From contig JACTMY010000017.1 of the NCBI GenBank assembly GCA_014584395.1, positions 166,012-230,011 on the forward strand: a stretch of 64,000 nucleotides of DNA, in the 5' to 3' direction. Each line of letters begins with the position of its first letter. Position 1 is the stretch's first letter. The stretch is from Planctomycetota bacterium (GTDB lineage: Bacteria; Planctomycetota; Planctomycetia; Gemmatales; HRBIN36). Made by a program: the position numbers and the translations under genes. The notes under the pieces are model-generated. The model saw only the letters and a program-made list of their open reading frames with translations, was not told where the DNA came from and did not search any database. Shown here piece after piece: positions 1 through 64,000 of the stretch.

Positions 1-242
1 TGCGGTCTCCAAGGAAGTGAATGTAAGGAAGAAACGAGGCGAGCCAGCCGAGGCGGAGGTTTCCGTTTTGTATCGCGCTCTACGTCCGACGTTCAACGTG
101 CTCTATGAAGGCCACCTCAAGGACATGATGACGGGCCGCATCTCCTTCCTTGGCAAACTGCTTTACTGTCTGCCGGGACCGGCCGGCGTGGCGACCCTGT
201 GGTGGCTTTTCACGATATAGAATCGCCGCGCCTCTCGGTGCG

Positions 243-1226
243 TCATTTCTTCTGCCATTGATCCTCCTGCTCCAGGACCGACCGCACGGCTGGCCCATCG
301 ATCCATTGGCGAGCTTCCGCATCGTCCCGGAGATAGGCGTCCCAAAAGGCGGACGAGACGGCCAAGATGGCCTTGTGATGATTCGGGTTGCGTTTCTCTC
401 TCTCGAAAGGCAGACCACGATCGTTGAAAGCGGAATGCTCGGCCTTGTGCAGCACCAGTTGATACTTCCCGCCCTCCGGCAGCGCGGGGAAGACGAGCAG
501 CCGCGTTTGCGGCGTCTGGCCGCCGATGACGCCGCCGTCGTTCGTGCCCGTGAGCAGCAGGCAGGGGAGCTTCATGTCACCGAAGGCGGCCTTCTGATCG
601 CTGGATTGCCGCGCCGAGCTGGGGCTCATGATCACCGCCGCTTTGATCCGTTCATCCTTCATGGAGGGGCCGATGGGAAACCGCTGGCCACAAACGGCCT
701 GGGTCGTGCCTGCTCCGAAGGAATGCCCCGACATGCCGATTCGCTTCAGGTCCAGCCTGCCGTGCAGGAAATGGCCCGGCTGCTGGTGCCATGGTTCAAG
801 CTGATCGAGCACCGCTTTGACGTCCGCCACCCGCAGGAGCAAATTCTCGGCGTTGGCGGCCCGCTGCATGGCGGCCAGGCGCTGGGCGACCGGCTTGTCC
901 TTCCACACCGATTCATCGCTCCCGGGATGCTGCACCTGGATGACGACATAGCCTCGGCCGGCCCAGTGGCGGCTGGTGAAGACGTTGCCCTCGCGGCTGC
1001 CGCCCAGCCCGTGGCTGAAGAGGATCACGGCCGCGGGCGTTTGGCTCATGGGCAAATAGACGCGCAAGGGGATGTCCCGCGATCGCTTCGCATCGTGCAA
1101 GGTTACGTCCTTGTGTTCGATCGTGCCCGGCTCCGTGGTCAGCGGATCGTACTTTACCCGCGGCGAATCCAAAGCCAGGAGCGGCCAGGCGAACAGCAGT
1201 CCCAAGAGGACAAAGGCTCGTTTCAT
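243..1226 (-). CDS. Secreted alpha/beta hydrolase (dienelactone hydrolase / PAF-acetylhydrolase-like)
   Basis: ORF 243..1343(-). Likely start at MKRAFVLLGLLFAWPLLAL (signal peptide). 'ILFSHGLGGSREGN' and nucleophile elbow 'GMSGHSFGAGTT'. Confidence 0.8.
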   Translation of the reverse strand: MKRAFVLLGLLFAWPLLALDSPRVKYDPLTTEPGTIEHKDVTLHDAKRSRDIPLRVYLPMSQTPAAVILFSHGLGGSREGNVFTSRHWAGRGYVVIQVQHPGSDESVWKDKPVAQRLAAMQRAANAENLLLRVADVKAVLDQLEPWHQQPGHFLHGRLDLKRIGMSGHSFGAGTTQAVCGQRFPIGPSMKDERIKAAVIMSPSSARQSSDQKAAFGDMKLPCLLLTGTNDGGVIGGQTPQTRLLVFPALPEGGKYQLVLHKAEHSAFNDRGLPFEREKRNPNHHKAILAVSSAFWDAYLRDDAEARQWIDGPAVRSVLEQEDQWQKK

Positions 1227-1326
1227 GGTTCGATCTCGGAGCAAGGGGCAGCGATCAATCGGTCGTGAATCATAAACCCCGGCCAGCGCGAAAGCGACCG
1301 CATGGAGATGATGATCCCAATGAATT

Positions 1327-2529
1327 TCACAGGGAAGGGTCAAAGAGCGTTGCGACGGGTCGTTTGTCCGTGGTGGTCTTGCGCGGGATGTGCTCAGCCG
1401 TTCGGCCTTTGCCGTTCGGGAAGGACGGGCAAGTCAACTTGCCCTCGTCCTGCAACTTAAGCAGCAAGCGGTTCCAGTCAGCCGGTTGGCCGGGTAGGCC
1501 CATCTCGGCACACTCGTCGCAGAAACGCTGGTTCAACTCCGGATCGGCCAGCACCCGGTCGATCGAGGCTCCCTGGCTGGCCCTGGTGAAGGCTTCGAGG
1601 ATGACCCGTGTGATCAGCGATTTGAGCCACGCCTTGGAGGTTTGCTCCGGCGTTCGCGGCGCGCTCAAGATCGGCTCCAGCCCGCCGTTCAAAGGGTCGC
1701 CTTCCGCGGCCTGGGCGATTCGCCTTGTGGCCTGCCGTTGGTATTTCTGTGAGAGTTCGAAACCGATCCAGCGCCGGCCCAGCTTTTTAGCGACGGCCAG
1801 AGTCGTCCCCGAACCGGCGAAGGGATCGAGCACCACGTCGCCGGGGTTGGAGGAAGTGCGGATGATGCGTCCGAGCAACTGTTCGGGCATCTGGCAGCCA
1901 TGAAAGCCCGCCCGCTCCTTGAACGTTCCCGCCACGCGGGGAAAATACCAGGTCTGTTGTTCGGGGGTGAACCCGCCGGGCACGTCCTGCGGCCGCAAGA
2001 TCCAGGTGTCATCGGGCAAGCGGCCGGAGGGATTCGCCCTGCTGTCGGCATAGACGAGTTGCCGGGCCGAGGGGACCGCGATCTCGTTTTCGTTGAAGGT
2101 GAACCGCTGGGGGTTCTTGACGAAATGGAACAAATGGGCGTGGGACCGCGTGAACTTTTTCTTGCAGTTGACGCCAAAGGTGTAATACCAGATGACCCAA
2201 CTGCGGCAGGTGAGCTTCAGGTCGTTCTGGGCGATCAGCTTGAACTCGGCCGCGAACTCATCGCCGATGGCCACCCAGAAGGTGCCGTCGTCCTTGAGGG
2301 CGCGGACGACTGCCGCCATCCATTGCTTCGTCCAGGCCAGATAGTCGTGATAGTCGCGGTTGTCCTGGTAAACGTCGTACTCATAGCCGATGTTGAAGGG
2401 CGGGTCGGCGAAGGCCAGGTCGATGCGGCCCGGCTCCAGTTGAGCCAGTCCCTTGAGACAATCGCCTGGGTGGATGGTGTTGAGCGCGAGTGGCGATTCC
2501 ATTCCGATGCGTCCTGGAGGTTCTGCCAT
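1327..2529 (-). CDS. Site-specific DNA methyltransferase (beta class, N6-adenine/N4-cytosine), orphan
   Basis: Motif IV '[13 protein letters not shown]' precedes motif I '[20 protein letters not shown]'. Likely start [26 protein letters not shown]-terminal extension of about 130 aa. Confidence 0.88.
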
Positions 2530-2561
2530 GGCGAATGGTTCCGCCGCTGGTTTCGATAAAG

Positions 2562-2619
2562 AAATTATCCGGCTCCTGGCACGCCGGTCAATAGTGAACC
2601 CGGTCAAAAGGCGCGTGCC
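2562..2619 (-). promoter_or_regulatory. Putative promoter/operator of the methyltransferase gene
   Basis: Minus strand TTGACC-18-TAATTT. Direct repeat TTGACCGG x2 (plus strand CCGGTCAA at 2584-2591 and 2600-2607) enclosed by inverted repeat GGCACGC/GCGTGCC (2578-2584 / 2613-2619). Confidence 0.35.
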
Positions 2620-2632
2620 TGGCCGCTCCTTC

Positions 2633-3988
2633 TTATTTTGCATCAACCAGCTTTTTGCCAAAGACCTTGGCCACGCGGTCGCCAAGCATGGACAAGGGTT
2701 GACGCAGATTTGGCTCATGGGCCAGCGACCATTTGATTTTTTTGTACTGTGTGAGCAGCGAGCGATGGCCTTCCGATTTGAGCCGATCGCCAATGACCTC
2801 GGCGGCCACCGTGACGCCGACGCCGACCAAGAGCCCCGCCAGGGCGCCCAAACCCGCGGTGCCGAGGGTGCCGCCGACGGTGCCCATCATGGCCGGGAGT
2901 ACATAGGAAGCCACCGTTCGCGTTCTTCCCGTCAAGGAGCGAATGCCTTCCGCAGCTTGATCCATGACGCGAAACTGATCCGCAAAATAGGCTTCCAGTT
3001 CTTGATGATGTTTTGCCGCCGCTGCGGGGTCGGTTGGGATATGGGCTCCTTTTTGCGAATGTTGCCAAAGATAAGCACGAAGCGCATCAGCGTCTTGAAA
3101 TTTGCTGAATGCCGTATTGAGAAGCTCCACCGGATGTTGATGGGGAGTGGACGACATCAAAACGTACAAACCAATGGGGGGTAGCGGCGTTTCGCTGCGT
3201 AAGTTATCGCTCAATAGGTGTGGCGCGGACGAACCATGGGGTAGCTGTTCCAAGAGACGCTTCAACAGATAATCCTTGAAGAGCCGGGCATGGTACATGG
3301 TCACCGATTCGAAGTGGGGATCGGGCACATAGGCCCCGGCTACCTCTTCCGCGATGAGATTGAGCAGCATCAAGCGGAAGCGGTTGATCAGGCCTCCGGA
3401 CAGACGCGGGCCTTCCTCGGGCAGCTTGTGATAAAGCTGCCAGACGCGATCGAACCAATGGGGAGGTCCCGCCAATAGGCCCGCCAGCAATTTGCCGCCG
3501 CGGATGGGGCTGTCGAGCAACTCCGGGGCGCGGCTGGCCCGCTCATTTGTGGTTTGTGTTTGGGCCTGCTGCAAAACCTGGTAGAAGGCTTCATGCTCGT
3601 CGGGAGTCAGCGGCCGATCGACGGCTGGGTCAAACTGAAAGTGCTCGAGCAATGGCTCAGCCTGCTGCAGCGCTTCCTCGATCAAACGCACCAATTGATC
3701 CGGCTGGCCAGGCCGCACGGCTTGAATCGAAAAGCGGGCATCATCCACAATAACGCCCAATTTGCCCGCCGTCAGCTCCATGACGTCGACGTCCTTGCCG
3801 GGCACGGAGCCGTCGAAATAAAGCTTCCGGGACAGGACCGCCGTTTCAATGAACCATAGTGCGCTGGCCAATTCCTCGAAGGTGATTTGGTCGGGATTGG
3901 CGGTTTGCCCCAAAAGGACCAAGGAGCCGCGCTGCAAGGAGCGCAAATTCAGAAGCGAGGATCCGTTGTAGCGAACCGAGGCAGTCAT
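2633..3988 (-). CDS. Uncharacterised protein with C-terminal Gly/Ala-rich hydrophobic segment
   Basis: 451-aa ORF. Hydrophobic stretch '[42 protein letters not shown]'. No family recognised. Confidence 0.7.
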
Positions 3989-4203
3989 AGGGCTTCATTT
4001 TCGTTAACAAGAACGCGCAGCCATGTCAGCATGGACGGCTCCATGCAGGTCGACGGCGTGTGAAGTTTATCAAATCGCCGTCGATATGGCTATGACCGAA
4101 GGGGAGTTCCAAAAAGGTTAGCCATCCGCATCGCGCTGCCCCGATGGCGGCAGCCCTATCGCCGCCCCCCATACGGCCATGGATCTGATGGAGTCGGTCC
4201 GCG

Positions 4204-4887
4204 TCACCGCGGTTCGCTGGGGGGCAATTGGCCGGTGCGGGTTTGGCCTTGCTGGTTGGCTTGCCAATAAGTGCCAGTGTCGATGTCCAGGCAGGTGAGC
4301 CAACCGGCGCCGTAGACCCAGGTATCAATGCACACGGCGTGGCCGATGTTGAGCGGTTCGCCGGTCTTCTGAGCCGTGTGGCCGCAGATCATGATTTTGC
4401 CCGAGCAATGGGGTGGGGCAAAGTCGAAGGGTTCCCAAAAAAGCCGGAGGTCGGGCTGGGCGTCGAGGGACAGGTCGGAGACGGCGTTGGCGTGCACGAA
4501 AAAATGGCGGTCGGTTTCATACCAGTCGAAGAGTTCGAGGTCGATGAAATCCCAATGTTCTTCCGGGATGTCCGCGAGGGTGACCTCGCCGCCCCCGGCA
4601 TAGGAGGCCAGGGTCGCGTCGCCGCCATAGATGCGCCAATAGGTGAAGGCCTGCGCCGAATCCCGGGCTTGCAGCATCATGATCTCATGATTGCCTCGGA
4701 GCGGGATCAGTTTTTGCGTCTGGTAGCGCTGGATCAGCCAATCCAGGACGCCCTTGGAGTCGGGGCCGCGGTCGACGTAATCCCCCAGAGAGATGATCAG
4801 GTCGTCAGGCTGAAAGGGGACGTAGGCCGCCAGCGCGAGCAAGGCCTTCGAGCAGCCGTGAATGTCACCCAGGGCGAGGGTTCGCAT
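4204..4887 (-). CDS. Metallophosphoesterase (PPP-type serine/threonine phosphatase / bis-nucleoside tetraphosphatase-like)
   Basis: 'LGDIHG', 'GDYVDRGPDSKGV', 'LRGNHEIMML' motifs; later 'CGHT'. Confidence 0.9.
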   Translation of the reverse strand: MRTLALGDIHGCSKALLALAAYVPFQPDDLIISLGDYVDRGPDSKGVLDWLIQRYQTQKLIPLRGNHEIMMLQARDSAQAFTYWRIYGGDATLASYAGGGEVTLADIPEEHWDFIDLELFDWYETDRHFFVHANAVSDLSLDAQPDLRLFWEPFDFAPPHCSGKIMICGHTAQKTGEPLNIGHAVCIDTWVYGAGWLTCLDIDTGTYWQANQQGQTRTGQLPPSEPR

Positions 4888-6308
4888 CAGTCCGCACAGG
4901 CCTCCGCATGTTGCCGCATCCGTTGCCAGAGGTCGGCGACGTGGCGTTGTTCCGTGAGTTCCGCGCCGATGGAGACGCGGACTATCCAGCGCTCATCGAG
5001 CCGAGCCGTTGTCAGATAAGCATGCCCTGATCGGTTCAGTTGGTCAACCCACTTCAGCGTGTGGCGGTCCAGTTCCGCGCCGCTTAACCCCGTCGGCTCG
5101 TGGCGCACGCAAACAGTTTGCAGCGGGATGGGGGCGAGGAGCCGCCACCGCGGCGTTTGTCGAACCTGCTCCGCGAACCAATGCGCGTTGGCCAGATCGC
5201 GCCGCAGCCGCCGCTGCAAGCCGCGGACGCCTTCGCTCCGCAGCAAGCACCAGAGCTTGAGCGCCCGGAAGCGCCGGCCCAGGGGGATGCCCCAATCCCG
5301 GTAGTTCTTGACTCGACCGTCCACCGAGGAGCGCAGATAACTGGGATTCGTCGACATGACCCGGACGAGATGATCGGGATCGCGAACGTAATAGAGGGAG
5401 CAATCGAAGGCCGCGCCCAGCCATTTATGAGCGTTGATGACGAGGGAATCGGCCTCCTCGATGCCGGACCACAGGGACCTGCATTCGGGCAGGATCATGG
5501 CCGAACCTCCCATGGCGGCGTCGACGTGCACCCACAGGGAGTGGTCGCGCTTCAATGCCGTGATCGCCGCAAGCGGATCAATGGCCGTGGTCGTGGTCGT
5601 GCCGATGGTGGCGACGACGGCCGCCGGGACCCGGCCCGCGGCACGATCCTCCCGCACGGCTTCGGCCAGGGCGTTGGCGTCCAGGGCAAAGTTAGCATCC
5701 ACGGGAATCTGCCGCACGAACTCCTGACCGAAGCCCGCCAAGAGGGCCGCCTTGAGGACCGAACTGTGGCTGTGCGTGGAGACGTAAACCGTGAGCGGCG
5801 GTTCATGCCCTTGCAGCCCGCCCCGAGCCAAGCTGAAGTTGGACGCTCGCTCCCGGGCACAAAGCAGGGCCACCAGGGTGCAGGTCGAGGCGGTATCCTG
5901 GATCACGCCTTGCCAATCGGCCGACAGGCCGAGCATGCCGCGCAGCCAATCCGTGACCACCTCCTCCAGTTCCGTAAGCGCGGGGCTGGATTGCCACGAC
6001 AATCCCAGCGTGCCCAGTCCCGTGCTGAGGAAATCGCCCAAGACGCTGGAGAGCGAACCGTTCGAGGGAAAATAGCCGAAGAAGCGCGGATGCTGCCAAT
6101 GAAACACGCCCGGCAGCAGGATGCTGTCCAGATCGGTGAAGATCGCATCAAATCCTTCCGGCTCCTCCGGCGGCGCGCTCGGCAGCTTGGCCTTCAATTC
6201 GCCCGGCTCCACGGCGGGCAGAATGGGGCGGCTTTCCAGGGTCGATCGATAGTCCGCGATCCAATCGATCATGCGATGGCCGATCTGGCGAAATTCTTCC
6301 GGGCTCAT
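4887..6308 (-). CDS. PLP-dependent decarboxylase (aromatic-L-amino-acid decarboxylase family)
   Basis: 'WVHVDAAMGGSA' and PLP-lysine 'INAHKWLGAAFDCS'; N-terminal 'FRQIGHRMIDWIADY'. Confidence 0.9.
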   Translation of the reverse strand: MSPEEFRQIGHRMIDWIADYRSTLESRPILPAVEPGELKAKLPSAPPEEPEGFDAIFTDLDSILLPGVFHWQHPRFFGYFPSNGSLSSVLGDFLSTGLGTLGLSWQSSPALTELEEVVTDWLRGMLGLSADWQGVIQDTASTCTLVALLCARERASNFSLARGGLQGHEPPLTVYVSTHSHSSVLKAALLAGFGQEFVRQIPVDANFALDANALAEAVREDRAAGRVPAAVVATIGTTTTTAIDPLAAITALKRDHSLWVHVDAAMGGSAMILPECRSLWSGIEEADSLVINAHKWLGAAFDCSLYYVRDPDHLVRVMSTNPSYLRSSVDGRVKNYRDWGIPLGRRFRALKLWCLLRSEGVRGLQRRLRRDLANAHWFAEQVRQTPRWRLLAPIPLQTVCVRHEPTGLSGAELDRHTLKWVDQLNRSGHAYLTTARLDERWIVRVSIGAELTEQRHVADLWQRMRQHAEACAD

Positions 6309-6311
6309 GGA

Positions 6312-8156
6312 TCAACCTTCCAGATACATCAACAGCAGGGCCACGTCGGCGGCGGTGATGCCGCTGACTCGGCTCGCCTGGCCGACCGTCGTCGGCCGGA
6401 CCTTGGTCCATTGCTCGCGGGCTTCCATTCGCAGTTGGGGCAAGCCGCTGAAATCAAAATGGGCCGGGATGCGTTTGTGTTCGATCTGGCCCAGCCGTTC
6501 GACGTATTGCATTTGCCGCTGCAGATAGCCGGAGTATTTGGCTTCCAGGACGACCTGTTCGACCGCTTGACGATGGCCTCCCGCCGCTTCGGCCAGGGGC
6601 GAATGCATGGCGAGCAGTTGTTCCCATGTGGTCTCGGGCCGGCGCAGCCATTCTTCGAGGGTGCGGCCTTCGTGCCGCTGTTGCCGCAGGAGCGCTTGCA
6701 GCCGTTGTATCGACTGTTCCTTGGTCTGCAGCCGCTGCCAGGCCAGATCGTTCACCAAACCGATGCGCCGGCCGATGGGGGAGAGCCGGCGGTCGGCGTT
6801 GTCGTGCCGGAGCATGAGGCGATACTCGGCCCGGGAAGTGAACATGCGGTAAGGCTCCTCGACGCCGCGAGTGACCAGGTCGTCGATCAAAACGCCCAGG
6901 TAGGCCTGGCTGCGATCCAAGATGAGCGGCTCTTGCCCCTTGATCTTGAGGGCGGCGTTGATCCCCGCGAGCAGCCCCTGGCCGGCGGCCTCCTCGTAGC
7001 CCGTGGTGCCGTTGATCTGGCCGGCAAAATACAGTCCATCGACTTGTTTGGTCTCCAGTGTCGGCTTGAGCTGCGTCGGCGGTGCGTAATCATACTCCAC
7101 GGCGTAGCCAAAGCGCATGATCTCCGCCCGCTCCAATCCGGGCACCATCTGGATCATCCGCTCCTGCACGTCCATGGGCAAGCTGGTGCTGATGCCGTTG
7201 ACGTAGTATTCCAGCGTGTTGTACCCCTCCGGCTCCAGAAAAAGCAGATGCCGGCTCTTGTCAGCGAAACGGACGATCTTGTCCTCGATGGAGGGGCAAT
7301 AGCGCGGCCCGCGGCTTTGAATCTGACCGCTGTACATCGGGGCGCGGTGCAGGTTCCGACGAATCAGTTCATGGATGGCATCGTTGGTGTAGGTGATGTA
7401 ACAGTTCAATTGCGGCTGCGGGAGGGCGTCGGTGGCGAAGCTGAAGGGCTGCGGGTCGTCATCGCCGGGTTGCACGTCAAGGCGCGAGAAGTCGATGGTC
7501 CGGCCATTGAGCCGGCACGGGGTGCCGGTTTTGAAGCGGGCCAATTCGAAACCTGCCGCGGTAAGGCTGCCGCTGAGTTGTTCGGCGGCCTGGTCGCCCG
7601 CGCGGCCGCCCTTCGCCTTGGCCTCGCCGGTGTGCATGATGGCTTGCAGAAAGGTGCCGGTCGTGAGGATGACGCAGGGCGCGCGGTACATCGTCCCGCC
7701 CCGGCCCTCGACGCCGAGCACGCGGTAGGGCGCCGCGCTGGATCCGCCGGGGGGTTGATCGGCGATGAGGATCCTTTCGACCGTCTCTTGCCGCAGGGTG
7801 AGGTTCTCTTGCTGCTCAATGACGTGCTTCATCGTGAACTGATAGAGTTTCTTATCGCACTGAGCGCGCGGCCCCTGCATGGCAGGGCCTTTCTTGCGAT
7901 TGAGAACGCGGAACTGCAAACCCGCGCGGTCCGTGACGCGGCCCATTTCGCCGCCCAGGGCGTCGATCTCGCGGACGAGATGCCCCTTGCCCACGCCGCC
8001 GATGGCCGGGTTGCAGCTCATCTGTCCGACGGTGTCGCAGTTCATGGTCAACAGGGCGGTGCGCCGTCCGAGCCGCGCGGCGGCCAGGGCGGCTTCGCAG
8101 CCGCTGTGGCCCGCGCCAACGACGACGACATCATAGGAATAGGTTAACGTGGACAT
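6312..8156 (-). CDS. mnmG: tRNA uridine-5-carboxymethylaminomethyl(34) synthesis enzyme MnmG
   Basis: '[23 protein letters not shown]', '[23 protein letters not shown]', '[27 protein letters not shown]'. Confidence 0.97.
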
Positions 8157-8246
8157 CGGTTCGTTCGGCTATTTTATGGTTTGTCGTCCGCTCGCCACGG
8201 CGCAGTGCCGAGAATTCCTCCAAGGATTCCACTATAACAGGCCCAC

Positions 8247-8927
8247 ATGATCACGCCGCATGTGAAAGCGCTTCTCTTGGATGCCGTGGGGACCACGATC
8301 CATCCGATCCGTCCCGTGGCGGAACTGTACGCCGAGGTGGGGCAGCGCTTCGGCCACGCACTGCCCATCGAACTCATCGCCCAGCGGTTCCGCCTGGCGT
8401 TTCAGCAGCAAGCTCATCTTGACGACGTCTGCGGCCGGCGCACCGATGCCCGCCGGGAACGGCAACGCTGGCAGGCGATTGTGGCCGAGGTCTTTGAAGT
8501 GCCCGCCGAACCCAGCCATCTCTTCGAGGCCCTGTGGGAAGCCTTTGCCGAGCCGAGCGCCTGGCGGGTTTACCCCGACGTCGTCCCCGCGCTGGAGCGC
8601 TGCGCGGCGCTGGGGCTGCCAGTCTACCTCGCTTCCAATTTCGACGATCGGCTGCACGGCCTGGTTCGCGGCCTGCCCGAGCTCCGCCGCCTCGCCGGCT
8701 GTTTCGTCTCCTCCGACCTGGGCTGGTCCAAGCCGGCGGCCGCGTTTTTCCTGGCCATCCGCGAACGCTTGCAGCTTCCCCTGGCCGACCTGCTCATGGT
8801 CGGCGATCATCCGGAGCATGACCTGGCTGGGGCGCGGGCCGTCGGCCTGCCCGCCGTGCTCATCGACCGCGAAGGCAACTCATCGTTGCCAAACGCCCTC
8901 CGATCGCTGCTGCCATTATTCGACTGA
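8247..8927 (+). CDS. HAD-IA (REG-2/HDHD3-like) hydrolase
   Basis: 'LLLDAVGTTIHPIRPVAELYAEVG', 'LASNFDDR', 'SSDLGWSKPAAAFF', 'MVGDHPEHDLAGARAVGL'. Confidence 0.88.
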   Translation: MITPHVKALLLDAVGTTIHPIRPVAELYAEVGQRFGHALPIELIAQRFRLAFQQQAHLDDVCGRRTDARRERQRWQAIVAEVFEVPAEPSHLFEALWEAFAEPSAWRVYPDVVPALERCAALGLPVYLASNFDDRLHGLVRGLPELRRLAGCFVSSDLGWSKPAAAFFLAIRERLQLPLADLLMVGDHPEHDLAGARAVGLPAVLIDREGNSSLPNALRSLLPLFD

Positions 8928-9076
8928 ATTTCCAGGCATCATCCTTTCCCATGCCTTGCACCATGATTAAACTTGACCCAAGACAGGGAAGGACTGGACG
9001 TGCTGCATCAGAAAGGCGCAGCCCGTGCCGGAACGATCATGGTTTCACATGACCACGTTGGCACAAGGAGACTCAG

Positions 9077-10441
9077 ATGAACAACCAGACACGCTTGCGT
9101 TGGTGTCTTGCCGCACTGTGCGTATTGGCCACGGTGGGGATTTCCCTCTCCACGGCCGCCGCCGAGGAAACGTTCGATAGCCTGGTGCGCCGGCTGCAAG
9201 GGGAAAAAGGCAAGTTCGCCGAGCGGCACATGGCGCTGCTCAAGGAGCGATATGACCTGGCGAATCGAGCCGCTGCTGGCGCGACCATGTCGCGCGGCAA
9301 GCCCGTTCAGGAAGGCGTGCGGGTGAAGCTGCCCGAGGGTATGACCTGGGAGAAATTGGCGGCCATGTCCCCCGAGGAAATCCGCGAGAAAAACCTGTGG
9401 CCCGCCGGGTTTTATCCGCTGCCCCATCCGCATCACGAGGCCGGCGGCATGGTGTTTCCCAAGTTTTTGATCGATGAGACCAAGAAACAGACCGACCGCG
9501 ATCTGACCCGCTTCGACCTCGACTTCGACCTGCCCGATCACTTGCTGCCCGAATTCCCCGCGCCGATCTACCTGACCACGCGGCCCGATCTGGGCGACGT
9601 CTCCAAGGGCCAATTGGTCACGCTGAGCAATTTTAACGACCTGTTCAAGGACGTCCTCAATCCCAAGCAGCTCGAAGGCTTGCGGCTGCTCGTGACGCCG
9701 TTTCCGCAGCAGCAATTCAATGCCACCGAGGATCGCCGCAGCTTAAAAGCCCATCAGGGCGTGGCCTGCTTCGACTGCCATGCCAACGGCCACACGAACG
9801 CCGCCACGCACACCGTCGGCGATATTCGGCCCAACGAGCACCGCCACCGCATCGACACGCCCACGCTGCGCGGCGTCAATGTGCAGCGGCTCTTTGGCTC
9901 GCAGCGGGCCCTCAAGACCATCGAGGATTTCACGGAGTTCGAGCAGCGGGCCGCCTATTTCGACGGCATCCCCGCCGATGCCACCCGCAAAGGAACAAAT
10001 GTCCTCGAACGCGGCAGCCAGGTCCACTTCATGGCGGAATTCCAAGCCCTGCTCGACTTTCCCCCCGCGCCGAAGTTGAATGTCTTCGGCAAGCTCGACC
10101 CCGCCAAGGCCACTGCCAGCGAGATGCGCGGACAAGAGATTTTCTTCGGCAAGGGGCAATGCGCCACCTGCCACACCCCGCCTTACTACACCGACAATCT
10201 GATGCATAATCTCCAGGTGGAGCGGTTCTTCAAGGAAAAGATGATCAACGGCCGCAAGGCGTCGGCGGACGGCCCCATCAAGACCTTCCCCTTGCGGGGC
10301 ATCAAGGATTCGCCCCCGTATCTGCACGATGATCGGCTCCTCACCCTGGAGGACACGGTGGAGTTCTTCAACCTGGTCCTGGGCTTGAAGCTGACGGCGG
10401 AAGAAAAGAAGGACCTGGTCGCCTTCTTGCGCTGCCTCTAG
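9077..10441 (+). CDS. Secreted di-heme c-type cytochrome (cytochrome c peroxidase/MauG-like)
   Basis: Signal peptide plus two CxxCH motifs: 'CFDCHANGH' and 'CATCHTPPYYTDN'. Confidence 0.8.
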   Translation: MNNQTRLRWCLAALCVLATVGISLSTAAAEETFDSLVRRLQGEKGKFAERHMALLKERYDLANRAAAGATMSRGKPVQEGVRVKLPEGMTWEKLAAMSPEEIREKNLWPAGFYPLPHPHHEAGGMVFPKFLIDETKKQTDRDLTRFDLDFDLPDHLLPEFPAPIYLTTRPDLGDVSKGQLVTLSNFNDLFKDVLNPKQLEGLRLLVTPFPQQQFNATEDRRSLKAHQGVACFDCHANGHTNAATHTVGDIRPNEHRHRIDTPTLRGVNVQRLFGSQRALKTIEDFTEFEQRAAYFDGIPADATRKGTNVLERGSQVHFMAEFQALLDFPPAPKLNVFGKLDPAKATASEMRGQEIFFGKGQCATCHTPPYYTDNLMHNLQVERFFKEKMINGRKASADGPIKTFPLRGIKDSPPYLHDDRLLTLEDTVEFFNLVLGLKLTAEEKKDLVAFLRCL

Positions 10442-10469
10442 CATCGTGCGGCATCGCCATGCCATGGCT

Positions 10470-10506
10470 CCCCGCCAGGGTTTCCTTCCTGGCGGGGATT
10501 TTTTTA
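10470..10506 (+). terminator. Rho-independent terminator after the cytochrome gene
   Basis: CCCCGCCAGG-GTTTCCTT-CCTGGCGGGG (perfect 10-bp stem) followed by ATTTTTTTATT. Confidence 0.9.
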
Positions 10507-10609
10507 TTGCCGACTCTGACGGCCTCGTTCGTCTATCCCTGGCCGCCTTCCCTGGTATGATGAGGGAAAGAGCAAGAGAACCGGCGGTTGCTTCCGGAGG
10601 TGGCGAACG

Positions 10610-11974
10610 ATGAAAGGCTTGTTGCGGGTGCTGTTGACGTGGGTCGTTCCCGCGGCGATCGTGGGCGGCCTGGCGTGGCTGGGGTGGTGGACTCAAGAAC
10701 TTTGGAAACCCTGGCTTTTACCCTCGTCCAGCCAAGCGGATCATGATGAGCACGATCACGAAGAGCATGACGACCGCGCCACCAACGTGCTCAATCTGTC
10801 CGACTCAGCCCGGGCCAACCTGAAACTGCAAACGGCGCCGGCGGTCCTGTCGACCTATTGGCGGACGGTGGAAATCCCCGGCACCGTCGTCGAACGGCCC
10901 GGCTTCAGCCACCGGGGCATCGCCGCTCCTTTGGCCGGCGTCGTGACGCGCATCATGGCCATCCCCGGCGACCCGCTCAAGCCCGGCGATCCCCTCTTCA
11001 CCCTCCGGGTCATCAGTGAAACCCTGCAGACCAGCCAGGCGCAACTGTACAAAACCGCTCGGGACCTGGAGATCAACGCCGCCGAGCAGGCCCGCCTGCA
11101 AACCACCCCCGACGCCGACAAGCTCTTTCGCAGCCGACTCATTGAGCTGGGCTATGAACGGCAGCGGCTGGCCGCGAGTCTGGACACCTATCGCCAGGAC
11201 CTGATCGCCCGCAGTCTCGATGAGGAACAAATCCAGAACGTGCTCAAGGGGCAATTCGTCACCGAAATCACCATCCGCATTCCGCGGCGGAGCCAGGAGA
11301 ACGACGTCACGGCGTATGAGCTGGAAGAGATGAAAGTGCAAATGGGGGAACTGGTGCAGCCGGGGCAGACCTTGGCCCTTATCGCCTCGCACGATCAGTT
11401 GGAGATCGAAGGCCATGCCTTCGAGCATGAGGCCGCGTTATTGCGGCGGGCCGCGCTGGAGGGACGCACCCTGGCCTGGCTGTCGAGCGACGCCGCCGAG
11501 GCGCTGTGGCCGGCTTCGATGCCCGAGCTGCGCATCCGCTTCGTCGCCAATCACGTCGACCCGGCGACGCGGATGTTTTCCTTTTACCTGCCCATCACGA
11601 ATCAGTATCGGGAAATGACCGACCCCTCGGGGAAGCCCAAGCGGCTGTGGCGGTTTCGCCAGGGGCAGCGGGTCCGCATCGGCGTGCCGGAAGAGCCGAT
11701 CGAAGGCGTGTTTGTTTTGCCCTCTGCCGCCGTGGTTCGCGAGGGCTTGGAGACCTGGGTCTTTCGAGTGAATGGCGATCTGCTCGTGCGCCGGCCGGTG
11801 CATCTCTTGTTCGATGACGGGCAAAACATGGTCCTGGCCAACGACGGCGGCATCACGGTGGGCAACGTCATCGTGATGAATCAGGCCGCCCTGTTGCAGC
11901 GCGCCCTCCGGGCGCAGTCCATGGGCGGCGGCGGTCATGGCCACGACCACTCCGGCCACTCCCACGATCATTGA
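10610..11974 (+). CDS. Efflux RND transporter periplasmic adaptor (CusB/HlyD-like), His-rich termini
   Basis: Membrane anchor, 'GVVTRIMAIPGDPLKPGDPLFTL' barrel-sandwich sequence, 'HDEHDHEEHDDR' near the N terminus and 'GHGHDHSGHSHDH' at the C terminus. Confidence 0.85.
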   Translation: MKGLLRVLLTWVVPAAIVGGLAWLGWWTQELWKPWLLPSSSQADHDEHDHEEHDDRATNVLNLSDSARANLKLQTAPAVLSTYWRTVEIPGTVVERPGFSHRGIAAPLAGVVTRIMAIPGDPLKPGDPLFTLRVISETLQTSQAQLYKTARDLEINAAEQARLQTTPDADKLFRSRLIELGYERQRLAASLDTYRQDLIARSLDEEQIQNVLKGQFVTEITIRIPRRSQENDVTAYELEEMKVQMGELVQPGQTLALIASHDQLEIEGHAFEHEAALLRRAALEGRTLAWLSSDAAEALWPASMPELRIRFVANHVDPATRMFSFYLPITNQYREMTDPSGKPKRLWRFRQGQRVRIGVPEEPIEGVFVLPSAAVVREGLETWVFRVNGDLLVRRPVHLLFDDGQNMVLANDGGITVGNVIVMNQAALLQRALRAQSMGGGGHGHDHSGHSHDH

Positions 11975-11980
11975 GCGGCG

Positions 11981-13069
11981 TTAACTGGAGCAACGGACTT
12001 CGGTCTCTTGCAAATACTCGGCGGCTTGCTCGGGCGGCACGGGGTTGATGTAAAAACCGGTGCCCCATTCGAACCCGGCGATGCGGGTCAGGCGCGGGAT
12101 GATTTCGATGTGCCAGTGATAATGAGGCAGGGACTGGGCGTCGAAGGGCGCGGTGTGCACGATGTAGTTGTAGGACGGGCGATCCAGCGCCGTTTCGATT
12201 TTACACAAGACGGTCTTCAGCACGCCCGCCAAATCCTCCACCTCCAATTTGTGAATGTTCTCGAAGTGGCTGCCATGCTGCTTCGGGATGATCCAGGTTT
12301 CGAAGGGAAAGCGGCTGGCAAAGGGACAGATGGCCGCGAAGTGCGAGGATTCCAGAACGATGCGCTTCGCCGCGTGCAATTCCTGCTGGATGATGTCGCA
12401 GTAGATGCAGCGGCCCCGATATTGATAAAACGCCTTGGAGCCGTTCATCTCCTCCTGCACGTTGATGGGGACGATGGGCGTGACGATGAGTTGCGAGTGG
12501 GTGTGTTCGAGGGAAGCGCCCGCCTGGGAGCCGACGTTCTTGAAAAGCATGCCATAGACGAGCCGGGCGTCCTTCTTGAGATCGACGAGGCGGTCCCGGT
12601 AGACCCAGATCATTTCGCGGAGGTTGTCCTCGCTGAGTTCGGTGAGGGATTCCTTGTGCTGCGGGCATTCGATGATGACTTCGTGGGCGCCAATGCCGTC
12701 CATGCGGTCGTAGATGCCGTCGCCGCGCTTGTTGAGGTGGCCGTCCACCTGCAGGGCGGGGAAGCGATTGGGGACGACGCGGACGCGCCAGCCGCGCTGG
12801 TTGGCCTGCGACTCCCTGGCGCGGTAGGCGAGAATCTCGGCGGGCGTCTTGTCTTCATTGCCCTCGCAAAAGGGGCAGAGCGAACCGGGCAGGGCGTCGA
12901 CGCAGGATTCCTTGCGGCGCATGAGCGGCCGCTTGGCCCGATCGGTGGCGATGATGACCCAGCGGCCCACGATCGGGTCCTTGCGCAGCTCCGGCATGGT
13001 CAGGCCGCGGACCGTGAACCCGGGCAACACCAAGGCTTGGCTCAAGGTGGATTCGGGCGGTTGATCCAT
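11981..13069 (-). CDS. galT: Galactose-1-phosphate uridylyltransferase
   Basis: '[24 protein letters not shown]', '[12 protein letters not shown]', '[17 protein letters not shown]', '[17 protein letters not shown]'. Start may be 12997. Confidence 0.92.
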
Positions 13070-13094
13070 GCGCGTGCCTCTCCTCTATCGGCGG

Positions 13095-15287
13095 TTACAC
13101 GTCCCAATTAATACGTTCGAAATCGGGGGAAGGTCGAATCGTGGCCAGATACTCCTCGCGCGGCGCCCGTTCGCGGCTCTGCCCGCCTTGCCTTAAATCC
13201 ACGCAAAAGCGCAGCTCGCCATCGACGGGCACGTGCATCAGGTCGAAGGGAATGGCGATGGTGGCGACCTGGTCGATGCCCACTTCCACGGCCTGGGCCT
13301 TATCCGGATGCCGTTCGCTGCCTTCGTACCAGGAGACGCGGGGCGCGCCGCCAGGCTGTTCGATGACCACTTCCATCGGCGGGTCCATCGGCAACAAGAC
13401 GCGAATCTCATCCACGTTCGCCAGGGCCGCCTTGGCGGAACCCTCGAAGTCGAGGCGAATGAGCAGCCGCTGGGGCGTGAAGCCGAAATGCAGTTCGTGA
13501 ATCCATCCCGCCGTGGCCATCGCCATGGTGCCGCGCTCGTTGCCGGGCAGGTAAACCCCGGCCCCCATCCATTCGATGGGCCGCCGGCGGCCATCCACCC
13601 TCACCTCCAGGAAAGAGCGGGGCTGCGTGTAGGTCGGGCGGGGCGCCCGGGCGGCGATCGGCAGATGGAGATCGTCCGGCGGCGCTTCGCCCAGGAGATG
13701 ATAAACGTTTTGCAAATGGCGGCGGAACAGGAAGTCGAATAAGCCGTCCTGGGCGCTCGAATGCTGCGGCCCGTACCACCAATTCCAATCGCTGCCCTCG
13801 GCGATGTAGATTTCCCGCCAGGCCCGCTCGACGAGCTTGGCGTCGAGCGGCCGTTCGCCTTGCCTTCGGACCAGATGGTCGCGGGTGCGATGGAGCAGGT
13901 CCCAGGCCGTGTTATCCTCGTGGTGGCCGATCCAGATGTCGAAATTATGATTGATCCAACTGCCCGCGGCGAGGTAGGGGAGCGACGTCCGCGGCGGGTG
14001 CATCTCCAAATAATCCATGATCCGCACGGGCTTGACGTCCACGCTGGAGACGCAGCGTTGATAGAGGGTGCGCAGAAAGGCCACGCCGTTGCCCGGATAG
14101 TGCTCCCAGCAATTTTCGCCGTCGAGGATGACCGGGACGAGGGCCGGCTCCGACCCGCTGACGCTCGAGCCGATGCCGCGCAGCTTGCTGATGAAGTCTT
14201 CCGCCGCCGAGACGCTGTCGCTGCGCTGATAGTGAAAGCCGATCAAGTCGCTCAGGGCATGATCGCGGAACACGATGCTCAGTTCCTTGCCGTGCTCGCT
14301 GACCCGGCTCGGTTGGTAAAGCGCCTGCGGATTGCGCACGTGGCCGCGCTGGTCCCGGCTGACGTAGCCCTTGGTGGATTGACTGAGGATTTCCTCGTCG
14401 GTGGCGATCCACTTGATGCCATGGTCGGCGAGGAGGGGAATCATCGGCTGGCACACCGACCCCTCGGCGGGCCACATGCCCTTGGGCGCCTGTCCGAAGA
14501 CCTGCGCGTGATAGGCGACCGCCTCGCGGACATGGAACGCGGCGTCTTCGGGGTAGCCTTGCAGGAAGCGGGGCAGGCGCACGTCGGGCATCGCCTCCCG
14601 GGCCAGCTTCTTGTCGATGAGCAGCGGCAGAATGGGATGGTAAAACGGCGTCGTGGTCAGCTCGACCTGGCCGCGGTCCACGAGCTGTTTGTGCAAGGGA
14701 AGGATTTTGGCCATGATGTCCCGGTGCTTGTCCAGGACGAGGAGTTTTTCCTCCTCAGTGTACATTTTACCTTTGAGCCGAAGCTCCGCGAGGTCCGCGT
14801 CGCGCTCGAAGGCCAGCGGATGAATCCAGGCCAGATTGAACCAGACCTGCAAGTCGCGGAGGTCGCGAACGTTGAAGCGCCGCAAGGCTTCCGGGGCGGT
14901 CTGGTGGGCGAGGTCGCGTTTCAAAAACAGTTCGAGGTAGCGCGGCCGCGGCCGGATGAAGTTTTCGAACTGCGCCATGAAAAAGTTGTCGATGACGAAA
15001 TAGGCCTGCTCGGCCGTCAGGCTCTCGGCTGGCAGGCGCGACAGGTCGAGGAAGCGGTCGCTGGCGTTGTTTTCAACGTAGGCCAGCAGTTGCATGACCA
15101 GGCTGGGGACCAGATTGATCGTGCACTGCATCTCAGGGACCTCGAGCAGATGCAGGGCCATGCCGTAGTAATCCTTCACGGCATGCAGGCGCACCCAGGG
15201 CATGGGATTCTCGCCGGTGAGGTCATCGGGATAATAAGGTTGGTGCTGATGCCACAGGAAGGCCAGGGCTACATTCGCCATCTTCAC
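13095..15287 (-). CDS. Glycoside hydrolase family 57 protein
   Basis: 'LAFLWHQHQPYYPD' N-terminus; 'GMWPAEGSVCQPMIPLLADHGIKWIATDEEIL'; 'VILDGENCWEHYPGNG'. Confidence 0.92.
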   Translation of the reverse strand: MKMANVALAFLWHQHQPYYPDDLTGENPMPWVRLHAVKDYYGMALHLLEVPEMQCTINLVPSLVMQLLAYVENNASDRFLDLSRLPAESLTAEQAYFVIDNFFMAQFENFIRPRPRYLELFLKRDLAHQTAPEALRRFNVRDLRDLQVWFNLAWIHPLAFERDADLAELRLKGKMYTEEEKLLVLDKHRDIMAKILPLHKQLVDRGQVELTTTPFYHPILPLLIDKKLAREAMPDVRLPRFLQGYPEDAAFHVREAVAYHAQVFGQAPKGMWPAEGSVCQPMIPLLADHGIKWIATDEEILSQSTKGYVSRDQRGHVRNPQALYQPSRVSEHGKELSIVFRDHALSDLIGFHYQRSDSVSAAEDFISKLRGIGSSVSGSEPALVPVILDGENCWEHYPGNGVAFLRTLYQRCVSSVDVKPVRIMDYLEMHPPRTSLPYLAAGSWINHNFDIWIGHHEDNTAWDLLHRTRDHLVRRQGERPLDAKLVERAWREIYIAEGSDWNWWYGPQHSSAQDGLFDFLFRRHLQNVYHLLGEAPPDDLHLPIAARAPRPTYTQPRSFLEVRVDGRRRPIEWMGAGVYLPGNERGTMAMATAGWIHELHFGFTPQRLLIRLDFEGSAKAALANVDEIRVLLPMDPPMEVVIEQPGGAPRVSWYEGSERHPDKAQAVEVGIDQVATIAIPFDLMHVPVDGELRFCVDLRQGGQSRERAPREEYLATIRPSPDFERINWDV

Positions 15288-15460
15288 TTGCTACACGAGA
15301 ATGCGATTGCTGCCAAGAGTCACGAGTGGGGATTATAACACAAGCCGCGCGCCGCGGCAAAAGCATCTATTCATGAATCGCCCTTGACAGTCGCCGCGCC
15401 GCCCGACATTCTCAATAAGGAAACGTTCACGGCGAAGGGAAGGGAGCGGGGAACGCGTCG

Positions 15461-16930
15461 ATGTCGTTTGCAGCCGATCGCGAACAAGGGATGGCCGCCT
15501 TCAAGGCCGGCGCCTGGGAGCAAGTCGTCGCCGCTTTGCCAGGCTACCTCCAGGAACATCCCGAGGACTATGAAGCCGGCACCGTGCTGGCCATGGCCAA
15601 ACATCGCTTGGGCAAGCATCTCGAGGCGCTCGGGGATTTCGATCGGCTCACGCTCGCTTATCCCAACTCCGCCTCGCTGCGTTATTATCATGGGTTGGTC
15701 CTGGAGGAACTGAAGCGTTTCAAGGAAGCGGAAGCCGCTTACCAGACCGCCTTGAAGCTGCGGCCCAAGCATGCCTTGACCATGCAGGCCATCGAGCGGT
15801 TGCAGCGTCAGTCAGCCGGGGCGGCCGCGCCTTCTGGAGCCGCGTCCACGCTGGGGGCCATCCCAGAGGATGATGACGATGAACCCATCGACTTGATGTC
15901 GCTGAAAATGACGCCGACACCGTCGGCAGTTCCGCCGAAGGTCTCATCGCCGCCCGCGGCAGCCGAGGCTGTGAAACCGGCAGCGCCGCGACCGACGCCC
16001 GTGCGGCCAGCAGCCCCGCCCAAGGCCGTCCCGTCTGCTCCAGTGATCGAACCGCCTTCCAAGGTCTTGCCGAAGCCCAAGGTCAATACGCCGGCGCAAT
16101 CCCCGGCCGTGCCAGTGAAAGCGGTCAAACCTGAAAAGCCGCTCCCGGCCATTCCTTTGCCCGCGAAACCGAAACCGGCCGCCCCCGTTCAAGCCGGCAA
16201 GTCCGAAACCGCGCTGCCCGCCATTCCCCTGACGCCGAAGCCGGTGCCCGCCGTCCCTGCCATACCCGCGGCGCCGACCGTCGTTCAGGCTGTCAACGTG
16301 GACGAGGGGGACGTCATCGATGACGTGGAATTGGTCGATGACGCGGCCATGCCCGCCATCGTGATCGAAGATGAACCGCCGCAAGTGTTGCGGCCGATCC
16401 TGGTCCGCGATCAGCCCGAGATCGTGCTCTTGCCCGATGAATACCAGTTGCACAAGGGGGTCAAGGTCAGCCAGTACAAGGTCAAGGTGTGCCGCTCGGA
16501 TCGGCTCGAACTGGAAGCACTAAACAAGCTGGGGGCCAAGTCCATCCTGCATGAACTGGACCCCAGCATGCAGGAGAGCCGCTATCCGCAGCGCGTGATC
16601 TTCGACCGCGCCCAGGATCGGATCGATCTGAGCCGCGACCCGGCCGTGCCGGGCAAGGTGTACAGCACGACGCAAATCGTGGCCGTGCAACTGGCCTTCG
16701 AGGATGAAGGCGCGTCCCTGTTCTTGGCTTTGCGGACCTGGGATGGCGAGTTGATCGATCTCTGCGATGATCTGGTCGATGAAATTGCGGGGGTCAAGCT
16801 GTTTCACGCCGCCGCCCATTTGCACCGCATGTTCGGTTGGCCCGTCGAGATCAAGAAAAAGCCCATCGCCGATGCGCTCCCCCGCTTCAAGCACGCCTAC
16901 CGCACGTTCAAGAACGCCTTTCCCCACTGA
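15461..16930 (+). CDS. TPR protein with Pro/Ala-rich linker and uncharacterised C-terminal domain
   Basis: N-terminal TPR helices ('YYHGLVLEELKRFKEAEAAYQTALKLRPKHA'); long P/A/K-rich linker; folded-looking C-terminus. Confidence 0.75.
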   Translation: MSFAADREQGMAAFKAGAWEQVVAALPGYLQEHPEDYEAGTVLAMAKHRLGKHLEALGDFDRLTLAYPNSASLRYYHGLVLEELKRFKEAEAAYQTALKLRPKHALTMQAIERLQRQSAGAAAPSGAASTLGAIPEDDDDEPIDLMSLKMTPTPSAVPPKVSSPPAAAEAVKPAAPRPTPVRPAAPPKAVPSAPVIEPPSKVLPKPKVNTPAQSPAVPVKAVKPEKPLPAIPLPAKPKPAAPVQAGKSETALPAIPLTPKPVPAVPAIPAAPTVVQAVNVDEGDVIDDVELVDDAAMPAIVIEDEPPQVLRPILVRDQPEIVLLPDEYQLHKGVKVSQYKVKVCRSDRLELEALNKLGAKSILHELDPSMQESRYPQRVIFDRAQDRIDLSRDPAVPGKVYSTTQIVAVQLAFEDEGASLFLALRTWDGELIDLCDDLVDEIAGVKLFHAAAHLHRMFGWPVEIKKKPIADALPRFKHAYRTFKNAFPH

Positions 16931-16935
16931 GCGGC

Positions 16936-18471
16936 TCAGGCGGGCACTTCTAACATTTTGCGATACAGCGTTTCGTAATTGGCGGCCCCATGGTCCCAGG
17001 ACCAATCCTGGAGCATGGCGTTGCGCTGCAACTGCTCCCAGACCTGGGGGGTGTGGCGGAAGCAGCCGATGGCTCTGCGAATGGCCCAGAGCAGGGCCAT
17101 GGGATGATAATCGCTGAAGGAAAAGCCGGTGGCGATGCCGTGCCGAAGGCTGCCTTCGGTGAGATCGGTGACGCTGTCGGCCAACCCGCCGACGTGGCGG
17201 ACGATGGGGATCGTGCCGTATTTCAAGCTGTAAAGCTGATTCAAGCCGGACGGTTCGTAAAGACTGGGCATGAGGTACATGTCCGCCCCGGCCACGACCT
17301 GATGGGCCAGCCGTTCGTTGAACTCCAAAGCGACAGCCACTTTGTGCGGGAACGTGTTGGCCAGGTAGCGGAGGAAGCCTTCATAAGCCGGTTCGCCGGT
17401 GCCGACGACGACCAGTTGCACGTCATGGTTCATCAGGTCCCAGGCGCATCCCTGGATCAGTTCGATCCCTTTCTGCTTGACCAGCCGGCTGACGATGCCC
17501 AGGACGGGAACGTCGGGGCGCGTCGGCAAGCCGGACAGCCGCTGAAGATGCTCCTTGCAAATCGCCTTGCCCCAATGAACGTTGCCCACGTCGTAAGTTG
17601 CGGGCAGGTAGCCATCGGTGGCCGGGTTCCAGACGGCGTAATCGACGCCGTTCATGATGCCGGTCACTTTATAGCCGTGATCGCGAATGACCGAATCCAA
17701 ACCGTAGCCACCCTCATAGGTGGCGATCTCGTGGGCGTAGCGCAGGCTGACGGCATTGACCGCGTCGGCGAACACGATTCCGCCCTTGAGGAGGTTGATC
17801 ATGTCATGGAATTCGAGGTATTCAAATTTGAACAGCTCCCACCCCAGGCCGGTGACGCCGAGTTGCTCCTTGGGGAAGCGCCCCTGGTAGGCCATGTTGT
17901 GAATGGTCAGCAGCGACTTCATCCGCCGAAAGCGGGGATCCCCGGCGTATTGCGCGCGCAGCATGACCGGGATCAGGGACGCATGCCAATCATTGACGTG
18001 AACGACGTCGGGCCAGAAGTTGAGCAGCGGGCAACTGTTGAGCACCGCTCGGCAGAAGAAGCTGAAGCGCGCGAGATTGTCCTCGTAATCGCGCATCTGG
18101 CCGTCGCCGCCCTTGTACTGATAGATCGTGTGGCCGGCGCGGGCGTCGTCGCGGTCGTAATAGACATTGTGTTCGAGGAAATAGATCGGCACGTTGGAGC
18201 CAGGCATGCGGCCGCGCCAGAGCCGGCCGTACTCCGAGTGGTGCGCCACGCGGGCTTCGACGCAAACGTCGAGCGGTTCGATGGGCTGACCCGCCTGGCG
18301 GCAGGAGCGAAACAGCGGCATCATGACCGCCACGTCATGGCCGCGCCGCGCGAGGGCTTGGGGCAGGGCGCCGCACACATCCCCCAGGCCGCCCGTCTTG
18401 GCGAAGGGGGCCGCCTCGGCGGCGGCCAGCAGGATTTTGAGGGGACGATCCGCCTCGACAGGCCATTCCAT
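16936..18471 (-). CDS. glgA: Glycogen synthase (GT5)
   Basis: 'KILLAAAEAAPFAKTGGLGDVCGALPQALARRGHDV', 'VHVNDWHASLIPV', 'MPSLYEPSGLNQLYSLKYGTIPIVRHVGGLADSV'. Start chosen at MEWPVEADRP. Confidence 0.97.
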   Translation of the reverse strand: MEWPVEADRPLKILLAAAEAAPFAKTGGLGDVCGALPQALARRGHDVAVMMPLFRSCRQAGQPIEPLDVCVEARVAHHSEYGRLWRGRMPGSNVPIYFLEHNVYYDRDDARAGHTIYQYKGGDGQMRDYEDNLARFSFFCRAVLNSCPLLNFWPDVVHVNDWHASLIPVMLRAQYAGDPRFRRMKSLLTIHNMAYQGRFPKEQLGVTGLGWELFKFEYLEFHDMINLLKGGIVFADAVNAVSLRYAHEIATYEGGYGLDSVIRDHGYKVTGIMNGVDYAVWNPATDGYLPATYDVGNVHWGKAICKEHLQRLSGLPTRPDVPVLGIVSRLVKQKGIELIQGCAWDLMNHDVQLVVVGTGEPAYEGFLRYLANTFPHKVAVALEFNERLAHQVVAGADMYLMPSLYEPSGLNQLYSLKYGTIPIVRHVGGLADSVTDLTEGSLRHGIATGFSFSDYHPMALLWAIRRAIGCFRHTPQVWEQLQRNAMLQDWSWDHGAANYETLYRKMLEVPA

Positions 18472-18683
18472 CGGGGCTTCCTTCAGCCAGAGCCGGATGC
18501 GCGGGGCATTCACCAAGAAAACAGAGAGGGCAGTGAAGAGCCAACAGCGGGAGGTTGTGCTTCGCCGTTACCTGTTCACTGCCAAGCCAAGTTTAGCTGG
18601 CGGGGCACCCTGCCGCAACCCAACTTGCTGGATCGTTCGGCTTTCCCTGTCCGGCAAGATCGTTAAAGCTTGCAAAGCTCAAC

Positions 18684-18714
18684 AAAAAAGCCCGCGGCGA
18701 AGGCGCCGCGGGCT
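18684..18714 (-). terminator. Rho-independent terminator downstream of dnaK
   Basis: Minus strand AGCCCGCGGCG-CCTT-CGCCGCGGGCT followed by TTTTTG; perfect 11-bp stem. Confidence 0.92.
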
Positions 18715-18736
18715 GATCGGTGGTTGAGCAAGACGC

Positions 18737-20701
<1,965 letters not shown>

Positions 20702-20898
20702 GTTCTATTCTCCTTGAATTGAGTCGTGCAAACGTCGGGTGCCTCGCCTACACGTGATGATTTCGCGTTGACTTGCCCATTAATGCCAGGATTAAAGCAA
20801 TCAATGTGCCGCATGAACTAAGAATAATTATTTTGCGTAAGTAATTGATATAATAGAGTTTACGAAATAATTTATAAGTCCGTCTCGGAATTTTTGAC

Positions 20899-20972
20899 TG
20901 CCAAAATGAACACGTCAGCCAAAATGGCTTAGTCAGAGTTTGGCTTCAGCAATAGCTGTTGCCAAAATGGCA
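20899..20972. promoter_or_regulatory. Cluster of NGCCA-AAA-TGGCN palindromic elements between dnaK and pheA
   Basis: TGCCAAAATGAAC (20899-20911, half/degenerate), AGCCAAAATGGCT (20917-20929, perfect palindrome arms), TGCCAAAATGGCA (20960-20972, perfect palindrome arms). Confidence 0.55.
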
Positions 20973-21021
20973 TGACGATTTGGATTTTTCACCGGAACCT
21001 GTTGTCCTCATCAAGTTTCTG

Positions 21022-21050
21022 ATTGACGTGTGTCTAGTAGCCCCATAACA
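21022..21050 (+). promoter_or_regulatory. Putative sigma70-type promoter of pheA
   Basis: TTGACG (21022-21027) - 17 nt - TAACAT (21045-21050); pheA ATG 40 nt downstream. Confidence 0.5.
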
Positions 21051-21090
21051 TGTTACGAAATTATCAAGATTTTTCGCCACGAGATGGGAC

Positions 21091-22215
21091 ATGACGCGCA
21101 AATCGGACAGTCACCCGGCCTCCGCCGCCAAAGCCGCCGCTCAACTGAAAGCCTTACGATCCCAGATCGATAAGCTGGACCACCAAATCCTGAAATTGTT
21201 GAACGAACGGGCCGCCCGTGCCGCCGAAGCGGGCCAGATCAAATCCGAGCAGGCGAACGAAATCTTCGCTCCGGCCCGCGAGGAAGAAATCCTGCAAAAT
21301 CTGCTTCACAGCCACAAGGGGCCGCTCGACGTCCAAACGATCCGTGCCATCTTCCGCGAATTGATGAGCGGCTCGCGGGCGCTGCAGAAAGTGCTCAAGG
21401 TCGCCTACTTGGGGCCGGAGTACAGCAACTGCCACCTGGCCGTCATCGAACGCTTCGGCACCAGCATCGACTTCATCGGCGTCGGCAGCATCCCGGCCGT
21501 GTTCGAGGAAGTCAACCGCGGCCATGCCGACTTTGGCATCGTGCCCCTCGAGAATTCCATCGATGGACGCTTGAGCGACACGTTGGAGATGTTTCTCCGC
21601 CTGCCGCAAATCCACATCACCTCCGAGGTGCGCTTCCGCATCCATCATCATCTCATGGCGAACGTGACGCAGCAGGAGATTCGCCGCATCTACAGCCGGT
21701 CGCAAATCCTGTCGCAATGCCGCAATTGGCTGAGCAAGAACGTGCCCCACGCCCAGATCGTGGAAGTGACCAGCACGGGCGTGGCGGGGGAATTGGCGCA
21801 GCGCGAGCCGGGCGCCGCCGCCGTCGCCAGCCGCCACGTGGCCCAGCGGTTTGGACTCAAGATTCTATTCGAACAAATCGAGGATTCCCTGGTGGGCATC
21901 TCGCGCTTTGCCGTCGTCGGCAACCATCCCGCTCCCCGCGGCGGCAAGGACAAGACCGCCCTGCTCATCCACCTGGGCAAGCACCCCGGCAGCCTTGCCG
22001 ACGCTCTGAACATCTTCAAGCAAAACAAAGTCAACATCGGCGTCATTGAATCCTATATGGCCCGGTCGGGCAAGGATGAGTCGGTCTTCTTTCTCGACTT
22101 CGAAGGCCACATGGATGAGCCGAAGAGCAAACGCACGATTGAGGCCCTGCACAAACGCTGTGAAAAGGTGACGGTCCTGGGATCGTTCCCCGCCAGCATC
22201 GTCAATGATGAGTAG
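21091..22215 (+). CDS. pheA: Bifunctional chorismate mutase / prephenate dehydratase (P-protein)
   Basis: 'LRSQIDKLDHQILKLLNERAARAAEAGQIK' chorismate mutase; 'VAYLGPEYSNCHLAVIERFG', 'FGIVPLENSIDG', 'ESYMARSGKDESVFFLDFEGH' ACT. Confidence 0.96.
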   Translation: MTRKSDSHPASAAKAAAQLKALRSQIDKLDHQILKLLNERAARAAEAGQIKSEQANEIFAPAREEEILQNLLHSHKGPLDVQTIRAIFRELMSGSRALQKVLKVAYLGPEYSNCHLAVIERFGTSIDFIGVGSIPAVFEEVNRGHADFGIVPLENSIDGRLSDTLEMFLRLPQIHITSEVRFRIHHHLMANVTQQEIRRIYSRSQILSQCRNWLSKNVPHAQIVEVTSTGVAGELAQREPGAAAVASRHVAQRFGLKILFEQIEDSLVGISRFAVVGNHPAPRGGKDKTALLIHLGKHPGSLADALNIFKQNKVNIGVIESYMARSGKDESVFFLDFEGHMDEPKSKRTIEALHKRCEKVTVLGSFPASIVNDE

Positions 22216-22232
22216 GCCGCGCCGTACCGTTT

Positions 22233-22264
22233 CCCCACTCGCTTGCGGGTGGGGTTGCTTTTTT
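22233..22264 (+). terminator. Putative rho-independent terminator between pheA and trpS
   Basis: CCCCACTCGC-TT-GCGGGTGGGG (one G.U) followed by TTGCTTTTTT. Confidence 0.8.
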
Positions 22265-22374
22265 GATGGACCTGACGACGCCAAGCCGAGGCTGATCGGC
22301 CTGCCCGCGCGGCGGAGGACGCCGCCGGCCGCGTTCGCCCCGAGCCGGCTTCGTTCGGAAGGATCTCCGCGATC

Positions 22375-23361
22375 ATGACCACAACCACCCCATCGAAGCG
22401 CCGCGTTTTGAGCGGCGTGCAACCCTCGGGCAAGCTGCATCTGGGCAACTACTTCGGCGCCATCAAGCAGCACATCGCCCTGCAAGAGCAGTTTGAGTGC
22501 TTCTTCTTCATCGCCGACTACCATTCCCTGACCACGATCCGCGACGCCAAGACCCTGCACGAGCACGTCCTCGACGTCGCCCTCGATTATCTGGCCCTGG
22601 GGCTGGATCCCCGGAAGGTCGCTTTCTTTCGCCAATGCGACATTCCCGAGGTGACGGAACTGGCCTGGATTCTTTCCACGGTCACGGGCATGGGACTGCT
22701 CGAGCGGGCCCACTCTTACAAGGACAAGCTGGCTCGGGGGATCGCTCCCAGCGTCGGCCTGTTCACCTATCCCGTCCTCATGGCCGCGGATATTTTGATC
22801 TACCGCTCCCACCTCGTCCCCGTCGGCCAGGATCAGGTGCAGCACATCGAGATGACCCGCGACATGGCCGGCCATTTTCATCAAACCTACGGCGTGTCGC
22901 TTTTTCCCTTGCCCGAAGCCAGGCTGAACGAAGCCGCGGTCGTCCCCGGGCTGGATGGCAAGAAGATGAGCAAATCCTATGGCAATACCATCGACCTGTT
23001 CGCCGAGGGCAAACCCCTGAAGAAGACCGTGATGAGCATCGTCACGGACAGCACGCCCCTGGAGGCGCCGAAGGACCCCGCGCAGTGCAACGTGTTCAAG
23101 CTCTATTCCCTGTTCGCCAACGCACAGGAGCAGGCGGCTCTGGCCGAGAAGTATCGGGCCGGAGGCATGGGGTATGGCACCGCCAAGACGATGCTGCTCG
23201 AGAAGATCGATGCTTACTTTGGCCCGGCGCGGGAGCGGCGGAAGGAACTGGCCAAGAACATGAATTACGTCGAGCAGGTGCTGCTCGAGGGCGCGGCCAA
23301 GGCCCGATTGGAAGCCCAGGCAACGATGACCGCCGTCCGCCAAGCCGTCGGCCTGCGGTAG
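22375..23361 (+). CDS. trpS: Tryptophan--tRNA ligase
   Basis: 'RVLSGVQPSGKLHLGNYFGAIKQ' (HIGH-like), 'GLDGKKMSKSYGNTIDL' (KMSKS). Confidence 0.98.
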   Translation: MTTTTPSKRRVLSGVQPSGKLHLGNYFGAIKQHIALQEQFECFFFIADYHSLTTIRDAKTLHEHVLDVALDYLALGLDPRKVAFFRQCDIPEVTELAWILSTVTGMGLLERAHSYKDKLARGIAPSVGLFTYPVLMAADILIYRSHLVPVGQDQVQHIEMTRDMAGHFHQTYGVSLFPLPEARLNEAAVVPGLDGKKMSKSYGNTIDLFAEGKPLKKTVMSIVTDSTPLEAPKDPAQCNVFKLYSLFANAQEQAALAEKYRAGGMGYGTAKTMLLEKIDAYFGPARERRKELAKNMNYVEQVLLEGAAKARLEAQATMTAVRQAVGLR

Positions 23362-23379
23362 ACGCCGGCTAGCCGTTCA

Positions 23380-23616
23380 TCACTCCCTCGCCACCACCGT
23401 GTCGTACAGGCCGTAATGGGTCAGCCCCGGATGGCTGTCGATGCCGGTATAGCGCAGCGAGGCGTCCTCGTAGCGGCGAAACGCGAACACGGCCTGGTTC
23501 ATCTGCTCGGTGTTGAACACCTTGAGCCGCACGAGCAGGTGGAAGGTGTAGGTTGAGGTCCACCTGTCGTACGGTTTATTCCGCCTTGAGGGAGTTCTTG
23601 TGAACCTTGTTGGCAC
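23380..23616 (-). pseudogene. Short fragment of an unidentified protein (probable C-terminal remnant)
   Basis: 78-aa ORF with protein-like composition 'TFHLLVRLKVFNTEQMNQAVFAFRRYEDASLRYTGIDSHPGLTHYGLYDTVVARE', no clear start of its own, next to other debris. Confidence 0.35.
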
Positions 23617-23689
23617 TCAAGCAAGCGTCACCCATCAGCCGGTTCATGACCCAGATGTATCATTCCCCGCTGCCGCACTTGAACCACCC

Positions 23690-24271
23690 TCAAGCGAACT
23701 GGGATATGATAGATTCAAGCTCCCGATAGCTTTCCTCGGTCAGTAATGGCCGGGCGTCTCTCAGGAGCCGGTCGATGTCGAGCTTGCCCTTCAGGGCCAT
23801 GAGCATGGCTTTGATGTCGCCGATGTCCTTGGGCCGGTCAAAGACTTTTTTGAACACGATCAAGTCTTCGGGGGCGTGAATACGGATCGCGCGGCCCTCC
23901 AGATCGCGCTTGGGGCTGCGGTCAAGAACCTGGAAATGAAAAGGGTGCCAGGGAAGGAACAGTTCGGTTCGAACGCCTCGGCAGGCGAACGCGGCCAAAT
24001 GGCCTTTGCCGCGAAAGTCCGCTAACACGGCTTCCAGGTCCAGCGGGTGCGGTTCGGGGCGCAAATGCTGGCAGCCGGCAGAGGCGAATTCATTCACAAG
24101 TTCGGGGATTTTGGTGTCCGGGACCAGCGCCAAGACATCGACGTCTTGCGTCAACCGCGGTGGGGCATAATAGTTGTAAGCGATGGCGCCGCCATAGGAA
24201 CGGCGCAGCCCAAGCCGTTCGAACACCTCCTCGAGCCAATGGATGACGTCGATCAGTCCGGAAAGGTTCAT
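23690..24271 (-). CDS. Nucleotidyltransferase-fold protein (AbiEii/DUF6036-like)
   Basis: Start re-assigned to MNLSGLIDVIHWLEEVFERLG. Motif 'SYGGAIAYNYYAPPRLTQDVDVLAL' (GG...DxD type) and 'APEDLIVFKKVFDRPKDIGDI'. Confidence 0.75.
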   Translation of the reverse strand: MNLSGLIDVIHWLEEVFERLGLRRSYGGAIAYNYYAPPRLTQDVDVLALVPDTKIPELVNEFASAGCQHLRPEPHPLDLEAVLADFRGKGHLAAFACRGVRTELFLPWHPFHFQVLDRSPKRDLEGRAIRIHAPEDLIVFKKVFDRPKDIGDIKAMLMALKGKLDIDRLLRDARPLLTEESYRELESIISQFA

Positions 24272-24498
24272 TCGAGTCTTTCGCAAAGTGCGATATAACG
24301 CTGGCGGCCCGGTTCTTCGAGATGCCGGCGAATCTCCTCGTCGCGACTCTGTTCTTCGGCGGATTTCGAGTTGTGTATGGCATCCGCGGTACGGAGCAGA
24401 TCGCGCAGGATGCGGATCCGGTCGGCATCCGTTAGGCCGGCGGCGAACGCCACCTCGGCTGCAATCCCTTCCCGCTCTTTTCGTTCGCGCTCGCTCAT
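24268..24498 (-). CDS. Small charged protein overlapping the NTase start by 4 nt (putative partner/antitoxin)
   Basis: 76-aa ORF MSERERKEREGIAAEVAFAAGLTDADRIRILRDLLRTADAIHNSKSAEEQSRDEEIRRHLEEPGRQRYIALCERLE; ATGA overlap with the downstream NTase. Confidence 0.6.
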   Translation of the reverse strand: MSERERKEREGIAAEVAFAAGLTDADRIRILRDLLRTADAIHNSKSAEEQSRDEEIRRHLEEPGRQRYIALCERLE

Positions 24499-24640
24499 TC
24501 TGACATCCTAGCAGACACTGCCGTTGTGGAGTACCGTTGGCATGCTTCATCATCGAGTGGATAGGGACGCGTGTCCAACATCCGGTTGGCGAACTCCGGC
24601 GGCGTGAAGACCTCGTCGTTGGCCTGGCGAGTCGAGCCCC
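24495..24640 (-). pseudogene. Remnant of a restriction-modification type DNA methylase
   Basis: Minus-strand translation ...RGSTRQANDEVFTPPEFANRMLDTRPYPLDDEACQRYSTTAVSARMSE*. In-frame stop just upstream, no own start; stop overlaps the ATG of the 76-aa ORF. Confidence 0.4.
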
Positions 24641-24690
24641 GTCACAGGGGCCGGGTTCGGTGTCCGGCGCCTTACGGCGTTCGGCTCACC
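24634..24690. repeat. REP-like intergenic repeat with two small hairpins
   Basis: GCCCC-GTCACA-GGGGC, then ...GGCGCC-TTAC-GGCG...; resembles the 'GGTGAGCCGAACGCCGTAAGGCGCCGG' style of planctomycete intergenic repeats (from memory, not searched). Confidence 0.35.
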
Positions 24691-24779
24691 ATCGCCAATC
24701 GGCTCGCTATCGCACCGCCAACCTTTGCACTTTAATTTGGACGGTTGGCAGGAGCAAACGGATTCTCAACGCTTCACGG

Positions 24780-24820
24780 GGTGAATCATGGGGATGATAT
24801 GCTGCCCCCGGTGATTCACC
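24780..24820. repeat. Inverted repeat GGTGAATCA...TGATTCACC
   Basis: Perfect 9-bp arms at 24780-24788 and 24812-24820, with an inner GGGG/CCCC pair. Confidence 0.7.
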
Positions 24821-24870
24821 GGAAGCAAAAGACAGCGATAGGGTTTGTTCGTAACGGCATGCATCTTCAG

Positions 24871-24957
24871 CGGAGGGAGTGGGATTCGAACCCACGGTAA
24901 GGTCTCCCTTACAACGGTTTTCAAGACCGTCGCCTTAAACCGCTCGGCCATCCCTCC
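24871..24957 (-). tRNA. tRNA-Ser (anticodon UGA)
   Basis: Minus strand GGAGGGATGGCCGAGCGGTTTAAGGCGACGGTCTTGAAAACCGTTGTAAGGGAGACCTTACCGTGGGTTCGAATCCCACTCCCTCCG; acceptor stem, long variable arm, T-loop GTTCGAATC, anticodon loop CTTGAAA. Confidence 0.97.
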
Positions 24958-25034
24958 GAACTTCTCTTCATTCTAGCCGCGGGGCGAACCCGGGTCTTGT
25001 GCTCCTCCCTCCGAGGTCGCATCTCCGCCGCGGC

Positions 25035-26288
25035 TCATCGGCCCGCCGTCGGCAGCGTCACCGCCAGCAACTCCTGCCCATCCCGCAGGAACAATTGGCC
25101 CTGGGCCAGCGCGGGGTGCGCCCAGGTGTTGCGACACACCTTGCCCCGGCAGAGTTCACGGTATTCCTTCGGGTCGGGCTGAATGAGCACCAGGTCGCCG
25201 GTCTCCTCGAGCATGAGCAGATGTTCCCGAGTCCGCATCAAGGTGGCATGATAGGTACCCACCTTGCGTTTCGTCCACAGCACCTGGCCGGTGGCGGGGT
25301 CCACGCAGTGCAGGTTCGCGGACGCCAGGGGAGGCAAGCTGCCGGTGACGACGTAGAGGTGTTGATTAAACCCGACGGGCGTCCCGAAATAGCAGGAGAG
25401 AGCGGGATTCTTCCAGCTCACCTTCGGCTCCCAGGCCGCATCCCCTTTGGGAGCGGCAATGTCAATGGCGAGCATGCCCGCCGTCACGGAGCTGATGAAA
25501 AGGCGATTGGCGAACCAAACCGGCGTGCTCGAGCTTTCGTTGAGCCGATCCTTGAAGGGAACAAACCACAGCGACTTGAGGGAGCGGGGCTCAAAGCCAT
25601 GCAGCCCGGCGGCGGTGAGGAGGAGGATTTGTTTGCCGGCCCCATCGAGCGACCAGGCGACGGGGGAGGAGTAGGAAGCGGCGTCATCGCCTGTTTGCCG
25701 AGTGATCCGGCCGGTCTGGGGATCGAGAGCGACCAGGCAGCAGCCCGCGCCGCCGACCATGACGATCAGTTGGCCATCGACCATGAGGGGCGACGTGGAG
25801 ATGCCGAAGAAGAGATTCTTGGCTTGGAGTTGGGCGAGGAGATCGGTTTGCCAGAAGCGATGACCCGAATGGGCGTCCCAGGCGGTTACGAGTCCGGTGA
25901 CGCCGAGCGTGTAGAGCCGGCCGTCGTGCCACAGCGGGGTGGAGCGCGGCCCATTGCCGAATTGATTGACGAAGGGAGGGCGGTCATAGCTTTGCCGCCA
26001 CCGTTCGGTGCCGGTCTGGGCATCGAGGCACAGGACTTCCTCTTTTTCGGCGTCGCGGATTTTGTAGTGAAGGAAGACCTTGCCATCGGCCGCGATCGGT
26101 CCGCCATGGCCTTCCCCGACGGGGACGCGCCAGGCCACGGTCAGCGGTTCGGACCAAGGCTTAAGGGAAACGGGAGCGTGATTGTCGCGCTTCGGCCCAA
26201 GCCAGCCGGGCCAGTCCCCGCCCTGACTTAAACCGCAGAGACCCAAGATCATGCCGCCGCTCAGGACCCAGCGCATCATGGCTATCAC
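25035..26288 (-). CDS. Secreted PQQ-like beta-propeller repeat protein
   Basis: Signal peptide; repeats such as 'LCLDAQTGTERWRQSY', 'TAWDAHSGHRFWQTDL', 'VALDPQTGRITRQTG', 'CVDPATGQVLWTKR'. Confidence 0.9.
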   Translation of the reverse strand: MIAMMRWVLSGGMILGLCGLSQGGDWPGWLGPKRDNHAPVSLKPWSEPLTVAWRVPVGEGHGGPIAADGKVFLHYKIRDAEKEEVLCLDAQTGTERWRQSYDRPPFVNQFGNGPRSTPLWHDGRLYTLGVTGLVTAWDAHSGHRFWQTDLLAQLQAKNLFFGISTSPLMVDGQLIVMVGGAGCCLVALDPQTGRITRQTGDDAASYSSPVAWSLDGAGKQILLLTAAGLHGFEPRSLKSLWFVPFKDRLNESSSTPVWFANRLFISSVTAGMLAIDIAAPKGDAAWEPKVSWKNPALSCYFGTPVGFNQHLYVVTGSLPPLASANLHCVDPATGQVLWTKRKVGTYHATLMRTREHLLMLEETGDLVLIQPDPKEYRELCRGKVCRNTWAHPALAQGQLFLRDGQELLAVTLPTAGR

Positions 26289-26944
26289 CTCAGCACTTTG
26301 AGCCTATCGTTGATCGCCTGCAAGTCGAAGTGGTCTGGATTGAAGGAGGCGCCCATCAAGGATTTGATATGGCGGTATTGCTCGTGCTTCTTGTCTTTGA
26401 TCACGTCAAGCCAGTGGTAATAGCCGAAGATGCCGCCGGAGTCCTCGGGCGGTCCGGCGCGTTCGCCCTCCAGGCACCAAAAGCGCGGCTCCCCCGGCTT
26501 GGCGGGTTGGATGCTCTCGACGAGGACGTCGTGGATCCAGTCATCGCCAAAGTCATAAATGTAGGCGAACGTTTGGCCGGGTTTCTTGACGACGTCTTTC
26601 AGAACGACCCAAAACTCATCGATGGCATCGTCCAGTTCGAATTCACGCTGGCTGTACAGTTGCTTGTCGATCAGAAAGCCATGCAGATGGCAGTCGGACC
26701 AATCGAAGAGCGACTGCATGACGAAATGGAGGTCATACAGGCGCACATCCGCGGGCACCAGGACGCGCCGCCAGATGGGCGGCTTGGAATTCCTGATCGT
26801 CACCTTGAGTTGATACAGTTGGCCCGGCGCATCAGCCTGGCGTTTCACGGGTGCCTTGGCCGGGGCTTTCTTGCTTCGACCCTTGGACGGGGTCGAAGAG
26901 GAAGCGGGAGCAGTCTTTGCTGGCTTTTCTTTCTTGGGCGGCAT
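26285..26944 (-). CDS. pRiA4b ORF-3 family protein
   Basis: 'YQLKVTIRNSKPPIWRRVLVPADVRLYDLHFVMQSLFDWSDCHLHGFLI', 'YIYDFGDDWIHDVLVE'. Confidence 0.9.
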   Translation of the reverse strand: MPPKKEKPAKTAPASSSTPSKGRSKKAPAKAPVKRQADAPGQLYQLKVTIRNSKPPIWRRVLVPADVRLYDLHFVMQSLFDWSDCHLHGFLIDKQLYSQREFELDDAIDEFWVVLKDVVKKPGQTFAYIYDFGDDWIHDVLVESIQPAKPGEPRFWCLEGERAGPPEDSGGIFGYYHWLDVIKDKKHEQYRHIKSLMGASFNPDHFDLQAINDRLKVLR

Positions 26945-26989
26945 GCCTGGGCACCCCTTGTCTGAAGGCCGATGGTCCGAAGCTTTAAT

Positions 26990-28639
26990 TTATAGGCTGG
27001 GGGCCGATTCGGTGAGGGAGGGAGCACGAAGACAGACCAATTGCCCAAGGGAAGTTTGCCTTTGCAGGAAATGCCACAGCTCGACCAGGTCGGGCGGATC
27101 ATAACCATCCAAACACAAGACGATGGTGCCGCGGCCCCAGCAGGCTTGCTCGCGGCCCAAATCTTTCCAGGCGGCGCGGGACATCGGCAAGGCGGCGCAT
27201 GAAGCCTGAGGATACAGCCAGGCGGGCAGGGACGATTGCCGAGCCTCTTCGGCCAGGACGGGGCCAAGCCGGCGGGCCAGGGACTGCATCCAGGCGCACC
27301 GCACGCTCTCCCGCTCGGTCCGGGGCACGCCTTGCAGGTCCAGCCAGCGCTCCACCCCGGCCAGGGAAAGTTGGACGTGGGCGCGGTCGATGAGGAACGC
27401 GGGCCGATCCGCGCAAGGAACGCGCCGCAGCCATTCCCGCTTGCACGGACCCGCGCTCAAGGCCAAGCGCACGAGGCTAAGGACCTTGCCCTGGAAGGCC
27501 GCTTCGCTGAGCGGCCGCTGATGCCGTTCCCAGAGGCGATCGAGCCGCAGACCGACGTGCTGCAGCAACGTGGATGAGCGCCGATCCACGCCGTCAGCCA
27601 GGGGGATAGGCTGGCGGGGTCGTTCGAAGATCATCCGCAGGGGCATGCCCTGGATGGCCCACCGCGCTAGCGTCATCCACTCGCTCGGCACCACGCGGTC
27701 ATCGTTCGCCTCCGAACCCGCGATGTGCCAGGCGATTTGCAAATAGGGCCAGGTCTGGGGATGCTCCGCGGCGGCGTGCAGCACGATCTGCCGTAAATGA
27801 TGCCGTTCGTCGTCAAACAACAGCCGCTGGGTGGCCCTTTGGAACAGCGGACCGCGGGCCGGTTCCGCCCAATGCGGCGGCATCCCCACGTTCAAGTGCA
27901 GGATGATCTGCAGCCCCGTGGCGTGGGCAGCCCAGGTCAACTCCTCCAACCAAGCCTGCGCCGTCTGCGGCGTATGCCCCGCCAGCAACAAATCTTCCTC
28001 CACGGCGTCCAGGATCACGGTTTGGCCCACGTAGCCGCGCAAGGTCTGCAGCCACTCGAGCGCCCCGCAGCCCGGCACCAGCCGCGTCGCATGGCGGATC
28101 AGTTCAGCCGGAGACGTCAAGTCATGCAGCTCCAAAAGTTCTTCCTGATGAGCGGCTCGGAGATGCCGGCTGAAGACTTGCTCCAAGGCGAACCGCCGCA
28201 CCGCTTGCGGATGCTGCTGCCTGAGGGTGGACCAAGCGGGAGGGCCGGCGTCGGCCATGGCGATGGGAAACCAGGCTCCGGAGGGCGGGGTTCCGTTAGG
28301 CCCAGCAGGGCTGCCTTGAGCCGAGCCGCACCGCTTGGCCGCAGACCCGCGGCCGACTTCCAAGGCCAGGTTCGCTTGCCCCAATTCGCGGAGCACGTGC
28401 TGCACCCAGCCCATGAACTGCGGCGTTGTCAGCGGTTGATCGAGGTCCTGTTCGCGGAGAAAGTGGAGGATGCCGTCGGTGAGTTCGCGGGCCAGGAAAG
28501 CGTCGGGCTGGCCCAGACGCTCCATGGCCAGGAAGAGCGTTTGCGTGACCCGATCCGGATCGAATGGGACAAGCTGCCCGTCCCGCTTGCGGATAAACGT
28601 CGGCCAGGAATGGCGCATGCCCCGATCCATCGGTGCCAT
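26990..28639 (-). CDS. ATP-cone protein, degenerate class III ribonucleotide reductase-like
   Basis: 'FIRKRDGQLVPFDPDRVTQTLFLAMERLGQPDAFLARELTDGIL' ATP-cone; 'VFSRHLRAAHQEELLELHDLTSP' resembles NrdD N-terminal region; no glycyl-radical motif seen. Start uncertain (28639, 28630 or 28618). Confidence 0.65.
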   Translation of the reverse strand: MAPMDRGMRHSWPTFIRKRDGQLVPFDPDRVTQTLFLAMERLGQPDAFLARELTDGILHFLREQDLDQPLTTPQFMGWVQHVLRELGQANLALEVGRGSAAKRCGSAQGSPAGPNGTPPSGAWFPIAMADAGPPAWSTLRQQHPQAVRRFALEQVFSRHLRAAHQEELLELHDLTSPAELIRHATRLVPGCGALEWLQTLRGYVGQTVILDAVEEDLLLAGHTPQTAQAWLEELTWAAHATGLQIILHLNVGMPPHWAEPARGPLFQRATQRLLFDDERHHLRQIVLHAAAEHPQTWPYLQIAWHIAGSEANDDRVVPSEWMTLARWAIQGMPLRMIFERPRQPIPLADGVDRRSSTLLQHVGLRLDRLWERHQRPLSEAAFQGKVLSLVRLALSAGPCKREWLRRVPCADRPAFLIDRAHVQLSLAGVERWLDLQGVPRTERESVRCAWMQSLARRLGPVLAEEARQSSLPAWLYPQASCAALPMSRAAWKDLGREQACWGRGTIVLCLDGYDPPDLVELWHFLQRQTSLGQLVCLRAPSLTESAPSL

Positions 28640-28643
28640 TATC

Positions 28644-29876
28644 CTACAAAAATTTCGTCCAGTCGATGGGTTGCAGGCGGTCGCAGCGGTCGGAGGCGGC
28701 AGGCCGGCGGGGGAGATGCCGCAAGACTTCAACGTACTTCTGGGCGGCGCCCGTGTTGAAGACGACGACCCGCTCGCGCGGCTGAATCGCGCCTTGCCGC
28801 CGCAACTCATGCAAAACATCGAAGCAGATGGCCGCTTCGGGGCAGAGACTAATTCCCTCCGTCTCGGCGACCCGCTGCATCCATTCGCCGATGCGGCTCT
28901 CTCGTCCGCGCTGCGCCGAACCGCCGCTGCCGCGCACGACGTCCAGCATCATGAAATCCCCGATCGCACTGGGCACCCGCAAGCCGCTGGCGGCGGTGGC
29001 GGCGTCGGGCCAGGGTTCGGCAAACCGTTTCCCTTCCTCAAACGCCCGCACCATGGGGGCGCAGCCGTCGCTTTGACACAGGATCATTCTTGGACGGTGC
29101 GTTGCCTTGAGCCAACCGAGTTGGGCCAGCTCTTCAAAGGCCTTCGCCATGCCGATCAAGCCGGTGCCGCCGCCCGCGGGATAGAGGATGATCTCGGGCA
29201 GGTCCCAGGCGAACTGCTCGGCCAGTTCCAGCCCCATCGTTTTCTTGCCTTCCAGGCGATAAGGTTCCCGCAGCGTGGCCATGTTGAACCAGCCGACGCG
29301 GGCCGCGCCTTCGTTCACGATCGCCCCGCAATCGGAGATGAGGCCGTTCACCAGATGGACCCTGGCGCCGTAAAGACTGGCTTCAAGAACGTTGATCTCC
29401 GGCGTATCGTCGGGCATGAACACGTCCGCCCGAAGCCCCGCGCGGGCGGCATAGGCGGCGAGCGCCCCGCCGGCATTCCCCGCCGAGGGAACCGCCAGCC
29501 GCTGCACGCCCAAGTGCAAAGCCATGCTCACGGCCACGGCCATGCCGCGGCTTTTGAAGCTGCCCGTGGGCTGCGAGCTTTCATCCTTGATCCATAGTTG
29601 CTGCAAGCCCAGGTCCCGAGCGAGCCGCGGACAATCCACCAGGGGAGACAGGCCTTCGCCCAAGGAGACGACCCGCGCATCCTTGGGCAGCGGCAACAGT
29701 TCTCGATAACGCCAAAGGTCGGGCGGGCGCTCGCGGAGTTGTTCCGGCTTCAGGGAGCGGCCGATGGCGGCGAGGTCATAGCGGACCCATAACGGACGTC
29801 CCTTATGCAACGTGTGAATCAACCCCGGTGCGAACCGCGTGCCGTCGATGGCGCTTTCCAAATGGCTGACGTGCAT
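28644..29876 (-). CDS. thrC: Threonine synthase
   Basis: 'LWIKDESSQPTGSFKSRGMAVAVSMAL' PLP-lysine; 'IILYPAGGGTGLIGMAKAFEEL'. Confidence 0.95.
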   Translation of the reverse strand: MHVSHLESAIDGTRFAPGLIHTLHKGRPLWVRYDLAAIGRSLKPEQLRERPPDLWRYRELLPLPKDARVVSLGEGLSPLVDCPRLARDLGLQQLWIKDESSQPTGSFKSRGMAVAVSMALHLGVQRLAVPSAGNAGGALAAYAARAGLRADVFMPDDTPEINVLEASLYGARVHLVNGLISDCGAIVNEGAARVGWFNMATLREPYRLEGKKTMGLELAEQFAWDLPEIILYPAGGGTGLIGMAKAFEELAQLGWLKATHRPRMILCQSDGCAPMVRAFEEGKRFAEPWPDAATAASGLRVPSAIGDFMMLDVVRGSGGSAQRGRESRIGEWMQRVAETEGISLCPEAAICFDVLHELRRQGAIQPRERVVVFNTGAAQKYVEVLRHLPRRPAASDRCDRLQPIDWTKFL

Positions 29877-30054
29877 GTGGCTTCCATTCTACAATGAAAC
29901 GGTCGAACAACCGCATGCGATGAATTGGCCAAACGACCGGGACACACGCCCCGGTCTGCCGCCGATGGTCCCCGGACGTCATTTTAATGCTTTTCTTCAG
30001 GATCGAAATGGTTAGGCTTTAACCAACGATCATTTCCTTTAAGGAGACACTCAC

Positions 30055-30825
30055 ATGCGCAAGATTTATTGGTTCACGATCTTCAGCTTGTTCTTGGCGT
30101 TGTCGAGCCTGCCTTTGGTGCGGGCGGCGGATCAAAAGGCGGCTGAAGCGCTGATTCAAAAGGCGATCGCCGCGCGCGGCCTGTCCGTGGAAAAGCCCAT
30201 GCTGGCCGAAACATGGAACCTCACGGGCAAGTTTCACATGGGGGGACAAGCCTTCACCTTCAGCGGCGAAGGTCTGTTCCAGTCGCCCAACCAGTATCGG
30301 CTGAACATGGAAATGGACATCAGCGGCCAAAAAATGAAGTTCATCATCGGCGTCAACGGCGAGGAAGCCTATCAGGCCGCGGCGGATCGCGTCGAGACGG
30401 TGGAGGACAAGAAGCGCGAGTACATGCTGAACCAGGCCCACATCATGAACGTTTGCGCGCTCTTCCCGCTGCTCAATAGCAAGCAGGTCACGCTGTCCAT
30501 CGCCAAGGAAGACAAGCTCAACGAGCAAACCTTGCATTGCGTGCTGGTCAAGCGCGAAAAGCACCCAGACATCACATTGGGGTTCGATGCCAAGACGGGC
30601 CATCTCGTCAAGCTGTCGACGAAAGTCATGGACGAATTTAAGGATTGGGCGGAAGTGAACGAGGAAATCTACTTCGAAAACTATCGATCCGTGGAAGGCG
30701 TGCAGTTTCCATCGCGCATGCGCATCCTCCGCGACGGCGAACTCATGCTCGAAGAGGAACTGTCGAACCAGAAACTGCACAAGAGCCTCGACGCCAAGAA
30801 GTTCGCCAAGCCCGAAGAGAATTAA
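30055..30825 (+). CDS. Secreted uncharacterised protein (outer-membrane lipoprotein-sorting-like)
   Basis: Signal peptide 'MRKIYWFTIFSLFLALSSLPLVRAAD'; beta-rich 'GKFHMGGQAFTFSGEGLFQSPNQYRLNMEMDISGQKMKFIIGVNG'. Confidence 0.7.
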   Translation: MRKIYWFTIFSLFLALSSLPLVRAADQKAAEALIQKAIAARGLSVEKPMLAETWNLTGKFHMGGQAFTFSGEGLFQSPNQYRLNMEMDISGQKMKFIIGVNGEEAYQAAADRVETVEDKKREYMLNQAHIMNVCALFPLLNSKQVTLSIAKEDKLNEQTLHCVLVKREKHPDITLGFDAKTGHLVKLSTKVMDEFKDWAEVNEEIYFENYRSVEGVQFPSRMRILRDGELMLEEELSNQKLHKSLDAKKFAKPEEN

Positions 30826-30869
30826 GTTCGTCTTTCCCCGAACCTGTAAAGTCATCTTGGCCATCTCCG

Positions 30870-30900
30870 CCGGCGGCTCACCCCCGCCGGTTTCTTTTTC
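30870..30900 (+). terminator. Rho-independent terminator
   Basis: CCGGCGG-CTCACCC-CCGCCGG followed by TTTCTTTTTC. Confidence 0.8.
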
Positions 30901-31006
30901 ATTTCGATGGGCGATGGGCCGGACTTTATAAAATAACCCGGCCCTTCGCCGGTGGTTTCGTCCACCGCGCATGAGCCGGCCGTTTCGTCGAGAAGAGGAG
31001 CCAGCG

Positions 31007-31618
31007 ATGACCAGTTTGAGCGAACGCATTGCCCAATTTCGCAAGATGGCGACCGATGATCCCGCCAACGATTTGGCCCATTTCAGCCTGGCCAAGGCGC
31101 TGATGGAGGATCAGCAATGGAGCGAGGCCGCCCAGTCCTTCGCCAAGGCCGTCGACTTGAACCCGGACTTTTCCAAGGCCTATCAGCTTCAAGGCACGTG
31201 CTTGCAAAAGGCGGGGCAAGCGGAGGCAGCGATTGAGGTGCTGCGGCGCGGCTTCACCGTGGCGCATGCCCGCGGAGATCGCATGCCTCGAGACGAGATG
31301 GGCCAACTGCTCCGCGGTCTGGGCGTCGAACCGCCCGAGGTCGCGGCTGAGGCTGCTGCCGCCGCGGGGGGAGAGGCGACCGGCTTTGTCTGTGCCCGGC
31401 CTGGCTGCCCCGCGGGGCCGTACGCGCAGCCGCTTCCCAAGCCGCCGATGAACGACGAATTAGGTCAGCTCGTTTTTGAAAAGGTCTGTGCTGCTTGTTG
31501 GAAGGAATGGCTCGGCATGGGTATCAAGGTCATCAACGAGATGCGGCTCGACCTGAGCGATGAGCGCTCGCAAACCATGTATGATTCCTACATGAAGGAA
31601 TTCCTTGGTTTATCCTGA
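31007..31618 (+). CDS. TPR domain fused to YggX-like Fe(2+)-trafficking domain
   Basis: N-terminal TPRs ('FSLAKALMEDQQWSEAAQSFAKAVDLNPDFSKAYQLQGTCLQKAG'); C-terminal 'FVCARPGC...ELGQLVFEKVCAACWKEWLGMGIKVINEMRLDLSDERSQTMYDSYMKEFLG' matches the YggX pattern. Confidence 0.82.
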   Translation: MTSLSERIAQFRKMATDDPANDLAHFSLAKALMEDQQWSEAAQSFAKAVDLNPDFSKAYQLQGTCLQKAGQAEAAIEVLRRGFTVAHARGDRMPRDEMGQLLRGLGVEPPEVAAEAAAAAGGEATGFVCARPGCPAGPYAQPLPKPPMNDELGQLVFEKVCAACWKEWLGMGIKVINEMRLDLSDERSQTMYDSYMKEFLGLS

Positions 31619-31656
31619 TCTATGCAGGTCAAGCTCTAATCCGTTCAAGGCGCGGT

Positions 31657-32604
31657 TCAACTCCCGGGCAGTTGCCGCAGGATCGACCCCAGGAGCACGG
31701 GTTTCTCTCTCGTCGAAGCAAGGGGTTTATCTTCCTCGGTCGGCACGGTCGCCGAGGCGGGTTCCTTCGCCTCATCCTGGGCCCAACCCGTGCCCCGGCG
31801 CCGCAGGATGATCTGCGGCAGATGAACGGCGGCCAGGTCGGCCACGTCCACGTCATAACCCACCACGAAGCTCACTTGTCCTGGGACCTGGCCCTCGGCA
31901 GGCTCTTCATAGCGCAAGCCGAGATACAAATCCGGACGCAGTCCGTGCAACAGCGAAACGATGTTGTGCCAATGCTGCGGCTTATGGATCGTGTCGTGCG
32001 GAACCACCCAACCCAGGGCGGAGACGTGCTGGCTCAAGGTCTCATGGGCGAGCCAGATGGTGGGTTCATCCTCCGGATCGATCTCGCCCAGAACGAAAAA
32101 GCCATGCCGATCACCCGCGGTCCAGACGGGGAGCGTGGCTTCGTTGACGGGCGCCATGACGAGATTGACCCCCAGCTTGCGCATCGGTTCAAAGTCCAGC
32201 TCGGCGGACCGCTGGGCGAGGCCGCGCAGTTCAAGTGGCTGCTGGTTGAGCTTCAGCCCCTTGCGCGGGTGGAGAAGCAAGTCCTTGAGGCCCAGGCTCC
32301 GCTGCTCCTGCACGATGCGTTCGTTGTCCACCCATAGCTCATAATGTGCGGTGTACAGGAAGGGCGCGGCCGGCGACCAGGGGCAGGGATCGGGAAGATA
32401 GACCTGGCTGCGCACCAGTTCGCCGGAGCGCGGCAAAGGCTTGATCGGGTAGGCCACCTCGATGGTCTCGGAGAAGAGACAATGCGGCCCATGCAGTTTG
32501 CCGCGCAGCTCGACGTTGCGGGACGGATCATCGGGCACGAGACTGAAGGTGATTTCCGCCTCGGCCGGGTTCCATCGCGTCAGGGCGATTTGCAGCGGCA
32601 ACAT
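31657..32604 (-). CDS. Glycoside hydrolase family 2-like protein (apparently degenerate/truncated)
   Basis: 'YLPDPCPWSPAAPFLYTAHYELWVDNERIVQEQRSLGLKDL' GH2-style beta-sandwich to barrel transition; only 315 aa. Confidence 0.55.
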   Translation of the reverse strand: MLPLQIALTRWNPAEAEITFSLVPDDPSRNVELRGKLHGPHCLFSETIEVAYPIKPLPRSGELVRSQVYLPDPCPWSPAAPFLYTAHYELWVDNERIVQEQRSLGLKDLLLHPRKGLKLNQQPLELRGLAQRSAELDFEPMRKLGVNLVMAPVNEATLPVWTAGDRHGFFVLGEIDPEDEPTIWLAHETLSQHVSALGWVVPHDTIHKPQHWHNIVSLLHGLRPDLYLGLRYEEPAEGQVPGQVSFVVGYDVDVADLAAVHLPQIILRRRGTGWAQDEAKEPASATVPTEEDKPLASTREKPVLLGSILRQLPGS

Positions 32605-32642
32605 GCCCGTCTCCCATGCGGTCCAAGAGTTCCAAGGACATC

Positions 32643-33692
32643 CTATAGAATCAGCATCGCATCACCGTAGCTGAAAAAGCGGTAACGCTGCTGGACGGCG
32701 TGGGCATAAGCTCGGAGGATGCGTTCCCTGCCCGCGAAGGCGGCCGCGAGCATAAGCAAGCTGCTGCGCGGCAGGTGGAAGTTGGTTAGAAGGGCATCCA
32801 CGACTTGAAAGCGAAAACCGGGCCGGATGAACAATTCGGTTTGACCGGTCCAGGGCCGAAGGTCCGTTCCGCCCGCCGCCTGCGCCGCCGTCTCCAGCGT
32901 CCGCACCGTCGTCGTGCCGACCGCCACGACGCGCCCGCCGCGCTGCTTGCAAGCCGCCACGGCGGCACAGGCCGCCGCGGGCATCATCGCCTCTTCCTGG
33001 TGCAGCCGACCCGTTTGCAGTTGCTCATCGCTCAAGGGCAGAAAGGTTCCCAGGCCGACGTGCAAGGTCACGGCAGCCTGGTCGATGCCGCGAGCGGTCA
33101 ATTGCCGCAGTAGCTCCGGCGTGAAATGCAAACCCGCCGTGGGGGCGGCCACTGAACCCGGCACCCGGGCGAAGACCGTTTGATAACGCTCCCGATCCAT
33201 CGGCTGATCCTGCCCCTGGCGAATGTAGGGCGGGATGGGCACGCGGCCAAATTGCTGCAGGAGGTCGACGGCCGATCCCGGAGCCAAGGGGCGAAACCAT
33301 CCCTGTCGCCCCTGCGGCGGCTGGACGACTTCCAGTCGAAGGCCGCCTTCAACCTCGATGATTTCCCCCGGCTGCAATCGGCCGCGGGTTTGGTTCAGCA
33401 ATTCCCAGACGCCATCGGCCAAGGTCCGCAGGTACAGCCCTTCCCACTTGCCCTGGGTGCGGGCGCGGCGGCCAAAGAGCCGGGCCGGGAGCACGCGGGT
33501 ATCATTCAGAACGAGGAGGTCGCCGGGCCGCAGCCACTGCGGCAGATCAGCGACCAGCCGATCGTGCAGTTCTTCCAGCGTCCGCTGAAGGACCAAGAGC
33601 CGAGCCTGATCACGGACCCGGCTCGGCTCCTGCGCGATGAGTTCAGCGGGAAGTGGATAGTCGAAATCGCTTATTTGAAATTCTTCAGCCAC
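32643..33692 (-). CDS. queA: S-adenosylmethionine:tRNA ribosyltransferase-isomerase
   Basis: 'FDYPLPAELIAQEPSRVRDQARLLVL', 'DLLVLNDTRVLPARLFGRR', 'APTAGLHFTPELL', 'LLTNFHLPRSSLLMLAAAFAGRE'. Confidence 0.97.
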   Translation of the reverse strand: MAEEFQISDFDYPLPAELIAQEPSRVRDQARLLVLQRTLEELHDRLVADLPQWLRPGDLLVLNDTRVLPARLFGRRARTQGKWEGLYLRTLADGVWELLNQTRGRLQPGEIIEVEGGLRLEVVQPPQGRQGWFRPLAPGSAVDLLQQFGRVPIPPYIRQGQDQPMDRERYQTVFARVPGSVAAPTAGLHFTPELLRQLTARGIDQAAVTLHVGLGTFLPLSDEQLQTGRLHQEEAMMPAAACAAVAACKQRGGRVVAVGTTTVRTLETAAQAAGGTDLRPWTGQTELFIRPGFRFQVVDALLTNFHLPRSSLLMLAAAFAGRERILRAYAHAVQQRYRFFSYGDAMLIL

Positions 33693-34234
33693 GTTTCGAA
33701 GCTTTCCTGATGCTTGGCCACGGTCTTGGCCGGTCCGACGAGCCGCATGAAATAGGGGCCGTTTTCGCTCTCAAAGACGACGGCCAACATGCGATAACCA
33801 GCGAACTCCTTCACCGGCGAATCGGGGTTGAACGGCTGCAGCCGGGACTTGTAGGTTCCTGAAACGTCGAGCAGCGTCACCGGGACCTGGCCGGCCTTGA
33901 ATTCCTTGACCTTGCTCGCCTCGTCGATGGTTTTGCCTTCGGGAGGAGCGAACATGCCCTTCCACCGTGCAAGGTTATCCTTCACGCCGCCGCCCCCGCC
34001 GGGTCCGAAGAAAAAGATGGTCAGCACGGCGTCTTCGCTGTCCCCTTCCGCCTTGGGCAGGGAAAACACCTTGAATTGCATGCGGCTGCCAGGTTTTTCT
34101 TCCTTCCAGTCCGCGGGGGTTCGCGACGACAGGCCGTCGAAGCCGACGAGGGTGCCCTTGTCGTCCGCCGCCAGGGGCAGGGTCAACCCCAAGGCCAGCC
34201 AGGCCACGCTCGCCATGCCGCATAAGCTTTTCAT
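33671..34234 (-). CDS. Secreted uncharacterised protein
   Basis: Start at MKSLCGMASVAWLALGLTLPLAADDKG (signal peptide); 'FDGLSSRTPADWKEEKPGSRMQFKVFSLPKAEGDSEDAVLTIFFFG'. Confidence 0.75.
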   Translation of the reverse strand: MKSLCGMASVAWLALGLTLPLAADDKGTLVGFDGLSSRTPADWKEEKPGSRMQFKVFSLPKAEGDSEDAVLTIFFFGPGGGGGVKDNLARWKGMFAPPEGKTIDEASKVKEFKAGQVPVTLLDVSGTYKSRLQPFNPDSPVKEFAGYRMLAVVFESENGPYFMRLVGPAKTVAKHQESFETWLKNFK

Positions 34235-34519
34235 GTGCATCACCTCTCGCTCAAGGGAGTATGGTTCTCGATGGGATCGCGGGGATTGTTTTACGAACTG
34301 GCCGGTCCAGGGAACAAGGAATTCAAGTTCCCAGCCGTTTGGCAGCGGCCCGCCGGTCGAGGCTCCATGCACGTTTGGTGATGACCGCAACTCTTTACCC
34401 AACCCTTCGCCCAATTGCTAAAATAGAAAGCGGAGATGAACCCAACAGGCTCTATCCATGGGCGCTGCTTAGCCGCGCAGGATCACTTCTCCTTCGACCA
34501 CGATCCCCAGGGGGCCGAC

Positions 34520-36079
34520 ATGAATCGTGAAAAGATGATGGCCGCGATGTTGGAGCTGATTCGGCGAACGTCGGCCTACCTGCCGCCCGACGTGGAAGGC
34601 GTGCTGGCAGCCAAGCAAACGATGGAAGCGGAAGGGTCCAAGGCGGACCTGGCGCTGCGGCTTGTGCTACAGAACATCGGCCTGGCCAAGAAGTTATCCG
34701 CTCCCATCTGCCAGGACACGGGCACGATCAATTTCTTCATCAAGACGCCCATCGGGTTCGATCAACTTGCCTTGCAAGAGATCGGCTGCGACGCCGTCGT
34801 GGAGGCGACCCGGCTCGGTTACCTGCGGCAAAACTCCGTGGACAGCCTGACCGGACGCAACACGGGCAACAACCTGGGAGCGGGCAGCCCCGCCTTCCAT
34901 TTTCATCAGCATCGCCAGGAGCACGTCGACGTGCGCCTGATCCTCAAGGGCGGCGGCTGCGAAAACATGTCCGCTCAGTATTCTTTGCCCACCACGATCC
35001 AGGGGAAGCGGTTCGATCGCGACCTCGAAGGCGTTCGCGGCGTCGTCCTCGACTCGGTGTGGCAGGCGCAGGGCAAGGGCTGCGGGCCGGGGTTTCTCGG
35101 CGTGTGCATCGGCGGCGACCGGGCCATGGGCTACGAATTCGCCAAGGAACAATTGCTGCGCACCGTCGAGGACGTGAATCCCGTCCCCGAGTTGGCTCAG
35201 CTTGAAGCCCGCCTCATGAAGGAATGCAATGAACTCAACATCGGCCCCATGGGGTTCGGCGGCAAGCTGACCGTGGGCGGCGTCAAGATCGGCGCGCGGA
35301 ACCGGCTGCCGGCGTCGTTTTTCGTGACCGTCGCATACATGTGCTGGGCCTATCGCCGCCGGGGCATGATCCTCGACCAGGAGGGATCGATCCAAGAATG
35401 GCTCTACACCGGAGAGCATGAGTTTGACGGCGAACGCGACGTCCGGCCCATGGAGGTGCGGTTTGAGCGCGGCCGGGGCGTCATCTCATTGGATACTCCC
35501 TTGCAGCCCGATGAAATCCAGCGATTGCAGGCCGGCGACGTCGTCCTCCTCAATGGCGTGGTCTACACCGGCCGGGATGAGGTCCACAAATATCTGTTCA
35601 AAGGCGGCGACCTGTCCGTGCTCCAGGGGGGCGTGATTTATCACTGTGGCCCGGTCGTGCTGGAAGAGAATGGAGCGTATCGCGTCCTCGCTGCGGGGCC
35701 GACGACCTCCATCCGCGAGGAACCCTATCAGGCGGACATCATCGGCCGCTACGGCATCAAGGCCGTCATCGGCAAGGGCGGCATGGGGGCCAAGACGCTC
35801 GAAGCCTGCCAGCGGCACGGCTGCGTCTATCTGCACGCCATTGGCGGCGCCGCTCAGGTCTACGCCCAATGCGTCCAGGAGGTCAAGGGGGTCGATCTCA
35901 AGGAAAAGTTCGGCAGCCCCGAAGCGGTGTGGCATTTGGTCGTTAAGGATTTCCCCGCCATCGTCACCATGGATGCGCACGGCCAATCGCTGCATGCTCA
36001 AGTTGCGGAGCAAAGCAAGGAAGAGTTAGCCGGCGTCCTCAAGCCCGCCGGCGGCAAGGTTCAACTGATGTTGGATTAA
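34520..36079 (+). CDS. Class I fumarate hydratase (fused alpha/beta type)
   Basis: 'ICQDTGTINFFIKTPIG', 'GGGCENMSAQYSLPTT', C-terminal 'GPTTSIREEPYQADIIGRYGIKAVIGKGGMGAKTLEAC'. Confidence 0.93.
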   Translation: MNREKMMAAMLELIRRTSAYLPPDVEGVLAAKQTMEAEGSKADLALRLVLQNIGLAKKLSAPICQDTGTINFFIKTPIGFDQLALQEIGCDAVVEATRLGYLRQNSVDSLTGRNTGNNLGAGSPAFHFHQHRQEHVDVRLILKGGGCENMSAQYSLPTTIQGKRFDRDLEGVRGVVLDSVWQAQGKGCGPGFLGVCIGGDRAMGYEFAKEQLLRTVEDVNPVPELAQLEARLMKECNELNIGPMGFGGKLTVGGVKIGARNRLPASFFVTVAYMCWAYRRRGMILDQEGSIQEWLYTGEHEFDGERDVRPMEVRFERGRGVISLDTPLQPDEIQRLQAGDVVLLNGVVYTGRDEVHKYLFKGGDLSVLQGGVIYHCGPVVLEENGAYRVLAAGPTTSIREEPYQADIIGRYGIKAVIGKGGMGAKTLEACQRHGCVYLHAIGGAAQVYAQCVQEVKGVDLKEKFGSPEAVWHLVVKDFPAIVTMDAHGQSLHAQVAEQSKEELAGVLKPAGGKVQLMLD

Positions 36080-36810
36080 GTCGCCATTGTGCCGTCGGCG
36101 TGGCGAAAGTCGCGCCACCCCTGGCCGGCCGTGAAGATTTGATTCGGTCGAAAGTCGGCCTTGTATTCCAGGGATCGGCAGCCCTTGACGAAATAGCCCA
36201 GATACAAATGGTCGTTGCCCAGTTGCCTGGAGCGATCCAATAAACAGAGGATGTTCCAGATGCCCAGGCCGCGCTTGCGGTGTTCGGGGGCGTGGTAAAA
36301 ATAGATGGCGGACAGTCCGACGGGCAGGACGTCCACATAGCCGATGCCGATCAGCTCCTTGTTGAAAAAATAACGCCATTCTTCCGTTGGGAAGGGGTTG
36401 TTGACGAAGGACTCGATGTAGGAGCCGGGGTCCTTGGGATCGTGGGCCCGCCAACCGACGTGCTCCGTTTGAAAGCGGTGATAGCGGTCATAGAGGGCCA
36501 GCCGGGTCGCATTGATGTGCGGCGCGCCGATGACCAGACGGATCGCGCCTTCGTTGCGGCGGCGATTGCGGGTCTGGCTGCGATTCGGTTGGAACCGCTG
36601 CACGTCGATCCGCAGGGATTGGCAGGCTTGGCAAGAGCGGCAGCGCGGCCGAAAGACGGCATGACCGAAGCGCCGCCAACCCTTGAGCATCAGGTCAGCG
36701 TATTCGCTGGCATTCAGCTCGTTGTACCAATCATACTCCAGACGCCACTGCTGATCGGCGAGGTAACCGCATGGGCTTTCCGGCGTCACGAAGTGCGCGA
36801 TGCTGTTCAT
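36076..36810 (-). CDS. bpt: Aminoacyl-tRNA--protein transferase (Bpt/ATE-type)
   Basis: 'ESPCGYLADQQWRLEYDWYNELNASEYADLMLKGWRRFGHAVFRPRCRSCQACQSLRIDV'; 'GIGYVDVLPVGLSAIYFYHAPEHRKRGLGIWNIL'. Confidence 0.9.
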   Translation of the reverse strand: MNSIAHFVTPESPCGYLADQQWRLEYDWYNELNASEYADLMLKGWRRFGHAVFRPRCRSCQACQSLRIDVQRFQPNRSQTRNRRRNEGAIRLVIGAPHINATRLALYDRYHRFQTEHVGWRAHDPKDPGSYIESFVNNPFPTEEWRYFFNKELIGIGYVDVLPVGLSAIYFYHAPEHRKRGLGIWNILCLLDRSRQLGNDHLYLGYFVKGCRSLEYKADFRPNQIFTAGQGWRDFRHADGTMAT

Positions 36811-36920
36811 ATCGTTAGCGTAACAGCGGAAGGTTCGCTGGGCCAGCGAAAGTAGGGGCAGCACCGTGACCGGTCACGGGCCGTTGTGGTTTCAACCCGA
36901 TCCAGGGCAGCCGAGGCGGA

Positions 36921-37847
36921 TCACCCGCCAAAGAACCAGAAAGACCCTCGGGCTGATTTCTTTCCTGCCGATGGACTCGGCGGGGGCGGCAGCAAGGGAG
37001 GCGGGGCGATGGGCGGCGGCGGTTGCGCGGCGGGCGGCGCCTTGAGCACGGGGACGTCCCGGTCACAGGCAAAGCCATCCGCGGCTCCGTGCTTCGGCGT
37101 CTCCGGCGACGGCGCGGGGGCTTCCTTGACCGCGGGTTCATCCTTCCAGGTGGCCGCCTGCGTGATTTTCACCCGCATGGCCTCCTCGGAAGCGATGTCA
37201 TGATCTTCGCGCTCCAAGAAGGGAATGCGGATCGGCTCCCCGGCAAATTCGGTGCGGTCGCGGACCGTGCCGCGCTGGAAGGGGCCCATGCCCAGGATCC
37301 AGGTGTCCTTGGACCAGGCATGGGCTTGCATGTTGCCCGTTTGCATCAAGGGCCGGCCCGTGACCCGATTGTAAGCGTAAATGGCGACCTTGGCATAAGC
37401 CTTTTGATCCGTGGATTTGGCCACGGGGATTTCCGGAATCTGACTGGGCTGGCCCGGAATGAAGACGGGCACGGTCAACTGCGGCACGCCCACGAGGAGC
37501 GAATGACGATCCGTCCCGACCGCGCCGGCCCGGGCTTCCACCACGAATTGCGCCTTGGACCGATCCTCCTGAATCAAGGCGCCGTTGGCCAACAGGTGCT
37601 GCCGAATCGCGCTGATCAGATATCCCTTGTCCGACACGCCCTCCAGATACTGCGTCTCCAGGAAGACGGTGCGCCCCGCCAGCGGCTGAAAATTCACCTG
37701 GGCCATGGTTTCGTCGATGGCCTGCGTCAGCAAGAGCTGCTCCGTGGCGGTGCGCGCCGTGTCCGAGACGCGGGTCGTGCCGCATCCGGACGTCGCTATC
37801 GACAACAGCAGCCAAAGCAGCCAAGGCAGGCTGGGCGAGAAGCGCAT
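36921..37847 (-). CDS. DUF6655-like lipoprotein with proline-rich C-terminus
   Basis: Lipobox 'LLLSIATSGCGTTRVSDTARTATEQLLLTQAIDETM'; C-terminal 'AAQPPPPIAPPPLLPPPPSP'. Confidence 0.7.
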   Translation of the reverse strand: MRFSPSLPWLLWLLLSIATSGCGTTRVSDTARTATEQLLLTQAIDETMAQVNFQPLAGRTVFLETQYLEGVSDKGYLISAIRQHLLANGALIQEDRSKAQFVVEARAGAVGTDRHSLLVGVPQLTVPVFIPGQPSQIPEIPVAKSTDQKAYAKVAIYAYNRVTGRPLMQTGNMQAHAWSKDTWILGMGPFQRGTVRDRTEFAGEPIRIPFLEREDHDIASEEAMRVKITQAATWKDEPAVKEAPAPSPETPKHGAADGFACDRDVPVLKAPPAAQPPPPIAPPPLLPPPPSPSAGKKSARGSFWFFGG

Positions 37848-38122
37848 CTTCTCCCCTTGATTAGGACCTAAAGGCGGTAAGTCTCCAGGCAAGTCAATGA
37901 TCTCTCCTGTTCGCAAGCGGAGAGAGATGCCCTTCATGGATTTTTTTGTCAAGGGCAAATGGCTTGTCCGGCATGCCTGATCTGCCACGGTTGCCGAGTC
38001 GATCTTGTCGTAAGCGGCGTGATCGGGTTAGCTACGGTCGATGGTTTACGTCCGTGTGCACGACGCGCGCCGCCGGGTCGTGCGGGGGTCCGCGCCTTCG
38101 GCCAACCGAGAGAAACCAATCC

Positions 38123-40264
38123 ATGATGATTGCCTGGCTTTGCCTCCATGCGCTGACGCTTTGGGGTTGCCTGTATAGCTATGAAACCTCGTTGTTGGCG
38201 ACGACGCCCCGGCCGACGTCCCAGACGCCGACGCCGCCCGCCCCGACTTCCACAGGGCCCGTTCGCGCGGCGACGCCCCCCGCGCCAACGGCCACGCTCT
38301 CCATGGCCGAACGCATCATCCGCGCCCAACGCAACCTCGACAACAACCGCAAGACCCTGGCCGAGATGAAAGCCAAACTGGAGTCCCCGCAGAATGAGTA
38401 CCAGGAGGCCGAGGAAGAATTCAGCACCGTGGATTTGGAGTATCAGGCCAAGAAGGAACGCTTGGAGCAACTGCGTAAAAAGCCCGCCGATCAGCGCTTG
38501 CCCCATGAGCAAGCGAAGCTAGAGGAACTAGAGAAGGAACTGCCCGATCTGCAAAAGAAATGGGAGCTGCTCCGCAAGCGCTTCGACCTGGCCATCGTCG
38601 AACAGAAAACCCTGCAAGAAAAAGTGGCGGCCCTGACCCAGCGGATCCAGCAAGAGGAAGCGGCCCTGGAGCAGCTCAAGCAGGGGCAGGACACCTCGAC
38701 CAAAACCACGGATGATAAAACGAAAGGCACGGGGCCGGTCAGCACAGCGTCGCTGCCGACCACGACCGCCCCGGCGGCGACGGCAACCGTCCCCGCCGCG
38801 ACCGGCGCCAAGGCCGCTCCCCCCGCGGCCGGCACGCCCTTAACCCCCGTTCCCTTGGTTCCCGCCACGACGCCGCCCGGCGAACCCAAGGAACCGGCGG
38901 CGACGAAACCCCAAACGCCCAGCGATGAAGCGCTGCTCCGGGCGCGGAAGGAAGCCGACCAACGGCAGGCCGCGCTCGATGCGGCCCGGGACAAATCCAA
39001 GGCCATCAATGAGCGCGTCCAGGCGCTGCAGCAGAACATCCAGTTGGAAAAGCAGCTCCAGGACACGGCCGTGCAGAAAAGCCAGGCCATCAAGGAATTG
39101 CTGGCCCAATTCGAGGCCGAGAACAAGAAGCGCCAGCAGGCCGGGGCCAGCGAGCAGGAGCGCCGCGAGCTGCTGCGCCGCATCGACGATTTGACGCAGG
39201 ATTACAAAATCAATCAGCTCGACCAGGCTTCCAGCATGCGCCGGCTGGATGAACTGTACGCGGAGTTGACGCTGCTGCAATCGGAGCAAATCGCCGTGCT
39301 GCAGCAAGAGGCGGCGGCCCGCCAGGAAGCCGAGTCGGCCGAGCAGCGCGTCGCCTCGCTGCAGAATCCCTTCTCCCTGCCCAACGTCATCGAATGGTCC
39401 TTGCGGCATGGACCGGTCATCCTGTTGATCCTCATCGTCATGTGGGGGCTGTACCGCATCGTGAAATTATCGAGCCAGCGCATCGCCCAATTCATGGCGG
39501 CCCATGGGCGGCGCGGCTCCTTTCAGGATCGGGAGAACCGGGCCAAGACCCTGGTCGGCGTCTTCAGCAGCACCGCTTCCTTGCTCATCTTGATCGGCGG
39601 CACGATGATGCTTCTCGAGGAAGTGGGCATTCCCATCGTTCCCCTGATGGGCGGGGCGGCGCTCTTCGGGCTGGCCGTCGCCTTCGGCGCGCAGAATCTC
39701 ATTCGCGATTATTTCTCCGGGTTCATGGTCCTGCTCGAGGATCAATACGGCATCAACGATTACGTCAAAATCGGCCAGATCGAGGGCCTCGTCGAGCGCA
39801 TCACCCTCCGCGTCACGACGCTCCGCGACGCCCAGGGCATCGCCCATTTCATCCCGCACGGCACGATCACCGCCGTCAGCAATTACAGCCACACCTGGTC
39901 GCGGGCCTGGATCGAGATCGGCGTCTCCTACAAGGAAGACACGGACTTTGTCGTCAAAATCCTCAGCGACCTGGCCGCGGAGCTGCGCCGGGACGACCAC
40001 TTCGGCCCCATGATCCTCGAAGACGCCGTGATGCTCGGCATGGACGCCTTCGCCGACTCCGCCGTCATCATCAAGTTCCACATCAAGACCAAGCCCCTCA
40101 TGCAGGGCAACGTCAAGCGCGAGATGCTGCGCCGCATCAAAAAGCGGTTCGACAAGCTCAAGATCGAAATTCCGTTCCCGCAGCGCACGCTGCATCTGCG
40201 ACCCGAAGGGCCCGTGCCCGTGGTCGTCAGTACAGCCAACGACCCTCGGGCCGAAGCGGCTTAG
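38123..40264 (+). CDS. Mechanosensitive ion channel (MscS family) with long N-terminal coiled coil
   Basis: Long charged heptad-like region, TM helices, 'LMGGAALFGLAVAFGAQNLIRDYFSGFMVLLEDQYGINDYVKIGQIEGLVERITLRVTTLRDAQGIAHFIPHGTI'. Confidence 0.93.
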   Translation: MMIAWLCLHALTLWGCLYSYETSLLATTPRPTSQTPTPPAPTSTGPVRAATPPAPTATLSMAERIIRAQRNLDNNRKTLAEMKAKLESPQNEYQEAEEEFSTVDLEYQAKKERLEQLRKKPADQRLPHEQAKLEELEKELPDLQKKWELLRKRFDLAIVEQKTLQEKVAALTQRIQQEEAALEQLKQGQDTSTKTTDDKTKGTGPVSTASLPTTTAPAATATVPAATGAKAAPPAAGTPLTPVPLVPATTPPGEPKEPAATKPQTPSDEALLRARKEADQRQAALDAARDKSKAINERVQALQQNIQLEKQLQDTAVQKSQAIKELLAQFEAENKKRQQAGASEQERRELLRRIDDLTQDYKINQLDQASSMRRLDELYAELTLLQSEQIAVLQQEAAARQEAESAEQRVASLQNPFSLPNVIEWSLRHGPVILLILIVMWGLYRIVKLSSQRIAQFMAAHGRRGSFQDRENRAKTLVGVFSSTASLLILIGGTMMLLEEVGIPIVPLMGGAALFGLAVAFGAQNLIRDYFSGFMVLLEDQYGINDYVKIGQIEGLVERITLRVTTLRDAQGIAHFIPHGTITAVSNYSHTWSRAWIEIGVSYKEDTDFVVKILSDLAAELRRDDHFGPMILEDAVMLGMDAFADSAVIIKFHIKTKPLMQGNVKREMLRRIKKRFDKLKIEIPFPQRTLHLRPEGPVPVVVSTANDPRAEAA

Positions 40265-40291
40265 TTTGAATCCATCAGCAAGGAGTCAACG

Positions 40292-41179
40292 ATGCGACGG
40301 ATCGCGATCCTCAATCAAAAAGGCGGCGTGGGCAAAACGACCACCGCCGTCAACCTCGCCGCGGCCTTGGCCCGCAAGGGTTCGAGCGTGTTGCAGCTCG
40401 ACCTGGACCCGCAGGCCCATGCGACGACGCATTGGGGACTCGCCCCGGACGGCCAGCAGCCCTCGATCTACGACGTGCTGTTGAATCGCCGCGCGCTGGC
40501 CGAAGTTCGCCGCCCCGTGGGCGCCAACCTTTGGCTCGCGGGGTCGGACATCAACCTGGCCGCCGCCGAGGTGGAACTGGCCAGCGAAGTCGGCCGGGAA
40601 CTCATTCTGCGCGACGCCCTGGCTGCCGACTCCGGCTCTTTTGATTACCTCATCATGGACTGCGCGCCGTCGCTTGGCGTGCTCACCCTCAACGCCCTGG
40701 CCGCCGCCGAGGAAGTCTTCATCCCCTTGCAGCCCCATTTCCTGGCCCTGCACGGCCTGAGCAAGCTGTTTGAAACTACCGCTCTGGTGGCCAAGCGCGT
40801 CAACCCCAAGCTCAAGGTCACCGGCATCATCGTCTGCATGTATGAAGCCAACACGCGGCTCGCCAGCGAAGTCGTGCAGCATCTGCGGGATTATCTCGAA
40901 CAGCACCGCGACGCCGCCATGCCCTGGGCCAAAGCGGTCATCTTCGAGACCAAGATTCGCCGCAACATCAAGCTGGCCGAGTGCCCCAGCCATGGCGTGT
41001 CGATTTTCGACTATGCCGCATCTTGCCCGGGGGCGCAGGATTACGCCGCCCTGGCCGAGGAGATCGAGCGGCAAACGCGCGTCACCGCCATGCGGGTTCG
41101 CGTCGAAGACGCCGCCGACCCGCTCCCCCCGCGCAATCAGCCGTCCCCATCCCTGGGAACCCTGCCGAACCCAAAGTGA
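40292..41179 (+). CDS. ParA family ATPase
   Basis: 'IAILNQKGGVGKTTTAVNLAAALA' deviant Walker A, 'LQLDLDPQAHAT', 'DYLIMDCAPSLG'. Confidence 0.95.
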   Translation: MRRIAILNQKGGVGKTTTAVNLAAALARKGSSVLQLDLDPQAHATTHWGLAPDGQQPSIYDVLLNRRALAEVRRPVGANLWLAGSDINLAAAEVELASEVGRELILRDALAADSGSFDYLIMDCAPSLGVLTLNALAAAEEVFIPLQPHFLALHGLSKLFETTALVAKRVNPKLKVTGIIVCMYEANTRLASEVVQHLRDYLEQHRDAAMPWAKAVIFETKIRRNIKLAECPSHGVSIFDYAASCPGAQDYAALAEEIERQTRVTAMRVRVEDAADPLPPRNQPSPSLGTLPNPK

Positions 41180-41576
41180 CTCGTCCCAAAAACCGGATGC
41201 TGCGACTCGGAGGCAATGGACTGATCAGTGAGGATCGGTTTGCTCAAAAGGTCTATATAGACACAATGGGTTTCAGTTCCCTGCCAGGGCCCATCCAAGC
41301 CATTTTTTTGCGTGGCACTCTATTTGCTCATTTTTCTGCGAGAGTGAATCCTGCCCTGGTATTCCTTGAGTAATGAACGGACCTATGGCTCGATTGTGAA
41401 ACGTTCTTGAATCAGGTTAGCTCTTCTCTGTAGCCTAGAAGCAGCAAAGCTTGGCGATGAATAGATGCCTCTGCGGGGGAGCCTTCGAGGGGCGCTATTC
41501 CGACCAACGAGTGCTTGGAGCAACTCGCCCAACCCTTGACAAGTTCAAGACGCTATCCGAACCGGAGGAGCCGGAG

Positions 41577-41786
41577 ATGAAGGAAGTGCGGACCTCGCGC
41601 GTGACGCTCTATGTGGACCGAGCCAACCAACAATGGGTCGTGCTGGATACCGAAGGCCTTTTTTGGGTATTGCCGAACGTCGAAAATGCTTGGGAACATC
41701 GGCAGCCCATCTTTCCGACCGAGGAGACGGCATTGGAACTCGTTCCTGGGCACTATAAACACTTACTCGATTTGCCATTCCCATAA
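41577..41786 (+). CDS. Small uncharacterised protein
   Basis: 69-aa MKEVRTSRVTLYVDRANQQWVVLDTEGLFWVLPNVENAWEHRQPIFPTEETALELVPGHYKHLLDLPFP, just upstream of the GH63-like gene. Confidence 0.5.
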   Translation: MKEVRTSRVTLYVDRANQQWVVLDTEGLFWVLPNVENAWEHRQPIFPTEETALELVPGHYKHLLDLPFP

Positions 41787-41794
41787 ACGGTGAG

Positions 41795-44554
41795 ATGCCT
41801 ATGACCGCGGAACAGAAACGACTCGACGAGGCACGCCAACACAAAGCACCATGGAAAAAATGGGGTCCCTACCTGAGCGAACGCCAGTGGGGCACGGTTC
41901 GGGAAGACTATAGCGAAAGCGGCGACGCCTGGGATTATTTCAGCCACGACCAAGCGCGCTCGCGCGCTTATCGCTGGGGGGAAGACGGCCTGGCCGGCAT
42001 TTCGGACGATCAGCAGCGGCTCTGCTTCGCGGTTGCGCTCTGGAACGGCAAGGACCCCATCCTCAAGGAACGACTCTTCGGTCTGACAAACAGCGAAAGC
42101 AACCACGGCGAGGACGTCAAGGAATACTACTTCTACCTGGATAGCACCCCCACCCACTCGTACATGAAATATTTGTACAAGTACCCCCAGGCGGCTTACC
42201 CCTATTCGAATTTGGTTGAGACGAACCGCCGGCGGACCCGCTTGGAATTTGAATATGAATTATTGGACACGGGGGTCTTCGATGACCAGCGCTACTTTGA
42301 TGTGTTCGTTGAATATGCCAAGGTTGCTCCCGAGGATCTGCTGATCCTGATCACCATTCACAATCGCGGCCCCGAGACGGCGAAACTTCACGTCTTGCCG
42401 ACCCTGTGGTTCCGCAATCAGTGGTCTTGGCCCAGCGCTGAAAGCCGGCCGAGCTTGGAGCAAGGCCAGGGGGGGGAAAGTTGGAGTGTCGTCAAAGCCG
42501 TGGAGTCGCACCTGGGCGAACGGTATCTCTATGCTGACGGCAACGCGTCCCTGCTGTTCACCGAAAACGAGACGAACACGCAGCGCATCTTTGGCGTGCC
42601 GAATCGCACTCCTTACGTCAAGGATAGTTTCCACCAATACCTGATCCATGGACAGGAAGGAGCCGTGAACCCCGAGAAGAAGGGGACCAAAGTCGCTGCT
42701 CACTATGCTTTGTCGATTGAGCCGGGTCAAAGCCGCACGGTTCGGCTCCGGCTAAGCGATCTGGCTCCAGACCAATTCAAAGCGAAGCGCGGCAAGGCGA
42801 ATGGGCCCTTTGTGCGTTTTGACGGCGACTTCGAAGCCCGGCAGAAGGAAGCGGACGCCTTTTATGCCGCGGTCATTCCTCCATCCATGAATGCCGATCA
42901 AGCCAACGTCATGCGCCAGGCCCTGGCGGGGATGCTCTGGTCCAAGCAATTCTATCACTATGACGTCGACCGGTGGCTCGAGGAGCGCGGCTCCGATCCG
43001 TTTAAGGAGAATCGCAAGCAAGGGCCGCGCAATGATAACTGGCATCACATGTACAATGGCGACATCATTTCCATGCCCGATAAATGGGAGTACCCGTGGT
43101 ACGCGGCGTGGGACCTCGCCTTCCACGTGATCGCCTTGAATTTGGTCGATCCGGATTTCGGCAAGGATCAACTGAAACTGATGGTGCGCGAGCGCTACAT
43201 GCACCCCAATGGACAGATCCCCGCATACGAATGGAATTTCAGCGACGTCAATCCTCCGGTTCATGCCTGGTCCACGATCTTCACCTATCGGCTCGACCAG
43301 GCGCAGAAGGGCGAGGGCGATCGGGAATGGCTGAAGAGCATCTTTCACAAGTTGCTCCTCAATTTCACCTGGTGGGTGAATCGGAAAGACCGCTCCGGCC
43401 GCAATGTGTTCGAGGGCGGCTTTCTGGGGCTCGACAACATTGGCGTCTTCGATCGCAGCGCGCCGCTGCCCACCGGCGGCTATCTCGAACAGGCGGACGG
43501 CACGGCCTGGATGTGCCTGTTCTGCGAAAACATGCTTGAGATCGCTTCCGCTTTGGCCCTCACCGATCCCGACTATGCCGACATGGCCCTCAAATTCGTC
43601 CAGCATTTCCTGTGGATTGCGTCGTCGATGACGCACCTGGGCGGCGACATGGGCATGTGGGATGAAGAGGACGGATTCTTTTACGACGTCTTGCGTCTGC
43701 CCAACGGCCAGGCCCAAAGGCTGAAGGTGCGCTCCATGGTGGGCCTCTTGCCTTTGTGCGCCGCCACCGCGTTCGATGGACTCGCGATGGAAAAATACCC
43801 GGAGATGCGGGAGCGTCTGCAACATTTCCTCGGCACTCGTCCCGAAATTTGCGCGGCCATTCACGATCCCATGAAGGCGGGGGTCGCTAACCGGCGGCTG
43901 GCCTCCATTCTCGATGAAACCAAGCTGCGCCGGGTGTTGTCCAAGATGTTGGATGAGCGGGAATTCCTCAGCGAGTTCGGCATCCGCTCCCTGTCGCGTT
44001 ATCATGAGGAGCATCCCTATGTTTTCCGCGCCGGCGGCCAGGAATATCGGGTGGGTTATCTGCCGGCGGAATCCGACACCGGCATGTTCGGCGGCAACTC
44101 GAATTGGCGCGGGCCGATTTGGATGCCGGTCAATGCCCTGATCATTCGGGCCTTGCTGCAGTATTACGCTTACTTCGGCAACGACTTCACCGTCGAATGC
44201 CCCACCGGTTCCGGTCGGCGCCTGAATCTCTTTCAGGTGGCCGAGGAGATCACCCGGCGGCTGGCCAACATTTTCCTCAAGGATAAAAACGGCCGCCGTC
44301 CCGTCTACGGCGGCTCGCGCCTATTCCAGGAGGATCCCCATTGGCGGGACCTGATCTTGTTTTTCGAGTACTTTCACGGCGACAACGGCGCGGGCCTTGG
44401 CGCCAATCATCAAACCGGGTGGACCGGGATCGTGGCGCGGATGTTGCACCTGTTCGCGACGCTGAAGCCGGACATGCTCTTGGAAGCGGGCAAAAAGGCG
44501 TATTTTGAGAGAGGGGCTTCGGAGCGCACCGAAAGTCAGCCCGCCAAACGATGA
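41795..44554 (+). CDS. GH63-like glucosidase (MGH1-type)
   Basis: 'QHKAPWKKWGPYLSERQWGTVREDYSESGDAWDYFSHDQARSRAYRWGEDGLAGISDDQQRLCFAVALWNGKDPILKERLFGL'; 'EYPWYAAWDLAFH'. Confidence 0.9.
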   Translation: MPMTAEQKRLDEARQHKAPWKKWGPYLSERQWGTVREDYSESGDAWDYFSHDQARSRAYRWGEDGLAGISDDQQRLCFAVALWNGKDPILKERLFGLTNSESNHGEDVKEYYFYLDSTPTHSYMKYLYKYPQAAYPYSNLVETNRRRTRLEFEYELLDTGVFDDQRYFDVFVEYAKVAPEDLLILITIHNRGPETAKLHVLPTLWFRNQWSWPSAESRPSLEQGQGGESWSVVKAVESHLGERYLYADGNASLLFTENETNTQRIFGVPNRTPYVKDSFHQYLIHGQEGAVNPEKKGTKVAAHYALSIEPGQSRTVRLRLSDLAPDQFKAKRGKANGPFVRFDGDFEARQKEADAFYAAVIPPSMNADQANVMRQALAGMLWSKQFYHYDVDRWLEERGSDPFKENRKQGPRNDNWHHMYNGDIISMPDKWEYPWYAAWDLAFHVIALNLVDPDFGKDQLKLMVRERYMHPNGQIPAYEWNFSDVNPPVHAWSTIFTYRLDQAQKGEGDREWLKSIFHKLLLNFTWWVNRKDRSGRNVFEGGFLGLDNIGVFDRSAPLPTGGYLEQADGTAWMCLFCENMLEIASALALTDPDYADMALKFVQHFLWIASSMTHLGGDMGMWDEEDGFFYDVLRLPNGQAQRLKVRSMVGLLPLCAATAFDGLAMEKYPEMRERLQHFLGTRPEICAAIHDPMKAGVANRRLASILDETKLRRVLSKMLDEREFLSEFGIRSLSRYHEEHPYVFRAGGQEYRVGYLPAESDTGMFGGNSNWRGPIWMPVNALIIRALLQYYAYFGNDFTVECPTGSGRRLNLFQVAEEITRRLANIFLKDKNGRRPVYGGSRLFQEDPHWRDLILFFEYFHGDNGAGLGANHQTGWTGIVARMLHLFATLKPDMLLEAGKKAYFERGASERTESQPAKR

Positions 44555-44723
44555 CCCACGGGTCGCGGCGCCGCCCAGGGGCAAGGGGCCATGGCCGACG
44601 CGGCAGAAAACTCGACAGCACAGAGTAGGTGATGAAGGAGGCCGTGCAGTGTACGACCACGGGACTCCTGCATGGGTTCGACCCATTTTCATTGTTCACG
44701 CATGACCAAGGGTATGATCGCTC

Positions 44724-46205
44724 ATGGGCAGTCCACGTTATCCTTCGCTCTACCAGATCAACACGCGCGTTTGGATGACCGAGTTATCGCGGAGGCTGGG
44801 CCGCCGCGCCACCCTGGACGATGTGCCCGACGGCGAGCTGAATCGCCTGGCCGAACTCGGCTTCGATTGGCTATGGTTCCTCAGCGTGTGGCAAACCGGC
44901 GCGGCGGCGCAGCAAGTGTCCCGCAGCCAGCCGGAATGGCGCAAGGAATTTCAAGAAACGCTGCCCGATCTGTCTGAGGAAGACATCGCCGGTTCCGGCT
45001 TTGCCATCACCCGCTATGCGGTGCACGCACAACTGGGGGGCGACGCCGCCCTGGCCCGGCTGCGCGAGCGGCTCCGCCAGCGCGGCCTCAAGCTGCTGCT
45101 CGATTTCGTGCCCAATCACATGGCCTTGGACCATCCTTGGGTGGAAGAGCATCCCGATTTTTTCGTCCGCGGCACCGAACTCGATTTGGCGCGCGCCCCG
45201 AAGAACTACACCTGGGTGAAGCGCAAGCAGGGCGATCTCCTGCTCGCCCACGGCCGCGATCCCTACTTTCCAGGTTGGCCCGATACGCTGCAGCTCAATT
45301 ACGCCAACCCCGCCCTCCAGGAAGCGATGATCGGCGAATTGCAGAAGATCGCCGGTCAATGCGACGGCCTGCGCTGCGACATGGCCATGCTGGTGCTGCC
45401 GGAGGTGTTCGAGCGGACGTGGGGCCAAAGGGCGCCGCTGTTTTGGCCGGCGGCGATCCGGCGCGTCCGCGAACGGTTTCCCGGCTTCATCTTCATGGCC
45501 GAGGTTTATTGGGACCTCGAATGGACGCTGCAGCAACAGGGCTTCGACTACACTTACGACAAGCGCCTCTACGACCGCCTCCGCGCTGGGGATGCCCGGC
45601 CGGTCCGCGAACATTTGTACGCCGGCCTCGATTACCAGGACAAGTTGGTGCGCTTCCTGGAAAACCACGACGAACCGCGAGCGGCGGCGACGTTCGCCGA
45701 GGACGTGCATCCAGCCGCGGCCGTCATCTCGTTTCTCTCCCCCGGCTTGCGCTTCTTTCATCAGGGGCAGTTGGAGGGCCGCTTGAAACGCATCTCTCCC
45801 CATCTCGTCCGGGCCCCCGACGAGCCGATCAACGAACGGCTGAAACCGTTTTATGAACGCTTGCTCCAGGTCCTGCGCGAGCCGATCGTTCGCGACGGCC
45901 AATGGCAACTGCTCGAGTGCGCCCCCGGCTGGGAAGGCAATGGAACTTACGACCGTTTTCTGGTTTACGCTTGGCGCGGCGCCGCGCAGCCAACACTCAT
46001 CGTTGCGGTCAACTTCGCTTCGCACCAGAGCCAATGCCACGTGCGGCTGCCGTTCGATGATCTCGCCCATTTGAAGTGGCGGCTGCAAGACCGGCTTAGT
46101 TCAGCCAGCTATGATTGGCATGGGAACGACCTTGGCGGCCGAGGTTTGTATTTGGACATGGCGCCTTGGCAAGCCTGTGTGTTTTGCTTGCACAAGGTCG
46201 ATTAG
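44724..46205 (+). CDS. Alpha-amylase family (GH13-type) glycosidase
   Basis: 'GLKLLLDFVPNHMALDHPWV', 'CDGLRCDMAMLVLPEVF', 'VRFLENHDEPRA'. Confidence 0.88.
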   Translation: MGSPRYPSLYQINTRVWMTELSRRLGRRATLDDVPDGELNRLAELGFDWLWFLSVWQTGAAAQQVSRSQPEWRKEFQETLPDLSEEDIAGSGFAITRYAVHAQLGGDAALARLRERLRQRGLKLLLDFVPNHMALDHPWVEEHPDFFVRGTELDLARAPKNYTWVKRKQGDLLLAHGRDPYFPGWPDTLQLNYANPALQEAMIGELQKIAGQCDGLRCDMAMLVLPEVFERTWGQRAPLFWPAAIRRVRERFPGFIFMAEVYWDLEWTLQQQGFDYTYDKRLYDRLRAGDARPVREHLYAGLDYQDKLVRFLENHDEPRAAATFAEDVHPAAAVISFLSPGLRFFHQGQLEGRLKRISPHLVRAPDEPINERLKPFYERLLQVLREPIVRDGQWQLLECAPGWEGNGTYDRFLVYAWRGAAQPTLIVAVNFASHQSQCHVRLPFDDLAHLKWRLQDRLSSASYDWHGNDLGGRGLYLDMAPWQACVFCLHKVD

Positions 46206-46301
46206 GAGCACCACCGCTCACCGTTCGCGCCGCCCGCATGTGGCCAGGAGCGCCCGGCGGCGGCCGGTTGCCATGGGACAGGTCTGAAATGAGAACGTGA
46301 C

Positions 46302-46973
46302 ATGAGCACGACGCCGACGATGCCAGCCCAAGTTCCTTCTCCGCCCAAGGGAGTGGCGGTGAGCGGCATCGTCTTCTCCGGGCTGTTCATCACCAATCTC
46401 GTTCTCATCCGGCTCGCCGTGCCCGCGGATCCTGCCGATCCGGGCGTTTGGCTGCAGGAACCGGAGCACCGCGAGGGCGTTCGCTTCGCGCTGAACCTGT
46501 TCCCTTTCACCGGCATCGCCTTTCTTTGGTTCATGGGGGTTTTGCGGAACCGCATCGGGTACTTCGAAGATCGGTTTTTTGCGACCGTCTTTCTCGGCAG
46601 CGGCCTGATGTTTGTCGCCATGATCTTCGTCAGCGGCGCTCTCGCACAAGGAGTGTTGGACACGTTTGTCGCCAGCGCCAACTTGTCCGGCAAGCACGAT
46701 GTCTATGTCCTGGGGCGGCGGACGGCCTATGCGCTTCTGACCATGTACGGCCTGAAGATGGCGGCCGTGTTTATGTTCGTCACGTCGACGATCGGCTTGA
46801 GAACGAAAGTCCTGGCGCCTTGGGTCTCTTTTACGGGTTTCGGAGTGGGGCTGGTCTTGCTGATCTCTCTCACGGAAGTGCCCTGGATTGCATTGTTATT
46901 CCCGGCGTGGGTGATCCTTGTGAGTGCCTGGATTCTCTTCGCGGAACTGCATACGAAAAGGCTAGCGAGCTGA
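46302..46973 (+). CDS. Polytopic membrane protein, uncharacterised
   Basis: Several hydrophobic segments ('FSGLFITNLVLIRLAV', 'VFLGSGLMFVAMIFVSGALA', 'WVSFTGFGVGLVLLISL'). Confidence 0.7.
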   Translation: MSTTPTMPAQVPSPPKGVAVSGIVFSGLFITNLVLIRLAVPADPADPGVWLQEPEHREGVRFALNLFPFTGIAFLWFMGVLRNRIGYFEDRFFATVFLGSGLMFVAMIFVSGALAQGVLDTFVASANLSGKHDVYVLGRRTAYALLTMYGLKMAAVFMFVTSTIGLRTKVLAPWVSFTGFGVGLVLLISLTEVPWIALLFPAWVILVSAWILFAELHTKRLAS

Positions 46974-47285
46974 CCAAGACCATCTCCCAACGGCGGACCG
47001 ACTGAAGACATCGGGTCAGTCCGCATTCCGCGACGCTCCCATCGAGTCAGCCAGTTTCCGCCCTTATCAGCCCTACCATCGGCAACTTGGGCAATCCCGT
47101 GCCGTCGTTTCGCACGATCTCTTCCAGAAAACACCGAAATTCAATGAAAAGGTGCCGATAGCGATGGCAGGTTGACTTGTGAACCCTTCCCCTCGGGAGC
47201 AAGTTGACCACACAAGATCTCTTTGAGGCGATCTCACCGGGATGGTTGGAACATCCCAGTCTCACGCGCAGAGGAAAGGAATCCC

Positions 47286-48167
47286 ATGTCTTCCCGCAAT
47301 GCTGCTCTCTGGTGGAGTTGTTTCGCCGCGCTTCTATTCATCCAAGCCCTGCCTGGCAGCGTCTTGGCCCAGGAGCCAAACTGGGAAGCAAACGGTTCAC
47401 CGATCATGCCCGTCAGCGCATGCTGGCAGGGATGCGATCCCTGTGCCTGTCAGCGGCCGTTCTCTCTGCAATTCACCCCCTACGGTTGGTTCACGCAGAT
47501 GAAAGGCGATGTGACGATCCGCAATCAAACGGTGCGCTTGGACGTCGACTTTGATCGAACCTGGGACCTCATTTGGGGTGATCTCAATTTCATGTTCTTC
47601 GGCCAATTGGAGGCGAATTATGATCGCTGGGGATTGCTGGTCAACGGGGTTTTCGCCAGCTTTTCGCCAGGAGGGAAAATCCGGCGGTTCCAATTCAATG
47701 ATGATTTCACTCAGACGTCTCTCGACACGGTCATCACTTATGAATTGACCGCGCTCTCGGATCGGCTCGGCGGCTGTTATGGGGCACGCTTCGAGGTTTT
47801 AGCGGGGACGCGCTTCAACTCCCTGACCTCCGACGTGACGGTGACCGGACCGCGCGGCAACACCGTCAACGGCAGCGGCCACCAGGATTGGTTCGATCCC
47901 ATCGTCGGCGTGCGTTATCGCTTGCCGCTTAATGACTGCTGGACCGTCCAAACGCGCGGCGACGTCGGCGGCTTTAACTGGGCCGAAGCCTCCACGTTTA
48001 CCTGGAACATCGAAGTCGCGTTGGAATACCGCTGGCGGGAACGGTTGTCCTTGATGGCGGGGTATCGCTGGCTGGACATCGACCGGGAAAGCGGCCAGGG
48101 TTCGATGCGGTTTGCCTACGACGTGATGACCAGCGGCCCGATGATGGGGCTGACGTTCCGCTTCTAA
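47286..48167 (+). CDS. Outer-membrane beta-barrel-like protein
   Basis: Signal peptide 'MSSRNAALWWSCFAALLFIQALPGSVLAQEP'; 'FEVLAGTRFNSLTSDVTV', 'DPIVGVRYRLPLNDCWTVQTRGDVGGF', terminal 'GLTFRF'. Confidence 0.7.
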   Translation: MSSRNAALWWSCFAALLFIQALPGSVLAQEPNWEANGSPIMPVSACWQGCDPCACQRPFSLQFTPYGWFTQMKGDVTIRNQTVRLDVDFDRTWDLIWGDLNFMFFGQLEANYDRWGLLVNGVFASFSPGGKIRRFQFNDDFTQTSLDTVITYELTALSDRLGGCYGARFEVLAGTRFNSLTSDVTVTGPRGNTVNGSGHQDWFDPIVGVRYRLPLNDCWTVQTRGDVGGFNWAEASTFTWNIEVALEYRWRERLSLMAGYRWLDIDRESGQGSMRFAYDVMTSGPMMGLTFRF

Positions 48168-48203
48168 TCGCATCCAACCAGAATAAGGATGGAAGAGTCG
48201 TCG

Positions 48204-49106
48204 ATGAACAACCGCCCCGTGCGCTGGCTTCCCCTGCTTTTCTGCTGGGCTTGGACCTTGGCGGCGGGTCAAGCCCAGGAGCCAAACGAAACGGCGGTCC
48301 CTTCCCATTCCTTACCCGCGTGGCAAAGGGAGCGGCCGACGGCAGCCGTTCTGTCGGATAGCATCTGGGTCAATCGCTTCGCGGACGCCCTTGAGACCGA
48401 TCGCGACTCCTTCACGCCTTCAACGCGGACCGTGGAAAGAGGGCGCTGGATCGCCGAAAGTTCTTACTCCTTCATCGACCATCGCCGGGTCTATGAGACG
48501 CACAGTTTTCCCGAGTTGCTGTTGCGGTTTGGCTGGCTGGAGCGCGTCGAGCTGCGCCTCGGGTTCAACTATGAGGTGGGCGGTGGAGGCGACCCCAACT
48601 CGGCTTTCGCCCAAACGGAGTCCAATGAGGAATCGACCCTCGAGCGCGCTCATCGCTTGCTGTACGGCTTCAAGGCCGCTCTGACGGAGCAGCGCGGCGG
48701 GCTGCCGGAAAGCAGCGTCATTCTGCAGGGCTTTACTCCAACGGGCGGACCCGACACCGACACGCAGTTCATGAGCGCCTATGTGTTCGGCTGGACCATG
48801 GCCAATAAGTGGAAACTGGATGCGGCCCTGCGATACAACACCTCCGCCCTGGAAGAGGATGACTTTGGCATTTGGGCGTCCTCGGTCGTGCTGCGCATCC
48901 CTCTCGGTGAGCGTTGGGCCGTGCATGGGGAGTACGTCGGTTTCTTCTCCCAGGGGAAAGCGGAGGACTTCGTGAAGCATCTTTTCACGCCCGGCGTGCA
49001 CTTCCTGGCCACTCCCGACGTCGAGGTCGGCGTGCGGCTGGGCTGGGGGCTGAATGATCAAACCGACCGCTTTTTCTGCAACGTCGGCATAGGCTGGCGG
49101 TTCTAA
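48204..49106 (+). CDS. Outer-membrane protein, phenol-degradation meta-pathway (Phenol_MetA_deg)-like
   Basis: Signal peptide; 'ELLLRFGWLERVELRLGFNYE', 'GERWAVHGEYVGFFSQG', 'FLATPDVEVGVRLGWGLNDQTDRFFCNVGIGWRF'. Confidence 0.72.
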   Translation: MNNRPVRWLPLLFCWAWTLAAGQAQEPNETAVPSHSLPAWQRERPTAAVLSDSIWVNRFADALETDRDSFTPSTRTVERGRWIAESSYSFIDHRRVYETHSFPELLLRFGWLERVELRLGFNYEVGGGGDPNSAFAQTESNEESTLERAHRLLYGFKAALTEQRGGLPESSVILQGFTPTGGPDTDTQFMSAYVFGWTMANKWKLDAALRYNTSALEEDDFGIWASSVVLRIPLGERWAVHGEYVGFFSQGKAEDFVKHLFTPGVHFLATPDVEVGVRLGWGLNDQTDRFFCNVGIGWRF

Positions 49107-49178
49107 AAGCCACGCCTCCCGGCGACGCCTTAGCAGGTCGCGGGAGGCGGGGTTGAAACCGAGTGAGAACCCATCGGT

Positions 49179-51584
49179 TCATTTTTGCAATTCAACGACG
49201 ACCTTTACAATCCGGCCCGTGAAGCGGTTGTCGCGCTCCTGATAGTCCGTGGTCACATTGGTGGCCTCATCCACACCCACGTCGGCCGTCTCGTCAGGCG
49301 AGAAGATGACGCTGGCGGTGTGCTCGATCCTCCCCTCGGCGACTTTTTGGCCGTTCACGAAGAGCGTCCCCGTGCCTCCCTTGCCCAGGCCGCCGCCATC
49401 GTAAAGGAATGCAAACTTGACCGTGACTTTCCCCGCGGGCAGGGGTTCAGAGGTGGTCAGCTTGTACTCCTTGAGGCCGACCCAATTGTAGCAGTAGTTC
49501 AGCTTGCCGTCCTTGGCGTAGAGGCTCCAGCCGCCGAACCGGCCGCCCTGGCAGATAATGACGCCGTTGACTCCGGGTGCAGACGCATCCCGGCTCGGCG
49601 GAATCTCCAGCTCCGCGGTGATCGTGTGCGACCGGTTCTTCACGTTGATGAACACGTTGTCCATCATCCCGGTCATGCCCTCGTGGAGGGTCATCGAGGT
49701 GCGGCCCTCCATGAGATCGGGGCGGCCGGCCATTGAAGCGTCGATCCGCTCGAGCACACGGTCGTCGAGCGGCAGGACCTGATACTTCACTGCTTCCTTC
49801 AGGAATAGCTCCTGAAGCTCCTTGAGCTTCTCCGGGTGTTTGGCCGCGAGATCGTTCGACTGGCTGAAGTCCTCGGCCACGATGTAGAGCTCCCAGCGAT
49901 CCTTGTCGAAGGAGTCTGCCCGTGCCTTCGGTTCCCAGGGGGCCTTGTGCACCGTCCCGGCCACCCAGCCGTCGTGGTAGATCGCCCGGTTGCAGAAAAT
50001 CTCAAAGTACTGCGTCGTGTGCCGATCCTTGGCTTTGGCATCAGCAAACGTATACACCATGCTGACGCCTTCGATGGGCCGCTGCTGAAAGCCGTTCACC
50101 TCTTTCGGCTCCGGCAGCCCGCAAACCTCTAACACGGTGGGTGTCACATCGATGACGTGGTGGAACTGGCTGCGCACCTCGCCTTTCGCCTTGATGCCCT
50201 TCGGCCAGTGAACGATCATCCCGTTGCGGGTGCCGCCGAAGTTCGAGGCGACTTGCTTGGTCCAGGTGAATGGGGTATCGCCCGCCACGGCCCAGCCGGC
50301 GGCGTAATGGTTGTAGGCGTTTCGTCCGCCAAGTTCGTCGATTCTCTTCAAGATGTCTTCGAGCTTTTCGGGCACCTGATTGAAGTAGTTCATCTCATTG
50401 AACAACCCGACCATGCCGCCTTCGGCGCTCGCGCCATTGTCGCCCAGGATGTAGAAGAACAGGGTGTTGTCCATCTGCCCCATCTCCTCAATCGCCTGGA
50501 CGAGGCGGCCGACTTCGTGGTCGGTGTGCTCGCCGAACCCCGCGAACACTTCCATTTGCCGGGTGAACAGCTTCTTCTCATCCGCCGTCAGCTTGTCCCA
50601 GTCCTTGATCGCCTCGGGCTTGGGGGCCAGTTTCGTGTTCTCCGGCACCACGCCGAGTTTTTTCTGGTTCGCAAAGGTGATCTCCCGCTGTTGGTCCCAG
50701 CCGTGATCGAACTTGCCCTTGTACTTGTCGATGAACGCCCTCGGGGCCTGGTGCGGGGCGTGGGTGGCCCCCGGGGCATAGTAGATGAAGAACGGCTTGT
50801 CGGGGGTCAGGGCCTTTTGATACTGCGCCCAGGCAATGGCCTGGTTGGTCATGTCAGTCGTGAAGTGGTAGTTGGGGTCGCGCGGCACTTCCACACGGGC
50901 GACGCCGTCGTAAATGCCGGGATAGTATTGGTTCGTTTCGCCGCCCAAGAAGCCGTAGAACTTTTCGAACCCAGAATGGGTCGGCCAACGGTCGAACGGG
51001 CCGGACGGGCTGATTTCCCACGGCGGCACTTCATGGCACTTGCCAAACATGGCCGTGTTAAAGCCGTTCAAGCGCAGCATCTCGGCGAGAGGGGCGATGT
51101 TCTGCGGTCGAATCGCCGTCATGCCTGGGAACGCGGTTGCCGATTCGGTGACCGATCCCATGTTGCATGAGTGATGATTGCGGCCTGTCAAAATCGCCAT
51201 TCGTGTGGGCGCGCACAGGGCCGTGGTGTGAAAGCGGCTGTATTTCAACCCGTTCTTGGCCAGTTTCTCCGCTGTGGGCATATGGATCGGGCCCCCGAAC
51301 GCGCTCGGCTGGCCGAAGCCCATGTCGTCGATGAGGACGATGACGATGTTCGGCGCGCCCTTGGGGGGTTTGACCTGGAAGAACGGCGGCGCCTTGGCCT
51401 TGCGGGCGTCGATCTCGGTAATGGGCGGATAGGTCGGCGTCTTGATGGGCAGGACGGTCCGATCCAGAGGCGCATCCGGCTGCGTTTGCGCCAATAGATG
51501 CTGCAGCCGACCGGATGCACTCAGCCAGCCGAGAAAGCCGCCAAGTACGATCAGCGCGGCCGGCACATGGAAACGGCGTTTCAT
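49179..51584 (-). CDS. Arylsulfatase (type I, Cys-type FGly sulfatase)
   Basis: 'APNIVIVLIDDMGFGQPSAFGG', 'TTALCAPTRMAILTGRNHHSCNMG' (CxPxR). Start MKRRFHVPAAL with GGAG upstream. Confidence 0.96.
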   Translation of the reverse strand: MKRRFHVPAALIVLGGFLGWLSASGRLQHLLAQTQPDAPLDRTVLPIKTPTYPPITEIDARKAKAPPFFQVKPPKGAPNIVIVLIDDMGFGQPSAFGGPIHMPTAEKLAKNGLKYSRFHTTALCAPTRMAILTGRNHHSCNMGSVTESATAFPGMTAIRPQNIAPLAEMLRLNGFNTAMFGKCHEVPPWEISPSGPFDRWPTHSGFEKFYGFLGGETNQYYPGIYDGVARVEVPRDPNYHFTTDMTNQAIAWAQYQKALTPDKPFFIYYAPGATHAPHQAPRAFIDKYKGKFDHGWDQQREITFANQKKLGVVPENTKLAPKPEAIKDWDKLTADEKKLFTRQMEVFAGFGEHTDHEVGRLVQAIEEMGQMDNTLFFYILGDNGASAEGGMVGLFNEMNYFNQVPEKLEDILKRIDELGGRNAYNHYAAGWAVAGDTPFTWTKQVASNFGGTRNGMIVHWPKGIKAKGEVRSQFHHVIDVTPTVLEVCGLPEPKEVNGFQQRPIEGVSMVYTFADAKAKDRHTTQYFEIFCNRAIYHDGWVAGTVHKAPWEPKARADSFDKDRWELYIVAEDFSQSNDLAAKHPEKLKELQELFLKEAVKYQVLPLDDRVLERIDASMAGRPDLMEGRTSMTLHEGMTGMMDNVFINVKNRSHTITAELEIPPSRDASAPGVNGVIICQGGRFGGWSLYAKDGKLNYCYNWVGLKEYKLTTSEPLPAGKVTVKFAFLYDGGGLGKGGTGTLFVNGQKVAEGRIEHTASVIFSPDETADVGVDEATNVTTDYQERDNRFTGRIVKVVVELQK

Positions 51585-51645
51585 ATGAAGCTCCATGAAA
51601 ATGTAACTTTTGCTTGCTTCGGGAAGTTCGTTATCCAACGATCCT

Positions 51646-51744
51646 TCACGCTATGATGGGGCTCGCTGGGCTGGTCGCGGCGGCCCAACCTAAAAAGGCC
51701 CCCAGGGCGACCAGGGCCAAGGGAGCGAGCAACGAACGGCGCAT
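51646..51744 (-). other. 32-aa ORF resembling the sulfatase signal peptide
   Basis: MRRSLLAPLALVALGAFLGWAAATSPASPIIA* (own reading of the minus strand); preceded by GAGGAG; compare MKRRFHVPAALIVLGGFLGWLSASG of the downstream sulfatase. Confidence 0.5.
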
Positions 51745-52063
51745 GGGCTTGGATCTCCTCAAATGTGCATGAAAAATAGCCGTCGGTCAGGCGAACGTGC
51801 CATTCGACTAGACAGCCGAAATCGGGGCGATAGTCATGCCATTCATCTTGTCCATGTAGTGCAGGACAATTCCTGGCAACCAGAAATGAGCGAGAGAAAT
51901 GAAATAACGCGCCCCCACCGAAACCTGATTCATCTTGTAGCACATCGCCTCTCGAATGCAATCATGAATCCAGAATTTTGCGGTGAAAGCCAGATGAAGT
52001 TCAAGGATGCGTGATCGGTGGTGAGCAGGGGTGGGATGGATTCGTCGGCGGGTTGACCGTTGC

Positions 52064-55000
52064 TCATTTCATCAGTCGATCTTTCTCGGCTTGCCAGCGC
52101 TTCACCTCCTCGGGTTTGTCGAGCACCGTGTATAGATCGATCAGCCGCGCCGCGGCTTGACTGAGCCGCTGGTGGCGGAGCGGCGCGGGCAGCATGTTGG
52201 CTCGCTCCTTGACGCCCTCGTAACCCTTGAGCAGCAACGGCTCGGCCTCGGCCAGCAGTTTGGCCTTCTTCGCCTCATCGCTCACGTGGCGGGCTTGGCC
52301 GAGCAGCGCCCCGCCGAGCAGCGATGCCGTGTTGAAGGTGGACCAATTCTCCGGCTGCACTTTCTGCCGAATCGCCAAGGATTCCCGCAACCACGGCTCC
52401 GCGGCTTCGTCTTGGTCGCATTGCATCAACTCCCACGCCGCCTGGGCCAAGACTCCCGCGAAGCCGGGGTCGTCCGGCTTGGCCCGTTTCCTGCGCCCCT
52501 CGATAAACAGGTTCAAAACGGCCGCGGCTTTCGCGCCTTCCTTGGCGTCGCAATAGGCCTTGCCGAGGTTGCCAAGCTTTTCGATCGTTTCGGGATGGTC
52601 CGGGCCAAGGGCTTGTTCGTAGCCCTCGCGAACTTGTTCGAACAGCCGGACGGCGTCGTCGCTCATGCGGGATTGCAGGCAAGCCATGGCCCAGTTGTTC
52701 AAGGTGGCGAGCGTATCGGGGTGATAACGGCCCATCTTGTTCGCCTTGGCCAGATGGACTTGCTCGAAGAGGCGCAGGGCGTATTCGGACCGACCGGCGT
52801 TCTTATAGGCGACGGCCAGGTTGCCCAGGGTGTTGAGCGTTCTGGGATGATCGGCGCCGAAGAACTTTTCCTCGACCTGGTTGACGTGCTGCAAGAGTTG
52901 GATCGCCTTGTCGTGCTGACCGATGTCTTGATAGGCGGTGGCGAGGTTGTTGAACGAAACCAAGGTTTCGGGGTGCTGATCGCCCAAAATCTTGACCCTG
53001 GCGTCGCGGACTTGTTCGTGAAGCTGGATCGCCTTGGGCAGTTGCCCCGTCGCCTGGTAGACCCTGGCGAGGTTGTTTTTCGCGGTGAGCGTGTGGACGT
53101 GCTCCACGCCCCACTTTTGAACGAAGACGTCGTGGACGCGTTCAAACCAGGGGAGGGCCTTGCGGGCTTGCCCCGCCGCTTGATAAGCGAGGGCGAGGTT
53201 GCTCAGCGCGGTGAGGGTTTTGAAATCCTCCTCGCCCATGACTCGGACAAAGGCTTGATGAACCTGTTCGAGCAGGGGGAGTGCTTCCGTTAAGCGCCCC
53301 GTGGCGACGTAGCTCTGCGCCAGGTTGTTCATGACCGTGAGCGTGTCGGCGTGGTCGGGCCCCTTGAGCTTTTCAAAACCGGCGCGGACGCGCTCGTTGA
53401 GCTGGATGGCTTCGGTCAGTTTGCCCGTTTCGAGATAGGCCTTGGCCAAGTTGTTGAGCGTGACCAGGGTTTCGAGGTGATCCATGCCCAGGGTTTGTTC
53501 GCGGATGCGGCGCGCCTTTTCATAGACCTCCGCGGCCTTGACGGGACTGCCCAGGTCGAGCAGCGTGTTGCCCACAATTGTTTGCAGGCGGGCCATGACC
53601 AGGGGATCGCCCAGGGCTTCACCTTCGAGTTGATCGGCGACTTTTTCCGCGCGCTCGCGGAGTCGGACGGAGAGCGGAGCGCCGTTCGGCTCTTCATGGC
53701 GCGGGCTGAGGTTGCGCAGCATGCCCGTGATGATCTCGACCCCCTTTTCGATCTGCCCGAGCCGCTTTTCCGCTTGATCCCGGGCCTGGGACTCCTTCTG
53801 GGCGACTTCGTCGGCCCGCTGCCGCTGGGTTTCCTTTTGATCGCGTTCATCGCGCGCCAGTTGCTCCGCCGTGATGGCTCGGGCCATCTGCCAAAGGCTG
53901 GTCGCCAATCCCGCGATGAGCACGAGAATCAGAACGTATCCCGACAGGATCAAGACGCGGCGGCGCTTCCGCCGTTCCTGAGCCTGCACCTCGGCCCTCA
54001 TCCGGGACAGCTCGGCTTGCCTGGCCCGTTCCTCCGCCTGGGTGCGCAGCCGGGCCACCTCATCGGCCACGTCATGGCCGTCCGCGGGCCGATCCTCGGG
54101 ATGAAAGGACAGACAGCGTTTGCACAAGGCGACCACTTCCGGGTCCGCGCCGCAGGCATCCAGCCGGGCAAACGCTTCCTCGGTTTGGCCGCGCATGGCC
54201 CGAAGCCTGACGCTTTCGGGGTCTGGGCCGGTAAAGGGCGGCTGATCGGTCAACATCGCGCACAGGATCGCTCCCAGGCCGAAGACGTCGGTCCGCTGAT
54301 CGATCTTGCCGGTCTCGCCCGCCGCTTGCTCCGGCGCCATGTAGGCAGGCGTGCCCAAGATGCTGCCCGTTTGGGTGGCGCTGCTCCCGGGTCCGGAGCG
54401 GGGGTCGATCAGCTTCGTTTGGCTGGCGGCTTCCATTTCGGGATCAGCCGGTTGTTCGCCCTTTGGCTGCGTCTCTTGGGAAATGAGTTTGGCCAGCCCC
54501 CAGTCCATGACCTGCACTTCGCCGAAAGCGCCGACCATGACGTTGGCCGGTTTCAGGTCCCGATGGATGACTTGATGGGCATGGGCATACCCCGCGGCTT
54601 GGGCAATGGCTTCGAAGATGGCCAACTTATTGATTGGCGCGCCGCTCTTGACCAGGGCGTCGAGGGTTTGCCCCTTGATAAGCTTCATGGTCAGAAACGG
54701 CCTGCCATCCTCGAGATGACCCGTTTGATAGATCGGCGGGATGGCCGGATGCTGAAGCTGACCGGTGATCTGAGCCTCGTCCACGAACCGCTGGGCCATG
54801 ATCGAATGAGGGTCGAAGCGTTCCTGCAAGACCTTGACGGCCACGGTGCGATTCAGGGCGCGGTCGTGGGCCTGATAGATGATGCCCATGCCGCCGCGGG
54901 CGATTTCCTTTTCCAGGATCAGGTCCGCTGGGGCGGGGACGAGGCGCGGCGGACCCGGTGGAGCGGGTCGCAACAACGTCTCCGCTCCCTCGGACGCGGG

Positions 55001-55066
55001 GGGTTGGCCTGACGGGGCGGGCATACCCGGAATGGTCGGCGGCAGATCGTCCTGGACCATATGCAA
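52064..55066 (-). CDS. Serine/threonine protein kinase with C-terminal kinesin-light-chain-type TPR array
   Basis: 'EIARGGMGIIYQAHDRALNRTVAVKVL', 'VIHRDLKPANVMVGAFGEVQVMDWGLAKL', 'GTPAYMAPEQAAGE'; TM helix; about eight 42-aa TPR units. Confidence 0.96.
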   Translation of the reverse strand: MHMVQDDLPPTIPGMPAPSGQPPASEGAETLLRPAPPGPPRLVPAPADLILEKEIARGGMGIIYQAHDRALNRTVAVKVLQERFDPHSIMAQRFVDEAQITGQLQHPAIPPIYQTGHLEDGRPFLTMKLIKGQTLDALVKSGAPINKLAIFEAIAQAAGYAHAHQVIHRDLKPANVMVGAFGEVQVMDWGLAKLISQETQPKGEQPADPEMEAASQTKLIDPRSGPGSSATQTGSILGTPAYMAPEQAAGETGKIDQRTDVFGLGAILCAMLTDQPPFTGPDPESVRLRAMRGQTEEAFARLDACGADPEVVALCKRCLSFHPEDRPADGHDVADEVARLRTQAEERARQAELSRMRAEVQAQERRKRRRVLILSGYVLILVLIAGLATSLWQMARAITAEQLARDERDQKETQRQRADEVAQKESQARDQAEKRLGQIEKGVEIITGMLRNLSPRHEEPNGAPLSVRLRERAEKVADQLEGEALGDPLVMARLQTIVGNTLLDLGSPVKAAEVYEKARRIREQTLGMDHLETLVTLNNLAKAYLETGKLTEAIQLNERVRAGFEKLKGPDHADTLTVMNNLAQSYVATGRLTEALPLLEQVHQAFVRVMGEEDFKTLTALSNLALAYQAAGQARKALPWFERVHDVFVQKWGVEHVHTLTAKNNLARVYQATGQLPKAIQLHEQVRDARVKILGDQHPETLVSFNNLATAYQDIGQHDKAIQLLQHVNQVEEKFFGADHPRTLNTLGNLAVAYKNAGRSEYALRLFEQVHLAKANKMGRYHPDTLATLNNWAMACLQSRMSDDAVRLFEQVREGYEQALGPDHPETIEKLGNLGKAYCDAKEGAKAAAVLNLFIEGRRKRAKPDDPGFAGVLAQAAWELMQCDQDEAAEPWLRESLAIRQKVQPENWSTFNTASLLGGALLGQARHVSDEAKKAKLLAEAEPLLLKGYEGVKERANMLPAPLRHQRLSQAAARLIDLYTVLDKPEEVKRWQAEKDRLMK

Positions 55067-55496
55067 ACCCTTGGCTGACGTTGCGGAATCGAGCTTGGCT
55101 CATCCCCGCGGGATGGAGCAAGGATGATCCCATTTGTTTCTACCATTTCATGCCGCCGAGGGGGAAGCAAAATACGACCCTCTGGGGCAGGCTTTCGGGG
55201 CATGCTTTGAAAGTGAAAGCGCACGTACGATCCATGCAGTCGGTAGGAGCGTTATTTGCAGCGGTTGCCGCAATCCCTTGGCCTGACCGTGGTTCAGACA
55301 TGACCTTGCAAGCTTGGCCTGTTTGTCCTAAGCTAACGGAGTCCATGGGCTTTGCCGGCGGACTTCCATGCGCCGGCTCATCGACCTATCGCGGACGGCT
55401 GCATTCGGAGGGCATACCCCTGTCCATCCAAGGGATGGTGATGCGCCCCGTTCGCCGGCTCACACCCCGGTTCGTTATCTTGCACAGGCGGCTCCC

Positions 55497-58172
55497 ATGA
55501 ACGTTGAATACACCCCTTATCACGACATCGACCCCGTGGAGACGGCGGAGTGGCTGGATTCGCTCCAATCCGTCTTGCACACCCATGGACCCGCCCGCAC
55601 CCGCTACCTAATCGACCGCCTCGTGCAGCGCGGCCAACAATCGGGCGTCACCGCCTCCACGCCGGTCAACACCCCCTACATCAACACCATTCACCACAGC
55701 CAGGAAGTCGCCTATCCGGGCGACCGCGAGATCGAACGACGCATCAAGGGGCTGATCCGCTGGAACGCCATGGCCATGGTCACCCGGGCGGGGAAAAAGA
55801 GCAAGGGCATCGGCGGCCACCTGGCCACCTATGCCTCCGCGGCCACGCTGTATGAAGTCGGCTTCAACCATTTCTTCAAGGGCAAGTCGGCCCCCGGCGG
55901 CGGCGATCAAATTTACTTTCAAGGCCACGCCTCGCCCGGCATCTATGGCCGCGCTTTCCTCGAAGGCCGCTTGAGCATCGATCAGCTCGAAAACTTCCGC
56001 CGCGAGCTGGCCGAGGGCGGCGGGTTGTCGTCCTATCCCCACCCCTGGCTCATGCCCGATTTTTGGGAATACCCCACGGTGTCGATGGGCTTGGGGCCGA
56101 TCATGTCCATCTATCAGGCCCGCTTCAACCGCTATCTGCAGGATCGCGGCCTGGCCGACACGTCCCAGTGCCGGGTCTGGGCTTTCCTCGGCGACGGCGA
56201 AACGGACGAACCCGAAAGCCTCGGCGCCATCACCCTGGCGACCCGCGAGGGGCTGAACAACCTCACCTGGGTCATCAACTGCAACCTGCAGCGGCTCGAT
56301 GGTCCGGTGCGCGGCAACGGCCAGATCATCCAGGAATTGGAAGCCGCCTTCCGCGGCGCCGGCTGGAACGTCATCAAGGTCATCTGGGCCGGCGATTGGG
56401 ACCCGCTCCTCGACGACGACGAGGATGGCCACCTCGTCCGCCGCATGGGCGAGGTCGTCGATGGCTTCTATCAGAAATACATCGTCGAAAACGGCGGCTA
56501 CATCCGCCAACACTTCTTCGGCGCGCATCCGGAGCTGCTCAAGCTGGTCGAGCATCTGTCCGATGAGCAGATCAAGAGCCTGCACCCCGGCGGCCACGAT
56601 CCCCGCAAAGTCTACACCGCCTTCCTGCGGGCCACGGAGAACAAGGACGCCCCGACCGTCATCCTGGCGCGGACGATCAAGGGCTATGCCCTGGGCGAGG
56701 GCATCGCCGGCCGCAACACCGCGCATCAAAAGAAATCCCCCGAACTGGAAGGGCTCCGCACCCTCCGCGACCGCTACAGCCTTCCCGTCACCGATGCGCA
56801 GCTTGAGGACACCCCCTTCATCCATCCCGGCCCCAAGAGCCGCGAGGTGGAGTATCTCCTGGAGCGCCGCAAGGCCCTGGGCGGCTCCGTGCCCCAGCGG
56901 CGGACGACCTTCGCTCCGATCGGCTCCTACGCTGCCGGTCCCTTCGAGGATTTCAACAAGGGCAGCGGCGACCGCGAAGTCTCCACGACGATGGCCTTCG
57001 TGCAGATGCTCAGCAAGCTGCTCAAGGACAAGGAAATCGGCAAGCTGATCGTCCCCATCGTCCCGGATGAATCCCGGACGTTTGGCATGGACCCGCTGTT
57101 TCGCCAATGCGGCATCTACGCCCACAAGGGCCAGCTTTATGAGCCGGTCGACGCCGGTTCGCTGCTCTATTACCACGAAGCCCAAGACGGCCAGATTCTG
57201 CAAGAAGGCATCACCGAAGCGGGTTCAATGTGCTCCTTCGCGGCCGCCGGCACCGCCTACGCCGCCCATCAGGTCAACACGATCCCCTTCTTCATCTTCT
57301 ATTCGATGTTCGGCTTCCAGCGGATCGGCGATCTGATCTGGGCCAACGCCGATGCCCGCGGCAAGGGTTTCCTCCTCGGGGCCACCGCCGGCCGGACCAC
57401 CCTCAACGGCGAAGGCCTGCAGCACGAGGATGGACATACCCATGTCATGGCCAGCACCGTGCCGACTTGTCAGCCGTATGACCCGGCTTATGCCTACGAG
57501 GTGGCCACGATCATCCAGGACGGCATTCGCCGGATGTATCAGGAAGGCGAGAGCATCTTCTACTATCTGACCCTGTACAATCAAAACTACGCTCAGCCGC
57601 CCAAGCCCAGCGGCGCCAAGGACGGGATCTTGAAAGGGCTATATCACTTCAAGAAGGCCGCCCACCCCAAGGCCAAGCATCGGCTGCACCTCCTGGGCAG
57701 CGGCGTGCTCATGCCCGAGACGCTGCGGGCTCAGGCATTGTTGGCCGAGGAGTTTGATATTCACGCCGACGTTTGGAGCGCCACCAGTTTCACCCTTTTG
57801 CGGCGCGAGGCGATGGACTGCGAACGCTGGAACCTGCTCCACCCCGGCGAGACGCCCAAGGTCCCCTACGTGACGCAACTGCTCGGCAAGGACCCCTGGC
57901 CCGCGGTGGCGGTCAGCGACTATATGAAAATCCACGCAGATCAGATCGCCCGCTGGGTGCCTGGCGGCCTCCTCTCCCTGGGCACGGATGGCTTCGGCCG
58001 CAGCGAGAGCCGGGAGGCCCTGCGCCGCTTCTTCGAGGTGGATGCGGAGTGCATCGCGCTCGCCGCCGCCAGCCGCTTCGCAGGCACGGACAAGAAATTG
58101 GCCGGGAAGCTGAAAGAGGCGATGAAACGGTGGGGCCTGGACCCGAACAAACCCAACCCGATGCACGTCTAG
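55497..58172 (+). CDS. aceE: Pyruvate dehydrogenase E1 component, homodimeric type
   Basis: 'TPYINTIHHSQEVAYPGDREIERRIKGLIRWNAMAMV', 'VWAFLGDGETDEPESLGAITLATREGLNNLTWVINCNLQRLDGPVRGNGQIIQELE'. Confidence 0.97.
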   Translation: MNVEYTPYHDIDPVETAEWLDSLQSVLHTHGPARTRYLIDRLVQRGQQSGVTASTPVNTPYINTIHHSQEVAYPGDREIERRIKGLIRWNAMAMVTRAGKKSKGIGGHLATYASAATLYEVGFNHFFKGKSAPGGGDQIYFQGHASPGIYGRAFLEGRLSIDQLENFRRELAEGGGLSSYPHPWLMPDFWEYPTVSMGLGPIMSIYQARFNRYLQDRGLADTSQCRVWAFLGDGETDEPESLGAITLATREGLNNLTWVINCNLQRLDGPVRGNGQIIQELEAAFRGAGWNVIKVIWAGDWDPLLDDDEDGHLVRRMGEVVDGFYQKYIVENGGYIRQHFFGAHPELLKLVEHLSDEQIKSLHPGGHDPRKVYTAFLRATENKDAPTVILARTIKGYALGEGIAGRNTAHQKKSPELEGLRTLRDRYSLPVTDAQLEDTPFIHPGPKSREVEYLLERRKALGGSVPQRRTTFAPIGSYAAGPFEDFNKGSGDREVSTTMAFVQMLSKLLKDKEIGKLIVPIVPDESRTFGMDPLFRQCGIYAHKGQLYEPVDAGSLLYYHEAQDGQILQEGITEAGSMCSFAAAGTAYAAHQVNTIPFFIFYSMFGFQRIGDLIWANADARGKGFLLGATAGRTTLNGEGLQHEDGHTHVMASTVPTCQPYDPAYAYEVATIIQDGIRRMYQEGESIFYYLTLYNQNYAQPPKPSGAKDGILKGLYHFKKAAHPKAKHRLHLLGSGVLMPETLRAQALLAEEFDIHADVWSATSFTLLRREAMDCERWNLLHPGETPKVPYVTQLLGKDPWPAVAVSDYMKIHADQIARWVPGGLLSLGTDGFGRSESREALRRFFEVDAECIALAAASRFAGTDKKLAGKLKEAMKRWGLDPNKPNPMHV

Positions 58173-58188
58173 TCAGCCACAACAACAG

Positions 58189-58237
58189 CAAGCCCGAAGC
58201 GCGAGCGCCGGGGTAACGCAGGGGGCTGACGCCCCCC
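58189..58237. repeat. Planctomycete-style intergenic repeat (CAAGCCCGAAGCGCGAGCGCCGGGG... GGGGGC-TGAC-GCCCCC)
   Basis: Repeat-like motif at 58189-58213 followed by hairpin GGGGGC-TGAC-GCCCCC (58221-58236); resembles common planctomycete intergenic repeats (from memory). Confidence 0.5.
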
Positions 58238-58311
58238 GCTCGTCATGGAACTGCGCACGGGCGGACGGGACGCCCTTGGCAAAACGGCGAAATAGAAATT
58301 CGCGATGCGGG

Positions 58312-58336
58312 CGTGCCCAAACAGCGTTTGGGCACG
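58312..58336. repeat. Perfect 10-bp inverted repeat CGTGCCCAAA-CAGCG-TTTGGGCACG
   Basis: Read directly; no T-run follows. Confidence 0.85.
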
Positions 58337-58591
58337 AGGGGCAAGGACATTCAGCGGCATTGCCGCGCGATCATCAACAACAAGCTGAACCATGTCAAAT
58401 CGAACGGATCAATCTGGGTTGGAATTCCGCAGCTCACCAACCAACCAACAAGAGCACGGATTTGGCACCTTAGGCCATGGTGCCATTCTCCTGACCGGAA
58501 ATCGGTTGCCAAGCTCGGCTATTCGGGGCATCATCACGAGTAGGTAACCATCTTTGCGCATTAGCCTTCCATCATCAGAAAGACCCAACCC

Positions 58592-59905
58592 ATGCTTCGG
58601 GCCGTGGATATCATTCGCAAGAAACGCGATGGCGGAACGCTCGCCAACGAGGAGATCGACACCTTCATCCAGGGGGCCACCTCAGGCGCTTGGGAGAAGT
58701 ACCAGGTGACGGCGCTGCTCATGGCCATCTATTTCCGCGGCATGAGCGACGAGGAGACGGCGTATCTGACCGGGGCGATGGTCCGTTCGGGGGCGAAGCT
58801 GGATTGGTCCGACCAGCCCGGCCCCAAGGTAGACAAGCACAGCACGGGCGGCGTCGGCGACAAAACCTCGCTCATCCTCGCCCCCTTGGCGGCGGCCTGC
58901 GGCTGCAAGGTGCCCATGATGTCCGGACGAGGGCTGGGCCACACCGGCGGCACCCTCGACAAACTGGAGACCATCCCCGGCTTTCGCGTCGGGCTGCGGT
59001 TGCCGGAGTTCCGCGACGTCTTGCGCCGCCATGGCCTGGCCCTTATCGGGCAAACGGCCGAGGTCGCCCCCGCGGACAAGCTGCTCTATGCGCTCCGCGA
59101 CGTGACGGCGACGGTCGAGAGCATCCCGCTCATCGCCGGCTCGATCATGAGCAAGAAGATCGCCGAGGGGATCGATGCCTTGGTCATGGACGTGAAGTGC
59201 GGCCGCGGCGCGTTCATGAAGCAGCTCCCCGATGCCCGCCGACTGGCGGAGACGATTGTGGCCATCGGCGCGCAAAACGGCGTGCGGACCAAGGTCCTGA
59301 TCACCGCGATGGATCAGCCGTTGGGGACGGCCGTGGGGAATCGGCTCGAGGTCATCGAAAGCCTGGAGATACTGAAGGGGCGCGGGCCCGCCGATTTGAC
59401 CGCGCTCTCAGTTCGGCTGGCGGCGGAAATGGTTTGGCTCGGCGGTTTGGCCGATTCCCTGAAGACGGCTGAGGGGCAGGTGAACCAGGCGCTTTCTTCG
59501 GGCCGCGGTCTGGAGCTGTTCCGTGCCGTCATTGAAGCCCAGGGGGGCGACCCGAAGATGGTCGATGACTACGACCGAATGGTCCCGGCGCCGCAGCGCA
59601 TGATGTTGCAAGCCGAGCGGGATGGCTTCATCACCGGACTGGACGCCGAGCAGATCGGTCTGGGCTGTATGTTTCTCGGTGCGGGCAGGGCAAAGGCGGA
59701 AGACCAGGTGGACCATGCCGTGGGGGTCATCTTGCATGCCAAGATGGGAGCCAGGATTGAGGTTGGCGCTCCGCTTATGGAAGTGCATTATCGGCGCACG
59801 GAAGGGTTGGACCATGCCCTGCATCGGCTGCGGTCAGCGATCACATGGGGAGATGAACCGCCCACCCTGCCGCCGCTGATTCTCGAGGAAGTGCAGCCGC
59901 GCTAG
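58592..59905 (+). CDS. Thymidine/pyrimidine-nucleoside phosphorylase
   Basis: '[22 protein letters not shown]', '[48 protein letters not shown]'. Confidence 0.95.
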
Positions 59906-60765
59906 CCGACCGGCGGCCGAACGCATACGCCGCGCTCGGCGAGGTAGCGTTTGATCATGGGGATGCCAAACTTTTCATCGTGGAAGATGCTCGCGGCCAG
60001 TGCGGCGTCGGCTTTCCCCTGAGTCAGCGCTTGATAGACGTGTTCGGGGCTCCCCGCGCCCCCGCTGGCGACAACGGGAATTTTCACCGCCTCGGCCACG
60101 GCTTGCGTCATCTCCAGATCATATCCCGCCTGGGTGCCGTCGGCGTCCATGGAGGTGAGAATGATCTCGCCCGCGCCTAATTGCTCGACCTCTTTGGCCC
60201 AGGCGACGGCTTCCATCCCCGTCGGCCGGCGTCCGCCATGAATGAAGACTTGCCACCAGACGCCGCCAGGCCGCGCTGCCCCCTGCGGCATCATCGGGCC
60301 ATACCAGGAAGCAGCGGGGCCGATCCAACTGGTTTCCGCCGCGAAGGGGGATTCCTCGACGGGGACGCGCTTGGGGTCGATGTTGACCACCGTGGCGCAG
60401 CGGCCGAATTTCCTGGAGATTTTCATGATCAATTCGGGATCGAGCACGGCGGAGGAATTGATGCTGACTTTTTCCGCTCCGGCCTGGATCAGTTGGGTGG
60501 CGTCTTCGATGGAGCGAATGCCGCCGCCCACGGTCAACGGCATGAAGCATTCCTCGGCCACGCGGCGGATGAGGTCGATCAGAATGCCGCGGCCTTCATG
60601 GCTGGCCGAGATGTCCAACACGACCAGTTCGTCGGCCCCCTCGGCTTCATAGCGGCGCGCCACCTCGACGGGATCCCCGGCGTCGCGGAGGTTGACGAAG
60701 TTGACCCCCTTGACCACGCGGCCATTCATGACGTCCAGGCAAGGGATGATCCGTTTCGCCAACAT
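59902..60765 (-). CDS. hisF: Imidazole glycerol phosphate synthase subunit HisF with an internal insertion
   Basis: '[36 protein letters not shown]', 'LTVGGGIRS', '[43 protein letters not shown]', 'ALAASIFH'. Confidence 0.97.
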
Positions 60766-60807
60766 GGCACATTTCCCATCACGGCACGGAACGAGGCTCA
60801 GGCGGAC

Positions 60808-61617
60808 CTAACTGCTGGCACTGCGATAATGCCTGAGCGACAACCGCAGCACCCAGCGGCTCAAAATCAAGATGGCGGCGGCGCAGAGCAGCATGTACAG
60901 ACAAATCCAACCATCCAATAATTTAACCATCGTGCTGGCGGGAACGTGGACCACCAACATGACGGGAATAAGGAAGCTGAAGACGAAGCCGATCGGCGCC
61001 GCCCAGGTGTTGCGAAAGATGTCGCGGGGATAACGCATCAGGCTGGTGAACAGCCACCACAGTTCGAGCAGGCTCGAATTGCGGATCAGCCAGACCGACG
61101 TCGACGTCAGCATGAGCAGGAAGCCGTAGGCCAGCACCACCCCGGCCAGGAACATCAGGAGAAAGAGCACGAGTTGGAGCGGTTCGAGCGCCCATCCCCC
61201 CATGCGGTAGGAGAGGATCATGACGACAACGCCCAGGAAAAAGTTCGGCGCCGTCGACCAGTCGATTCCCTTGCAGGAGATCAAAAACTGCTCATCGATG
61301 GGCTGCAAAAGGTAAAAGTCCAATTCGCCGGTCCGCACCAATTCGGCAAACCCCATGAGATTTTCCAGGAAGAAGGTTTCAATCAGGCCTTCCAGGGCGT
61401 AGTAGCAGCCGACGAAGAAGAGATATTCCGCTTCCGACCAATAGGCGACGTGTGCGGTTTTGGCAAAGATCGTGCGATAGAAGAGCAGCAAAATCGACAA
61501 CCACAACACTTCGACGAGGATTTTGGCGAGGAAGTTGCCGCGGAAGGCCATTTCCCGAGCTAGGGAGAATTGGGCGAAGGCCGCCAGCAAGCGGGGATAC
61601 CGCGCCAAGCCGCTCAT
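60808..61617 (-). CDS. ABC-2 type transporter permease
   Basis: Start at MSGLARYPRLLAAFAQFSLAREMAFRGNFLAKILVEVLW; about six hydrophobic segments; 'LLQPIDEQFLIS'. No ATPase gene in the window. Confidence 0.8.
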   Translation of the reverse strand: MSGLARYPRLLAAFAQFSLAREMAFRGNFLAKILVEVLWLSILLLFYRTIFAKTAHVAYWSEAEYLFFVGCYYALEGLIETFFLENLMGFAELVRTGELDFYLLQPIDEQFLISCKGIDWSTAPNFFLGVVVMILSYRMGGWALEPLQLVLFLLMFLAGVVLAYGFLLMLTSTSVWLIRNSSLLELWWLFTSLMRYPRDIFRNTWAAPIGFVFSFLIPVMLVVHVPASTMVKLLDGWICLYMLLCAAAILILSRWVLRLSLRHYRSASS

Positions 61618-62255
61618 GGGAGGTGCTCTCGGCGATAGATCCAATAGGCTTGCCGGAGGTACAACAGACCGCTCAAAAGTGTTGCCACGACCATGCCATG
61701 GATCAAAAACGTGCGGCATGCGATCCATGCATCCCTCCACGGATCGGGCAGCGGCGACGGCTTCAGGTCCATCACGACAAAGATCACCAGCAAAGCGCCG
61801 CACTGCAGGACCATTTTCACCTTGCCCGACCAGTCCGCGCCGAAGGCGGCATGATGCTGTTCCATGTAACCGCGAAGGCTCGTGACTAATAACTCGCGGC
61901 TCAAAACCAGGACCACCATCCACGGGGCCAGGCCGGTCCGCTCGGCTCCGATCGGCAAGAGACACGTGAAAGCGCCGCAAACCAGGATCTTATCGACTAA
62001 CGGGTCGAAATGTCGGCCCAGCGTGCTGCCCATGGCCAACAGTCTGGCCACGTAGCCGTCCAGCCAATCGGTGATCGCCGCCAGACAAAAGACGGCCAGG
62101 CAGGCTAGCCATTGTTCTGTGCCGATCAGAATGAAGAGCACGATGGCCAGCAGAAAGCGCAGAAACGTGAGCAGATTGGGAAGATTCAATGGCGAAGGTT
62201 CCGGCCGCTGGACGGGGCGCGACGAGGAGGGAACGGAGCTTAAAGTCGTCGTCAT
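61614..62255 (-). CDS. pgsA: CDP-diacylglycerol--glycerol-3-phosphate 3-phosphatidyltransferase
   Basis: 'LNLPNLLTFLRFLLAIVLF', CDP-alcohol phosphatidyltransferase motif 'TDWLDGYVARLLAMGSTLGRHFDPLVDKIL'. Confidence 0.95.
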   Translation of the reverse strand: MTTTLSSVPSSSRPVQRPEPSPLNLPNLLTFLRFLLAIVLFILIGTEQWLACLAVFCLAAITDWLDGYVARLLAMGSTLGRHFDPLVDKILVCGAFTCLLPIGAERTGLAPWMVVLVLSRELLVTSLRGYMEQHHAAFGADWSGKVKMVLQCGALLVIFVVMDLKPSPLPDPWRDAWIACRTFLIHGMVVATLLSGLLYLRQAYWIYRREHLP

Positions 62256-62429
62256 AACGGCGGGGACTCGTCAGGTTGAGACGCATGCATCTTGGACGCA
62301 AGCCAACACCGGCCGCCATCGTGCCACACTGGACGATGCTCCCAGGCCAGGCAGTCGCCTATCTCTTTTGTATCCAATTTCACGCATGAATGCTATGCGA
62401 TATCAGCGCCATCGGCGCATTCCAGCAGG

Positions 62430-63887
62430 CTAGCGGACAGACAGGGCTTTGCCCAGCAGATCGTAGCCGTCGCAGCCGGTGATTTTCGTTCGGACCAGAT
62501 CGCCGGGCTGGAGGTTCTTGCCCTTGATGCGAACAGTGCCGTCGATGTCCGGGGCATCCGCCTGCCCGCGGCCGATGAACCACCCCGGCGTCTCCGGGTC
62601 GGCTTGATCGATGATCGCTTCGAGTTCCTTGCCGATTTGTGCCTGGCTCCAGGCGAACGCGATGGGCTGTTGGGCGGCCATGAGGCGATCGCGGCGCTCT
62701 TCCTTGACAGTCTCGGAGAGTTGATCAGGCAATTGAGCGGCGGGTGTTCCCGGCTCCAGCGAATAGGTGAAGACGCCGGCCCGTTCGAACTTCGCAGCCT
62801 TGGCGAAGTCGAGCAGTTCCGCAAACTGATCCTCCGTCTCGCCAGGAAAGCCGACGATGAAGGTGGTGCGCATGACCACTGCCGGGATGCTGGAGCGCAG
62901 GTTGGCGATCAGCTTTTCGGTTTCGACCCGGGTGACGCGCCGGGCCATGCGCCGCAGCATGACGTCATTGATGTGCTGCAGCGGCATGTCGATGTAGGGA
63001 ATGATCTTGCGGGCCGAGGCGAGAGTGTGCAGCAACTCGTCCGTCAAATACATGGGGTAAACATAAAGGAGGCGAATCCACTCCACCCCATCGATCTGAT
63101 CCAGTGCTTGCAGCAATTCATGCAATCGCACCCGGCCATACAGGTCCAGGCCATAATAGGTCGTGTCTTGGGCGACGATGATGAGTTCTCGAACGCCATC
63201 GGCCGCCAGTTCTTTGGCTTCGGCCACGACGGCCTCGATGGGCTTGGTGACGTGTTTGCCCCGCATGCCCGGGATGGCGCAGAAGGTGCAAAGCCGATCG
63301 CAGCCTTCTGAGATTTTCAGGTAGGCATAATGGCGGGGCGTCAATCGGAAGCGGCCCTGATCGTTGAGGGCCTGAACCGGCGCGGGCCGAAACAGGGTTT
63401 TCTGCTCGACCAGGGCCGACTCTTTGGGCGTCATCGCCAAGGTGGGGATCGCCAGACGCTTGGGGCGAAGGACAACACCATGAGTCGGCGGCGGTGCGTC
63501 CTCGATGGCCGCGCCAGGAGCAAGCAGGTGGTCGCAAACCTGAGCGATTTCCTCCCGTCCGAAGACGCCGACAAGATGATCCACCTCGGGCACCTCCTCG
63601 AGCAGCATCTCTTTCTTGCGCTCGGCGAGACAGCCCGCGACGACCACCTTTTTCACCTGGCCCGCGCGCTTGAGATCGAGCATCTCGCGGATCACGCCCA
63701 GCGACTCGGCCCGAGCCGCCTCGATGAAGCCGCAAGTATTGATGATGACCACGTCGGCGCCGCGCGGATCGGACTGCAAGGCGAAGCCTTCGGCCGTTAA
63801 TTGGCCCAGCATCGCTTCGGAATCGACCAGGTTTTTCGCGCAGCCAAGCGTGACGAAGGCCAAGCTGCCTTTCACCGTTTGCGTCAT
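62430..63887 (-). CDS. rimO: Ribosomal protein S12 methylthiotransferase RimO
   Basis: 'LAFVTLGCAKNLVDSEAMLGQL', 'INTCGFIEAARAES', radical-SAM 'ISEGCDRLCTFCAIPGMRGK', C-terminal TRAM. Start at MTQTVKG. Confidence 0.96.
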   Translation of the reverse strand: MTQTVKGSLAFVTLGCAKNLVDSEAMLGQLTAEGFALQSDPRGADVVIINTCGFIEAARAESLGVIREMLDLKRAGQVKKVVVAGCLAERKKEMLLEEVPEVDHLVGVFGREEIAQVCDHLLAPGAAIEDAPPPTHGVVLRPKRLAIPTLAMTPKESALVEQKTLFRPAPVQALNDQGRFRLTPRHYAYLKISEGCDRLCTFCAIPGMRGKHVTKPIEAVVAEAKELAADGVRELIIVAQDTTYYGLDLYGRVRLHELLQALDQIDGVEWIRLLYVYPMYLTDELLHTLASARKIIPYIDMPLQHINDVMLRRMARRVTRVETEKLIANLRSSIPAVVMRTTFIVGFPGETEDQFAELLDFAKAAKFERAGVFTYSLEPGTPAAQLPDQLSETVKEERRDRLMAAQQPIAFAWSQAQIGKELEAIIDQADPETPGWFIGRGQADAPDIDGTVRIKGKNLQPGDLVRTKITGCDGYDLLGKALSVR

Positions 63888-63927
63888 CTCGATCATCTCA
63901 GAAGCAGGGAATGCACGGTAACAACCT

Positions 63928-63956
63928 ATTGTATGACTCACGTTTTGTTATTGTAA
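63928..63956 (-). promoter_or_regulatory. Putative sigma70-type promoter of rimO
   Basis: Minus strand TTACAA-17-TACAAT; good -10, weak -35; 30-40 nt upstream of the rimO start. Confidence 0.3.
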
Positions 63957-64000
63957 GATGCCCGCCGGCATTGGATGATGTCCGTCCGACCCCATGGAAC

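What the first reader, a model, noticed from the sequence alone, without database searches (positions are those of the whole stretch)
23690..24498. Translationally coupled two-gene NTase module, candidate toxin-antitoxin-like pair
A 76-aa highly charged protein (24268-24498) overlaps by 4 nt (ATGA) an approximately 193-aa protein with 'GGAIAYNYYAPPRLTQDVDVL', the G(G)...DxD layout of minimal nucleotidyltransferases (AbiEii/DUF6036/MenT-like). Small upstream partner plus NTase in a tRNA-adjacent islet matches type II/IV TA architecture. The partner has no family I recognise, so the pairing may be undescribed.
Basis: partly seen in the sequence, partly recalled or inferred. Interest (0 to 1): 0.62.

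Follow-up and report, generated by a model that had tools for sequence, protein, structure and literature searches.

The report
MenT-like toxin with tiny antitoxin
Two overlapping genes most likely form a bacterial self-poisoning switch: an enzyme resembling the tuberculosis toxin MenT1, which blocks protein synthesis by altering tRNA ends, and a very small neighbour that keeps it harmless; it is a divergent version of a known kind, and related pairs turn out to be common.

Summary
On the minus strand a 76-aa ORF (24268-24498) overlaps by ATGA a 193-aa nucleotidyltransferase (23690-24271).

The NTase is a divergent relative of MenT1 (Rv0078A). Its clade profile matches MenT1 over most of its length (E=3e-5). 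A 95.9-pLDDT model has MenT1 as its five best PDB folds (best E=2e-10). All four MenT1 catalytic residues are conserved (T41, D43, K141, D152).

The pair is a real unit. Nine further partner loci were found; each carries the NTase or its remnant immediately downstream. Four are intact with a 4-nt overlap, including one in a Verrucomicrobia MAG. In five the NTase is broken while the partner ORF stays open, as expected for toxin loss.

The partner matches no Pfam family above noise. It is related to some of the 63-95-aa ORFs found upstream of distant NTase relatives (28 of 28 checked).

Best explanation: a MenAT1-like toxin-antitoxin pair. Two departures are a glutamate at the third metal-binding position and a partner with no detectable sequence link to MenA1. 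Toxicity, tRNA target and antitoxicity are inferred, not shown.

The parts
23690..24271 (-). P0001, 193-aa MenT1-like nucleotidyltransferase, candidate toxin; T41-x-D43-x-D45, E103, K141, R146, D152
   Evidence: MenT1 best by profile and by fold; catalytic residues invariant in 51 homologues
24268..24498 (-). P0002, 76-aa charged helical protein, candidate antitoxin; conserved core LTDADRIRILRDLLRTADAI
   Evidence: conserved upstream of the NTase in nine further loci
24268..24271 (-). ATGA overlap of partner stop and NTase start, consistent with translational coupling
   Evidence: the same ATGA overlap in all four intact relatives (L034, L036, L037, L041)
24505..24510 (-). TAGGAT, -10-like hexamer ending 6 nt before the partner start codon; possible leaderless promoter (tentative)
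   Evidence: TANNAT at the same spacing (6-7 nt) in window, L035, L036, L037, L041; absent in L034. L035 and L041 are near-copies, so not five independent cases

Best explanation
The two genes are a MenAT1-like toxin-antitoxin module. Shown by computation: P0001 has the MenT fold and the MenT catalytic set (T41-x-D43-x-D45, a third carboxylate E103, K141, D152), and P0002 is its constant, co-diverging partner, encoded just ahead of it in an overlapping frame. Inferred: free P0001 transfers nucleotides onto tRNA 3' ends so that they can no longer be charged, which stops translation and growth. Inferred: P0002 binds P0001 through the helix around LTDADRIRILRDLLRTADAI and blocks the active site, possibly also promoting phosphorylation of T41 (equivalent to MenT1 T39). 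Making the antitoxin first, with the toxin translationally coupled to it, keeps the toxin neutralised until the antitoxin is lost. The module moves between genomes as a bare two-gene unit.
For: MenT1 is the best solved structure by family profile (E=1.3e-18), by own-clade profile (E=3e-5) and by fold (top five hits, best E=2.1e-10; model pLDDT 95.9). Catalytic residues invariant in 51 homologues. A partner-only profile finds eight loci in six genomes, each with the NTase or its remnant next door, plus the Verrucomicrobia MAG. Five of the nine have a broken NTase and an open partner; the reverse search found no subfamily NTase without partner. All 28 readable homologues have a 63-95 aa upstream ORF. 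The P0002 HMM ranks those partners first among 2148 ORFs. NTase and partner divergence correlate (Mantel rho 0.63). Purifying selection on both genes.
Against: No experiment. Sequence identity to MenT1 is only about 15% in the structural alignment, and TM-scores are 0.61-0.69 with rmsd above 5 A, so it is a distant match. The third carboxylate is Glu, not Asp. P0002 has no detectable sequence link to MenA1. The gene-loss bias rests on few MAG loci, the partners were found by searching for partners, and the NTase is the larger target.
Confidence: 0.78

Rival explanations
1. P0001 is an NTase toxin, but its substrate is not the tRNA 3' end (another RNA, a protein or a small molecule), and P0002 is a steric inhibitor from an antitoxin family unrelated to MenA1.
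For: Clade-wide D-to-E change at the third metal ligand; distant match to MenT1; partner family unlinked to MenA1. Minimal NTases include antibiotic-modifying enzymes: ANT(2'') and LnuA come below MenT1 in the fold search.
Against: All catalytic residues shown to matter in MenT1 are kept, and CCA-adding enzymes are also among the fold hits.
Confidence: 0.13
2. Roles reversed, as in HEPN-MNT (type VII): P0002 is the toxin and P0001 the NTase antitoxin that modifies it.
For: Gene order and an NTase beside a small helical protein; P0002 has a chance R36-x5-H42.
Against: The H is not conserved in the family and 76 aa is short for a HEPN domain. In five loci the partner persists with the NTase broken or gone, which a toxin could not easily do. 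The NTase matches MenT1, not MNT.
Confidence: 0.05
3. Not a toxin-antitoxin system: a housekeeping or small-molecule nucleotidyltransferase with a small accessory subunit.
For: Minimal NTases include antibiotic-modifying enzymes; the fold search finds ANT(2'') and LnuA below MenT1. No toxicity has been measured.
Against: Patchy distribution (five of the six same-family genomes listed lack the NTase), movement as a bare two-gene unit with unrelated flanks, frequent decay of the enzyme with the partner retained, and extremely divergent partners.
Confidence: 0.04

Closest known systems
MenAT1 (Rv0078B-Rv0078A) of Mycobacterium tuberculosis; PDB 8AN4, 8AN5, 8RR5
   Same: Antitoxin gene upstream and very small (68 against 76 aa); toxin about 195 aa (197 against 193); same NTase fold; T39/D41/D43/K137/D152 correspond to T41/D43/D45/K141/D152
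   Different: About 15% identity; Glu instead of Asp as third acidic residue; P0002 family not detectably homologous to MenA1
AbiE (AbiEi-AbiEii), type IV toxin-antitoxin; one canonical pair is in the same genome (L079)
   Same: AbiEii/DUF1814 superfamily NTase next to its antitoxin, in a short-overlap operon
   Different: AbiEii is larger (311 aa in L079) and AbiEi is a ~200-aa winged-helix protein; here the partner is 76 aa with no DNA-binding domain recognised
DUF6036 / DUF2204 'nucleotidyltransferase of unknown function' (Pfam)
   Same: 25 of 29 homologues match DUF6036, 24 AbiEii and 17 DUF2204
   Different: P0001 itself is below both cut-offs; Pfam gives no partner or function
HEPN-MNT toxin-antitoxin modules (type VII)
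   Same: Two-gene unit of a minimal NTase and a small helical protein
   Different: Roles opposite to the gene-loss evidence here; no conserved HEPN motif; NTase of MenT type

Membership tests
MenT nucleotidyltransferase toxins (MenT1 type) | MenT/AbiEii (DUF1814) NTase fold | tested here: met
   Family profile vs MenT1 E=1.3e-18; fold search top five hits MenT1, best E=2.1e-10
MenT nucleotidyltransferase toxins (MenT1 type) | Catalytic residues T/S39, D41, K137, D152 (MenT1 numbering) | tested here: met
   T41, D43, K141, D152 invariant in 51 sequences and aligned to MenT1
MenT nucleotidyltransferase toxins (MenT1 type) | Third acidic residue Asp, as in MenT1 and most homologues | tested here: not met
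   Glu (E103) in the window and clade; not known to be essential to the definition
MenT nucleotidyltransferase toxins (MenT1 type) | Transfers nucleotides to tRNA 3' ends and inhibits growth | not testable with these tools
   Needs expression and tRNA sequencing
MenAT1 system | Antitoxin of about 70 aa encoded immediately upstream | tested here: met
   76 aa, 4-nt overlap; conserved in L034, L036, L037, L041
MenAT1 system | Antitoxin homologous to MenA1 | tested here: inconclusive
   P0002 and its clade give no MenA1 match; a different partner type in homologues does weakly (E=0.01) but does not link to P0002
MenAT1 system | Asymmetric binding of one antitoxin to two toxins and T39 phosphorylation | not testable with these tools
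   The equivalent Thr (T41) is present and invariant
Toxin-antitoxin module | Strict two-gene linkage, with toxin loss tolerated but antitoxin kept | tested here: met
   Nine partner loci, five with broken NTase; no subfamily NTase without partner found; small numbers
Toxin-antitoxin module | Toxicity of one product and neutralisation by the other | not testable with these tools
   Needs expression in a laboratory strain
AbiE type IV | Winged-helix AbiEi antitoxin partner | tested here: not met
   P0002 is 76 aa with no Pfam match; compare the true AbiEi in L079
HEPN-MNT type VII | HEPN R-x4-6-H motif conserved in the partner | tested here: not met
   H42 is found only in the window sequence

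The most novel reading that the evidence does not exclude
P0002 founds an antitoxin family independent of MenA1, and the surrounding clade (NTases with Glu as third metal ligand and very diverse small upstream partners), together with much of DUF6036/DUF2204, is a large unrecognised class of tiny-antitoxin NTase modules with its own inhibition mode and possibly its own RNA target.
Probability: 0.3. Interest if true: 0.55.

Novelty: new variant of a known kind. Interest (0 to 1): 0.4.

Why it matters
DUF6036 and DUF2204 are labelled 'nucleotidyltransferase of unknown function', and the full-text search found no held open-access paper that mentions DUF6036. Every homologue checked here has a tiny upstream partner, and the group's nearest solved structure is MenT1. 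That gives a testable function to many unannotated gene pairs. It also suggests that MenA1-like tiny antitoxins, of which a published survey listed 21 (15 upstream of a menT-like gene; PMC10435456), are the visible corner of a much more varied group. The loci with an open partner and a broken NTase are natural evidence on which gene is the toxin.

Tried and rejected
P0001 alone against the PDB gave nothing real, and the five-sequence subfamily profile did not reach MenT1; broader profiles were needed.

Pfam, NCBIfam and PADLOC scans of P0001 and P0002 gave no assignment above cut-off.

The first structure prediction, with five sequences, was poor (pLDDT 62) and was not used.

The kinesin-light-chain/TPR hits of the A4 partner profile come from summed weak repeats and were discarded.

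Profile comparisons A8 vs A2 and A6 vs A2 share members and were discarded; independent sets were compared instead.

Searches in phages, plasmids and viral contigs found no close relative.

Comparison with an empty site failed because gene order around trpS and the PQQ gene is not conserved in relatives.

HEPN-MNT was considered because of R36-x5-H42 in P0002, and rejected.

The count of 71 of 71 loci with an adjacent open segment was not used as evidence: it includes re-fetched copies, and open frames are common in GC-rich DNA.

Full report
What is there. On the minus strand a 76-aa ORF (P0002, 24268-24498) is followed by a 193-aa ORF (P0001, 23690-24271), sharing ATGA. A tryptophanyl-tRNA synthetase-like gene lies on the far side (22375-23361, +) and a tRNA-Ser(TGA) about 370 nt upstream of P0002. 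No direct repeats or integrase were seen. The NTase frame is open further upstream (a 287-aa ORF), but homologues begin at M1, 24271.

The NTase. P0001 alone is nearly unannotatable: DUF2204 and DUF6036 just below their cut-offs, nothing convincing in NCBIfam or PADLOC. Distant relatives (23-40% identity) are common: 52 of 199 genomes searched, the window's own included, carry at least one. A profile of 29 sequences hits MenT1 as best solved structure (E=1.3e-18). A profile restricted to the window's own clade still does (E=3e-5). A structure model from 51 sequences has pLDDT 95.9, and its five best PDB matches are all MenT1 chains (best E=2.1e-10). The match is distant: about 15% identity, TM-scores 0.61-0.69. 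G28, R39, T41, D43, D45, K141, R146 and D152 are invariant. In the alignments to MenT1 these cover T39, D41, D43, K137 and D152; alanine substitution of D41, K137 or D152 abolished MenT1 toxicity, while T39A remained toxic (PMC10435456). One difference is constant: the third acidic residue is Glu (E103) in the window and its four intact close homologues, and in at least 90% of the wider clade, where most of the family and MenT1 have Asp.

The partner. P0002 has no Pfam assignment. The scan of one genome per species with P0001 found one close relative (71% identity), in a MAG labelled Verrucomicrobia, with a 60%-identical partner and the same ATGA overlap. A profile made only from these two partners was then run on 392 genomes of the window's phylum. 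It found eight loci in six further genomes. In every one the NTase or its remnant follows at the same place. Three are intact (L036, L037, L041; 67-73% identity, 4-nt overlap). Five are broken: L035 keeps only about the first 14 residues, L038 is interrupted after about 15, L039 ends at about 72, L040 retains only a few recognisable codons, and L042 has lost about residues 42-147, which include D43, D45, E103 and K141. The partner frame stays open in all. The reverse search with the NTase profile in the same genomes found no subfamily NTase without the partner. The bias is modest evidence: few loci, MAG contigs, and the NTase is the larger target.

A general architecture. All 28 NTase homologues of the first set that could be read have a 63-95-aa ORF on the same strand directly upstream; 27 overlap the NTase and one is a single base away (start codons were chosen by eye). 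These partners are extremely diverse. An HMM of the P0002 subfamily nevertheless ranks them first among 2148 other ORFs of the loci (9 of the top 10, p=3e-13). Profile comparisons without shared members link P0002's subfamily to the partners of its sister clade (E=1e-8, probability 96%) and more weakly to the common 'KFPS' type (E=6e-5, 66%). Partner and NTase divergence correlate across 40 pairs (Mantel rho 0.63, p about 0.0005). A further partner type weakly matches MenA1 itself (8an5_C, E=0.01), but P0002's family does not. So the pair is MenAT1-like in architecture and toxin, while homology of its antitoxin to MenA1 is not shown.

Selection and movement. Both genes change mostly at third codon positions. 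Nucleotide similarity between the window and related loci stops close to the ends of the module. Five of the six same-family genomes listed lack any NTase homologue. The module therefore seems to travel as a bare two-gene unit. The window's phylum is not named by the tools; gene content suggests Planctomycetota (my inference, not tested), which would make the Verrucomicrobia locus a case of transfer between phyla.

How it probably works. By analogy with MenAT1 (PMC10435456, PMC11375011): free P0001 adds nucleotides to tRNA 3' ends and stops translation. P0002, made first from the same message, binds through its conserved helix (LTDADRIRILRDLLRTADAI) and covers the active site; in MenAT1 the antitoxin's N-terminal helix is also enough to trigger phosphorylation of T39 (T41 here). 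None of this was measured here. In window, L035, L036, L037 and L041, but not L034, a TANNAT hexamer ends 6-7 nt before the partner's start codon. This would fit a leaderless transcript starting at the antitoxin; it is a tentative point.

Verdict. It is a divergent MenAT1-like toxin-antitoxin pair with an antitoxin family not catalogued in Pfam, part of a broad and mostly unannotated set of NTase modules with tiny partners.

Noticed in passing
L079 (own genome, contig C17): 788-1390 and 1387-2322, +: A canonical AbiE type IV pair (AbiEi winged-helix antitoxin plus AbiEii NTase, 4-nt overlap) in the same genome.
   Followed up: partly
L043 (G376, contig C56): two copies about 4 kb apart (L041 and L035): One intact module and, on the same contig, a second copy with intact partner and an NTase cut after about residue 14: an orphan antitoxin beside its functional relative.
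   Followed up: partly
window 24499-24510 (-) and upstream of the partners in L035, L036, L037, L041: A TANNAT hexamer ends 6-7 nt before the partner start codon, suggesting a leaderless antitoxin-first transcript.
   Followed up: partly
window 26990-28819, -: 609-aa protein whose only Pfam match is a borderline ATP-cone near its N-terminus (residues 75-149, just under the cut-off); no ribonucleotide reductase domain detected.
   Followed up: no
window 23380-23616, -: 78-aa ORF between trpS and the module without Pfam match; may be a gene remnant.
   Followed up: no
window 26285-26944, -: Plasmid pRiA4b ORF-3-like protein (PF07929), a family often linked to mobile elements.
   Followed up: no
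L099 (Herpetosiphon aurantiacus plasmid pHAU01): 1469-1702 and 1740-2588, +: A distant NTase relative (26% identity to L041) annotated next to a 77-aa XRE regulator instead of a P0002-like partner, suggesting partner replacement.
   Followed up: no
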